A stretch of 64,000 nucleotides of DNA, from assembly GCA_002842985.1 (NCBI GenBank), contig PHEQ01000001.1:1-64000 (forward strand), given 5' to 3'. The notes under the pieces were generated by a model. The model was not told the DNA's origin. It worked only from the letters and a program-made list of their open reading frames with translations, and made no database searches. The DNA is from Alphaproteobacteria bacterium HGW-Alphaproteobacteria-1 (lineage in GTDB: Bacteria > Pseudomonadota > Alphaproteobacteria > Rhodobacterales > Rhodobacteraceae). Both the position numbers and the translations under genes were made by a program. Of the stretch, positions 1 to 64,000 are shown piece after piece. Each line of letters opens with the position of its first letter. Positions within the stretch are counted from its first letter, which is position 1.

Positions 1-852
1 CTTCTTGTAGAGCCGCGCATCCGGGTCCGTGACCGATGCATGGGTCGCGTTGGAGCGCTTCTCGCCCCGGAAGTTCACTTCGGCGTTGCGCGTCTGGCGG
101 GGCGTGTCGGGCATCGGTTGGGTCTCGGTCTGCTGGGGCTGGTCGGTGTTGGCGGAGGTCTCGTCAGCTGGAGGCGGTGGCCCACCGGGATCGTCCTCGT
201 CCGGTGTCGCCCTGCCTTCCTTCGGCTGAAAGCTCTTCATCGACGCCCAAGCTTTCACCAGCGTGCCATCGACCGAGAAGTGTTCGTCCGACAGAAGCGG
301 CGCGACATCACGATGGGCCAGGATCGCCGCCATCACCTTGCGTGACATCTCGGTGCTCAGCAGCCGGTTGCGGTTCTTGGTGAACAAGGTCGGCCTTCGG
401 CCCGGCGCTTCGCGCGTTCAGGGCTGAAATCTGTCCACTGGACAGATTTCCGGGCGCCCTTCACCCCAGACCGGGTCGTCGATCCCCAGCCCCACGAACC
501 AGCGGAACAGCAGGTTGTATTGCATCTGCTCCATCAACTGCCGCTCGGAGCGGACGGAGAAAAGGATCTGGATCAGGCTCGCCCGGATCAGCCGCTCCGG
601 CGGGATCGAGGGACGGCCGCAATCGGTGTAGAGCGCCTCAAACTCGGCATCGAGGCTGGCCAGCGCGTCGTTGACGATCCGACGGATCAAACGCAGCGGG
701 TGCCGTGCCGGAACACGCTCCTCAAGATCAACATAGCTGAACAGCGATCCCGCCGTCTCGTCCGTCCCGCGCATCATCACCTCCGCCGCCTGTTTTTCAG
801 CATCCTGTTCTAAGGCTATCCCAAATGACACTTCGTTCCTCAACTGACGCAA
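1..852 (-). pseudogene. IS5-like transposase, interrupted by a palindromic insertion; runs off the left window edge
   Basis: N-terminal part MMRGTDETAGSLFSYVDLEERVPARHPLRLIRR...FVGLGIDDPVW; the C-terminal part continues in the same frame upstream (PTLFTKNRNRLLSTEMSRKVMAAILAHRDVAPLLSDEHFSVDGTLVKAWASMKSFQPKEG...FRGEKRSNATHASVTDPDARLYKK). The two parts are separated by about 70 bp carrying a TGA stop. Confidence 0.85.
394..463. repeat. Palindromic mini-insertion inside the transposase ORF
   Basis: Contains GAAATCTGTCCACTGGACAGATTTC, an inverted repeat with 12-nt arms. It separates two transposase segments that remain in the same reading frame. Confidence 0.7.
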
Positions 853-1060
853 ATCGCGTCGGAACTCGCCGCTTCAGATACCACGTCTTTCCGCGCAGGA
901 CAGGTTTTGACATCCTCGCATTCCCCAACATATGGCTTCGTGAAGCATAATGTGGTGCAGAAAGGGTAGCAAAACAAGGGAGAGGGGCCAGCTCACGTGG
1001 ACCATATCAAGCTAAGTGTTTGATTTTAATATATATTATAAAATTATCCACATATCACAG

Positions 1061-1150
1061 TGGCGGAGCCGATGGGATTCGAACCCACGAGACCCTTCCG
1101 GGCCTACTCCCTTAGCAGGGGAGCGCCTTCGACCACTCGGCCACAGCTCC
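1061..1150 (-). tRNA. tRNA-Ser(GCT), 3' CCA encoded
   Basis: Reverse complement begins GGAGCTGTGGCCGAGTGG and ends GTGGGTTCGAATCCCATCGGCTCCGCCA; anticodon loop CTGCTAA; long variable arm; 7-bp acceptor stem pairs. Confidence 0.95.
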
Positions 1151-1221
1151 GCCGATGCGTATAACGGGGTGCGCGGCGGGAACACAAGGCTGAATTTGCC
1201 CTGCATTCCGAAAGCCTGCGA

Positions 1222-2196
1222 TCAGAGCGTGATCACCGTCGAGCCGGTGGTCTCGCGCGCCTCGAGGGCGCGATGCGCCTCGGCGATCTCATCCAGCGCA
1301 TAGCGGCGACCGATGGTGGGGCGCACCGCGCCGCTGCCCACCTTGTCAAAGAGATGCCGCGCCATGTCCTGACAGCGGGCGTGATCGGCAAGAAAGGTGA
1401 AGAGCGTCGTGCGCGTCAGCTTGAGCGAGCCCTTGGCCGCGAGGGTCAGGAGGCTCACCGGCGCGACCGGACCCGAGGCATTGCCGAAGGAAATCACCAT
1501 GCCAAGCGGCTTGAGGCAGTCGAGCGAACGCTCGAACGTGTCCTTGCCCACGCCGTCCATCACCACATCGACGCCGGCGCCACCGCTGAGCGCCTTGACC
1601 TCTTCAACGAAATCGCCCGTGCGGTAGTTGAGGCAGGTTTCGGCCCCGTTCTCGACCGCGAGCGCGCATTTCTCGTCCGTCCCGGCGGTGCCGATGAGGC
1701 GGATGCCCTCGGAGCGCGCCCATTGGCAGGCCAGAAGCCCGACGCCCCCGGCGGCGGCGTGAAAGAGCACGGTCTGTCCCTTTTCGAGCGGCCAGACCCG
1801 GTGAAAGAGATATTCCACCGTAAGCCCCTGCAACATGATCGAGGCGGCGTCCTCGAAGGAAATCCCATCGGGCAGCGGGCAGACCTGGGCGGCGGGCATG
1901 ACGCGGGCCTCCGTATAGGCCCCGGGCGGCGTGGCGGCATAGGCAGCGCGGTCGCCGGGTTTGAGATGGGTGACGCCCTCGCCCACGGCCTCGATCACGC
2001 CTGCGGCCTCCATCCCGAGGGCATGAGGCAGGGCAAGCGGGTAAAGCCCGGTGCGCTGATAGACGTCGATGAAGTTGAGGCCACAGGCCTCGTGGCGGAT
2101 GCGGATCTCGCCCGGCCCCGGCGCGCCGACCTCACGCTCGACGAGCTTCAAAACCTCGGGGCCACCGGTTGTCTCGATTACCACAGTGCGTGCCAT
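1222..2196 (-). CDS. NADPH:quinone reductase / zinc-type alcohol dehydrogenase superfamily
   Basis: MARTVVIETTGGPEVLKLVEREVGAPGPGEIRIRHEACGLNFIDVYQRTGLYP; AAAGGVGLLACQWA nucleotide-binding motif. Confidence 0.93.
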   Translation of the reverse strand: MARTVVIETTGGPEVLKLVEREVGAPGPGEIRIRHEACGLNFIDVYQRTGLYPLALPHALGMEAAGVIEAVGEGVTHLKPGDRAAYAATPPGAYTEARVMPAAQVCPLPDGISFEDAASIMLQGLTVEYLFHRVWPLEKGQTVLFHAAAGGVGLLACQWARSEGIRLIGTAGTDEKCALAVENGAETCLNYRTGDFVEEVKALSGGAGVDVVMDGVGKDTFERSLDCLKPLGMVISFGNASGPVAPVSLLTLAAKGSLKLTRTTLFTFLADHARCQDMARHLFDKVGSGAVRPTIGRRYALDEIAEAHRALEARETTGSTVITL

Positions 2197-2259
2197 GACG
2201 CGTCCCTCCCTGTCCTGTTCGCCGCGCAGTCAACACCAGCGGTCGGGGCATGGCAAGGC

Positions 2260-3120
2260 TCAGCGCACCAGCACCACGGGCACCTTGCAGGAGCGGACCA
2301 TTTCCGTGGTGGTGGAGCCGATGATCAGGCTGCGGATGCGGCTGTGGCCATAGGCGCCCATCACCACCATGTCGAACCCGGCCTCCTCGACCAGCTTGCC
2401 AAGCGCGCTCTCGGGCTGGCCGCTGACAACCTCGGTTTCGGCCGAGATACCCGCCGCCGCAAGCCGCGCGCGCGCCTCGTCCAGGGCCTTGCGCGTCTCG
2501 GTGGTGTCGGTGCCGACGGTGACGACATGCACCGTGAGGCCCGCGAAAAGCGGGTTTTCGGACACGAAATCGACCGCCTTCATCGCCGAGGCCCCACCAT
2601 CATAAGCCACGAGCACCTTGTCGATGGGGCGAAAGGCGCGGGCGGCCACGAAAACCGGCTTGTGGCTGGCGCGCACGATGCGCTCGAGGTTCGAGCCGAG
2701 ATGCCCCTTGGCAAAATCCGCCGCCTCGCCGCGCTTGCCGATGAGGATCATGTCGGCATCTTGCTCGACCTCGGTCACCGTCTCGACCAGATCGCCGTGG
2801 CGCAGGCGCGTGGTGATCTCGTTGATCCCGGCGCGGTCGAGAATGGCGCGGGCATCCTCAAGGATGGCGCGCCCGCGATGCGCGACCAGCTTGGCGCGCT
2901 GTTCGTCAAGCTCTGCCAGTTCCGCCAGCAGTTTGGACCGTGCGCCAAGCCGGATTGCACCCGAGAGATCCTGCTTTTCCGCCCCCTCGCGACGGCCCAG
3001 AACGTGCAGCAGCTCCACCGCCGCACCGGTGCGCGTGGCGATCCAGGCGGCGTGGTCGCAGACCGAGGCCGAATAGAGCGAGCCATCCACCAGCGCAATG
3101 ATCTTGTCCGTCATGGTCAT
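2260..3120 (-). CDS. Universal stress protein, tandem UspA domains
   Basis: Ends VVMGAYGHSRIRSLIIGSTTTEMVRSCKVPVVLVR, a typical UspA motif; N-terminal half has ILIGKRGEAADFAKGHLGSNLERIVRASHKPVFV. Confidence 0.92.
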   Translation of the reverse strand: MTMTDKIIALVDGSLYSASVCDHAAWIATRTGAAVELLHVLGRREGAEKQDLSGAIRLGARSKLLAELAELDEQRAKLVAHRGRAILEDARAILDRAGINEITTRLRHGDLVETVTEVEQDADMILIGKRGEAADFAKGHLGSNLERIVRASHKPVFVAARAFRPIDKVLVAYDGGASAMKAVDFVSENPLFAGLTVHVVTVGTDTTETRKALDEARARLAAAGISAETEVVSGQPESALGKLVEEAGFDMVVMGAYGHSRIRSLIIGSTTTEMVRSCKVPVVLVR

Positions 3121-3127
3121 ACTCTCC

Positions 3128-4618
3128 TCAATGCGCCATCAGCTTGTCCATGGCACCGGGTTTGTCGTGAATGGCAAGCTTGTCAACGATGGTTTCCGTC
3201 GCCTCGTTCATCCCGATGATCTCGACCTCGGCCCCGTCGCGGCGGAACTTGAGGATCACCATGTCGAGCGCCTGCACCGATGAGATATCCCAGATATGCG
3301 CGCGGCTCACGTCGATGATGACCTTTTCCAGCGCTTCCTTGAAGTTGAACGCGTTCATGAAATCCTCGACCGAGCCATAGAACAACTGCCCCTCGACCAC
3401 ATACGTCCGGTGGCTGCCGCTTTTGGTGATGTCGGTGGTGACCTTGAAGAGCTGCGCGATCTTGCCGGCAAAGAAGATCCCCGAGAGGAGCACGCCGACC
3501 AGCACCCCGATGGCAAGGTTGTGGGTGTAGACCACCGTCACAACGGTCGCGATCATCACGATCGAGGACGAGCGCGGGTGGTCGCGCAGGTTGCGGATCG
3601 ACGACCAAGAGAAGGTGCCGACCGCGACCATGATCATGATCGCCACCAGTGCTGCCATCGGGATCATGCTGACCACATCGCCGAGCCCCACCACCATGGC
3701 CAGCAGGAACACCCCTGCCGAAAAGGACGACAGCCGCCCGCGCCCGCCGGATTTCACGTTGATGATCGACTGACCGATCATCGCACAGCCCGCCATGCCG
3801 CCGATGAACCCGGTTGCGGTATTGGCGATGCCCTGCCCGATCATTTCCTGAGAGCGGTTGGATTTCGTGTCGGTCAGATCGTCCACGATATTCTGCGTCA
3901 TCAGGCTTTCGAGCAGACCCACCACCGCCACCGCCACCGAATAGGGCAGAATGATCGTGAGGGTCTCCAATGTCAGCGGAATTTGCGGGATGAGAAACAC
4001 CGGCAGCGTGTCGGGCAAATCGCCCATATCGCCCACGGTGCGCACATCGAGGCCAAGGAAAAACGCCAGCACCGTCAGCACGACAATGGTCACCAGCGGC
4101 GAGGGCACCGCCTTGGTCAGCAGCGGAAAGAGATAGATGATCGCCAGTCCGGCGGCGACCAGCACATAGGTGATCCATGTCACCGTGCGCGGATCAAGTT
4201 CGGGCAGTTGCGCCATGAAAATCAGGATCGCGAGCGCGTTGACGAACCCGGTCATCACCGATTTCGACACGTAGCGCATGATGAATCCCAGCCGCAACAC
4301 CCCGGCCCCGATCTGGATCAGCCCCGCCAAAACCGTCGCCGCCAGCAGGTATTCCAGCCCGTGATCGCGCACCAGCGTGATCATCAGCACCGCCGTCGCA
4401 GCGGTGGCCGCCGAGATCATGCCGGGCCGACCGCCGGTGATCGCAACCAGCACCGAAATCGAGAAGCTGGCGTAAAGCCCCACCTTTGGGTCCACTCCCG
4501 CAATGATCGAGAATGCGATGGCCTCGGGGATCAGCGCCAGCGCCACCACCAGACCAGCGAGGATATCGCCCCTGACATTGCCGAACCATTGCGCCCGATA
4601 GGCGTTAAGAGAAATCAT
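3128..4618 (-). CDS. SulP family anion transporter with STAS domain
   Basis: [37 protein letters not shown] and a C-terminal STAS-like region ([50 protein letters not shown]). Confidence 0.93.
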
Positions 4619-4904
4619 GCGTTAATCCGTTTGCTGTCCGGCCTGCGCGTTGGCCGGGCTGTTCGTGTTGTTCGCTTGACTTGCGGGAAATCGGCGACCG
4701 GAGGCCGTAACTAAGCCTGCCCAGTCTGCTTCGGCACCCCTACCCGCCCGCCGCGCCCCTGGCAACCGGAAATTGCCGCATTGCAGAATTGCGCCATGCG
4801 CAAGGCTTGTCCGCCCGGCCTGCCGTGCCGCCATGGTGCGCGCACCGCTTGTTGCCTGCCCTTGGCCGCGATAGAGAGGGAGCAGGGCAACGAGAGGCGG
4901 GCAC

Positions 4905-5687
4905 ATGCGCATTCTGATCACCAATGACGACGGCATCAACGCACCGGGTCTTGCGGTGCTTGCGGAAATCGCCACCGCGCTTGCCGGAGATGATGGTGAG
5001 GTCTGGACCGTGGCCCCCGCCTTCGAGCAATCGGGAGTGGGTCATTGCATTTCCTATACCCGTCCGATGATGATCAGCGAGATGGCCCCGCGCCGCTTTG
5101 CCGCCGAGGGCAGCCCCGCCGATTGCGTGCTGGCAGGGCTTTATGACGTGATGAAGGATGCGCGCCCCGATCTTGTGCTCTCGGGCGTCAATCGCGGCAA
5201 CAACTCGGCCGAGAACGCGGTCTATTCCGGCACCGTTGGCGCGGCGATGGAGGCGGCCCTGCATGGTGTGCCCGCGGTCGCGCTCAGCCAGTATTACGGC
5301 CCGGCACAGCGCGACGCGGCCGATCCGTTCGAGGCCGCGCGCGTGCACGGCCTGCCCACGCTGCGCCGTCTTCTGGACAAGGGCGTCTGGACGCGCGACG
5401 ACTACGGCATCTTCTACAATATCAACTTTCCGCCCGTCCCGGCCGCTGATGTCAAGGGCATCCGCGCCGCGCGGCAGGGGTTTCGCCGCGACATGGGTTT
5501 TGGCGTTGAGCCTGCGCATTCGCCCTCGGGGCGGCGGTTCCTGTGGGTTACGGGCGCGCAGCAGCAGCAGCCCACAAGCCCCGGCTCGGACGCGGATGTG
5601 AACCTTCAGGGCTATATCTCGGTCACGCCGATGCGCGCGGATCTCACGGCGCATGACGCGCTGGAGGCGCTGAAAGCCATCGAATGA
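4905..5687 (+). CDS. surE: 5'/3'-nucleotidase SurE
   Basis: [23 protein letters not shown]...[17 protein letters not shown]...[27 protein letters not shown]. Confidence 0.97.
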
Positions 5688-6340
5688 ACGACGGGGCCGA
5701 TCATATCGCAGAACGCAAGATGCAGTTCCTGTTCGCGCTCCGCTCTCGGGGTGTGACGGATGCGCGCGTGCTCACCGCGATGGAGCGGATCGACCGCGGC
5801 CCCTTCGTGCGCGGCTATTTCGCGGAACGCGCCTATGAGGACATGCCGCTGCCCATTGCCTGCGGTCAGACCATCAGCCAGCCCTCGGTGGTGGGGCTGA
5901 TGACTCAGGCGCTGAAGGTCACGCCGCGCGACAAGGTGCTCGAGGTGGGCACCGGCTCGGGCTATCAGGCGGCCATCCTCAGTCAGTTGGCGCGGCGCGT
6001 CTATACGGTGGACCGTCATCGGCGCCTCGTGCGCGAGGCGTCCGAAATTTTTGCCGCGCTCGATCTGACCAACATCATCGCGCTTACCGCCGATGGCAGC
6101 TTTGGTCTGCCCGAACAGGCGCCCTTCGACCGGATCATCGTGACGGCGGCGGCCGAGGATCCGCCGGGCCCGCTCTTGGCGCAACTCAAGATCGGCGGTA
6201 TCATGGTCGTGCCCGTGGGTCAGTCCGACGCCGTTCAGCACCTCATCCGCGTGACCCGGCACGAGACCGGATACGAGTATGACGAGCTGCGCCCGGTGCG
6301 TTTCGTGCCGCTGGTCGAGGGGCTTGGACGCGATGGGTAA
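5684..6340 (+). CDS. pcm: Protein-L-isoaspartate O-methyltransferase
   Basis: ATGA overlap with sur[51 protein letters not shown]. Confidence 0.96.
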
Positions 6341-6410
6341 GAACCCGCAAGGACACGGCGCGACAAGCGGCGCAAAGGCAGGACGAGGCAGGAAACAGGG
6401 AGTATCGAGG

Positions 6411-7589
6411 ATGCGACAGTTACCGCGACATCTGGCGATCGGCACGGGGCTGGCTTTGGGGCTTGCCGCCTGTAGCCAACCGCTCGACATCGACATGCGC
6501 GGGGCCTTCGGCAACGCGCCGAGCACCGCCGACGCGGCGCGCACGGCCACGGCGACGCGCCCGCAGCCCGACGAACGCGGCATCATCTCCTATCCCGGCT
6601 ATCAGGTCGCGGTGGCGCGGCGCGGCGACACGCTGGCGCGGCTGGCCACGCGGATCGGGGCCGACGCGGGCGAGCTTGCCCGCTTCAACGGTATCCAGAC
6701 CGGCGACATCCTGCGCGAGGGCGAGATCGTGGCCCTGCCCCGCCGCGTGTCAGAGCCTGCGGGCGGGCCGATCCAGCCGCCTTCGGGCGTCGATATCGCC
6801 TCGGTGGCGGGCGGGGCCATCGCGCGCGCCGATGCACAGCGTGTGCAGACCACCGATCTTGCCCCGGCGCCGCAGGTCGGAACAGAGCCGGTGCGCCACC
6901 GGGTCGAGCGCGGAGAGACGGCCTTTTCCATTGCGCGGCTTTACAATGTCTCGGTGCGCAGCCTTGCGGACTGGAACGGGCTCGGTCCCGATTTCGCCGT
7001 GCGCGAGGGGCAGTATCTGCTTATCCCCGTGGTGACGCCCGGCGCGACACCCCCGCCGCGCGAAGCGGCGGCGGCCCCGGCCGCCGTCACCCCGCCCGGC
7101 TCCGGCTCGCCCACACCCACGCCGCCTAGCGCGGCACAGCCCCTGCCCGCCGAAGACACCCGGCCCGCCGCCGCCGCCGCCGCCGCTCCGCCGGTGGCCG
7201 CCCCGGACCTGGGCAAGACTGAAACCAAAGCGACCGCCGCGCGCATGGTCCGGCCCGTGGACGGCTCGATCATCCGCGACTATGCCAAGGGCCGCAATGA
7301 CGGTATCGACATCGCCGCAACCCCCGGCGCGGCCGTGAAGGCCGCCGATGCGGGCACGGTCGCAGCCATCACCGAGGATACCAACGGCATCCCGATCATC
7401 GTGATCCGCCATCAGGGCAGCCTGCTTACGGTCTATTCCAATGTGGGCGCGCTCAGCGTCAAGAAGGGCGATACGGTCTCACGCGGCCAGAAGATCGCCG
7501 AGATCCGGCGCGACGGCGCGGCAGCGCTGCATTTCGAGGTGCGCGACGGGTTCGAGAGCGTCGATCCCAACCGGTTCCTGGCGCCGTAG
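6411..7589 (+). CDS. nlpD: LysM / M23-family peptidoglycan-associated lipoprotein, NlpD-like
   Basis: Lipoprotein signal MRQLPRHLAIGTGLALGLAACSQ; two LysM repeats; C-terminal M23 region ending ALHFEVRDGFESVDPNRFLAP. Start chosen at the ATG after surE-pcm. Confidence 0.88.
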   Translation: MRQLPRHLAIGTGLALGLAACSQPLDIDMRGAFGNAPSTADAARTATATRPQPDERGIISYPGYQVAVARRGDTLARLATRIGADAGELARFNGIQTGDILREGEIVALPRRVSEPAGGPIQPPSGVDIASVAGGAIARADAQRVQTTDLAPAPQVGTEPVRHRVERGETAFSIARLYNVSVRSLADWNGLGPDFAVREGQYLLIPVVTPGATPPPREAAAAPAAVTPPGSGSPTPTPPSAAQPLPAEDTRPAAAAAAAPPVAAPDLGKTETKATAARMVRPVDGSIIRDYAKGRNDGIDIAATPGAAVKAADAGTVAAITEDTNGIPIIVIRHQGSLLTVYSNVGALSVKKGDTVSRGQKIAEIRRDGAAALHFEVRDGFESVDPNRFLAP

Positions 7590-7722
7590 CGCGGCGAAAG
7601 TGGCCTGTTGGGGACGTCGATAGCCGCCGCGCGGTGCCCGACCGCGGGTGGGCGTTCTGACGGTCGTGGGTAGCATTTCATCGTGCAAAATACTTGAACG
7701 CTTGCTCGTGTCGCAACGTTGC

Positions 7723-7754
7723 AAAAGCGCCCGCCCGGGGGGCGGTCGGGCGCT
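7723..7754 (-). terminator. Candidate Rho-independent terminator downstream of the YeeE/small-ORF operon
   Basis: AGCGCCCG(N13)CGGGCGCT hairpin; on the minus strand followed by TTTT. Confidence 0.5.
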
Positions 7755-7832
7755 GCGCGGCGGCGTGCAAGCACGCCTTGATTCCGCGCGTGGGACAAAA
7801 CGCTAATGTCAGCTAAAGGCCAGAGCCCGCCC

Positions 7833-8009
7833 TCAGCGCGCCACAGGCGGGGGCGCGGCGCAATGCCCGCCGGTGGCCGCCAGACCCGAGCCGAGCGCAA
7901 TCATCGGCGGGGCGTTGTAGGGGTTGAGCGGCTGCGATTGCGCCTGATCGAGCGCAAGCAGCCCGACCACCCCAAGCGCCACCAGAAGCGTCACATGCAC
8001 CCGCCTCAT
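7833..8009 (-). CDS. Small secreted protein, 58 aa, single cysteine (hypothetical)
   Basis: ATG at 8009 overlaps the yeeE stop by 4 bp (ATGA). MRRVHVTLLVALGVVGLLALDQAQSQPLNPYNAPPMIALGSGLAATGGHCAAPPPVAR has a signal-peptide-like N-terminus. Confidence 0.65.
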   Translation of the reverse strand: MRRVHVTLLVALGVVGLLALDQAQSQPLNPYNAPPMIALGSGLAATGGHCAAPPPVAR

Positions 8010-9130
8010 CGCCGTGCCTCCAACCCCAGCGATGGCCGCAGCCTGATCCCCACCCAGGATCCGGCAAAGGCGGCAGCAAACCACACCCAGCCATGCGCCG
8101 AGCCGGTCGCAATGCCGCTGAAGAACGCGCCGATATTGCAGCCGAAGGCCAGCCGCGAGCTGTAGCCCAGCACAAGCCCCGCCACGATCACCGCCACCCA
8201 GGCGCGCGCGGGCAGCACCCCCACCGGCGAGGCCAGCCCCGCCCGCCACCACGCCACCAAAGCCGCACCGCCGATAAGACCCAGATCGGTAAGCGATGTG
8301 ATATCCGTCAGAAGGCTCGCCTCGACCTGCGCCGCATTGGCCGGGGCCGACCAGAAGACCGAGCCCGAGAGATCACCCCCCACGGCCACCACGCCCTTGG
8401 CCACCCAGAGGCCGAGTCCGTAGACCACGCCCCAGGGCTGTCCCGCCACCACCAGATGCAGGATGGCCAGCGCCGCCAGCGCCAGCAGCGCGCCCCAGTA
8501 TCGGGCGGGCAACCGGTGACTGCCACGGCGCCCGATCACGAGCGCCAGCGCCGCCACCCCGGCCAACCCCAGAAGCGTGATGCCAAGGCCGCCCGCGCCC
8601 TTAAGCGTCATGACCGGCAGGCTGCCAAGCGCGGTCCACCAGCTCAGGTGCCAGGCCCCGGCGAAACTGCCGATGGCGAAGAAGGGCAGCGCCACCGCGC
8701 CGATGGCATTGCCGCTTCCGGCATTGACCAGCGTCCCCGAGCCGCATCCCAGCACGATCTGCATCGCGGCACCAAACACGAAGGCCCCGCCGATCATCGC
8801 CAGGCCAATGGGGGCGTGCGCGCCTTTCAGCTCTGCCCCGTTGGCGGCCAGCAGCGGCAGCGCGGCACAGGCGACAATGGCAATCGCCAGAAGCTGCGCC
8901 AGAAGGCCCGACGCATCGCGCTCCTGGATCATCCGCCGCCACGGCCCGGTAAAGCCGAAGCGGAACCCCTCGAGCGTGAGGCCGAAACCCAGCCCGATCA
9001 GCAGCACCAGCCCCGAACGCGGCCCCGCGAACAGCGCCACGCTCAGGACGCTCGCCGCAACGACGGCAATGATCAGGCTGCGCGACACGAGGCCCGGCGC
9101 GGTGGTGGCAGCGGGCGTGGTCGCGGTCAT
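8006..9130 (-). CDS. YeeE/YedE (TsuA-like) thiosulfate/sulfur transporter
   Basis: Multi-TM protein with GAAMQIVLGCGSGTLVNAGSGN and LAFGCNIGAFFSGIATGSAHGWVW, the conserved Cys motifs of the YeeE/YedE family. Confidence 0.93.
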   Translation of the reverse strand: MTATTPAATTAPGLVSRSLIIAVVAASVLSVALFAGPRSGLVLLIGLGFGLTLEGFRFGFTGPWRRMIQERDASGLLAQLLAIAIVACAALPLLAANGAELKGAHAPIGLAMIGGAFVFGAAMQIVLGCGSGTLVNAGSGNAIGAVALPFFAIGSFAGAWHLSWWTALGSLPVMTLKGAGGLGITLLGLAGVAALALVIGRRGSHRLPARYWGALLALAALAILHLVVAGQPWGVVYGLGLWVAKGVVAVGGDLSGSVFWSAPANAAQVEASLLTDITSLTDLGLIGGAALVAWWRAGLASPVGVLPARAWVAVIVAGLVLGYSSRLAFGCNIGAFFSGIATGSAHGWVWFAAAFAGSWVGIRLRPSLGLEARR

Positions 9131-9139
9131 GTCATTGCC

Positions 9140-10078
9140 TCAGTTCTTGCCAGTGATCTTGTTGAACAGGTTTTGAAACAGCCCGGGCACATTGGCCATC
9201 TCCAGCCCGGCATTGGACCAGCCGACGACAGATTCGGGATACATCCGCACGCCGTCGATGCCCGCAAGTTCGCTCAATGCGAACCAGTTGGTCGCGGCCC
9301 AGTGCCCGGTATTGCAGAAACTCACCAGCCGGTCGCCGGGGCCAAAGCCGTTTTCCTCGGCCAGTTGGCGCACCAGATCGGGCTTGATCAGCGACGGCTC
9401 GCTCGTGCCGAACCAGCGGTCATGGGTGAAATACCGCGATTGCGGGATGGTGCCGGGGCGGGCGGCGGCGGCGTGCTTGGTTTCGCCCTTCCAGAACGCC
9501 TCGGGGCGCGCGTCGATCAGTTGCGCATTGTCGCGACCATCCACGATGGCCTGCACATCCTCGCGCGTGGCGAGCCATTCATGCGAGAAGCTGACCGTTA
9601 TATCGGAGGGGGCCACCTGCGGCGCGGGGCCGGTTTCCTGCGGCGCGTTGGCGGCAGTCCAGGCGTTCATGCCGCCGTTGAGGATGGCCAGCGTCTCGAT
9701 CCCGCTGGATTTCAGCGTCCAGTAAACCCGTGCCGCCGCGCCGAAATCGGTCTGGTTGGTGCCCTGATGGACCACGACCACGGGCGTATCGGTCGAGATG
9801 CCAAGGCCGCGCAGCACCTCGGTCAGATGCGCCTCGGTGACAAGTGCGCCGGGGTTTTCGGCGGGCCCGCGAAACAGCGCATATGGCGCGTTGAGCGCGC
9901 CGGGCACGTGGCCGCCGTCATAGGCAGTGTCGGCGCGGATATCGAGCACGACCGGAGCCTCGGTCTCGATCGCGGCGCGCAGATCGGCCACATCGACAAG
10001 CGGTCCGAGCGCATGGGCCGCCATCGGGAACACGGCGAGCGCGAGGGCGAACATGGATTTACGGAAGCGGTCGAACAT
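9140..10078 (-). CDS. Secreted sulfurtransferase with two rhodanese domains
   Basis: Signal peptide MFDRFRKSMFALALAVFPMAAHA; N-domain VVLDIRADTAYDGGHVPGALNAPY; C-domain LIDARPEAFWKG with catalytic loop SFCNTGHWA. Confidence 0.9.
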   Translation of the reverse strand: MFDRFRKSMFALALAVFPMAAHALGPLVDVADLRAAIETEAPVVLDIRADTAYDGGHVPGALNAPYALFRGPAENPGALVTEAHLTEVLRGLGISTDTPVVVVHQGTNQTDFGAAARVYWTLKSSGIETLAILNGGMNAWTAANAPQETGPAPQVAPSDITVSFSHEWLATREDVQAIVDGRDNAQLIDARPEAFWKGETKHAAAARPGTIPQSRYFTHDRWFGTSEPSLIKPDLVRQLAEENGFGPGDRLVSFCNTGHWAATNWFALSELAGIDGVRMYPESVVGWSNAGLEMANVPGLFQNLFNKITGKN

Positions 10079-10263
10079 GACGGGTCTCCTTTCGCGCGAA
10101 ATCTTGTGATTGTGCGATTGATACGCGCCAAGGCCCGCCGCAACAAGCGTTCTTCCGCCGCTTCACGCGCGCTTGAAACCGCGCACCGCGCCAGAAGTCA
10201 CTGGACAAGCGGCGCGCAAGGGCCAAGCATGGCGGGAACCGGAACAATGCGAAAGGATCGGGC

Positions 10264-11154
10264 ATGGCCAAGCCGCCCTTTACCCTTGTGCAACTCTCGG
10301 TGCTCGAGGCCATCGCGCGCTGTGGCGGGATCGGGGCGGCGGCGCGCGATCTGGGATTGTCGCAGCCGTCGGTTTCGAACCATCTGTCGCAGATCGAAGA
10401 GAAACTGCGCGCGCGCCTCTTTGACCGAACCGGCCACCGCCTCGAGGCGAACGCGCTTCTGATGCCGCTCTTGCCGCGCCTGCGGGCATTGTTGCAACTC
10501 TCCGACGAGGTGGCGGACGGGCTTGGCGGGCTGGCGACGCTCGATTCGGGGCGTCTGGCCATCGGCTACACCACCCATCAGTTCATCATGGACATCCTCG
10601 CCACTTTCCGTCTGCGCCATCCCGGTGTGCGGATAGAGGCGCGCTGTCACGGCTCGCATGACCTGCTCGAAGGGCTGCGCCATGGCGCGTTCGAGGCCTG
10701 CTTCGTCACCCTGCCGGAGCCGGAGCCGGATCTGGTCTGCCTTGAATTGCGCCGCGAGGACGTGGTTCTGATGGTCGGGCGCGACAGCCCCCTGGCCGCG
10801 CGCGCGCAGGTGTCCTGGGCAGAGGTGGGCACGCTCGACCTGATCCGCCGCGAAGGGGCCTCGGGCACGCGGCGGCTGTTTGATGCCTATGCCGCGCGGC
10901 AAGGCGTCTGCCTGCGCACGGCCATCGACCTTGGATCGTGGGAATCGATGCGCCTTGCCGCAGCACAGGGTGTCGGCGTTGGTATCGCCATGGCCGGCGA
11001 GATCGAGCAGGACGATCCGCGCATTGTCGCGGTGACGCTGCAAGAACCTGTGCCGCGCCTCGGGCATTACCTTGTCACCCTCACCGAGCAACGCGATATG
11101 GGCGCCGTCGCGGCCCTCTTCGAGATCGCCGGACAGCGCAAGCGCGCCGCTTGA
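10264..11154 (+). CDS. LysR family transcriptional regulator
   Basis: N-terminal HTH LSVLEAIARCGGIGAAARDLGLSQPSVSNHLSQIEEKLRARLFDR; LysR substrate-binding domain. Confidence 0.93.
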   Translation: MAKPPFTLVQLSVLEAIARCGGIGAAARDLGLSQPSVSNHLSQIEEKLRARLFDRTGHRLEANALLMPLLPRLRALLQLSDEVADGLGGLATLDSGRLAIGYTTHQFIMDILATFRLRHPGVRIEARCHGSHDLLEGLRHGAFEACFVTLPEPEPDLVCLELRREDVVLMVGRDSPLAARAQVSWAEVGTLDLIRREGASGTRRLFDAYAARQGVCLRTAIDLGSWESMRLAAAQGVGVGIAMAGEIEQDDPRIVAVTLQEPVPRLGHYLVTLTEQRDMGAVAALFEIAGQRKRAA

Positions 11155-11189
11155 TAGCCAAGCTGTAACGAACATTTGATAGTCAAATG
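11151..11189. promoter_or_regulatory. Candidate operator: repeated TTGATAGYCAA, second copy inside a perfect inverted repeat
   Basis: TTGATAGCCAA (11151-11161) and TTGATAGTCAA (11176-11186), 25 bp apart; CATTTGA-TAG-TCAAATG spans 11173-11189. Confidence 0.45.
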
Positions 11190-11288
11190 ACTAACCGTTT
11201 TTCATTTAAGCGTCACAGAATCGTGTAAAGGGATGACAGACCGACAATTAGCGGTAACATCTCGCCACCAACACCTGGAGGAAAACCG

Positions 11289-13346
11289 ATGCGTCCCAAG
11301 AAAATATCGCTGCTCGTAAGCACAACGGCGCTTGCGTTCGGCGGCACCATGGCGTTTGCCGCCTGCCCGCCCGCTACCGTGGCCGACATGCAGGGCCTTT
11401 CGCCCGCCTTCCCGCAACAGTTCGAACTGGCCGAGTTCCAGTCCGCCGCAAGCTGCACGCTCGATCTGGCCGAAAACCCGTCCATGGCCGATCTCAACGC
11501 GCGCATCACGGGCAACCCGGATCTGCCCCCGGTGGCCGCGCGCCTGCCCGAAGAGCCGCTTGTCGTCGCGCCCTACACCGCCATCGGCCAGTATGGCGGC
11601 ACATTGAGCGGGGCCTCGCGCGGCACCGAATCGGGCACCTCCGACATGCTGTCGGTGCGCCATGTGAACCTCGTGCGCTACTCCGACGATCTCAAGACCA
11701 TCGTGCCGAACGTGGCCAAAGGCTGGTCGTGGAACGCCGATTACACCCAACTGACCTTCACCCTGCGCAAGGGCCACAAATGGTCTGACGGCGCGCCCTT
11801 CACCGCGCATGACGTGGTGTTCTGGTATGACGATGTGCTCACCAATCCGGCGATCACCGAAAAGACGCCGGGCCGCTGGCTCTTCGGCGGCGAACCGGCC
11901 CGCGTCGAGGCGGTGGACGATGTCACCGTGACCTTCACCTTCCCCACGCCGCAGCCCAACCTGATCAACCGCTGGGCGATGGATTATGGCCAGACCTTCC
12001 TGCCGCGCCATTTCCTTGGCCGCTTCATGGACAAGCACAATGACGGGGCTGCCGCGCTGCGCGCCGAGCATGGCTTTGCCAGCGAAAAGGACGCGGTGGA
12101 CTTCTATTACGGCGCGTCGGACTGGAAAGACGTGCCCTCACCGCTGATGAAGGACCCGGCCAAGGCCGCGGCCCTCGGCGCCGCCGTCAAGCCGACGCTG
12201 GAAAGCCACATCGTCGTGGCCGAGGATTCGAACGGCCGCCGCCTTGTCGCCAACCCTTATTTCCACATGGTCGACACGGCGGGCAACCAGTTGCCCTATA
12301 TCTCGGAGATACGCGAGGAATATGTCCCCGAGCGCGACGTGGTGAACCTCAAGGTGATGAACGGCGATATCTCCTGGAAGCAGCAGGCCATCGAGCTCAA
12401 CGACTTTCCGCTCCTGAAAGAGAACGAGGCCAAGGGCAACTATACCGTCAGCCTTGCGCCGACCCTGGGCGAGACGGTCTATTATTCCTTCGCGCGCAAC
12501 CACAAGGACCCGGTTCTGCGCGACATCTTCAACGATCCGCGCTTTTCGCAGGCCATGTCGATGGGCCTCGACCGCGAGGAAATCCGCGAGATCGTCTATC
12601 TCGGACAGGGCACGCCCGCACAGGCCATCCCGGTCGAGGCGCGCACCGTCGATTTCGTGCCCGACTATGCGCTCACGCAGTTCCTCGAGCATGACGTGGC
12701 GGCGGCCAACGCGCTTCTCGACGAGATGGGCCTTGCCCGCGACGGCAGCGGCAAGCGGCAGCGCCCCGACGGCAAGCCGCTGGCCATCCGCATCCTGTTC
12801 GCCAGCCAGGGCAGCCCGGTGCAGTTGCACGAGCTGACCCGCGGCATGTGGGAAGAGCTGGGCCTCACCGTCGACCTGCGCGAGGTGACATCGGACGAAT
12901 ATCGCGCCAGCGCCAATGCCAACGACGTGGACGTGTTCATCTGGAAGAATGACGGCATCTCGGGTCCGTTCATCGCGCAGGACGCCACCATGCTGGTGCC
13001 GCCCTTCGGCGATTTCTTCAACCCCGGCGGCGGGTTTGAGTGGGCCAAGTGGCACCAGACGAACGGTGCCGAAGGGATCGAGCCGCCCGCCGACATCCAG
13101 AAGCTTTGGGATCTCTCCGAACAGTTCCTGTCGGTGCCGCTCGGCACGCCCGACTCGAGCAAGCTCGGCGAGGAGATCGTGCGCATCCATGCCGACCAGA
13201 TGCTCAAGATCGGCGTCGTGGCGGAAATCCCGTCGCCTTATGTGCATCACAACAGCGTGCAGAACGTGCAGCCGCTCACGTCCAAGACCTATGACTATTA
13301 CTGGACCTATCCCTACCGTCCGCAGCAGTGGTTCATCGCCAACTGA
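11289..13346 (+). CDS. ABC transporter substrate-binding protein, peptide/SBP family 5
   Basis: Signal peptide, then LRKGHKWSDGAPFTAHDVVFWYDDVLTNP typical of DppA/OppA-type proteins. Confidence 0.93.
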   Translation: MRPKKISLLVSTTALAFGGTMAFAACPPATVADMQGLSPAFPQQFELAEFQSAASCTLDLAENPSMADLNARITGNPDLPPVAARLPEEPLVVAPYTAIGQYGGTLSGASRGTESGTSDMLSVRHVNLVRYSDDLKTIVPNVAKGWSWNADYTQLTFTLRKGHKWSDGAPFTAHDVVFWYDDVLTNPAITEKTPGRWLFGGEPARVEAVDDVTVTFTFPTPQPNLINRWAMDYGQTFLPRHFLGRFMDKHNDGAAALRAEHGFASEKDAVDFYYGASDWKDVPSPLMKDPAKAAALGAAVKPTLESHIVVAEDSNGRRLVANPYFHMVDTAGNQLPYISEIREEYVPERDVVNLKVMNGDISWKQQAIELNDFPLLKENEAKGNYTVSLAPTLGETVYYSFARNHKDPVLRDIFNDPRFSQAMSMGLDREEIREIVYLGQGTPAQAIPVEARTVDFVPDYALTQFLEHDVAAANALLDEMGLARDGSGKRQRPDGKPLAIRILFASQGSPVQLHELTRGMWEELGLTVDLREVTSDEYRASANANDVDVFIWKNDGISGPFIAQDATMLVPPFGDFFNPGGGFEWAKWHQTNGAEGIEPPADIQKLWDLSEQFLSVPLGTPDSSKLGEEIVRIHADQMLKIGVVAEIPSPYVHHNSVQNVQPLTSKTYDYYWTYPYRPQQWFIAN

Positions 13347-13359
13347 GGACTGAGCGCCG

Positions 13360-13386
13360 CCCGCCCCGGTATTGTGCCGGGGCGGG
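13360..13386 (+). other. Perfect GC-rich intercistronic hairpin
   Basis: CCCGCCCCGG-TATTGTG-CCGGGGCGGG between the SBP and permease genes; no following T-run. Confidence 0.8.
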
Positions 13387-13407
13387 TGCCGCCTGTGGGG
13401 GATACAG

Positions 13408-14400
13408 ATGGCCCGTTTCCTGATTGACCGGCTATTCGGCATGGTCGTGACGCTGTTTCTCGTCTCGATCATGGTCTTCGTGATCATGGAACTGCCGCCG
13501 GGCGACTATGCCGAGCGCTACGCCTTTCGCAAATATTCCGGCACCGGCGTCACCATGACCGAAACCGATGTGCAGGCGATCCGGGTCGAGCTTGGCCTCG
13601 ATGCGCCCGCCATCACCCGCTATCTCGACTGGATCGGCGGTATCGTGCTGCGCGGCGATTTCGGGCCCGCCTATGCCTTTGACACCTCCGTCAACAACAT
13701 CATCAGCGGCAAGGTCTGGCTGACGCTGGGGCTGCTTTTTGCCACGCTGATCGTGACCTATCTGGTCTCGATCCCGGTGGGCATATACGCCGCCGTGCGC
13801 CGGGGCGGGTTCGCCGATTACGGGCTGACGGTGTTCTCGTATCTCGGCCTTGCCCTGCCGAATTTCCTTCTGGCGCTGGTCATGCTCTATTTTGCGAATC
13901 GCTGGTTCGGGGCCTCGATCGGCGGGCTGTTCAGCGCGCCCTATGCCGATGCGCCCTGGTCGGCGGCAAAATTCTGGGATCTGGTGAAGCATCTGTGGCT
14001 GCCCGCCGCCGTGCTGGCCTGGTCGGCCATGGCCTATCAGATCCAGACCGTGCGCGCGACGATGTCGGACGAATTGGGCAAGCTCTCGGTCATCGCCGCG
14101 CGCGCGCGAGGCGTGCCCGAGGGGCGGCTTTTGCTCAAATATCCCGCGCGACTGGCGATCAACCCGGTGGTCTCGACCATCGGGTTCGACGTCAACCGGA
14201 TATTCTCGGAACTGCCCATCGTGGCGGTGGTGCTGGGGTTGACCGAACTGGGGGATCTGTTGCTGAAATCCTATCTCGATCTCGACATGAACGTGGCGGG
14301 TGCGATCCTTCTGCTGCTCACGGTGGTGATCGTGGTGATGAATTTCGTCTCGGACCTGCTGCTCGCGTGGCTCGACCCGCGTATCCGGCTGGGAGGCTGA
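13408..14400 (+). CDS. ABC transporter permease, DppB-like
   Basis: MARFLIDRLFGMVVTLFLVSIMVFVIMELPPGDYAERYA; EAA-loop-like region RARGVPEGRLLLKYPARLAINPVVSTIG. Confidence 0.93.
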   Translation: MARFLIDRLFGMVVTLFLVSIMVFVIMELPPGDYAERYAFRKYSGTGVTMTETDVQAIRVELGLDAPAITRYLDWIGGIVLRGDFGPAYAFDTSVNNIISGKVWLTLGLLFATLIVTYLVSIPVGIYAAVRRGGFADYGLTVFSYLGLALPNFLLALVMLYFANRWFGASIGGLFSAPYADAPWSAAKFWDLVKHLWLPAAVLAWSAMAYQIQTVRATMSDELGKLSVIAARARGVPEGRLLLKYPARLAINPVVSTIGFDVNRIFSELPIVAVVLGLTELGDLLLKSYLDLDMNVAGAILLLLTVVIVVMNFVSDLLLAWLDPRIRLGG

Positions 14401-14401
14401 C

Positions 14402-15553
14402 ATGACCGACACTCCCCAGACCCGCCCCGAAACCGCCGCCGAACGGCGCGAGCGCCGCCAGCGCGAACGTTATTATTCGGCCAGCCAATGGACGTTGATC
14501 TGGTGGCGCTTTCGCCGTCACCGCGCGGCCATGGCCGCCGCTTGCGTGCTCGGCCTGATGGTGTTTCTCGGCCTCTTCGCCGAGTTTTTCGCGCCCTACG
14601 GCACCACCGAGCGCAACCGCGACTACCTGTCCGGGCCGCCGCAAATCCCGAAATTCTGCGACGATAACGGCTGTAGCCTGCGCCCCTTCGTCCACGGCAC
14701 ACGGACCGAGCGCGACCCCGTCACGCTGCGCGCCGTGGCCATGCCAGACCCCGAGACCCGGCGTCATGTGCATTTCTTCGTCGAGGGTCAGCCCGCGCGC
14801 CTGCTGGGCGTGATCCCGATCGAAACCCGGCTTTTCGGGCTCCAGGACGGCGCGCGCCTGCACCTCTGGGGCACCGACCAGATGGGGCGCGACGTGTTCT
14901 CGCGCACACTCTATGCCACGCGCACCTCGCTCTCCATCGGGGTGGCGGGGGTGCTCATTTCCTTCGTGCTGGCACTCGTGATCGGGGGGGCGGCGGGCTA
15001 TTTCGGCGGCATGGTCGATAATGTGATCCAGCGCATGACAGAGGTGGTGCGCGTGATCCCCGTGATCCCGCTTTACATGGGGCTGGCCGCTGCCATGCCC
15101 AAGGACTGGTCCTCGACGCAGGTCTATTTCGCCATGACCATCATCCTCGGCCTCTTCGGCTGGCCGACGCTGGCGCGGCGCATCCGAAGCCAGCTTTTGT
15201 CGATCCGGGGCGAGGATTACGTTCTGGCCGCCGAACTGGCCGGCGCGCGCCCGGCCCGCGTGATCGCCACCCACATGCTGCCGTCGTTTACCAGCTTCAT
15301 CATTGTCGATCTGGTGATCTCGTTTCCCTACATGATCCTGTCGGAAACCGCGCTCAGTTTCGTCGGCCTCGGGCTACGCCCGCCGTCGGTGTCCTGGGGG
15401 GTGATGTTGCAACAGGCGCAATCGGTGCAGGCGATCGAGCAGGCGCCGTGGCTCTTCATCCCGGCGGTCTTCGTGGTGCTGGCGGTGTTGGCGTTTACCG
15501 TTCTGGGCGACGGGCTGCGCGACGCGGCCGATCCCTATTCGGAGGCGCGCTGA
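14402..15553 (+). CDS. ABC transporter permease, DppC-like
   Basis: LWGTDQMGRDVFSRTLYATRTSLSIGVAGVLISFVLALVIGGAAGYFGG; LSETALSFVGLGLRPPSVSWGVMLQQAQ. Confidence 0.95.
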   Translation: MTDTPQTRPETAAERRERRQRERYYSASQWTLIWWRFRRHRAAMAAACVLGLMVFLGLFAEFFAPYGTTERNRDYLSGPPQIPKFCDDNGCSLRPFVHGTRTERDPVTLRAVAMPDPETRRHVHFFVEGQPARLLGVIPIETRLFGLQDGARLHLWGTDQMGRDVFSRTLYATRTSLSIGVAGVLISFVLALVIGGAAGYFGGMVDNVIQRMTEVVRVIPVIPLYMGLAAAMPKDWSSTQVYFAMTIILGLFGWPTLARRIRSQLLSIRGEDYVLAAELAGARPARVIATHMLPSFTSFIIVDLVISFPYMILSETALSFVGLGLRPPSVSWGVMLQQAQSVQAIEQAPWLFIPAVFVVLAVLAFTVLGDGLRDAADPYSEAR

Positions 15554-16548
15554 TGCTGACGGTCGAAAACCTCACGATCAGCTTTCGCACCGACGAGGGG
15601 CGCGTCACCCCGGTGCAGGACGTGGGATTTTCCCTGGCCGAGGGGCGCACCCTCGGCATCGTCGGCGAGAGCGGCTCGGGCAAATCGGTCTCGACCAAGG
15701 CCCTTATGAGGCTCCTGCCCGGCAATGCCGAAATCGGCGCGCAGGCGCGGATGCGCTACACCGCCAAATCCGGTGAGGAAATCGCCATCGAGGCATTGAA
15801 GCCCAATGCGCGCGCGCTGCGTCACCTGCGCGGCGGCGAGATCGGCATGATCTTTCAGGAACCGATGGCCAGCTTTTCGCCCGTTTACACCATCGGCAAT
15901 CAGATCATGGAGACGATCCGTCTGCATCGCGGCCTCAAGGGTCAGGCCGCGCGCGATCTGGCGGTGGAAATGCTGACCAAGGTCGGCATATCCAACCCCG
16001 ATGCCCGCGTCGATCAATACCCGCACGAACTTTCTGGCGGGATGCGGCAGCGGGCGATGATCGCGCTTGCGCTTTCCGCCGGGCCGCGCCTGCTGATCGC
16101 GGATGAGCCGACGACAGCGCTAGACGTGACCATTCAGGCGCAGGTGCTCGACCTCATGCGCGACCTGCAACGCGATCTGGCGATGGGGATGATCTTCATC
16201 ACCCATGATCTCGGTGTGATCGCCCATATCGCCGATGACGTGGCGGTGATGTATCTGGGCACCATCGTCGAGACGGGCACGGCGCGCGAGGTGCTGAAAT
16301 CGCCCGCCCATCCCTATACGCGAGGGCTGATCAAGGCGATTCCACGCGCCGACAGGCTCGATGCGCGGCTCGAGGCGGTGCCGGGAGACATCCCCTCGCC
16401 CTCGGCGCGGCCCTCGGGCTGTCCGTTTCACCCGCGCTGCGCCGAGGCCATCGCGGGGCTGTGCGACCGCGCGACCCCGCCCGAGGTCACGCTTGGCGTG
16501 GGCCGCCGCGTGCGCTGTCATCTGCATGAGACGAGGGCCGTGGCATGA
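15553..16548 (+). CDS. ABC transporter ATP-binding protein, DppD-like
   Basis: Walker [24 protein letters not shown]; oligopeptide-type C-terminus [12 protein letters not shown]. Confidence 0.95.
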
Positions 16549-17606
16549 TCCCCGACAACAGCCCGCTCCTTGAAATCCGCGATCTGGAAGTAAGCTTCGA
16601 TCTGGGCAAGCGCGGGTTCTTTTCCGGCACGCGCAAGCAGCTCAAGGCCGTGGACGGCGTGAGCTTCGACATCCGCCGGGGCGAGACGGTGGGTCTTGTC
16701 GGCGAGAGCGGCTCGGGCAAGACCACGGTGGGCCGCGCCATCCTGCGGGTGATCGCGCCCTCGGGCGGTCAGGTGCTGCTTCATGGCGAGGGCGCGCCGC
16801 TAGACCTTGTGCCGCTTGGGCGCAAGGCACTGCGCCCCTTGCGCCCGCGCATGAGCCTTGTCTTTCAGGATCCCTATTCCAGCCTCAATCCCCGCATGAC
16901 CGTACGCGACATCATCGCCGAGCCGCTGGTCGTGGGCGGCCAGTTGCGCGACCGCGACGCAATCGACGCCCGTGTGCGCGAGATCGCCGCGCGCTGCAAG
17001 CTCGACCTCGAGCATCTGCGCCGCTTTCCGCATGCCTTTTCCGGCGGTCAGCGACAGCGCATCTGCATCGCCCGCGCCCTCGTGGCGCGCCCCGATTTCG
17101 TCGTTTGCGACGAGAGCGTGTCGGCGCTCGATGTCTCGATTCAGGCCGAGATCATCAACCTTCTCCGAGATTTGCAGGAGGAAACCGGCACATCCTTCCT
17201 GTTCATCGCCCATGATCTGAACGTGGTGGCGCGCATCAGCCACCGGGTTGCCGTAATCTACGTGGGCCGCTTCGCAGAATATGCGCCCACCGAGAGCCTC
17301 TTTTTCCACCCGCGTCATCCCTATACCCACGCGCTGCTGTCGGCCGTGCCCGAGCCTGACCCCGACCTGCCCTTCACGCCCGAGCGTCTTGTGGGCGAGA
17401 TCCCCAATCCCGCCGACGCGCCGCCCGGCTGCCGGTTTCACACCCGCTGCCCCTTTGCCCAGAAACGTTGCAAGACCGATGTGCCTGTCTGGCGCGAACT
17501 GGCCTCAGATCATTTCGTCGCCTGTCACTATGCCGAAGAATTCGATTTCCGTAGATCAAGGGAACCGGCTGGCACGACGCCCGCAAAGGAAAGAGAAATA
17601 CCGTGA
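16545..17606 (+). CDS. ABC transporter ATP-binding protein, DppF-like
   Basis: [52 protein letters not shown] overlap with the upstream gene. Confidence 0.95.
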
Positions 17607-18790
17607 CCACACCCGAGATCGAGCCGCCGCGCGGCGGCGAGCCGTGGCTTCTGACACCGGGGCCGCTTTCCACCTCCTACAGCGTCAAGGCGGCCATGCT
17701 GCGCGATCTGGGCAGTTGGGACGGCGATTTCCGCGCCATGACGGCACGGCTGCGCGCAAATCTTGTGGCACTTTTGGGACCGGGCGGCGAAGATTTCACC
17801 TGCGTGCCGATGCAGGGCTCGGGCTCCTTCGTGGTCGAGGCGATGCTGGGCACGCTTGTGCCCCGCGACGCAAAGGCTCTGGTGCTGGCAAACGGTGCCT
17901 ATGGCCTGCGCGCGGCGGCGGCACTGCGCCAGATGGGCCGCGCGGTCGAGGTGCTCGACAAGGGTGACTACCTGCCGCCGCGCGGGGATGAGGTGGCCGC
18001 GATTCTCGCTCGCGATCCCGCCATCACCCATGTGGTCGCCATCCATTGCGAGACCTCGAGCGGCATTCTCAACCCGCTGGCCGAGATCGCCCGCGCCGTC
18101 GCCGCAGCGGGCCGTCGGTTGCTGGTGGATTCCATGTCCGCCTTCGGCGCGGTGGCCTTGCCCGAGGGCCTGCCGTTCGATGCGTTGGTCAGCTCGGCCA
18201 ACAAATGCATCGAGGGCGTGCCCGGTTTCGGCTTTGCGCTGGTGCGCCGCGCGGTGCTGGAGGCAGCAAAGGACAATGCGCATTCGCTGGCACTTGATCT
18301 CTACGCCCAATGGGCCGAGTTCGAACGCTCGGGCCAATGGCGCTACACGCCGCCAACCCATACGGTCGCGGCCTTCCTTCAGGCGCTGGACGAACACAGC
18401 GCGGAGGGCGGCGTGGCGGCGCGCGGCGCGCGCTATGCGGCCAACCGCGATGCGCTGGTGTCGGGGATGCGGGGGCTTGGATTCGAGACGCTGCTTGCTG
18501 ACCGCTGGCTCTCACCGATCATCACGACCTTCTTCTGCCCCGCCGATCCGGCCTTTGTATTTGCCGGTTTCTACGACCGGATGAAGGCGCGCGGCTTCAT
18601 CCTCTATCCCGGCAAGCTGACGGTGGTTGACAGTTTCCGCATGGGTCATATCGGGCGGTTCGACGCAAACGTGATGCAAGGCGCGGTGACGGCGGTCGGC
18701 GCTGTTCTCAAGGAAATGGGCGTGACCTCCGCTGCACCGCCCGAGGCGGCGCAGGCGGAAAAACGACGCGCGGAAAGGGAAATGGCATGA
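17603..18790 (+). CDS. phnW: 2-aminoethylphosphonate-pyruvate transaminase
   Basis: LLTPGPLSTSYSVKAAMLRDLGSWDGDF; VDSMSAFGAVAL...SSANKCIEGVPGFGFALVRR; GTG start overlapping the upstream stop. Confidence 0.95.
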   Translation: MTTPEIEPPRGGEPWLLTPGPLSTSYSVKAAMLRDLGSWDGDFRAMTARLRANLVALLGPGGEDFTCVPMQGSGSFVVEAMLGTLVPRDAKALVLANGAYGLRAAAALRQMGRAVEVLDKGDYLPPRGDEVAAILARDPAITHVVAIHCETSSGILNPLAEIARAVAAAGRRLLVDSMSAFGAVALPEGLPFDALVSSANKCIEGVPGFGFALVRRAVLEAAKDNAHSLALDLYAQWAEFERSGQWRYTPPTHTVAAFLQALDEHSAEGGVAARGARYAANRDALVSGMRGLGFETLLADRWLSPIITTFFCPADPAFVFAGFYDRMKARGFILYPGKLTVVDSFRMGHIGRFDANVMQGAVTAVGAVLKEMGVTSAAPPEAAQAEKRRAEREMA

Positions 18791-19572
18791 GCAAATTCGA
18801 CGCGGTGATTTTCGACTGGGCGGGCACGCTGATAGATTTCGGCTCTTTCGCGCCGATGGGGGCCTTTGTCGAGGCTTTTGCCCATTTCGGCGTGAGCGTC
18901 AGCATCGCGGATGCGCGCGGGCCGATGGGTGCCCCCAAGCGCGACCATATCCGCGCCATGATCGCCTTGCCGCATGTGGCCGAGGGCTGGCGCGCGGCGC
19001 AAGGCGCTGCCCCCGACGAGGCCGCGATTGACCGCATCTACGAGGTTTTCGTGCCGATGAACGAAGAGGTGGTCGCGCGCTACGCGACCCTTGTTCCCGG
19101 CGCGGCGGACACGCTCGCCTGGCTCTCGGCACAGGGCATCCGCATGGGCACCACCACGGGCTATGTGCGCTCGATCATGGCGCGGGTGCTGCCGGTGGTG
19201 GCCGAGCAGGGATTTCAGCCGGAGGTGTGCATCTGCGCCGATGATGTGCCCAAGGGGCGACCGGGCCCGTGGCAGATGTATCGAGTCTTTGCCGACATGA
19301 CGCTCCTGCCCGGCCCGCAGATCGTCAAGGTCGATGACACGCCGCCGGGCATCAGCGAGGGGCGCGCGACCGGCTGCACCGTGGTGGGCGTGGCGCTCTC
19401 GGGCAATATCGCCGGACGCACGCCAGAAGAGCTTGCGGCGCTCTCGGAGGCCGAGCGCGACACGATCCGCGCGCAGGCAGGCGCGGAATTGCGCGCCGCC
19501 GGGGCCGATCACGTGATCGATTCCATCGCCGATCTGCCCGCGCTTCTCACGCGGCTCGACGCGGAGGGGTGA
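18787..19572 (+). CDS. phnX: Phosphonoacetaldehyde hydrolase (phosphonatase)
   Basis: FDAVIFDWAGTLIDFGSFAPMGAFVEAF; GAPKRDHIRAM; GTTTGYVRSIM; VKVDDTPPGISEGRATGCTVVGVALSGN. Confidence 0.96.
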   Translation: MSKFDAVIFDWAGTLIDFGSFAPMGAFVEAFAHFGVSVSIADARGPMGAPKRDHIRAMIALPHVAEGWRAAQGAAPDEAAIDRIYEVFVPMNEEVVARYATLVPGAADTLAWLSAQGIRMGTTTGYVRSIMARVLPVVAEQGFQPEVCICADDVPKGRPGPWQMYRVFADMTLLPGPQIVKVDDTPPGISEGRATGCTVVGVALSGNIAGRTPEELAALSEAERDTIRAQAGAELRAAGADHVIDSIADLPALLTRLDAEG

Positions 19573-21056
19573 TGGCCCCGAACCTCCTCTTTGTGACGCT
19601 CGATCAGTTGCGCGCCGATGCGGTGTTCGGCGCGCTTCATGGCATCGTGCCCACCCCGGCGCTTGACCGGCTGCGCGCCGAGGGGGTGAGTTTTACCAAC
19701 TGTTTCACCGCCGCTGTGCCCTGCGGCCCCGCGCGCGCCTCGCTTCTGACCGGGCTTTACGCCTTCAACCATCGCGGCATCCGCAACGGCACGCCGGTGG
19801 CAGCCCATCACGCAACGCTTGCCACCGAATTGCGCCGCGCGGGAACCGAGCCGCTCCTTTTCGGCTATTGCGACATGGCCGCCGATCCGTCCGAGCATCT
19901 TTCCGGCGATCCCGACCTTGCCACCTATGAGCTGCCCGCGCGCGGTTTTCGGGAAATCGTGGAAATGCGATTCGAGGCTCCGCTGGCATGGATCGGGTAT
20001 CTGCGCCGCCGTGGCTACGACCTGCCCGCGCCCCAGCCGCGCCGTTGGTTCGATCTTTATCAGCCGGTCGGCGAGGGGCTGCGCGCGCCCGCCTTCTATC
20101 GGGCCGAGGACAGCGATACGGCCTGGCTCACCGACCGCACGCTCGAGGCGCTCGAGGCACGGCGCGATGGGGCGTGGTGCGCGCATCTCACCTATATCCG
20201 CCCCCACCCGCCGCTTGTCGCGCCCGAGCCGTGGAACGCTCTGGCCGATACCGCCCGCATTCCCGCGCCCGCGCCCGCCGGCCGCGATCACCCATTCCGC
20301 GCCGCGTGGTTCTCGGCCTCTGCGCAGCACGGGCTTTTCCGGGGCTTCGACGGGCGCTGTGACCGGCTCACCGCCGATCAGGTGGCCGATCTGCGCGCCA
20401 CCTATCTGGGGCTTCTGGCAGAGGTCGATCACCATCTTGGCCGTCTGCTCGACTGGCTCGATACCACCGGACAGGCCGGGCGCACGCTCGTGGTGCTGCT
20501 CTCGGATCACGGCGAGATGCTGGGCGATCAGGGCTATTGGGGCAAGGACAACGTGCTCGGCCCCGCCCATCACGTGCCGCTTGTCATGCGTGGCCCCGGC
20601 GTGGCGGCGGGGCAAGCGGTGGCGGATATGGTCTCGACCGTGGACGTGGCCCCGACGATCCTCGAGTTGATGGGCGCGGAAGTGCCACTCGCCATGGACG
20701 GCGCAAGCCTTGTGCCCTTTCTGCATGGCACCGCGCCTGAAAGGTGGCGGGGCCTGTCGCTGACCGAGATCGACCTCGCCGAGCCGAACGCGCCCACGCG
20801 GTTCGAACGCGCGCTTGGCCTCACCCCGCTCACCGCGAATGCCGCCATCCTGCGCGACGCGACCCACAGCCTTGTGCATTTCAATGGCGGGGTGCCGCCG
20901 ATGCTTTTCGACCGGCGCAGCGACCCTGCGGAATGTCACGATCTGGCCTCAACCCCCCAAGGCGCGGCAGAGGTGGCGCGCTTGCGCGCGGCGCTCCTCG
21001 ATCTGCGCATGACGCGCGCCGACCGGCGATTGACCCACCTGTCGCACCTGCCCTGA
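19569..21056 (+). CDS. Sulfatase/alkaline-phosphatase superfamily enzyme resembling phosphonate monoester hydrolase/phosphodiesterase (PMH)
   Basis: Formylglycine motif in VPCGPARASLLTGLYAFNHRGIRNGTP; metal-binding LLSDHGEMLGDQGYWGKDN. Overlaps phnX. Confidence 0.85.
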   Translation: MMAPNLLFVTLDQLRADAVFGALHGIVPTPALDRLRAEGVSFTNCFTAAVPCGPARASLLTGLYAFNHRGIRNGTPVAAHHATLATELRRAGTEPLLFGYCDMAADPSEHLSGDPDLATYELPARGFREIVEMRFEAPLAWIGYLRRRGYDLPAPQPRRWFDLYQPVGEGLRAPAFYRAEDSDTAWLTDRTLEALEARRDGAWCAHLTYIRPHPPLVAPEPWNALADTARIPAPAPAGRDHPFRAAWFSASAQHGLFRGFDGRCDRLTADQVADLRATYLGLLAEVDHHLGRLLDWLDTTGQAGRTLVVLLSDHGEMLGDQGYWGKDNVLGPAHHVPLVMRGPGVAAGQAVADMVSTVDVAPTILELMGAEVPLAMDGASLVPFLHGTAPERWRGLSLTEIDLAEPNAPTRFERALGLTPLTANAAILRDATHSLVHFNGGVPPMLFDRRSDPAECHDLASTPQGAAEVARLRAALLDLRMTRADRRLTHLSHLP

Positions 21057-21061
21057 CCGGC

Positions 21062-22228
21062 TCAGTCCCGCAGCGGCAGCGCCCGCTCGATCAGCCGCGC
21101 GAAAAACGACGCGCCGACCGGGGCCACCGCATCGTTGAAATCGAACGCCGGATGGTGCAGCCCCGGCCCCGCGCCCTGCCCCAGAAACAGATATGACCCC
21201 GGCCGCGCCGCCAGCATATAGGCGAAATCCTCGGCCCCCATCTCGCGCGCGCGGTCGGCGATCACAGCCCCCTCACCCACAACCTCGCGCGCGATGCCGC
21301 AGGCAAACTCCGTGGCGCGGGCCTCGTTCACCGTCGGCGGATAGCCAAGCTCGATCTCCACCTCCGCACGCACGCCATGGGCCGCAGCCACCCCTTCGGC
21401 CACCTCGCGCAACCGGCGATGCACCATCGCCTGCACCGCCTCGGAAAAAGTGCGGATGCTCGCCCCCACATAGGCGCGGTCGGGGATCACGTTATCGGCA
21501 CTGCCCGCGTGGATCTGCGTGACCGAGATCACCAGATCGTCCAGCGGGTCACGGTCGCGCGTCACGATGGTCTGGATCGCCTGCACCAGCGCCACCGCCG
21601 CCGGGATCGGATCGCGCGTCTCGTGCGGCATGGCGGCGTGCCCGCCCTGCCCGATCACATGAACATGCAGCGTATCGACAGCAGCCATGATCGGTCCCGG
21701 CGTTGTCTCGAACGTGCCCTCCGGCGCACCGGGCAGGGTATGGAGGGCATAGACCTCGCGCACCCCGTGCCGGTCGAGCGCGCCCTCCTCCACCATCAGC
21801 CGCCCGCCGCCGGGCCCCTCTTCGGCGGGCTGAAAGAGCAGCACCGCGCGCCCCGCGAAATTGCGCGTCTCGGCGAGATATTTTGCCGCGCCAAGCAACA
21901 TGGTGGTATGCCCGTCATGGCCGCAGGCATGGGCGCGCCCCGGCACGGTGCTGGCATGGTCCGTGCCGCTCTGATCCGCCATCGGCAGCGCGTCCATATC
22001 CGCGCGCAGTCCGATGGCAGGCCCCGCGCCGCGCCCCTCGATCACCGCTACCACGCCGGACTGCGCCACCCCCGTCTCGATCACGTCCACGCCGAATGCG
22101 CGCAGCCTCTCGACGACAAAGGCGGCGGTCTCGTGACAGTCCAGCCCGATCTCGGGATGGGCGTGCAGGTGCCGCCGCCAGGCGGTCATCTCGCCTGCGA
22201 AACCGGCGATGCGGTTGATCACGGCCAT
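21062..22228 (-). CDS. M20 family amidohydrolase (hippurate hydrolase-like)
   Basis: MTAWRRHLHAHPEIGLDCHETAAFV; ADMDALPM; HACGHDGHTTMLLGAAKYLAETRNFAGRAVLLFQPAEEGPGGGRLMVEEG. Confidence 0.94.
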   Translation of the reverse strand: MAVINRIAGFAGEMTAWRRHLHAHPEIGLDCHETAAFVVERLRAFGVDVIETGVAQSGVVAVIEGRGAGPAIGLRADMDALPMADQSGTDHASTVPGRAHACGHDGHTTMLLGAAKYLAETRNFAGRAVLLFQPAEEGPGGGRLMVEEGALDRHGVREVYALHTLPGAPEGTFETTPGPIMAAVDTLHVHVIGQGGHAAMPHETRDPIPAAVALVQAIQTIVTRDRDPLDDLVISVTQIHAGSADNVIPDRAYVGASIRTFSEAVQAMVHRRLREVAEGVAAAHGVRAEVEIELGYPPTVNEARATEFACGIAREVVGEGAVIADRAREMGAEDFAYMLAARPGSYLFLGQGAGPGLHHPAFDFNDAVAPVGASFFARLIERALPLRD

Positions 22229-22291
22229 GGCTGGACTCTCCCCCCTCGGTCAGGTCAGGGTGCACTCAACCCCAAAGACGAAGGCGCTGCA

Positions 22292-23107
22292 ATGGCTGAC
22301 GATGCCCTCATTCACGACCCCGACGGCGGGCTGCCCCGGCTGATTGCGATCATGGCGCGGTTGCGCGACCCGGACACGGGCTGCCCCTGGGACATCGAAC
22401 AGGATTTCGCCAGCATCGCCCCCTATACCATTGAAGAGGCTTTTGAGGTTGCCGACGCCATCGAACGGGCTGACTGGCAGGAGCTGCGCTCGGAGCTGGG
22501 CGATCTGCTTTTGCAGGCGGTGTTTCATGCGCAGATCGCACAGGACAAGGGGCTTTTCGACATCGCGGACGTGGCCAATGCCATTTCCGACAAGATGGTG
22601 GCGCGGCATCCGCATGTCTTCGGCGGTGAGAGCCGCGAAAAATCAGCCGAGCAACAGACCCGCGACTGGGAGGCGGTAAAGGCCGCCGAACGCGCGGGCC
22701 AGGGACAGCGCGGCACGCTTGAGGGCGTGGCGCTTGGCCTGCCTGCGTTGCTGCGCGCGGTGAAACTGCAGAAACGTGCCGCGCGCGTGGGGTTTGACTG
22801 GCCAGACTCGTCTCATGTTCTCAACAAGATACGTGAGGAAGTTGAGGAACTGCATGAGGCGGCGGCAGAGGGGGAAGCCGACAGGGTCGAAGACGAATTC
22901 GGCGATCTGCTTTTTGTGATGGCCAATCTCGCGCGGCACATGAAGCTCTGTCCCGAGGCGGCATTGCGCCGCGCCAATGCCAAGTTCACCCGCCGCTTCG
23001 AGTTCATCGAGGCACGTCTGGCCGAGAAGGGCCGCCGCCCCGAGGACAGCGACCTTGCGGAAATGGACGCGCTCTGGAACGCGGCGAAGCTCGAAGAGCG
23101 GCGGTGA
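22292..23107 (+). CDS. mazG: Nucleoside triphosphate pyrophosphohydrolase MazG
   Basis: LRDPDTGCPWDIEQDFASIAPYTIEEAFEVADAIE...ELGDLLLQAVFHAQIA; C-terminal repeat EEVEELHEA...EDEFGDLLFVMANLARH. Confidence 0.95.
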   Translation: MADDALIHDPDGGLPRLIAIMARLRDPDTGCPWDIEQDFASIAPYTIEEAFEVADAIERADWQELRSELGDLLLQAVFHAQIAQDKGLFDIADVANAISDKMVARHPHVFGGESREKSAEQQTRDWEAVKAAERAGQGQRGTLEGVALGLPALLRAVKLQKRAARVGFDWPDSSHVLNKIREEVEELHEAAAEGEADRVEDEFGDLLFVMANLARHMKLCPEAALRRANAKFTRRFEFIEARLAEKGRRPEDSDLAEMDALWNAAKLEERR

Positions 23108-23116
23108 CGCGGGCCG

Positions 23117-23305
23117 TCACTCCAGCGTGCGCGCCTCGTCTATCAGCATCACCGGAATGCCGTTGCGGATCGGAAAAGCAAGGCCCGCCCGGCGGCTGAT
23201 CAGTTCCTGCCGCGCGGCATCGTATTCAAGTGGGCCGTGGGTCTGCGGGCAAATCAACGCCTCGAGCATCCGGCGGTCAAAGGCGGGCGCGGGGGCATCG
23301 GTCAT
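23117..23305 (-). CDS. Trm112 family protein
   Basis: [47 protein letters not shown]. Confidence 0.92.
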
Positions 23306-23946
23306 TGCATGATATCCTCATTGTCGCCGCCCCGCAGCGTGTATTCGATCAGCGTGACCAGCGTTTCGCGCCGGGTGGACAGCGAGGGCGCTTCGAGAAG
23401 GGCCTGCTTCTCCTCCGGCTCGAACGCCAGCAGCATCGACAGCGAATTGATCAGCAATTCGTCCTCCGCCTCTTTCAACGAGTCCCAATCCGTCTGCAAA
23501 CCGCGCGTCTCGAAATAGCGCGCAAGCAGGGCCAGGAACTTAGGACGCTTGAACCCCGGATCAGTCTCGGGCGGGCCAAGGTCGCGCTCGAACCCGGCCC
23601 AGCTTACGCGCGCGCGGCGGTAGGGCGTAAAGCCTTCGACCTCCTCGATCACGCGATAACGCGAGAGGCCCGAGAGGGTGATCATGTAGCGTCCGTCCTC
23701 GGTTTCGGAGAACTGCGTCACACGGCCCACGCAACCGATGGTATGGAGCCCGTGCCCGTCGCGCCCCGGCACGCGGTTGGGCTGGATCATGCCGATCACC
23801 CGCTCGGGCGTCTTGAGCGCGTCGTCGAGCATGGCAAGATACCGCGGCTCGAAGAGGTGCAGCGGCAGCCGGGCGCGCGGCAGCATGAGTGCGCCGGGCA
23901 GCGGGAAAACCGGAATGATTTCGGGCAGATCGTGCTTGTATGTCAT
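23302..23946 (-). CDS. LON peptidase substrate-binding domain protein
   Basis: [47 protein letters not shown]. Confidence 0.93.
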
Positions 23947-23972
23947 TGCTGAGAGCTAGCCCGCCGCGCCGC

Positions 23973-24887
23973 TCAGGCAAATATCATCGACGAGAGCCTG
24001 CGCCGACCGTTCAGAAGCACCGGATCGTTCGGTTTCAGCGCATCGAATATGGTGAAAAGCTGCGCGCGCGCGGCACCGTCGTTCCACTCGCGGTCGCGGC
24101 GGAAGAGGTCGAGCAACTCGTCAACCGCCTCCTGCGCCTTGCCTTCGGCGTAAAGCGCCTGCGCCAGATCGAACCGCGCCTGATGGTTGGCCGGGTCGGC
24201 CTCGACCGCCGCGCGCAACTCGGTCACAGGGCCCGCGTTCTGCGCCTGTCGCGCAAGGGCGATCTGGGCGTGAACCGCCTCGATCTCGGCCTTTCCGGCA
24301 ATCGCGGCGGGCGCGCCGTTCAGCACCGCCTCGGCCTGATCAAGCTCGCCAAGGGCGATCTGAACCCGCGCCATTCCGGCAAAGCCGCGCGCATTTTCCG
24401 GGTCTTCCTGCACCACGGCGGCATAGGTCTGCATGGCATCGCTGAGCGCGCCCGCCTCGAGCATCTCGTCGGCGGCATCCAATGCGTCGTCAAGCCCGCC
24501 GCTCACGTCGCCGCCCGCCGCCTGCACCACGCGGGCCACGAAAGCCTCGATCTCCGATGGCGGAACCGCGCCCTGAAACCCGTCAATCGGCTGGCCCTGC
24601 CAGAAGGCATAGACCGTCGGGATGGATTGCACGCGAAGCTGTCCGGCGATCATCTGGTTCTGATCGACATCGACCTTGGCCATGCGCACCGCGCCCTTGG
24701 CCTTGAGCACCGCCGCTTCAAGCGCGGGGCCAAGCGTCTTGCACGGGCCGCACCACGGTGCCCAGAAATCGACGATCACCGGCACGGTCATCGAGGCATC
24801 CACCACTTCGGCCATGAAATCCGCCTCGGTCACATCGCGCACCAGATCGGCGGCGGCGGGGCCGGTTGTCTTGCCAAGTTCCAGCAT
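23973..24887 (-). CDS. Thioredoxin with TPR region (YbbN/CnoX-like co-chaperone)
   Basis: PVIVDFWAPWCGPCKTLGPALEAAV followed by a tetratricopeptide-like C-terminal half. Confidence 0.93.
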   Translation of the reverse strand: MLELGKTTGPAAADLVRDVTEADFMAEVVDASMTVPVIVDFWAPWCGPCKTLGPALEAAVLKAKGAVRMAKVDVDQNQMIAGQLRVQSIPTVYAFWQGQPIDGFQGAVPPSEIEAFVARVVQAAGGDVSGGLDDALDAADEMLEAGALSDAMQTYAAVVQEDPENARGFAGMARVQIALGELDQAEAVLNGAPAAIAGKAEIEAVHAQIALARQAQNAGPVTELRAAVEADPANHQARFDLAQALYAEGKAQEAVDELLDLFRRDREWNDGAARAQLFTIFDALKPNDPVLLNGRRRLSSMIFA

Positions 24888-24943
24888 CTCGTGTCTCCCC
24901 TTCTTCCGGTTGCGCCCCGTATATGTGGGTGCATCCGGCAGTG

Positions 24944-25732
24944 TCAAAGATCAAATGTCGCGAAAACCGGCGCGTGGTCGCTGGGTTGATCCCAGCCGCG
25001 CGCGGCGCGCAGGATACGGCTGGAATGGCCCGCCGCGGCGATATCGGCGCTGGCCCAGACGTGATCGAGGCGGCGGCCCTTGTCGGCCTCGTCCCAGTCG
25101 CGGGCGCGGTAACTCCACCAGCTGTAGAGTTGCCCCTCGGGGATATCCTGCCGGGTGATGTCGCGCCAGGCCCCCGCCTCCATCGCATCACCAAGATGCG
25201 CCACCTCGACCGGCGTGTGGCTCACGATCTTCAGAAGCTGCTTGTGCGACCAGACATCATCCTCGCGCGGGGCGATGTTGAGATCGCCGACGAGGATGGA
25301 TTTCTCCGGGCGGTTTTGTTGGAAGAAATCGCGCATGTCGGTGAGGTAATCCAGCTTCTGCCCGAACTTGTCGTTCACCTCGCGGTCAGGCACATCGCCC
25401 CCGGCGGGCACGTAGAAATTATGGATCACCACGCCGTTTTCCAGCCGTCCGGCGATGTGGCGGGCGTGGCCCAGTTCGGCGAAATCAAAGCTGCCCGTCT
25501 CCTCGATGGGCAGGCGCGACAGGATCGCCACGCCGTTATAGCCCTTCTCGCCGCGCGCGATCATGTGCGGATAGCCAATGGCCGCAAAGATCTCGGCGGG
25601 GATCTTTTCGACCGGGCTCTTGCATTCCTGAAGGCACAGGATATCCGGCGCCTCCTCGCGCAGAAGCCGCGCGACCAGCGGCGCCCGCAGCCGGACCGAG
25701 TTGATGTTCCAGGTGGCAAGGGTAAAGGGCAT
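24944..25732 (-). CDS. xthA: Exodeoxyribonuclease III
   Basis: MPFTLATWNINSVRLRAPLVARLLREEAPDILCLQECK; ILVGDLNIAPREDDVW; SDHAPVFATF. Confidence 0.95.
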   Translation of the reverse strand: MPFTLATWNINSVRLRAPLVARLLREEAPDILCLQECKSPVEKIPAEIFAAIGYPHMIARGEKGYNGVAILSRLPIEETGSFDFAELGHARHIAGRLENGVVIHNFYVPAGGDVPDREVNDKFGQKLDYLTDMRDFFQQNRPEKSILVGDLNIAPREDDVWSHKQLLKIVSHTPVEVAHLGDAMEAGAWRDITRQDIPEGQLYSWWSYRARDWDEADKGRRLDHVWASADIAAAGHSSRILRAARGWDQPSDHAPVFATFDL

Positions 25733-26194
25733 GGCCGCTCCGTCGGGTTGCGTCTCGGCGCGCAAATGATCGCAGCGCGGCCGAAAGGGCAAGCGGAAAT
25801 CCGGGGACGGGGCAGGTGTGGTCTGAAGTGATCGTTGGATTGAAGCACCTGCTCGGAATCAAGGCCGAAGGCCGCCGCGCATCGGTCATGCCGGAGGCAT
25901 GCTTTCAGCATGACCCGCCCCCCGGCACGGCGATTTGGCTGCAACCTGTGCAACGATCAGGTGTTTTTCGGATCAGGATGGGTAAAGTGCTGCCAAATTC
26001 ATGTTGGATCGCCGCATCGCGGCCCGCCAATGCGCGGCTTCTCTAACGACCGCTCAAGGCCCGAATCCCGACATGCCCTCGGCGCGCCCGATCGGAAATA
26101 CCCCCTTCGGGCGGACATCAAGCCAAGCTTGAGGTTTACACCCGTCAAACCCGAAGGCACTCTCCGGGCAAACACAGCTTCCAGAAGGCCCCCC

Positions 26195-27154
26195 ATGACC
26201 GACAGCACCAGTGTCAACCCCACCGTCTCTGATCTGGCCTTTACCCGGCCCGATGTGCGCGGCACCATCGCCGAGCCCGCCTATGCCGGCGCGCTCAGCT
26301 TCATGCGGCGCCGCTATTCCCGCGATCTGTCGGGCGCCGATGTCGCGGTGATGGGCGTGCCGTTCGACATGTCCGTATCGGGGCGCTCGGGCACCCGTCT
26401 TGGCCCGCGCGCGATTCGTGCGGCGTCGTCGCATATCGCCTGGTCCGCGCCCTGGCCCTGGGCCTTCGATCCGTTCGAGCGGCTGTCGGTGGTGGATTAC
26501 GGCGATTGCTTCTTCGATCACGGCTATCCCACAGCGGTTCCCGGCACCATCGCGCAGGCCGCGCGCGATGTGCTGGCCACCGACACGGCCCTCCTGACGC
26601 TGGGGGGGGATCACTTCATCACCTGGCCACTGCTCAAGGCCCATGCCGAAAAACACGGCCCCCTTGCCCTCATCCAGATCGACGCCCATTCCGACACATG
26701 GGAGGACGAGCCGGGCCGCATCGACCATGGCACGATGCTCTGGCACGCGGTGCGCGAGGGGCTGGTGGTGCCGGACGCCTCGGTGCAGGTGGGCATCCGC
26801 ACCCATAATCCCGACCCTCTGGGCGTGCATGTGATCGACGCGCGTGAGGTGCATCTGAGCGGCCCCGTGGCGGTGGCCCAAAAGGTGCGCACGATCGTGG
26901 GGGACCGGCCCTGTTACCTGACCTTCGACATCGACGCGCTCGATCCTTCCGCCGCACCCGGCACCGGCACGCCGGTGATCGGCGGGCTCTCGACCTTTCA
27001 GGCGCAGGAGGTCCTGCGCGGGCTGGAGGGAATTGCCTTGAAGGGGATGGACGTGGTCGAGGTGGCGCCTGCCTACGACATCTCGGAGATCACCGCGCTC
27101 GCGGCGGCAACGCTCGCCTGCGACATGCTGGCGCTCTATGCGGCTGGCAGGTAG
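26195..27154 (+). CDS. speB: Agmatinase / ureohydrolase family
   Basis: GDHFITWPLLKA; IQIDAHSDTWED; TFDIDALDPSAAPGTGTPVIGGLS. Confidence 0.92.
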   Translation: MTDSTSVNPTVSDLAFTRPDVRGTIAEPAYAGALSFMRRRYSRDLSGADVAVMGVPFDMSVSGRSGTRLGPRAIRAASSHIAWSAPWPWAFDPFERLSVVDYGDCFFDHGYPTAVPGTIAQAARDVLATDTALLTLGGDHFITWPLLKAHAEKHGPLALIQIDAHSDTWEDEPGRIDHGTMLWHAVREGLVVPDASVQVGIRTHNPDPLGVHVIDAREVHLSGPVAVAQKVRTIVGDRPCYLTFDIDALDPSAAPGTGTPVIGGLSTFQAQEVLRGLEGIALKGMDVVEVAPAYDISEITALAAATLACDMLALYAAGR

Positions 27155-27160
27155 CCCCTT

Positions 27161-27192
27161 GAAAAGAAAGGGCCCCGGGCGATGCCGGGGCC
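27161..27192 (-). terminator. Rho-independent terminator of the candidate sRNA
   Basis: Hairpin GGCCCCGG/CCGGGGCC (27171-27192) followed on the minus strand by CTTTCTTTTC. Confidence 0.75.
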
Positions 27193-27230
27193 AGTCCAAC
27201 AGGGAGGTTCACGTATAACCGTAAGTGAAC
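27161..27230 (-). ncRNA. Candidate sRNA: 5' hairpin, CCUCCC-containing linker, Rho-independent terminator
   Basis: Minus strand GTTCACTTACGGTTATACGTGAAC-CTCCCTGTTGGACT-GGCCCCGG(CATCGC)CCGGGGCC-CTTTCTTTTC. Predicted TSS from -10 TAATAT and an FNR-like box. Confidence 0.65.
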
Positions 27231-27236
27231 GATACC

Positions 27237-27278
27237 ATATTAATCCTGAAACGCAGATACGACTTTGATCTTGGTCAA
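27237..27278 (-). promoter_or_regulatory. Class II FNR-type promoter driving the candidate sRNA
   Basis: Box TTGAC-CAAG-ATCAA on the minus strand (27265-27278); -10 TAATAT (27237-27242). Box centre is 41.5 nt from predicted TSS 27230. Confidence 0.6.
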
Positions 27279-27291
27279 GGTGGCGTGACTA

Positions 27292-27978
27292 TTAAACCAC
27301 AAGTCGATAGCCGCCCGATTCCGTGACCAGCAACCGCGCATTGCCGGGATCGGGCTCGATCTTCTGGCGCAACCTGTAGATGTGCGTCTCCAGCGTATGT
27401 GTCGTCACCCCGGCATTGTAGCCCCAGACCTCGTGCAGGAGCACGTCGCGCGCCACCACGCCCTCGGGCGAGCGATAGAGGAATTTCAGGATGTTGGTTT
27501 CCTTTTCGGTCAGGCGCACCTTGCGCTCGTCGTCGGTCACGAGCATCTTCATCGCGGGCTTGAACGTGTACGGCCCAAGCTGGAACACGGCATCTTCGGA
27601 TTGCTCGTGCTGGCGCAACTGAGCGCGGATACGCGCGAGCAACACGGGGAACTTGAACGGCTTGGTGATATAGTCGTTCGCGCCCGCATCGAGCCCCAGG
27701 ATCGTGTCCGCGTCGCCGTCGTGGCCCGTGAGCATCAGGATGGGCGACTTGACCCCCTGCTTGCGCATGAGCCGACACAGCTCTCGTCCGTCGGTATCGG
27801 GCAGGCCCACGTCGAGGATCACGAGGTCATAGATCATGTCCTTGATCTTCGCCATCGCCTGCGCGCCCGAGGCCGCCTCGAACACGTCGAAATCCTCGGT
27901 CATCACGAGTTGCTCGCCAAGGGCTTCGCGCAGGTCGTCATCATCATCGACGAGCAGTATTTTCTTTACTTGTGCCAT
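27292..27978 (-). CDS. OmpR/PhoB-type two-component response regulator
   Basis: ILLVDDDDDLREAL; LVILDVGLPDTDGRELCR; LTGHDGDADTILGLDAGANDYITKPF; winged-helix TLETHIYRLRQKIEPDP. Confidence 0.95.
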   Translation of the reverse strand: MAQVKKILLVDDDDDLREALGEQLVMTEDFDVFEAASGAQAMAKIKDMIYDLVILDVGLPDTDGRELCRLMRKQGVKSPILMLTGHDGDADTILGLDAGANDYITKPFKFPVLLARIRAQLRQHEQSEDAVFQLGPYTFKPAMKMLVTDDERKVRLTEKETNILKFLYRSPEGVVARDVLLHEVWGYNAGVTTHTLETHIYRLRQKIEPDPGNARLLVTESGGYRLVV

Positions 27979-28133
27979 GCTGCTATCCTCTTCCTGTCGG
28001 ACAACATGCGCAAGTCACGCCGTTCGGACAAGTGTGACAACATGTGCCTCACGCCCAAGTGTTGCAGCGAGAGCGTTTCTTTCAATTCGTTACAACATAC
28101 GCTAACCCAGAGCCATCAGGTCGGAGAAAATGC

Positions 28134-29225
28134 ATGGGGCTTTCCCCGGACATCCTCGAAATCCTTGCCCGCGCGCGGGCGGATCTGCGCATGGGCGTGC
28201 CGGTCGTGCTGCACGACCGCGCTGGCGCCGTGCTGGTTCTGGCCGCCGAGACGCTGGGTGCGCAACGTCTGGCGGACCTTCAGGCGCTGGGCGGCGCGCC
28301 GGTCCTTGCGATCACCGCACGGCGCGCGGCCACGCTCAAGGCGCGCGCCTATGACGGCGATCTGGCGCGCCTGGCGCTGCCGTCCGACGCGCGGCTTTCG
28401 TGGGTGCTGGCGGTGGCCGATCCGGCGGACGATCTGCGCGTGCCGATGAAGGGTCCGCTCGTCTCGCGCCGCGAGGGTGCGGCGCATCTGCACCGGCTCG
28501 CGATCCTTCTGGCCAAGACCGCGCGGCTTCTGCCTGCCGCGCTCGTGCTCGATCTGGGCGATGGCGCGGGCTTTGCCGCCGCGCATGGGCTGACGCTGAT
28601 TGACGCCGCCGCCGCCCTGCCTCGCCTGACGGAGACCAGCCCGCTCAACCCGGTGGTCAGCGCGCGCCTGCCGCTCGCCGTATCAGAGGCCGGGCGGCTG
28701 CACATCTTTCGCCCCGAGGATGGCGGCGAGGAACATTACGCCATCGAGATCGGCCAGCCCGACCGCGCCGCCCCGGTGCTCGCGCGGCTGCATTCGGCCT
28801 GCTTCACCGGCGATCTCATGGGGTCTCTCAAATGCGATTGCGGCCCGCAACTGCGCGGCGCGCTGGCGCAGATGGGACACGAGGGCGCGGGCGTGCTGCT
28901 TTATCTCAATCAGGAGGGGCGCGGCATCGGCCTTGCCAACAAGATGCGCGCCTATTCGTTGCAGGATCAGGGGTTCGATACGGTCGAAGCCAATCACCGC
29001 CTTGGCTTCGAGGATGACGAGCGCGATTTCCGCATCGGCGCCGAGATTCTCCGGCGGATGGGATTTTCGGCGGTGCGCCTCATGACCAACAACCCCGCGA
29101 AACTGGCCATGATGGCACAGAACGGCATATCGGTGACAGAGCGCGTGCCTCTCAAACTGGGCGAGAACCCGCACAATCGCGCTTACCTTGCGACCAAGGC
29201 CGCGAAATCGGGGCATCTGCTCTGA
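28134..29225 (+). CDS. ribA: GTP cyclohydrolase II
   Basis: ARLHSACFTGDLMGSLKCDCGPQLRGAL; LLYLNQEGRGIGLANKMRAYSLQDQGFDTVEANHRLGF; LMTNNPAKLAMM. Confidence 0.93.
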   Translation: MGLSPDILEILARARADLRMGVPVVLHDRAGAVLVLAAETLGAQRLADLQALGGAPVLAITARRAATLKARAYDGDLARLALPSDARLSWVLAVADPADDLRVPMKGPLVSRREGAAHLHRLAILLAKTARLLPAALVLDLGDGAGFAAAHGLTLIDAAAALPRLTETSPLNPVVSARLPLAVSEAGRLHIFRPEDGGEEHYAIEIGQPDRAAPVLARLHSACFTGDLMGSLKCDCGPQLRGALAQMGHEGAGVLLYLNQEGRGIGLANKMRAYSLQDQGFDTVEANHRLGFEDDERDFRIGAEILRRMGFSAVRLMTNNPAKLAMMAQNGISVTERVPLKLGENPHNRAYLATKAAKSGHLL

Positions 29226-29267
29226 CGGGGCGGGTCTTGGGGCCGCGCAGATGGGCCCTGCCCCACG

Positions 29268-29795
29268 CTAGCCCTGCTTCTCGAACCAGATGATGACCTC
29301 ACCGACCTCGACGCCGAACTTGTCCATGTAGGCGCGGTTGAGAACGCGGTCCTCGCTCACCTGCCACATCCAGTCATCAAAGCTGACGCGCAGGGTGCCA
29401 TCGGGCACCGGCAGGTCGATGGTGTAGCGCCAGTTGAATGCCTCGCCGCGTTCTTCGCCAGAGGCGATGCCGATCACGCCGGGCGCATGGCCGGTCCAGG
29501 TCTCTGGCCCGGTCTTGGTCAGGGTCCAGACGCGCCGCTCGGTGCTGTCGTCCTCATAGGTGAAATCCTCGGTCAGCATGAGGCGGTGGCCGTCCCAGTC
29601 CCCGGCGATACGGACTTCGAAGCGGCGGCGCACGGTGCCGAACCGGTCCTGGAACTGGCCATGGCCGACGACATGACCGGCAAAGAACTCCTCGAGGTTG
29701 AAGTCGCGCTGACCGAGTGCCGGATCCCCCAGATCAGGGCGACCGGAACAGCCCGCCAGCAAGAGGGCGAAACAGGTAGCGATGACAAGGCGCAT
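29268..29795 (-). CDS. DUF3833-like lipoprotein
   Basis: Lipobox MRLVIATCFALLLAGCSG; FNLEEFFAGHVVGHGQFQDRFGTVRRRFEV; DDWMWQVSEDRVLNRAYMDKFGVEVGEVIIWFEK. Confidence 0.85.
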   Translation of the reverse strand: MRLVIATCFALLLAGCSGRPDLGDPALGQRDFNLEEFFAGHVVGHGQFQDRFGTVRRRFEVRIAGDWDGHRLMLTEDFTYEDDSTERRVWTLTKTGPETWTGHAPGVIGIASGEERGEAFNWRYTIDLPVPDGTLRVSFDDWMWQVSEDRVLNRAYMDKFGVEVGEVIIWFEKQG

Positions 29796-29853
29796 GACGA
29801 TCCTCCGGCTTTGCACCTGAGGTAACGCGCGCGGGCGCGCGGGCAAGCCCCGT

Positions 29854-30633
29854 TCAAAGCGTCGCGTTGATCGCGCCCCCGTCGAGCAGGATGTTCTGGC
29901 CGATGATGAACCCTGCGTGCTGACTGCACAGAAACGCGCAGGCCGCGCCGAATTCCTCTGCCGTGCCGTAGCGGCCCGCGGGAATCGTGGCGCAGCGTCG
30001 CGCGCGCGCCTCGTCCACGGTGATCCCCTCGCGCTCTGCCACGCCCTGATCGAGTGACACGGCACGGTCGGTGGCGTGGATGCCGGGCAAAAGGTTGTTC
30101 ATCACCACGCCCTTGCCCGCCACCTGCCGCGCGGTGCCCGCGACATAGCCCGTCAGACCCGCGCGCGCGGCATTCGACAGGCCCAGGATCGCGATCGGCG
30201 ACTTGACCGATTGAGAGGTGATATTGACCACCCGGCCCCAGCCCCGTTCCATCATGCCCGGCACCAGCGCCTTGATGAGCGCGATGGGGGTCAGCATGTT
30301 GGCGTCAAGCGCCTTGATGAAATCCGCGCGCTCCCAGTCGGTCCACAGCCCCGGCGGCGGCCCACCCGCATTGTTGACCAGGATATCCACATCGCGCGCC
30401 GCCTCGAGCAGCTTTGCGCGCCCCTCCTCCGAGGTCACATCAGCGGCGACCGCCACCACCACGACGCCGAATTCCTCGCGGATTGCCGCAGCCGCAGCCT
30501 CGAGCGCCTCCGCGCCCCGCGCGTTCATCACCAGATCCACGCCCGCCGCCGCCAGCGCGCGCGCACAGCCCAGCCCCAGCCCCCTGGACGACGCGCAAAC
30601 CAGCGCTTTCTTGCCCCGAATTCCCAGTTCCAT
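29854..30633 (-). CDS. SDR family oxidoreductase
   Basis: GKKALVCASSRGLGLGCARALAAAG; DILVNNAGGPPPG; C-terminal GQNILLDGG. Confidence 0.94.
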   Translation of the reverse strand: MELGIRGKKALVCASSRGLGLGCARALAAAGVDLVMNARGAEALEAAAAAIREEFGVVVVAVAADVTSEEGRAKLLEAARDVDILVNNAGGPPPGLWTDWERADFIKALDANMLTPIALIKALVPGMMERGWGRVVNITSQSVKSPIAILGLSNAARAGLTGYVAGTARQVAGKGVVMNNLLPGIHATDRAVSLDQGVAEREGITVDEARARRCATIPAGRYGTAEEFGAACAFLCSQHAGFIIGQNILLDGGAINATL

Positions 30634-30766
30634 CGCCTATCCCTCCTGTTCTTCACGCAGAGTTAACACCGATGGGCGGAAAATGGCCAGTCTCCCCGCC
30701 GCCGGGATTTCTTGCCGGAATTGACCCGAAGGTGCCACAATCCTATCCTAGCTTTTCGGTATCACG

Positions 30767-31801
30767 ATGATGTCATCAGAGATCGCCATAATGCCCGTTC
30801 CGTCCCCACGCCCCGCCCAATCCATCCAGGTCTTCGAGGCCGATGAGCTGCGCGTGATCAACGGGGCAAATCTCGGCGATACGCTGTCTTTTGCCGATGA
30901 ACTTGACCTCGACGACATCTACGAGTTGGGACCGCGCGCCCGCGCCCGCAGGCTGGCGCTGGTCATGGATGGCGCGGGGCCGTTCACCATTGGCGACGAG
31001 TCGGATTTCGGGGTGCCCGGTGCTGCGGTCCATCTCGATTCGTGCCTGACCCTGATGCCCGCTTCCGGCAATCTGGCGGAGGTGCTGATCTTCGTCGAAA
31101 CCGATCAGGAAGGCTGTGTCGCGGGGCTCTATGCCATGCCGCTTGCAAATCTTGCGCCGCGCACGGGCTATGCGCTCGTCGGGATCGACCGTGTCGGCGC
31201 GCGGCAACGCTTCGCACAGGCGGCTTGTGTCTCGTTCACGCGCGGCACACGGATCACCATGGCCACAGGCGCACAGGTGCCGGTTGAGGCGCTCCGCCCC
31301 GGTGACATGGTGCTCACGCGCGGTGACGGGCCACAGCCGCTGCGCTGGATCGGGCAAAGCACGATGCGCGCCATCGGCGAGTTTGCCCCGGTGCGAATCA
31401 CCGCAGGCACCCTCAACAATGCGCATGACCTGCTGGTAAGCCCCGATCATCGGCTGTTCATCTATCAGCGCGATGATGCTCTGGGCGCCGGGCGGCGCGA
31501 GGTGCTGGTGCGCGCGCGCCATCTGGTCAACGGCGACACCGTCCGCATTGAGACAGGCGGGCATGTGGACTACGTGCAGCTTCTGTTTGACCGCCACCAG
31601 ATCATCTATGCCGAGGGGATCGCTGCCGAGACGATGCTGCTCGATCCGCGCACCCGCTCTGCCCTGCCCGATGACGCCGGGACCGGCACCGCCGCCTTTG
31701 CCGATCACGACGCGCGCGCCCATCTGCAATTCGAGATCAGCCGCGCGCTGCTCGACCACCCCAACGCCGCCGATCTGCTCAAGCGCGCGTCGACCCGGTA
31801 G
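30767..31801 (+). CDS. Hint domain-containing protein
   Basis: CVSFTRGTRITMATGAQVPVEALRPGDMVLTRGDGPQPLRWIG; LLVSPDHRLFIY; RARHLVNGDTV. Confidence 0.85.
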   Translation: MMSSEIAIMPVPSPRPAQSIQVFEADELRVINGANLGDTLSFADELDLDDIYELGPRARARRLALVMDGAGPFTIGDESDFGVPGAAVHLDSCLTLMPASGNLAEVLIFVETDQEGCVAGLYAMPLANLAPRTGYALVGIDRVGARQRFAQAACVSFTRGTRITMATGAQVPVEALRPGDMVLTRGDGPQPLRWIGQSTMRAIGEFAPVRITAGTLNNAHDLLVSPDHRLFIYQRDDALGAGRREVLVRARHLVNGDTVRIETGGHVDYVQLLFDRHQIIYAEGIAAETMLLDPRTRSALPDDAGTGTAAFADHDARAHLQFEISRALLDHPNAADLLKRASTR

Positions 31802-31812
31802 GGCGGCGCCCC

Positions 31813-32592
31813 TCAGCGCCCCTCGAATTGCGGGGGGCGCTTTTCCAGAAAGGCCATAACGCCTTCCTTGAAATCACGGCTCTGCCCGCAGGCCCCCTGC
31901 AAACGCGCCTCGAGATCGAGCTGCGCGTCAAGCGTGTTGGACCAGCTTTCGCGGATCGCGTGACGGACGCGGGAATAGGTCTGCGTCGGCCCCTTGGCCA
32001 GGTGCTCGGCACGCGCGCGCCACTGCGCGGCAAATCCGTCATCGCTGACACATTCCCAGATCATTCCCCAGTCGCTGGCCTGCCGGGCGCTGATCGGCTC
32101 GGCAAAAAGCGCGGCCCCCATGGCCTTGGCCTGTCCCATCTGGCGCGGTAGGAACCATGTGCCCCCCGCATCGGGCACAAGACCGATCCGCGCGAAGGCC
32201 TGAAGGAAATAGGCGCTCTCGGTGGCGATCACCACATCGGCCACCAGCGCAAGATTGGCCCCCGCTCCCGCCGCAGGCCCGTTCACCGCCGAAATGACCG
32301 GCACCGGGCAATCGGTGATGGCGCGCAGCATTGGCACGTATTCCTCGCGCAGGACCCGCTCCAGATCGAGGGTTGCCACGTTGCCGCCATCGCTCAGGTC
32401 CTGCCCCGAACAGAACGCGCGGCCATTGCCCGTCAGCACGACGACGCGCGCTGTGCGGCCTGCGTGGGTCATCGCATCGGTGATCTCGGCGCGCATCTGC
32501 GCGTTGAGCGCGTTCATCTTCTCGGGCCGGTTGAGGGCAATCACGGCAACGCCTTCGGCGATCTCCAGCGTGATGGTCTGATAGTCTTTCAT
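31813..32592 (-). CDS. Enoyl-CoA hydratase/isomerase family protein
   Basis: GVAVIALNRPEKMNALNAQM; GNGRAFCSGQDLSDGG; AVNGPAAGAGANLALVADVVIATESAYFLQAFARIGLVPDAGGTWFLPR. Confidence 0.94.
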   Translation of the reverse strand: MKDYQTITLEIAEGVAVIALNRPEKMNALNAQMRAEITDAMTHAGRTARVVVLTGNGRAFCSGQDLSDGGNVATLDLERVLREEYVPMLRAITDCPVPVISAVNGPAAGAGANLALVADVVIATESAYFLQAFARIGLVPDAGGTWFLPRQMGQAKAMGAALFAEPISARQASDWGMIWECVSDDGFAAQWRARAEHLAKGPTQTYSRVRHAIRESWSNTLDAQLDLEARLQGACGQSRDFKEGVMAFLEKRPPQFEGR

Positions 32593-32663
32593 GCGGGCGG
32601 CCTTTCGCTGATCCTGCGCCCTTTAGAGCGCAGCGCGCGGCCGAGGCCAAGCGAAACGGCGCG

Positions 32664-33116
32664 TCAGTCGCGCAGAATGTCGCGCAGCCGTGCTTCCTCA
32701 TCCGCGCTCAGCCGCGCAATTTCCGGCTCGGGAGCCGTGGCGCGGCGGCGCAGGTAAACCCCGGCCATGATCAGCCCCGCCCCGAACATGATCGGCCCCG
32801 CAAACCACAGAAGCAGGTTCGCGCCGGTGGTCTTGGGGCTGAGCAGAACATATTCGCCGTAGCGGTCCACGATATAGGCCACCGTTTCTTCGTTCGTGTC
32901 GCCCGCCACCAACCGCTCGCGCACCAGAAGCCGCAGATCGCGCGCCAGTTCGGCGTTGGACGCGTCGATATTTTCGTTGCGGCAGACCAGACAGCGCAGG
33001 CCCGAGGAGATATCGCGCGCGCGCGCCTCCAGTGCGGGATCGTCGAGGATCTCGTCGGGCTGCACCGCAAATACGGGCGCGGCGATCACGCAAAGGGCAA
33101 GGATCAGCCGTTTCAT
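32664..33116 (-). CDS. ccmH: Cytochrome c-type biogenesis protein CcmH
   Basis: ISSGLRCLVCRNENIDASNAELARDLRLLVRERL; YVLLSPKTTGANLLLWFAGP. Confidence 0.96.
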   Translation of the reverse strand: MKRLILALCVIAAPVFAVQPDEILDDPALEARARDISSGLRCLVCRNENIDASNAELARDLRLLVRERLVAGDTNEETVAYIVDRYGEYVLLSPKTTGANLLLWFAGPIMFGAGLIMAGVYLRRRATAPEPEIARLSADEEARLRDILRD

Positions 33117-35077
33117 TCCGCAGGCACCCCTTGGGGCACCTTGCGCGCACCCGCCGCGACCCGGAACCGCCGGTCACTGAGCGACAGGAACCCGCCAAGC
33201 GCCATCAGGATCGAGCCGCCCCAGATCCAGTTGGCCAGCGGCTTGTAATAGCTGCGCACCGCCCAGCCACCGCCCTCCTGCGGATCGCCCACGGCGATGT
33301 AGATGTCGCGCAGGAAACCATTGTCGAGCGCGGCCTCCGTCGTTGGCATCTGCGCCACGGGATAGACCCGCTTTTCCGGGTGCATCGTGCCCACGACACT
33401 TCCTTCACGCATCAGCGTGAAATGGGCCGTGGTCGAGAGGAAATTCGGCCCTTCCAACTCTTCCACCGAGTCGAGCCGCAGCGTGTATCCAGCGATATCC
33501 GCGGTATCGCCCTCGCGCATCACGCGGATATCCTCAAGCTGCCAGGCCATCATCGCGGCGACGCCCGCGATGGTCACGCCAAAGCCGGCATGGGCCACCG
33601 CCTTGCCCCAGTCCGCGCGCGGCAAGCGCGTCAGGCGGGCAAGCCGCCCCTGCCCCCGCCCGGTGCGCGACCACAGATCGACCGCAGCCCCCATCATCAG
33701 CCAGGCCGCCAGGAAAAGCCCGATCGGCCCCAAACTCGAGCGCCCTGACTGCATCGCCCAGGCCAGCGCACCAACCGCCAGCGCCAGCACGAAGACAGGC
33801 ACCAGCGGGCGCACGATCCGCCCGAGCTTCGCCCGCTTCCACGGCATCATCGCGCCCACCGGCAAGATGAGGCCAAGCGCCAGCATGAAGGGAGAGAAGG
33901 CCGCGTCAAAGAACGGTGCGCCCACCGAGAGCTTGCGGCCGAAAGCCATTTCCGCCACCAGCGGCCAGATCGTTCCCACAAAGACCACAAAACACGAGAC
34001 CGCCAGCAGGATGTTGTTGAGCACAAGCACCGATTCCCGGCTGACCATGGAAAACACGCCCTTGGCCTGCATCGCGCCCGCCCTCAGCGCGAAAAGCGTG
34101 AGCGCCCCCATCATGAAGATGGCGAGAATGCCCAGCAGGAACACGCCGCGCTCTGGATCGGTGGCAAACGCATGAACGCTTGTCAGAACGCCCGAGCGGG
34201 TGATGAACGCACCCACCATCGAGAACCCGAAAGCAATGATTGCAAGTAGAATGGTCCAGCTTTTCAGCGCCTCGCGCTTTTCCACCACGATCGCGGAATG
34301 CAAGAGCGCTGCCGCGATGAGCCAGGGCATGAACGAGGCGTTTTCCACCGGGTCCCAGAACCAGAAGCCGCCCCAGCCCAGCTCGTAATAGGCCCACCAC
34401 GAGCCAAGCCCGATGCCGATGGTCAGGAAAATCCACGCCGCCAGCGTCCAGGGCCGCACCCAGCGGCCCCAGGCCGCATCTACCCGTCCCTCGATGAGGG
34501 CGGCCACGGCAAAGGAGAAGGTCATCGAAAGACCGACATAGCCGAGATAGAGGAAGGGCGGATGAAAGGCGAGGCCCGGATCCTGCAACAGCGGGTTCAG
34601 ATCCTGCCCGTTGAAGGGCGGTACCGCCATGCGCAAGAACGGGTTCGAGGTGAGCAGGATGAAGAGAAAGAACGCCACCCCGATCATGCCCTGAACCGCC
34701 AGCACCCGCGCCTTGAGCGTCGGCGGAAGGTTCGCACCGAACCACGCCACAGCCGCGCCGAAAAGCGCCACGATCAGCACCCAGAGCAGCATCGAGCCCT
34801 CGTGATTGCCCCAGACGCCGGTGATCTTGTAGAGCATCGGCTTGTCGGTGTGGCTGTTGAGCGTCACCAGCCGCACCGAGAAATCCGAGGTGACAAACGC
34901 ATAGGTCAGCGCCGCGAAGGCCGCCGCCGTCAGCAGGAATTGCGCCGTTGCCGCAGGCTCTGCCAGTGCCATCCAGCCTGGCCATCGCTTGTGCGCCCCG
35001 ATGAGCGGAACGATGGATTGAAGCACCGCCACGAGGCAGGCAAGGATGAGGGCGAAGTGACCAAGCTCTGTAATCAT
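33113..35077 (-). CDS. ccmF: Heme lyase CcmF/NrfE family
   Basis: VWGNHEGSMLLWVLIVALFGAAVAWF; WGGFWFWDPVENASFMPWLIAAALLHS; TRSGVLTSVHAFATDPERG. Confidence 0.96.
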   Translation of the reverse strand: MITELGHFALILACLVAVLQSIVPLIGAHKRWPGWMALAEPAATAQFLLTAAAFAALTYAFVTSDFSVRLVTLNSHTDKPMLYKITGVWGNHEGSMLLWVLIVALFGAAVAWFGANLPPTLKARVLAVQGMIGVAFFLFILLTSNPFLRMAVPPFNGQDLNPLLQDPGLAFHPPFLYLGYVGLSMTFSFAVAALIEGRVDAAWGRWVRPWTLAAWIFLTIGIGLGSWWAYYELGWGGFWFWDPVENASFMPWLIAAALLHSAIVVEKREALKSWTILLAIIAFGFSMVGAFITRSGVLTSVHAFATDPERGVFLLGILAIFMMGALTLFALRAGAMQAKGVFSMVSRESVLVLNNILLAVSCFVVFVGTIWPLVAEMAFGRKLSVGAPFFDAAFSPFMLALGLILPVGAMMPWKRAKLGRIVRPLVPVFVLALAVGALAWAMQSGRSSLGPIGLFLAAWLMMGAAVDLWSRTGRGQGRLARLTRLPRADWGKAVAHAGFGVTIAGVAAMMAWQLEDIRVMREGDTADIAGYTLRLDSVEELEGPNFLSTTAHFTLMREGSVVGTMHPEKRVYPVAQMPTTEAALDNGFLRDIYIAVGDPQEGGGWAVRSYYKPLANWIWGGSILMALGGFLSLSDRRFRVAAGARKVPQGVPAE

Positions 35078-35135
35078 GACCGGATGATAGCGCAGTGGCG
35101 CGGGCGGTCCAATCGCAATCGGTGCGCTGCGCGGA

Positions 35136-35709
35136 TCACATTGTCGCGGCCCGCGCGCGCCACTCGGCCAGCGCCGGGTTCGCCGCGGGCGCGGAGGCCG
35201 TCATCACGGCCTGCGCATCCGCCCCCGGGTCAGCCGCGCCGGGGCTGCCTGCGCGCAGCGCACGCATGGCCGCCACGGTCTCGACCACCTTCGGCGCGCG
35301 CGCCAGCGTGGTGGTCAGCGAGCGTTGGAACTCCTGCCCCTTGGCCTGATCGCGCGCCGAAATAGAAGCTGACGATCGCCCCAAGAAGCCACCACAACGG
35401 CTCGGGCACAAGCGCGAGCCCCGCCATGCGCTCGCCGAACCACAAGGGATCGACCATCGCCGCCACCATCAGCCCCAGCGTGCCAAGCGCCATCGCCGGA
35501 CGCGGCAGGCGGTTCAGCCCGTCAATGAACCGGTCGAAAAGCCCGCGCTCGGTGACGCGAAACTCCGCCGCCATCTGATCGAGTGCGGCGCGCTGCATCT
35601 CGGCGCCGCGCGCGTCCGCCGCCTCGGCATTGACGCGAAACACCTCCGCCGTCTCGCGCACGATATTGCCGCCGCCGCCAAACAGAATCCGCAGAATATC
35701 GCTTACCAT
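35136..35709 (-). pseudogene. 3-TM holin (GTA/phage type) with an apparent frameshift
   Basis: Frame 1: MVSDILRILFGGGGNIVRETAEVFRVNAEAADARG...PEPLWWLLGAIVSFYFGAR. The likely C-terminus continues in another frame: ARDQAKGQEFQRSLTTTLARAPKVVETVAAMRALR. The shift falls in a GCGCG run near 35350-35360. Confidence 0.75.
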
Positions 35710-36320
35710 GCCGCCACCCTTTCGTTGAACTCCGCCTCGCTGAGATGAAAGCGCGGCGAGATGAATTCTTCCGCGCGCCGGATCCAGCCGCCCTTGCCCC
35801 CGCTGCGCGAGCGCGCGAACTTGCGGCTGGCGGGGCGCGCATCGGCCAGACGCAGGTAATAGTTGCGCCGCGCGATCCCGTAGGCATCGGCGATATGATC
35901 GGGCGCGGCGCGCACGGCCGATTCGGCGGCAGCCACGGTCTGAGGTCCGATCACCCCGTCCGCATCCACAGCCTGCCCCATCTCGCGCAAGAGCCGTTGC
36001 AGGAGACGCACCGCATTCGCGCCCGCATTCACCTGCATGTCAAAGACGCTCGGGCGCAGCACCTCGGGCAGGCGCGCAATCCCGGTGCGGTGGTAATATT
36101 GCTCGATGAAGATATCGACGGCACGCTCGCGGGTGAGCGCGCGCACATCTGCGGTGTCGGTGATCCCGTTGCCGTCCAGATCAAGCCCGAGGCGGCGCAT
36201 CGTGTGGATCGTCACGCCGAAGTTCGTGGCCCCGCCCGGATCGTCGGGGTCGTCCACGAACCCGCCCTCGCGGGCGACGATGTCCTCGGCCAGTTGCCGG
36301 ATGCTGCGCATGGGCTCCAC
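35703..36320 (-). CDS. Endolysin, glycosyl hydrolase 108 family (holin-associated N-acetylmuramidase)
   Basis: IVAREGGFVDDPDDPGGATNFGVTIHTMRRLGLD; DMQVNAGANAVRLLQRLLREMGQAVDADGVIGPQTVAA. Confidence 0.9.
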   Translation of the reverse strand: MEPMRSIRQLAEDIVAREGGFVDDPDDPGGATNFGVTIHTMRRLGLDLDGNGITDTADVRALTRERAVDIFIEQYYHRTGIARLPEVLRPSVFDMQVNAGANAVRLLQRLLREMGQAVDADGVIGPQTVAAAESAVRAAPDHIADAYGIARRNYYLRLADARPASRKFARSRSGGKGGWIRRAEEFISPRFHLSEAEFNERVAAW

Positions 36321-36393
36321 CTCTTGCCTTGTGTCGTGGCAAGAGTGGCGATGCGGCGGTTAACGGTGGATGTGCGCGGCGCGCGGTGAGTTG

Positions 36394-36450
36394 CGGGGGC
36401 GCTGCCCCCATCGCCGCACGCGGCGATACCCCCGGGATATTTCAGGCCAG
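36394..36450. repeat. Dispersed palindromic intergenic repeat, copy A
   Basis: GGGGGC-GCT-GCCCCC, ATCGCCGC-AC-GCGGCGAT, then ACCCCCGGGATATTTCAGGCCAG. Similar to the 47005-47046 copy. Confidence 0.65.
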
Positions 36451-36460
36451 AAGACGCCGC

Positions 36461-36907
36461 TCAGCTATCCTTGGGATCCTGATAGACGCCCTGTTCCTTG
36501 AGCGCGTCGATCACCTCTCGGGGCATGTAGGTCTCGTCATGCTTGGCGAGGATCTCGGTGGCGACGAACACCCCGTCACGATAGCTGCCGGTGCCGACCA
36601 TCCCCTCGTTTTCGGAGAAGAGATCGGGCAGGATGCCGCGATAGACCACCGGCACCGAGGCCCCGCCATCGGTCACGACAAAACGCACCTCCTCGCCCTG
36701 CCCGCGCACAATGCTGCCCGTCTCGACCAGGCCGCCGATGCGAAACACCTCCGACGGCGCGGGTGGTTCGGCGACCACCTGGCTTGGCGAGCGAAAGAAG
36801 TTGATCCCGTCGCGCATGCCCCAGCCGATCAGCGCGGTCGCCGCGATCAGTGCGATGGCGGCGATGGCAATGACCTGAACGCGGCGCTTTTTCTTGAGGG
36901 TTTTCAT
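36461..36907 (-). CDS. ccmE: Cytochrome c maturation protein CcmE
   Basis: MKTLKKKRRVQVIAIAAIALIAATALIGWGMRDGINFFRSPSQV; FRIGGLVETGSI; VVYRGILPDLFSENEGMVGTG; LAKHDETYMPREV. Confidence 0.95.
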   Translation of the reverse strand: MKTLKKKRRVQVIAIAAIALIAATALIGWGMRDGINFFRSPSQVVAEPPAPSEVFRIGGLVETGSIVRGQGEEVRFVVTDGGASVPVVYRGILPDLFSENEGMVGTGSYRDGVFVATEILAKHDETYMPREVIDALKEQGVYQDPKDS

Positions 36908-36925
36908 TGGCCTGCCTCGCAAAGC

Positions 36926-37954
36926 TCAGGGAAAGACGGGGGCCAGCATCAGCCCCGTCGCCTCAGGTTCAGATAACATCAGATTGGCGTTTTGCAACGC
37001 CTGCCCGCTGCTACCTTTTGTCAGGTTATCGAGCGCGGCGATGACGATGGTGCGCCCCGTACGCCGGTCGGCCACCACGCCGATATGGCAAAAATTGCTG
37101 CCGCGAATATGGCGCGTGCTCGGGGTCTCACCCATGGGCAGGGTGATCAGGAACGGCTCGTCGGCATAGGCGGCGGCTAGCGTGTCGTGGATCTCGGCCG
37201 CCTCGCCCCGGACATAGGCGGTGGCAAGGATGCCGCGATTGGCCGGAATGAGGTGCGGGGTGAACTGGATTTCCATCGGGCGACCGGCCACGCGCGAGAA
37301 TTCCTGATCGAACTCGCCCAGATGGCGATGCGTGCCGCCCACCGAATAGGCGTGATAGCCCTCGGACAGCTCGGCATGGAGCAGGTTTTCCTTGAGGCTG
37401 CGCCCCGCGCCCGAAACGCCGCATTTCAGGTCAAGGATGATCTCGTCCAGATCGATCACCCCGGCGGCGATCAGCGGCCGCAGGATGTATTGCCCCGTGG
37501 CTGCGTTGCAGCCCGTGCCCGCCACCAGTCGCGCGCGCCGGATCTCATCCCGGTAGAACTCGGTCAGGCCATAGACCGCCTCTTTCTGCAACTCGGACGC
37601 GGCATGGGGGTTGCCATACCATTTTCGGTAATCCTCGGGATCGCGCAGCCGGAAATCCGCCGAGAGGTCCACGATCCGCAGATCGCGCGGCAGGGCGGCG
37701 ATCACTTCCTGGCTGGTCTTGTGCGGCAACGCGCAGAAACACAGGTCGATGCCGGAAAAGTCGATGTCTTCGATGGTCACCAGATCGGGCAATTCGAGAT
37801 GGCGCAGATGCGGGAAAACCTGCCCCATCGACTGCCCGGCCTTGGAATTGGCGGCAAGCGCCGCGATATCCATGGCCGGATGGGTGGCGATGAGGCGGAC
37901 AAGCTCGGCGCCGGTATAGCCCGAGGCTCCGAGAATGGCGATCTTGTGGGTCAT
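36926..37954 (-). CDS. argC: N-acetyl-gamma-glutamyl-phosphate reductase
   Basis: [47 protein letters not shown]. Confidence 0.96.
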
Positions 37955-37994
37955 GGTGTCCTCATGGACGCGGGTGGAACGGGATCAGGCGGGA

Positions 37995-38807
37995 TCAGGC
38001 GGGGCGAAAGGTGATCTCGCGTCGGAGAAACTGCGTCGCGCGGGACGACACGCGCCGCGGATCGCCCGTGGTCAGGAACATCGCCTCCTGCCCGGCACCC
38101 AGCTTGTCGGGATGGCGCGCAAGGTAATCGGCGAGGCTTGCCGCCACCAGGCTTGGCTGCGAATAGACAGTCACATCGGGGCCGAGCGCGTCGCGGAACA
38201 CGTCCTCGACCAGCGGATAATGCGTGCAGCCCAGCACGGCGGCCTCCGGATGCGGCATCTTGCGGCGGAGCGCATCGACATGTGACCGCACCAACGCCTC
38301 GGCGAGGATCATGTCGCCCTCCTCGATGGCATCCACGACGCCGCCGCAGGCCTGCGCCTCGACATCGACCCCGATGGCGCGGAACGCCAGTTCACGCTGG
38401 AACGCGCGGCTGGCCACCGTGGCGGGCGTGGCGAACAGCGCCACGTTCTTCACCGCCACCTCGCGCGGGGGGGAATTGTCGCCCCAGTGCCGCTCGGTCA
38501 GCGCCTCGATGAGCGGCACGAAGACGCCCAGAACGCGCTTGCCCTCGGGCACCCACCGCTCCTGCATCCGGCGCAGCGCGGCCGCACTCGCGGTGTTGCA
38601 CGCAAGGATCACCAGATCGCAGCCCGCCTCAAAGAGCCGCGCCACAGAGGCCGTGGTCAGGTCATAGATGTCATCGGCATCGCGCACACCGTAAGGCGCG
38701 TGCGCATTGTCGCCCAGATAGACAAAGGACACCTCGGGCAGGCGTTTGTGAACCGCATCCCAGACCGTCAGGCCACCCAGCCCGCTATCGAAAATCCCAA
38801 CCGCCAT
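37995..38807 (-). CDS. murI: Glutamate racemase
   Basis: [59 protein letters not shown]. Confidence 0.95.
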
Positions 38808-38823
38808 GAGACCACCCGCGAAA

Positions 38824-39687
38824 TCAGTCGAATTCGAACCCGATCTCGGAGGCCGCGACCGGATTTGGCGACAACTCATAGGTCTTTTGACGCAGGAACG
38901 CCATGAGCGATTTGGTATCGCCCGCGAAGGACGCCAGATCGGCGCGCGGAATCGGCGCGCCGACGACCACGCGCACGGGCGTGTCCACCCGCTTGCGGAA
39001 TTCCTTGATCAAAAGACCCATCCGCAGCGTGACATGCAGGTGGCTGGCAAGCTGGAAAAGGCGGCTTGTGTGCCCGTCGAAATAGACCGGCACCACCGTG
39101 GCGTCGGATTTGGCGATCATCCGCGCGGTAAAGCCGCGCCAGCCGGGATCGAGCGGACGCGAAAACGGCTTGGCCGCCGTGCTCACCGTGCCGCCGGGAA
39201 AAATGCCGATCGCCCCGCCCTGCCCCAGATACGACAGCGCCGTCTTGCGCGTCTCGAGGTTGAGCGCGACGGCCTCTTTGGTCTCGTCGAAACTGATCGG
39301 CAGCACGACGCGCTCCAGATCGGGCGCCTTGCGAAAGATCTGATGGGCGAGGATGCGGAAATCGCCGCGCGTGCGGCTCAGGATGAGGCCCATCATCAGC
39401 CCGTCGAGTATCCCGTAGGGATGATTGGCGATGAGCACCAGAGGCCCTTCGCGCGGAATGAGATCGAGACCGCCGCCCATCACCTCCAGCTCGATGCCGT
39501 AACGCTCCGAGATCACCTCCCAGAAATCGCGGCCCTGCGCCACCTCGTGCTCGTAGCCCGCCGCGCGCTTGATCAGGCCGATCCGCCCGGTGAGGTTTTC
39601 CATCGTGCGGATCATGGCCCGTCCACCCCGTGTCTGGGCGGAAAAGGAATAGCTGATGTCGCGCGCGATATGACGATCCTGGCGCAT
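38824..39687 (-). CDS. Lysophospholipid acyltransferase family protein
   Basis: [43 protein letters not shown]. Confidence 0.9.
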
Positions 39688-39768
39688 GGGCCTTCCCTCG
39701 GGCTGAGTCGCTGCCCTGTTGAATTTATGCGACACCCATGGCCAGATCACATGACAATTTCATGACGG

Positions 39769-49806: not shown

Positions 49807-50709
49807 ATGTTCACGCCACGCGCCCCCAATCCCGGCCTTGCCGCCCTGCTCACGCTTCTGGCCGCCGCCCTGCTGGCGGGCACGACGCTTCTGGCCAAGG
49901 CGCTCGGGACCGGCGCGCTTGGCCCCGCGCTCAGCCCGTTCCAGATCAGCCACGGCCGGTTTCTCTTTGCCTTTCTCGCCATCGCCACCATGACGGCGGT
50001 GATCCGGCCCCGCCTCACGCAGCCAGACCTTGCCACCCATGCCAAGCGCTCGGCCCTTGGCTGGGGCGGGGTCACGCTGATGTTTGCCGCCGCCGCCTTC
50101 ATTCCGCTGTCGGATGCCACCGCGATCAGCTTTCTCAACCCGGTTTTCGGCATGATGCTGGCCATCCCGCTTCTGGGAGAGAGGGTCGGGCCGGTGCGGT
50201 GGGGGGCGGCGGCGACCGCCCTTGTCGGCGCGGCGATCCTGATGCGGCCGGGCAGCGGCGTGATCGAGACGGGCGCGCTGCTGGCGCTTGGTGCAGCGGT
50301 CTGTCTGGGGGGCGAGCTTATCTTCATCAAGCGGCTGGCGGGGCGCGAGGGGCCGTGGCAGATCCTGCTGGTCAACAACGCCATCGGCCTCTCGATCGCC
50401 ACGCTTGCCGTGATCTGGGTCTGGACTGCGCCGACGCCCGCCCAATGGGCGGCGCTGGCGGCACTCGGGCTGCTCATGGCGCTGGCGCAGACCGCCTTCG
50501 TCAACGCCATGGCGCGGGGCGATGCGAGCTTTGTCGCGCCCTTCTTCTATACCGCGCTGATCTTTGCCGCGCTTTATGACGGGATGTTTTTCGGGGTCTG
50601 GCCCGATGCGGTCTCGATCATCGGCGCTGTGGTCATTCTCACCGGCGCGGGCGTGCTTTTGTGGCGCGAGGGGCGGCGACGGGCGCCCGCGCCCCGCGGC
50701 CCTGCATGA
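49807..50709 (+). CDS. DMT superfamily (EamA-type) transporter
   Basis: ALSPFQISHGRFLFAFLAIATMTAV; FIPLSDATAISFLNPVFGMMLAIPLLGERVGPVRWGAAATALVGAAILMRPG. Confidence 0.9.
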   Translation: MFTPRAPNPGLAALLTLLAAALLAGTTLLAKALGTGALGPALSPFQISHGRFLFAFLAIATMTAVIRPRLTQPDLATHAKRSALGWGGVTLMFAAAAFIPLSDATAISFLNPVFGMMLAIPLLGERVGPVRWGAAATALVGAAILMRPGSGVIETGALLALGAAVCLGGELIFIKRLAGREGPWQILLVNNAIGLSIATLAVIWVWTAPTPAQWAALAALGLLMALAQTAFVNAMARGDASFVAPFFYTALIFAALYDGMFFGVWPDAVSIIGAVVILTGAGVLLWREGRRRAPAPRGPA

Positions 50710-50826
50710 CTGCACACCGGGTTTCTCGCCTGCGCACGGCGCTCACGTTCTGGTGAACGCGGCGGCGGTTACATTCCGTCTCGTGGCGCAATAGCTAACA
50801 TGGCGACGCAATCAAAGGAGGCGCTA

Positions 50827-51411
50827 ATGACTGCCGAATACAAGACCGATCTGCCGCAAGTGAGCGACGAGGCCGCCACGGGCAAGGCCAAGGACCTGCT
50901 TGACGGCGCGCGCGCCAAGCTGGGCTTCGTGCCCAACATGTATCGCGGGATGGCCAACAATCCGGGGCTGCTGAGCACCTATCTGCACGGATATGCCCTG
51001 TTCCGCGAGCAGGCCAATTTCACTCCGCCGGAACAGGAAGTGGTGTTCCTGACCATCTCCGAGGGCAATGGCTGCGATTATTGCACCGCCGCGCATTCGA
51101 TGTTGGCGATCCATGTCTCGAAACTCTCGGAGGCGCATACCCAGGCGATCCGCGACGGCAAGCCGATCCAGGATGCCAAGCTCGAGGCGCTGCGCCGCTT
51201 TACCCACCACATGTGGGAAACGCGCGGACTGCCGACCAAGGCCGAAGCCGAGGCCTTCAAGGCCGCAGGTTACAGCGACATGCATATCCTCGAGATCATC
51301 CTGGCACTGGCGGTCAAGACCATCTCGAACTACGCCAACCACATCAACCATACCGATCTCGACGCCAAGTTCGCGCCCTTCGCGGTTGGCAAATCGGTCG
51401 AACCGGCCTGA
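50827..51411 (+). CDS. Carboxymuconolactone decarboxylase/AhpD-like peroxidase-related protein
   Basis: NGCDYCTAAHSMLAIH catalytic CxxC-H motif. Confidence 0.9.
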   Translation: MTAEYKTDLPQVSDEAATGKAKDLLDGARAKLGFVPNMYRGMANNPGLLSTYLHGYALFREQANFTPPEQEVVFLTISEGNGCDYCTAAHSMLAIHVSKLSEAHTQAIRDGKPIQDAKLEALRRFTHHMWETRGLPTKAEAEAFKAAGYSDMHILEIILALAVKTISNYANHINHTDLDAKFAPFAVGKSVEPA

Positions 51412-51414
51412 TGC

Positions 51415-51756
51415 CTAGCCTTTGCGCCCCTGCCCGTCAGGGGCGCAGAACATCTCGTAGAGCAGTTCGAGAAGCCGGAGCGCGCGCGGATCGGCAAGGC
51501 TGTAATATACGGTCTTTCCGTCGCGCCGCGTCCGCACAAGCCCCTCATGGCGCAGCCGCGCCAGTTGCTGCGACACCGCAGCCTGACGCGCGCCGAGCAA
51601 CTCTTCAAGCTCACCCACGGACCGCTCGCCGGGCACCAGATGGCACAGCATCATCAACCGCCCCTCATGCGAGAGAGCGCGCAGGAAATCCGCGGCTTTC
51701 TGCGCGCTGTCCTGCATCTGGGCCATGTCAGTTTCTGTGATATCGGGCAACGTCAT
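51415..51756 (-). CDS. ArsR family repressor, SqrR/BigR/YgaV-like
   Basis: LRALSHEGRLMMLCHLVPGERSVGELEELLGARQAAVSQQLARLRHEGLVRTRRDGKTVYYSL...LLYEMFC. Two Cys (38 and 104 in this numbering) are 66 residues apart. Confidence 0.9.
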   Translation of the reverse strand: MTLPDITETDMAQMQDSAQKAADFLRALSHEGRLMMLCHLVPGERSVGELEELLGARQAAVSQQLARLRHEGLVRTRRDGKTVYYSLADPRALRLLELLYEMFCAPDGQGRKG

Positions 51757-51965
51757 CGTCCGGGCATCCTTTCAGGCGGTTTTAAGATGTTCGGGGCCGC
51801 ACGGCAATCGCCAAAGCCGCGACAGTCTCACGCGATTTGCGCGCGCGGCCCTTGCAGGGGGTGGGGCGCGCCACTAAGACTCCCTTAGCAACCAGCCGGT
51901 ATCATCGGCGTATTTTGGCGGCTCGCGCCTCTCGGGGTCCGGGCAAAACCAGCAGGCGGGACAGG

Positions 51966-52601
51966 ATGAAAGACCCTTTCGAGACATATATGAACACCCT
52001 CGTGCCGATGGTCGTGGAACAGACCAGCCGGGGCGAACGCGCCTATGACATCTTTTCGCGCCTGCTCAAGGAACGGATCATCTTCCTCAGCGGGCCCGTG
52101 CATGACGGCATGTCGAGCCTCATTGTCGCGCAATTGCTGCATCTTGAGGCGGAAAACCCGTCCAAGGAAATCAGCATGTATATCAACAGTCCCGGCGGCG
52201 TGGTGACGAGCGGGTTGTCGATCTACGACACGATGCAATACATCAAGCCCAAGGTCAGCACACTGGTCGTTGGCCAGGCGGCAAGCATGGGCTCGCTTCT
52301 GCTTACCGCCGGAGAGCCGGGAATGCGGTTTTCGCTGCCCAACAGCCGGATCATGGTGCACCAGCCCTCGGGCGGCTATCAGGGGCAGGCCACCGATATC
52401 ATGATCCACGCCCGCGAGACGCAAAAGCTCAAGGACCGGCTGAACGAAATCTACGTGCGCCACACCGGCCAGAAGATCGAGGCGGTCGAGGCCGCGCTCG
52501 AGCGTGACAACTTCATGTCGCCCGAAGAGGCCAAGGAGTGGGGCCTGATCGACGAAATCGTGGCAAACCGCGCAAAACCGGATGAGGCCGGCGATAAATG
52601 A
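51966..52601 (+). CDS. clpP: ATP-dependent Clp protease proteolytic subunit
   Basis: [64 protein letters not shown]. Confidence 0.97.
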
Positions 52602-52606
52602 TCGGT

Positions 52607-52683
52607 GATCGCCCGTGCGCGGGCGATCGTGAAATTCGCATTGTGGTGCTTCCCGCCCTGACTTAAGCTTGGCGGAAAGCACC
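52607..52683 (+). other. Two tandem hairpins in the clpP-clpX intergenic region
   Basis: GATCGCCCG-TGCG-CGGGCGATC (52607-52628) and GGTGCTTCCCGCC-N13-GGCGGAAAGCACC (52645-52683, one mismatch/wobble). Confidence 0.65.
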
Positions 52684-52731
52684 AGACAAGACCACCGACG
52701 CCGCGCGGGCAGCGGCGCTGAAAGGGAAGCC

Positions 52732-53997
52732 ATGGCGAACAATTCCGGCGACAGCAAGAACACGCTCTATTGCAGCTTCTGCGGCAAGAGCCAGCACGAG
52801 GTGCGCAAGCTGATCGCGGGACCCACCGTGTTCATCTGCGATGAATGTGTCGAGCTGTGCATGGACATCATCCGCGAGGAAACCAAGAGCGCCGGACTGA
52901 AATCAACAGACGGTGTGCCTGCGCCGCATGATATCTGCAAGGTGCTCGATGATTACGTGATCGGCCAGGCGCGCGCCAAGCGGGTGCTGTCGGTCGCGGT
53001 GCACAATCATTACAAGCGCCTCAACCAGTCGGGCAAGAGCGACATCGAGTTGCAGAAGTCCAACATCCTGCTGATCGGTCCCACCGGCTGCGGCAAGACG
53101 CTTCTGGCACAGACGCTGGCGCGCATCCTCGACGTGCCCTTCACGATGGCCGACGCCACCACCCTGACCGAGGCGGGCTATGTGGGCGAGGACGTGGAAA
53201 ACATCATTCTCAAGCTCCTGCAGTCGTCCGAGTATAACGTGGAGCGCGCACAGCGCGGCATCGTCTATATCGACGAGGTGGACAAGATCACGCGCAAGTC
53301 TGAAAACCCCTCGATCACCCGTGACGTGTCGGGCGAGGGCGTGCAGCAGGCACTTCTGAAGCTGATGGAGGGCACCGTGGCCAGCGTGCCACCGCAGGGC
53401 GGGCGCAAGCATCCGCAGCAGGAATTCCTGCAGGTGGACACCACCAACATCCTGTTCATCTGCGGCGGGGCCTTTGCCGGGCTCGATCGCATCATTGCGC
53501 AGCGCGGCAAGGGCAGCGCCATGGGCTTCGGCGCCGAGGTCAAGGACCCCGACGCGCGCAACGCGGGCGAACTCTTCAAGGAGCTGGAGCCCGAGGACCT
53601 GCTGAAATTCGGCCTGATCCCTGAATTCGTCGGCCGCCTGCCGGTGCTGGCCACGCTCGAGGATCTCGACGAGGACGCGCTCGTGACCATCCTGACCGAG
53701 CCCAAGAACGCGCTAGTGAAACAGTATCAGCGCCTGTTCGAGATGGAGGGCGCGCGCCTGACCTTCACCGATGACGCCCTCAAGGCGATTGCCAAGCGCG
53801 CCATCGCCCGCAAGACAGGCGCGCGGGGCCTGCGCTCGATCCTTGAGGATATTCTGCTCGACACGATGTTCGACCTGCCCAGCCTCTCGAATGTGGAAGA
53901 GGTGGTGGTCAACGAAGAGGCCGTGTCCGCCGATGCCGCCCCGCTCATCATCTACGCCGAGAAGCGTGGCAAGAAGGAAGGCAAAAGCGTCGGCTGA
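52732..53997 (+). CDS. clpX: ATP-dependent Clp protease ATP-binding subunit ClpX
   Basis: Zn finger [56 protein letters not shown]. Confidence 0.98.
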
Positions 53998-54060
53998 CGC
54001 GCAACTTTTCAAGGCAACCACGGCGGGGCATCGGACCCGCCGTTTTTCGTGAGGCAGGAC

Positions 54061-54429
54061 ATGAAGCGGATATTCTCAGGCAGCCCGTTCGAGGAAAAGA
54101 TCGGCTATGCCCGCGCCGTCGTGGCCGGCGGGTTCGTCCATGTGGCGGGCACCGTCGGCGCGGGCGACACCGTGACCGAGCAATGCCGCGCGGCCCTTGC
54201 CACCATCGAAAATGCACTGGCCAAGGCGGGAGCCGGGTTTGCCGACGCGGTGCGCGTGACCTATTACCTGCCCGACGCCGCCGAGTTCGAGCCGTGCTGG
54301 CCAATCCTGCGCGAGACCTTCGGCGCCAATCCACCCGCCGCGACCATGGTGGAATGTGCCCTGATCGACCCGAAATACCGCATCGAGATCGAGTTGACCG
54401 CGCTGGCCCCGACCCCTGACCGTGCCTGA
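54061..54429 (+). CDS. RidA family protein
   Basis: MKRIFSGSPFEEKIGYARAVVAGGFVHVAGTVG...YYLPDAAEFEPCWPILRETFGANPPAATMVECALIDPKYRIEIELTA. Confidence 0.92.
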   Translation: MKRIFSGSPFEEKIGYARAVVAGGFVHVAGTVGAGDTVTEQCRAALATIENALAKAGAGFADAVRVTYYLPDAAEFEPCWPILRETFGANPPAATMVECALIDPKYRIEIELTALAPTPDRA

Positions 54430-54505
54430 CCGCGCGACCGCGCAGCGTCTGGACCTTGGGTCGCGGTTGGGCCTATAAGGGCGGGACACGAGACAGGAGT
54501 CGTCC

Positions 54506-54889
54506 ATGGGTATCCTAAACACGCTGCTGCGCGCCGTCACATGGTGGAACGGGCAGACGCTCAACACCCAGCTCTATACCTGGCGCAAGGGCGTGCGCGT
54601 CGGCGAGGATGACCAGGGCAACGTCTTTTACCAGAGCCGCGACGCCAAGCGTCGCTGGGTGATCTTCAACGGCGAGGCCGAGGCAAGCCGCGTCAGCCCA
54701 GATTGGCACGGCTGGCTGCACCACACCTTTGCCGAGGCGCCGACCGAACGCCCCCTGCCCCGCAAATCCTGGGAAAAGCCGCATCAGGAGAACCTGACCG
54801 GCACACCTCTGGCTTATGCGCCCGCAGGATCGATTCGCCGCGCCGCCCCGGTGGAGCGGCGCGATTACGAGGCGTGGCAGCCGGAATAA
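54506..54889 (+). CDS. NADH:ubiquinone oxidoreductase 17.2 kDa subunit-like (NDUFA12 family)
   Basis: [69 protein letters not shown]. Confidence 0.93.
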
Positions 54890-54900
54890 GGGGCAACAAC

Positions 54901-55362
54901 ATGTCCGAGAACACATCCGAAGTTCTGGTGGGCGGTGTCGTCCTTGCCGTGGCACTGGGATTTCTGGTCTATGCCGGAAAGACCACCGGCATGACCGGGG
55001 GAGGCAGTGACTACACGCTTACCGCGTCGTTCCGCAGCGCGGACGGCGTGAGCGTCGGCACCGACGTGCGGCTTGCCGGTGTCAAGGTGGGCCGCGTCTC
55101 CGATATCCGGCTCGATCCCGAATCCTATCGCGCCAAAGCCGTCTTTACCGTCCGTGAAGGCATCAACGTGCCCGATGACAGCGCCGTGGCCATCTCCTCC
55201 GAGGGGCTACTGGGCGGCAACTATGTCGAGATCATGCCCGGCGGCTCGCCCTTCCATTTCGAGCCGGGCGACGAGATCGAATTCACCCAAGGCTCGGTCA
55301 GCCTCGTGTCCCTCCTGATGAAATTCGTCTCAGGCGGCGAGCAGGCGCCTGCGGGTCAATGA
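54901..55362 (+). CDS. mlaD: Outer membrane lipid asymmetry protein MlaD
   Basis: MSENTSEVLVGGVVLAVALGFLVYAGKTTG; FRSADGVSVGTDVRLAGVKVGRVSDIRLDPESYRA. Confidence 0.95.
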   Translation: MSENTSEVLVGGVVLAVALGFLVYAGKTTGMTGGGSDYTLTASFRSADGVSVGTDVRLAGVKVGRVSDIRLDPESYRAKAVFTVREGINVPDDSAVAISSEGLLGGNYVEIMPGGSPFHFEPGDEIEFTQGSVSLVSLLMKFVSGGEQAPAGQ

Positions 55363-55718
55363 GGCGCGCGCTCGCGGTGCTCTGCGCGCTGGTTCTGGCA
55401 GGGCCCGCTCCGGCACAGGAACCCGCCGCCCCCGGCACGGGCGCGGTGTTGCGTGCGCTCGACAAGATCACAACCGAAGTGCGCGACCTGGAACTGGCCA
55501 ACGGGGGCACGGCGGAATTTGGCTCTCTGACCGTGGAACTCGGCACCTGCCGCTATCCCGTCGAGAACCCCGCCAGCGACGCCTACGCCTTCCTCAACAT
55601 CCGCACGACACAAGGCGGGCAGGTGCTCTTCTCGGGATGGATGCTGGCCTCATCGCCTGCGCTCAACGCGCTCGAACACCCGCGTTACGATGTCTGGGTG
55701 TTGCGCTGCACCACCTGA
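55359..55718 (+). CDS. DUF2155 domain-containing protein
   Basis: Signal peptide; [49 protein letters not shown]...[27 protein letters not shown]; overlaps mlaD. Confidence 0.9.
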
Positions 55719-56329
55719 GCCGGATCGCGCTCGAGCGGCAGCGCGCGCATGTCCGCCGCACCTGACAGCGCCTCGGCCAGCCGCGCGTGATAGGCCGCGC
55801 GGCTGATCTCTATCGCGCCGAGACTGGCCAGATGGTCGGTCAGGAACTGCGTGTCGAAAAGAACAAAGCCGCAGCGCCGCAGATGGTCCACCAGATGCGC
55901 CAGCGCCAGTTTCGAGGCATCCCTGCGCCGCGAGAACATGCTTTCACCGAAAAACGCCCGCCCCAGCGTCACGCCATAGACCCCGCCCGCAAGTGCATCG
56001 TCGGCCCACACCTCCAGTGAATGCGCATTCCCCAGCGCGTGCAACTCCAGATAGGCCGCGCGGATAGGCGCGCTGATCCAGGTATCCGCGCGCTCGGCGC
56101 AGGCGTCGAGCACGCCGGTGAAATCCGCATCAAGCGTCACGCGGTAGCCCCCGCGCCGCATCCGCCGCGCGAGGCTGCGCGAGACGTGGAACCCGTCAAG
56201 CGGCAGCACCCCGCGCCGTTTCGGATCGACCCAGAACACCTCCGGATCGTCGCGGTGCTCCGCCATCGGGAACACGCCTGCCGCATAGGCGCGCAACAGC
56301 ATGTCCGGGGGCAAAAACGCGGGCATCAC
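55685..56329 (-). CDS. aat: Leucyl/phenylalanyl-tRNA-protein transferase
   Basis: [74 protein letters not shown]. Confidence 0.96.
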
Positions 56330-57675
56330 GCCCGCAGATTGGTTTCCAGCCAGCGTTCGAGCCAGTGGATATTATAGGTCCCGCGCTGGATATCCTCTTC
56401 CTGCAAAAGCGCATGGAAAAGCGGTACAGTGGTGTCCACCCCGTCGACGATCAACTCGCCAAGGGCGCGCGCCAATCGGTTGAGCGCGGCGGGCCGGTCA
56501 ACCCCATGCACGATCAGCTTGGCGATGAGGCTGTCGTAATAGGGCGGGATCTTGTATCCGTCGTAAAGCGCGCTGTCCATCCGCACGCCCAATCCGCCCG
56601 GCGCGTGAAACTGCGTGATCCGGCCGGGGCGCGGCGCGAAATCGGGCAGTTTCTCGGCATTGATGCGCACCTCGATGGCGTGCCCGTTGATGCGAAGATC
56701 CTCCTGAGTAAAGGACATCGGCAGCCCCTCGGCCACGCGGATCTGTTCCTGCACCAGATCGACGCCGAAAATCGCCTCTGTGACAGGGTGCTCCACCTGC
56801 AACCGGGTGTTCATCTCGATAAAGAAGAACGCGCCGTTCTCGTAAAGAAACTCGATCGTGCCCGCCCCGCGATAGTTGATGTTGGCGCAGGCATCGGCGC
56901 ATATCTTGCCGATCCGCGCACGTTCTTCTTCGGTGATGCAGGGACCGGGGGCCTCTTCCAGAACCTTCTGGTGGCGGCGCTGCAATGAGCAGTCGCGCTC
57001 GCCCAGATGAACCGCACGGCCCTTGCCGTCGCCGAAGACCTGGATCTCGATATGGCGCGGCGTGGTCAGGTATTTCTCGATATAGACCTCGTCATTGCCA
57101 AAGGCCGCCTTGGCCTCCGAGCGCGCGGTCAGGAAGGCACGTTCCAACTCGGCGGCGCTCTGCGCCACCTTCATACCGCGCCCGCCACCGCCCGCCGTGG
57201 CCTTCACGATCACCGGAAAGCCGATCTCGGCACAGAGCGCCTTGGCCGCGGCCACATCGGCGATGCCCCCCTCGGAGCCGGGCACGCAGGGCACACCAAG
57301 CGCCTTCATCGTGTCCTTGGCGGTGATCTTGTCGCCCATGATGCGGATATGCTCGGCCGAGGGGCCGATGAAGGTCAGCCCGTGATCCTCGACGATCTGC
57401 ACGAAATTCGCGTTCTCCGACAGGAACCCATAGCCCGGATGGATCGCCTGCGCGCCCGTCACCTCGCAGGCCGCGATGATCGAGGGGATCGAGAGATAGC
57501 TCTCGGACGAGGGCGGCGGGCCGATGCAGACCGATTCGTCGGCCATGCGCACATGCATCGCGTCGGCATCCGCCGTGGAGTGGACCGCGACCGAGGCAAT
57601 CCCCATTTCGCGCGCGGCGCGGATGACCCGGAGCGCGATCTCGCCGCGGTTGGCCACAAGTATCTTGTCGAACAT
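56326..57675 (-). CDS. accC: Acetyl-CoA carboxylase biotin carboxylase subunit
   Basis: [56 protein letters not shown]. Confidence 0.98.
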
Positions 57676-57682
57676 CTGCGCC

Positions 57683-58171
57683 TCACTCGATGATCATCAG
57701 GGGCGCGCCATATTCCACCGCAGCGCCATCCTCGATCAGGATGCGCTTGACGGTGCCCGCGCGCGGTGCGGGGATGTGGTTCATGGTCTTCATCGCCTCG
57801 ATGATCAGCAGCGTATCCCCCTCGGCCACCTGCGCGCCCACGCTGACGAAGGAGGGCGCGCCCGGCTCGGCCTGCATGTAGACGGTGCCCACCATGGGCG
57901 AGGTCACGGCGCCGGGATGGCTTGCCGGGTCCTCGGCGGGTGCAGCGGAGGCGGCAGCGGCGGCAGGGGCCGCAGCGGGGGCGGCAGGGGCCACGGGTGC
58001 AGGCGCCGCGGCATAGCTCACGGCCTCGCCCTTGCGGCTCACCCGGACGTGAAGCGTGTCATCCTCGCCATATTCGCGCTTGACCGAAAGTTCGGTCAGG
58101 TCATTCTCGTTGAGAAGTTCCGCGAGGGCCTTGATAAAGGCCACGTCCGATTCATGCGATTTGTTCGACAT
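57683..58171 (-). CDS. accB: Acetyl-CoA carboxylase biotin carboxyl carrier protein
   Basis: [34 protein letters not shown]; biotinylation motif EAMKTMNHI. Confidence 0.97.
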
Positions 58172-58222
58172 TTGCGTCCTCGGTAAAGGCAAGGCAGGCA
58201 CGGCGCGCCCGCATGGCGTGAG

Positions 58223-58268
58223 ATTGGCCGCTTATAGGCCATGCACGGGGATGAGAAAAGCGGCCAAT
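58223..58268. promoter_or_regulatory. Inverted repeat upstream of accB
   Basis: ATTGGCCGCTT-N24-AAGCGGCCAAT, perfect 11-bp arms. Confidence 0.55.
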
Positions 58269-58288
58269 TGCCGTTGCGGAATGCCACC

Positions 58289-58831
58289 TCAAAGCGGCAT
58301 CCCCGAGAGCTTGGCCACCAGTTCGGCAAGGTTGCGGGCATGGAATTTCTCCAGCAGACGCGCACGATAGACCTCGACCGTGCGATAGGAAAGGCCAAGC
58401 TCCAGCCCGATTTCCTTGGACGTCAGCCCCCGGCAGGTCAGGATTGCCACTTCACGTTCGCGTTGGGTCAGCCGCACAAGGGGCCGTTCCTCCGACAGGT
58501 CCGCAAAGGACCAGACCCCGCGCTGAAACGGGGCCGACGGCGTCAGCGAAGCACCGCGCACCCGGCACCAGAAGAGCGCGCCACTCGCCCGACGCATCAC
58601 CCGCTCATCGCCGTAGCGCCCGGTGCGGCGCATGATCGCCAGCGCATCGGCCCCGATGCGGCGGTAATCCTCGATCGATGGATAGAACCGTGCGAGCGGA
58701 ACGTCGCCATAATCACCGGGCGCGCCGCCGAAGATCGCGGCGAATTGCCGGTTGCAGGCGCGGATGATGCGATGTTCGAGCACCGCAAGACCGATGGGCG
58801 CGTGTTCGAAGGCGAGATGTCCGATCTCCAT
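58289..58831 (-). CDS. PAS-LuxR type transcriptional regulator
   Basis: PAS-like N-terminus and LTQREREVAILTCRGLTSKEIGLELGLSYRTVEVYRARLLEKFHARNLAELV (LuxR HTH). Confidence 0.92.
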   Translation of the reverse strand: MEIGHLAFEHAPIGLAVLEHRIIRACNRQFAAIFGGAPGDYGDVPLARFYPSIEDYRRIGADALAIMRRTGRYGDERVMRRASGALFWCRVRGASLTPSAPFQRGVWSFADLSEERPLVRLTQREREVAILTCRGLTSKEIGLELGLSYRTVEVYRARLLEKFHARNLAELVAKLSGMPL

Positions 58832-58908
58832 GCCCCCGTTATGCCGCACGGGCCGCGCCGCTCCAAGCGGTTTGCGTAGTCCTACGGAATTGCACTGCCG
58901 CACAGAGG

Positions 58909-60441
58909 GTGGTTTGTTGCCCCTCGAAAAGGGAAGGATTGCCCATTAATATCGGTCTCTGGCTTGACCGGGCGGCGCACGGCGCACCCCGACGCCCTGC
59001 ACTCTTTCTCGGGCGCGATCAGGTGGCCGATTACGCGGGCTTTGATGCCCGCGCGCGCGGCGTGGCGGGCTGGCTCATGGCGCAGGGGTTCACGCCGGGC
59101 GACCGGGTCGCGCTGTTCATGGGCAACGCGCCCGAATACCTGACAGCACTTTACGGCATCTGGTATGCGGGCGCGGTCGCGGTGCCGATCAACGCCAAGC
59201 TGCACGGGGCCGAGGCGGCGTGGGTCATCGGCGATGCGGGCGCGCGCGTGGTGCTGGCAGACGCGCCGCGCCAAGCTGCGCTGGAGGCCGAAGGCGTGCC
59301 TGCGCAGCCCGTTATTGAGGGGGCGCCAGTGGCCGAAATCGTCCCGCGCGCGCCGCAGGATCTGGCCTGGCTGTTCTACACCTCGGGCACCACCGGGCGG
59401 CCCAAGGGGGTGATGATCACCCACCGGATGCTGGCGGCCATGTCGCTCTCGTATCTCGCCGATGTGGACGCGGTCTCGGCCAAAGATGCGACGCTTTATG
59501 CCGCACCGATGAGCCATGGCGCGGGGCTTTATGCGCTTGTGCATGTGCTGCGCGGTGCGCGCCACATATGCCCCGCCACGGGCGGATTCGAGCCCGGCGA
59601 AATCCTCGACCTTGCCCACCATCACGGGCGATTGCACATGTTCGCGGCCCCCACGATGGTGCGCCGCCTGACATCCCATGCGCGGGCCACCGGCGCGCGC
59701 GGCGAAGGGCTGCGCAGCATCGTCTATGGCGGCGGACCCATGTATGAGGCCGACATTCTCGACGCGGTGGATTGGTTCGGCCCTGTCTTCCTCCAGATCT
59801 ATGGTCAGGGAGAGGCGCCCATGGCGATCACCGCGCTTTCCCGCGCCGAGGTGGCGGACCGCGCCCATCCCGACTGGCGCGCGCGGCTCGGTTCGGTCGG
59901 GCGCGCGCAATCGGTGGTAGAGGTGCGCATCGCCGATGAGACAGGTCGAGACGTGCCCGAGGGCGAGGTGGGCGAAATCCTTGTGCGCGGCGATCTGGTG
60001 ATGCCCGGCTACTGGCAGAACCCGGCAGCCAGCGCGCAGGCGCTGAGGGGCGGCTGGCTCTGGACCGGCGATCTGGGGCGGATGAACGCGGACGGATATC
60101 TGACGCTGCGTGACCGGTCCAAGGACATGATCATCTCGGGCGGCAGCAACATCTATCCGCGCGAGGTGGAGGAGGTGCTGATGTCCCATCCCGATGTGAC
60201 CGAAGCGGCCGTGGTCGGCACGTCCGATCCCGACTGGGGCGAGATTGTTGTGGCCTTCGTCGTGGGCAAGGCGACGGCAGCCGCGCTCGATACCCATTGC
60301 CGCGCGCATATCGCCCGGTTCAAGGCCCCCAAACGCTATGTCGCGGTCGAAAGCCTGCCCAAGAACAATTACGGCAAGGTGCTGAAAACCGCCCTGCGCG
60401 CGCGCCTGCAAGGGGCTCAGGGTTTGAGCACGAAGGAGTAG
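58909..60441 (+). CDS. Class I adenylate-forming acyl-CoA synthetase family
   Basis: AWLFYTSGTTGRPKGVMITH; YGGGPMYEADI; GWLWTGDLGRMNADGYLTLRDRSKDMIISGGSNIYPREVEEVL; PKNNYGKVLK. Exact start uncertain. Confidence 0.93.
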   Translation: MVCCPSKREGLPINIGLWLDRAAHGAPRRPALFLGRDQVADYAGFDARARGVAGWLMAQGFTPGDRVALFMGNAPEYLTALYGIWYAGAVAVPINAKLHGAEAAWVIGDAGARVVLADAPRQAALEAEGVPAQPVIEGAPVAEIVPRAPQDLAWLFYTSGTTGRPKGVMITHRMLAAMSLSYLADVDAVSAKDATLYAAPMSHGAGLYALVHVLRGARHICPATGGFEPGEILDLAHHHGRLHMFAAPTMVRRLTSHARATGARGEGLRSIVYGGGPMYEADILDAVDWFGPVFLQIYGQGEAPMAITALSRAEVADRAHPDWRARLGSVGRAQSVVEVRIADETGRDVPEGEVGEILVRGDLVMPGYWQNPAASAQALRGGWLWTGDLGRMNADGYLTLRDRSKDMIISGGSNIYPREVEEVLMSHPDVTEAAVVGTSDPDWGEIVVAFVVGKATAAALDTHCRAHIARFKAPKRYVAVESLPKNNYGKVLKTALRARLQGAQGLSTKE

Positions 60442-60797
60442 AGCAGATAGAGAAGTCCACCGAACATCATCAGGTTGAGCACCATGCCCGCCACCATCCG
60501 CAACACCGCCGTGCGCCGCGCCTCGACCGGATCAAGCCGCCCGAGATGGCCGTGCAGATCGCCAAAGGCCGCATTCACCACGCGATGATCGACCAGTCGC
60601 GCCAGACGGGGATGACCCATCCAGTCCTGCGCCCCGAGAATCACCGCCGCCGCGCGCCGCTGGCGTTTTGGCAGACGACGCCCCGCGCGCCGGATCTGGC
60701 GGTCCAGATCCGCCCCTTTCACGCGCAGCTTGCCCTCCAGCGCCGCGCGCAACGCCTCGATTTTTCTATGAAACTCCACTGTATCAATCACTTGCAC
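60417..60797 (-). CDS. Conserved hypothetical membrane protein
   Basis: MQVIDTVEFHRKIEALRAALEGKLRVKGADLDRQIRRAGRRLPKRQRRAAAVIL... with a C-terminal TM segment; overlaps the convergent ligase gene by 25 bp. Confidence 0.75.
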   Translation of the reverse strand: MQVIDTVEFHRKIEALRAALEGKLRVKGADLDRQIRRAGRRLPKRQRRAAAVILGAQDWMGHPRLARLVDHRVVNAAFGDLHGHLGRLDPVEARRTAVLRMVAGMVLNLMMFGGLLYLLYSFVLKP

Positions 60798-60868
60798 ACC
60801 TCTCCTGACACAACTTACAACGCCTGTCCGCTCTGGCCAAGCCCGACCCGTGGCGCTAAGGATAACTC

Positions 60869-61624
60869 ATGCTGACCCATATCGATCATGGCAAGCCGAC
60901 CGATCGCCCCGGACTGCTGATCGCGCACGGGCTCTACGGCTCTGCGCGCAACTGGGGCGTGATCGCCAAGCGCCTCTCGGATACCCGCCGCGTGGTTGCC
61001 GTGGACATGCGCAATCACGGTGCAAGCCCTTGGTTCGACACCCAATCTTATGAGGACATGGCCGCCGATCTGGCCGAGGTGATCGCGGCCGAAGGCGGCA
61101 CATGGGATGTGATGGGCCATTCGATGGGGGGCAAGGCGGCGATGGTGCTTGCGCTCACCCGGCCCGACCTTGTGAACCGTCTGATCGTGGCGGATATCGC
61201 CCCCGTGGCCTATTCTCACAGCCAGGTCCAGTATGTCGAGGCGATGAAATCCGTCGATCTGTCCCTGATCGAACGGCGATCCGACGCGGGTGCGCAACTT
61301 CTGCAAAGGGTCGACAATCCCGACCTCGTGCCATTTTTCCTTCAGGCGCTCGACGTCAAGGAAAAACGTTGGCTGCTCAATCTCGACACGCTGGCGCGCG
61401 AAATGCCGAAAATCATAGGTTTTCCAGATATAACAGGTGCTTACGATGGGAAATGCCTGTTTTTGACCGGCGCAGATTCGGGCTATGTCACGCCCGAACA
61501 CCGCCCCCGGATCAAGGCGCTTTTCCCCCGCGCGCAGGTCGCAAGGATTCCCGGCGCGGGCCATTGGCTCCACGCCGAGAAGCCGCGCGAGTTCGAGGCG
61601 GCCGTGCGGGAGTGGCTGGGTTAG
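60869..61624 (+). CDS. Alpha/beta fold hydrolase, YbfF-like
   Basis: PGLLIAHGLYGSARNWGVIAKRLSDTRRVVAVDMRNHGASPW; MGHSMGGKAAMVLAL; GAGHWLHAEKPREF. Confidence 0.95.
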   Translation: MLTHIDHGKPTDRPGLLIAHGLYGSARNWGVIAKRLSDTRRVVAVDMRNHGASPWFDTQSYEDMAADLAEVIAAEGGTWDVMGHSMGGKAAMVLALTRPDLVNRLIVADIAPVAYSHSQVQYVEAMKSVDLSLIERRSDAGAQLLQRVDNPDLVPFFLQALDVKEKRWLLNLDTLAREMPKIIGFPDITGAYDGKCLFLTGADSGYVTPEHRPRIKALFPRAQVARIPGAGHWLHAEKPREFEAAVREWLG

Positions 61625-62865
61625 ACCTTCGCCTGCGTGTGCCGCCGCAACTCGGCCCGCGCCACCTGCCGCCGATGCACCGCATCCGGCCCGTCGGCCA
61701 GCCGCAGCGTGCGCACATGATGCCACATCGCCGAAAGCGGCACGTCCTGGCTGATGCCCTGCGCGCCGAACATCTGCACGGCCTCGTCGATGACCTTGAG
61801 CGCGACGCGGGGGGCCACCACCTTGATCTGGTGAATCCACGGCGCTGCGGCGCGCGCATCGCCCCGGTCCATCATCCACGCGGCCTTGAGGCACAAAAGC
61901 CGCGCCTGCTCGATCTCCATGCGACATTCCGCGATGATGTCATAATTCGCCCCCAACTCGGCCAGCGGCTTGCCGAAGGCCTCGCGCGCGAGGCTGCGCT
62001 TGCACAGCATCCCGAGGGCTGCCTCGGCCAGCCCGATCGCCCTCATGCAATGGTGAATCCGCCCCGGCCCAAGCCGCCCCTGCGCGATTTCGAAGCCGCG
62101 CCCTTCGCCCAGAAGCAGGTTCTCCGCCGCCACGCGCACGCCCGAGAACCGGATATGCATATGTCCGTGCGGCGCGTCGTCATGGCCGTAAACCTCCATC
62201 GCGCGCAGCTTTTCGATGCCGGGGCTGTCGGCGGGCACGACGATCATCGAATGACGCTGATGCCTGGGCAGGTCCTCGCCCCCCGTCCGCACCATCACGA
62301 TATAGACCGCGCAGCGCGGATCGCCCGCGCCGGTGGCCCACCATTTCTCGCCATCGAGCACATAGTCGTCCCCGTCGCGCAGGCAGGACATGGCGATATT
62401 GGTCGCGTCCGAACTGGCCACATCCGGCTCGGTCATCAGGTAAGCCGAGCGGATGTCGCCCGTCAGAAGCGGCTTGAGCCAGCGCTCTTTCATCGCCGCC
62501 GTGCCATAGCGGTGAAACACCTCCATGTTGCCGGTGTCGGGCGCGTTGCAGTTGAACACCTCGGGGGCCAGCGGGCTCTTGCCCATCTCCTCGGCGAAAT
62601 AGGCATATTCGACCGTGCTGAGGCCGAAACCCGCCTCGCCCTCGGTCAGCCAGAAATTCCACAGCCCCTCGGACTTGGCCCGCGCCTTCAGCCCGTCGAG
62701 GATCTCGGCCTGCCGGGGCGTGAACTGCCAGCGGTCGCCCTTCTCCACCTCGGCGTGAAAAGGGGCCTCCATGGGCGCGATTTCGTCGCGCACCATCGCC
62801 GCGACCCGCTCCAAGAGCGCCCGCATCTCTGGGCGCATCCCAAGGTTCACATCCATCTCAGCCAC
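61621..62865 (-). CDS. Acyl-CoA dehydrogenase family protein
   Basis: YLMTEPDVASSDATNIAMSCLRDGDDYVLDGEKWWATGAGDPRCAVYIVMVRTG; QMFGAQGISQDVPLSAMWHHVRTLRLADGPDAVHR. Confidence 0.95.
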   Translation of the reverse strand: MAEMDVNLGMRPEMRALLERVAAMVRDEIAPMEAPFHAEVEKGDRWQFTPRQAEILDGLKARAKSEGLWNFWLTEGEAGFGLSTVEYAYFAEEMGKSPLAPEVFNCNAPDTGNMEVFHRYGTAAMKERWLKPLLTGDIRSAYLMTEPDVASSDATNIAMSCLRDGDDYVLDGEKWWATGAGDPRCAVYIVMVRTGGEDLPRHQRHSMIVVPADSPGIEKLRAMEVYGHDDAPHGHMHIRFSGVRVAAENLLLGEGRGFEIAQGRLGPGRIHHCMRAIGLAEAALGMLCKRSLAREAFGKPLAELGANYDIIAECRMEIEQARLLCLKAAWMMDRGDARAAAPWIHQIKVVAPRVALKVIDEAVQMFGAQGISQDVPLSAMWHHVRTLRLADGPDAVHRRQVARAELRRHTQAKV

Positions 62866-62926
62866 CTTTCACCGTTTTGACGCCAGTTGAGCGCGCGCGG
62901 CACGCGACGGCAAGAGGCAATGCCCG

Positions 62927-64000
62927 TCAATCGGCCATCGAGGCCGCGAACCGCTCGAAGAGGTAAAAGCTGTCTTGCGGGCCGGGGCTGGCCTCGGGGT
63001 GGTGCTGCACCGAGAACACCGGCCGATCCCTGAGCCGGATGCCGCAATTCGAACCGTCGAAAAGCGAGACATGCGTCTCGATCACGTCCTTGGGCAGGGT
63101 CTGGGCATCGACGGCAAAACCGTGGTTCATCGAGGTGATCTCGACCTTGCCGGTCTCCAGATCCTTGACCGGGTGGTTCGCTCCGTGATGGCCGTGGTTC
63201 ATCTTGACCGTGCTCCCCCCCAGTGCCAGCGCCAGCATCTGATGGCCAAGACAGATCCCGAAAAGCGGCAGGCCACGGTCGAGAACGCCCCGGATCATCG
63301 GCACGGCATAGGCACCCGTCGCCGCCGGATCGCCGGGGCCGTTGGACAGAAACACCCCGTCAGGTTGGTGTGCCAGCACGTCCTCGGCCGAGGCCGTCGC
63401 GGGCAGCACCGTGACCTCGCAGCCCGCGCTTGCAAGGCAGCGCAGGATGTTGCGCTTGGCCCCGTAATCGACCGCCACAACCTTGTGGCGGGCCTGCGTC
63501 TGGCGTGCATAGCCCTCGGGCCAGGCCCATCTCATCTCGTCCCAGCGATAGGATTGCGGGCAAGTGACACGCCGGGCAAGATCCATCCCCTCCAGCCCTG
63601 CAAAACCACGCGCCTTTGCCACCAGCCCCGCCACGTCGAAATCGCCCGACGGATCATGCGCCAGCGCCACATGCGGCGCGCCCTGCTGCCGGATCGCCCG
63701 CGTCAGGCGTCGCGTATCCACGCCGCCGATGGCGATGCGGCCCCGCCGCGCCAGCCACCGCGCCAGATGCTCTTGCGAGCGCCAGTTCGAGGGTTCGGTC
63801 GGATCCCATTTCACCACCATGCCTTCGGCCACCGGCGCGGCGGTCTCGTCATCCTGCGCGTTCACGCCGACATTGCCCACATGCGGGAAGGTAAAGGTCA
63901 CGATCTGCCCGGCATAGGAGGGGTCCGTCATGATCTCCTGATAGCCGGTCATCGCGGTGTTGAAGCACAGTTCGGCGACCGTCTCGCCCACGGCCCCGAA
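62927..64000 (-). CDS. carA: Carbamoyl-phosphate synthase small subunit, truncated at window edge
   Basis: GETVAELCFNTAMTGYQEIMTDPSYAGQIVTFTFPHVGNVG; LFGICLGHQMLALALGGSTVKMNHGHHGANHPV. Confidence 0.97.
   Translation of the reverse strand, partial: FGAVGETVAELCFNTAMTGYQEIMTDPSYAGQIVTFTFPHVGNVGVNAQDDETAAPVAEGMVVKWDPTEPSNWRSQEHLARWLARRGRIAIGGVDTRRLTRAIRQQGAPHVALAHDPSGDFDVAGLVAKARGFAGLEGMDLARRVTCPQSYRWDEMRWAWPEGYARQTQARHKVVAVDYGAKRNILRCLASAGCEVTVLPATASAEDVLAHQPDGVFLSNGPGDPAATGAYAVPMIRGVLDRGLPLFGICLGHQMLALALGGSTVKMNHGHHGANHPVKDLETGKVEITSMNHGFAVDAQTLPKDVIETHVSLFDGSNCGIRLRDRPVFSVQHHPEASPGPQDSFYLFERFAASMAD

Follow-up and report, generated by a model that had tools for sequence, protein, structure and literature searches.

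At the center of the locus is a short minus-strand element enclosed by two convergent genes, a response regulator whose stop codon lies at 27292 and an agmatinase whose stop codon lies at 27154, within the 64,000-nucleotide stretch analyzed here (the window). The element begins ∼60 nt past the regulator stop codon, on the same strand as the regulator, and comprises an FNR-type box, a −10 element, a 5′ hairpin, an exposed linker and an intrinsic terminator (Table 1). The letters and coordinates of these parts, and of the flanking stop codons, are all as given in the original prediction, which was made from this DNA alone.

Table 1. Features of the SorX locus and of the second copy in the window
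Feature	Position	Strand	Basis
FNR-type box TTGACCAAGATCAA	27265..27278, centre 27271.5	−	read from letters
−10 element TAATAT	27237..27242	−	read from letters
Predicted transcription start, G, 41.5 nt from box centre	27230	−	geometry only
SorX orthologue, ∼70 nt	27161..27230	−	Rfam RF02784 and R1 covariance model
5′ hairpin GTTCAC...GTGAAC	27207..27230	−	
Linker CCTCCCTGTTGGACT, conserved, unpaired, presumed seed/anti-Shine-Dalgarno	27193..27207	−	
Intrinsic terminator: 8-bp GC stem (27192-27171) and T-rich tail	27161..27192	−	
OmpR-family response regulator, parent gene, RSP_0847 orthologue	27292..27978	−	
RpoH-type promoter CTTG-N18-CGCATGT before the response regulator	28004..28032	−	
Agmatinase	25910..27154	+	
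Second sRNA copy, SorY position, after LysR gene	44405..44460	+	Rfam SorX, 47.5 bits

The upstream part of the element has the pattern of a class II FNR promoter, with TTGA-N6-TCAA centered at −41.5 relative to the predicted start, a −10 and no −35. The −10 element agrees with TATAAT at only four of six positions and a sigma-70 scan found no −35/−10 promoter at the element, as is expected of a promoter that would be activator dependent. Across the 4.0 Mb genome, TTGAYN4RTCAA occurs 26 times, against one occurrence of a reversed control. The predicted 70-nt transcript folds 2.6 standard deviations below shuffled sequences (z −2.6) and its linker is mostly unpaired; together with the exact recurrence of the linker 15-mer across the family, this supports the conserved, mostly unpaired CCUCCC linker proposed at the outset. 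The terminator is the sole one found in 700 bp, where 0.7 would be expected by chance, and its retention at the SorX loci of relatives is therefore the better evidence for it.

Assignment to SorX and range of the family

In a search of all Rfam families, the best match to the element is SorX (RF02784; 38.7 bits, E 2e-7). This does not reach the gathering cut-off of 46.6 bits, which is a database threshold and not a biological property. SorY (RF02651) follows with 26.1 bits against a cut-off of 111, and the context of this copy at 27.2 kb is also not that of SorY. The layout of RF02784 is present, with the core CCUCCCUGUUGGA, a 5′ hairpin directly before it and a terminator directly after. The R1 covariance model, for which 26 orthologues from other genera and no Roseovarius sequences were used, scores the window copy at 54.5 bits (E 4.7e-12). 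The window regulator is 97% identical to that of Roseovarius autotrophicus and, over 227 amino acids, 87% identical to RSP_0847 of R. sphaeroides, from whose 3′ UTR SorX is cut by RNase E (PMC6238624). In genome G052, which matches R. sphaeroides 2.4.1, SorX scores 88.8 bits and SorY 115 bits, both at the published chromosome coordinates (PMC6238624). Judged by its place after the same regulator and by its match to the R1 model, and despite the sub-threshold Rfam score, the minus-strand element is orthologous to the base-pairing sRNA SorX, of which it is the Roseovarius version, and belongs neither to a new family nor to CcsR/alpha-r14.

Of the 150 genera in the family, 135 have the linker 15-mer without mismatch, usually twice, as do 39 of the 40 genomes from the genus; it was found in none of 141 genomes from other families of the class. 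The SorX motif lies within 500 nt of the regulator stop codon in 72 of 80 named relatives. The response regulator precedes 35 of the 90 copies examined, the SorX copies; most others are of the SorY type, behind a LysR gene and often with a CTTG...CTAAAT promoter, while a few sit in other contexts. The second copy in the window, 17 kb from the first, has the context of the SorY-type loci, with a LysR gene (43356-44249) before it and gnd on the other strand beyond; its SorX label in Rfam reflects the very strict SorY threshold of 111 bits. Loci L030, L147, L149 and L188 hold copies of a third kind, ..TTCCTCCCTGTTGGACTGGCCGCGCC-like in sequence and preceded by neither the regulator nor a LysR gene.

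The FNR-type box in related bacteria

About 100 related bacteria were compared, and 107 distinct SorX loci were scored for a box, defined as TTGA-N6-TCAA matched at seven or more of its eight positions, between −95 and −72 relative to the linker. Fifty of the 107 loci carry one there, while the remaining 223 positions give 10 such matches; among sRNA copies from other contexts, a box at the matching place occurs in only 1 of 55. From the box centre to the first base of the first helix of the RNA, the distance is 43.5 nt in 23 loci and 44.5 nt in six. Combined with class II geometry, this spacing would place the start 2–3 nt before the first helix of SorX, near the 5′ end that RNase E makes in R. 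sphaeroides. Both box and linker are conserved in related genomes.

R. autotrophicus and two other Roseovarius relatives have exactly the same box, and the interval between box and −10 is unchanged; the −10 reads TAATnT in the nearest box-keeping Roseovarius relatives and TAACTT in one more distant. Across the Roseovarius subclade, there is very little change in the box, in the nucleotides behind it or in TAATnT, while the hairpin varies with compensation. Over the regulator tree, two rows of which have misplaced starts, boxed loci are widely spread, implying many gains or losses among sequences that are related and not independent; a single gain is unsupported, as the tree needs many changes. 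About half of the SorX loci have no box, several of them because the sRNA starts directly past the stop codon, such that a box would fall in coding sequence. Loss of the box through loss of FnrL is ruled out: every one of the ten relatives tested has FnrL, even where SorX has no box. The window genome also encodes FnrL, with its N-terminal cysteines, and a box lies just upstream of the gene.

In two genomes (L165; L310/L311), the regulator is followed by a tandem pair of SorX copies. The first of the pair lacks a box and is closed by a terminator of its own; the second has a perfect box, TTGACCCAGATCAA or TTGACCTCGATCAA, at approximately the class II distance, so that, from this arrangement, the second copy most likely depends on a promoter of its own. 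In our view, no other single observation argues as strongly as these tandem copies for a promoter function of the box.

Published binding data bear on the same sRNA. Using ChIP-seq, Imam et al. (2014) located FnrL at putative promoters of two R. sphaeroides sRNAs, RSs0019 and RSs2461, for which an effect of FnrL was not measurable and which were left uncharacterised (PMC4263372); RSs2461 was later named SorX (PMC5036791). In the R. sphaeroides sequence (L191:1349-1390), TTGCGTGAGATCAA lies at −109, where it overlaps the stop codon of RSP_0847, and TATAAA follows at the class II spacing; this is likely to be the site of the published peak at RSs2461. The start at genome position 2,598,196 that class II geometry gives for TTGCGTGAGATCAA is a prediction, as the published pre-SorX 5′ end lies elsewhere, at 2,598,182. 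Considered together, the fixed spacing of the box, its scarcity in other contexts and the FnrL ChIP-seq data support the sRNA with an FNR-type class II promoter that had originally been proposed.

In 85 of 95 SorX sequences, the first four loop bases pair perfectly with the four bases just before the stem, as CCCG/CGGG, CCCC/GGGG, ACCG/CGGU or CCCU/AGGG. When loops are re-dealt among loci, the count averages 49, with a maximum of 62 in 1000 trials; shuffled flanks give 13, and for the opposite loop end the count is 0. Each sequence was scored for pairing on its own because MAFFT could not register the first strand, its linker varying by 0–3 nt. The stem is mostly 6–8 bp, the first linker mostly 1–2 nt and the second 4 nt, which fits a classic H-type pseudoknot. 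Judged from this covariation, the SorX 5′ end in most relatives is an H-type pseudoknot, and such a fold provides a structural rationale for the constant 5′ end. SorX of R. sphaeroides has CCC/GGG in the corresponding place. The window copy pairs weakly (ATCG/CGGU at best), and for this reason the pseudoknot is not needed for what we propose for that copy. It is absent from the Rfam SorX model, and no mention of a SorX pseudoknot was found in the literature searched, the original description of SorX lying outside that search.

Two proposed routes to one RNA

SorX need not depend on FNR alone, since it is also the 3′ UTR of the regulator mRNA, and this mRNA has a conserved RpoH-type promoter. 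The element CTTG-N18-CRCAWST lies ∼55 nt before the regulator start in 42 of 82 genomes, where shuffled sequences give 0.26, and R. sphaeroides also has an RpoH-type element before the regulator. A co-transcript of regulator and SorX driven by RpoHI/II has been published, in agreement with the conserved element (PMC3320616). The reading of the element as FNR controlled had missed this upstream promoter, the 3′ UTR origin and the second copy in the window; its FNR-type promoter stands.

An RpoH-type promoter and an FNR box at one locus amount to two inputs, oxidative stress and low oxygen, written together. The best explanation of the Roseovarius locus, and one we consider probable, is that SorX can be made by two routes. 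In one, the response-regulator mRNA would be transcribed from the RpoH-type promoter and its 3′ end cut by RNase E, as in R. sphaeroides. In the other, an FNR-family activator, most likely FnrL, would drive a primary transcript from the class II promoter of SorX itself at low oxygen. Both routes would yield nearly the same RNA, with a structured 5′ end, an exposed CCUCCCUGUUGGACU linker and a terminator, and the linker would pair with the Shine-Dalgarno regions of target mRNAs and block the translation starts of transporters. For this organism, we infer that the element is transcribed, that FnrL activates it and that it starts at 27230, as well as which region pairs and with which targets. The case is evenly balanced for a wider statement, in which SorX throughout the Rhodobacteraceae would have two inputs and a nearly constant 5′ end marked by the pseudoknot, reached by RpoH transcription and RNase E cleavage or by FnrL-driven initiation, with inputs often gained or lost and split between tandem copies in two genomes.

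Other readings share parts of this evidence. If the window SorX were a 3′ UTR product of the regulator mRNA only, with the box bound but silent or of minor effect, it would follow the known biogenesis in R. sphaeroides, and the conserved RpoH-type promoter and the half of relatives without a box, several because the sRNA directly follows the stop codon, would fit as well. We consider this quite unlikely, given that the spacing from box to RNA 5′ end is fixed in many genera, that second tandem copies have a box although they lie behind a terminator, and that the Roseovarius clade keeps the box while the hairpin changes. A promoter could also answer to another Crp/Fnr member, of the Dnr/NnrR or CrpK type, with nitric oxide or something else as the signal. 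TTGA-N6-TCAA-like sites are common to these regulators, CrpK and FnrL overlap in R. sphaeroides (PMC4263372), and some loci carry TTGCGCCAGATCAA as their box. Against this stand the occupancy of RSs2461 by FnrL, measured in R. sphaeroides (PMC4263372), and the presence of FnrL in every genome tested for it, which make another member rather unlikely; we infer that FnrL, and not a Dnr-type relative, activates the window SorX.

The CCUCCC anti-Shine-Dalgarno linker and the score under the Rfam SorX cut-off might instead point to a new family of FNR-controlled sRNAs or to the anti-Shine-Dalgarno sRNAs of CcsR/alpha-r14, a kinship that the original prediction had raised as a possibility. Synteny, motif and covariance model all place the element in SorX, and the Rfam search returned no match to CcsR or alpha-r14 up to E 5; orthology refutes this reading, and we give it almost no credence. 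What survives of the earlier interpretation is the class II promoter of FNR type and the CCUCCC linker.

Targets and comparison with known systems

The known R. sphaeroides targets are both transporter genes, potA for SorX, where repression has been shown, and takP for SorY. One potA homologue of this genome has ACAGGGAG before a possible GTG start, and its duplex of −16 kcal/mol is not clearly above background. In 61 genomes, AACAGGGAGG-N-ATG occurs 180 times and the permuted ACAAGGGAGG-N-ATG 80 times, part of these being antisense to the sRNAs themselves. The class of target is not discriminated by these sets because both are rich in transporter substrate-binding proteins. The best duplex among the start regions of the window is with the regulator's own (27978-28010, minus strand; −23.5 kcal/mol). 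Conserved feedback on the parent regulator is ruled out, as relatives pair there no more than shuffled seeds do.

An indolepyruvate ferredoxin oxidoreductase-like gene (39769-43188, minus strand) starts behind AACAGGGAGG at 43188-43204; AACAGGGAGG is fully complementary to CCTCCCTGTT of SorX and SorY, making this gene a candidate target. None of the other SorX loci examined showed an agmatinase gene beside the sRNA. SorX of R. sphaeroides controls polyamine uptake, and in R. capsulatus FnrL activates the agmatinase gene speB1 (PMC4634722); the agmatinase-SorX neighborhood may or may not be meaningful.

SorX is a standard example of an oxidative-stress sRNA derived from a 3′ UTR. If the two-route explanation is true, the conserved FNR-type promoter at the mature 5′ end makes SorX oxygen responsive too, and a single RNA may act in oxidative stress as well as in oxygen shortage. 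It would also explain an FnrL ChIP-seq peak orphaned since 2014, and would show a 3′ UTR sRNA gaining and losing a promoter of its own without change to the RNA.

Among known systems, the alphaproteobacterial sRNAs CcsR1-4 and alpha-r14 share a C-rich anti-Shine-Dalgarno loop or linker with the window element, but differ in context and structure and gave no covariance-model match. E. coli FnrS is an FNR-activated trans-acting sRNA, as is proposed here for SorX, a comparison also drawn in PMC4263372, but it has no sequence relation to SorX and is not associated with a 3′ UTR. SorY (RSs1543, RF02651), the type to which the second copy at 44405-44460 belongs, has the CCUCCCUGUUGGACU core, the same type of terminator and its own promoter, but follows a LysR gene and has an RpoH-type CTTG...CTAAAT promoter and another 5′ hairpin. 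The closest counterpart is R. sphaeroides SorX (RSs2461, RF02784), which shares the orthologous OmpR-type regulator upstream, the CCUCCCUGUUGGA core, a structured 5′ domain, the terminator and the RpoH-type promoter before the regulator. In comparison with it, the 5′ hairpin of the window copy has diverged and its pseudoknot is weak. In R. sphaeroides, a site similar to the FNR box lies further upstream and overlaps the regulator stop codon, whereas the window has a near-perfect box and a −10 at class II distance to the 5′ end of the RNA.
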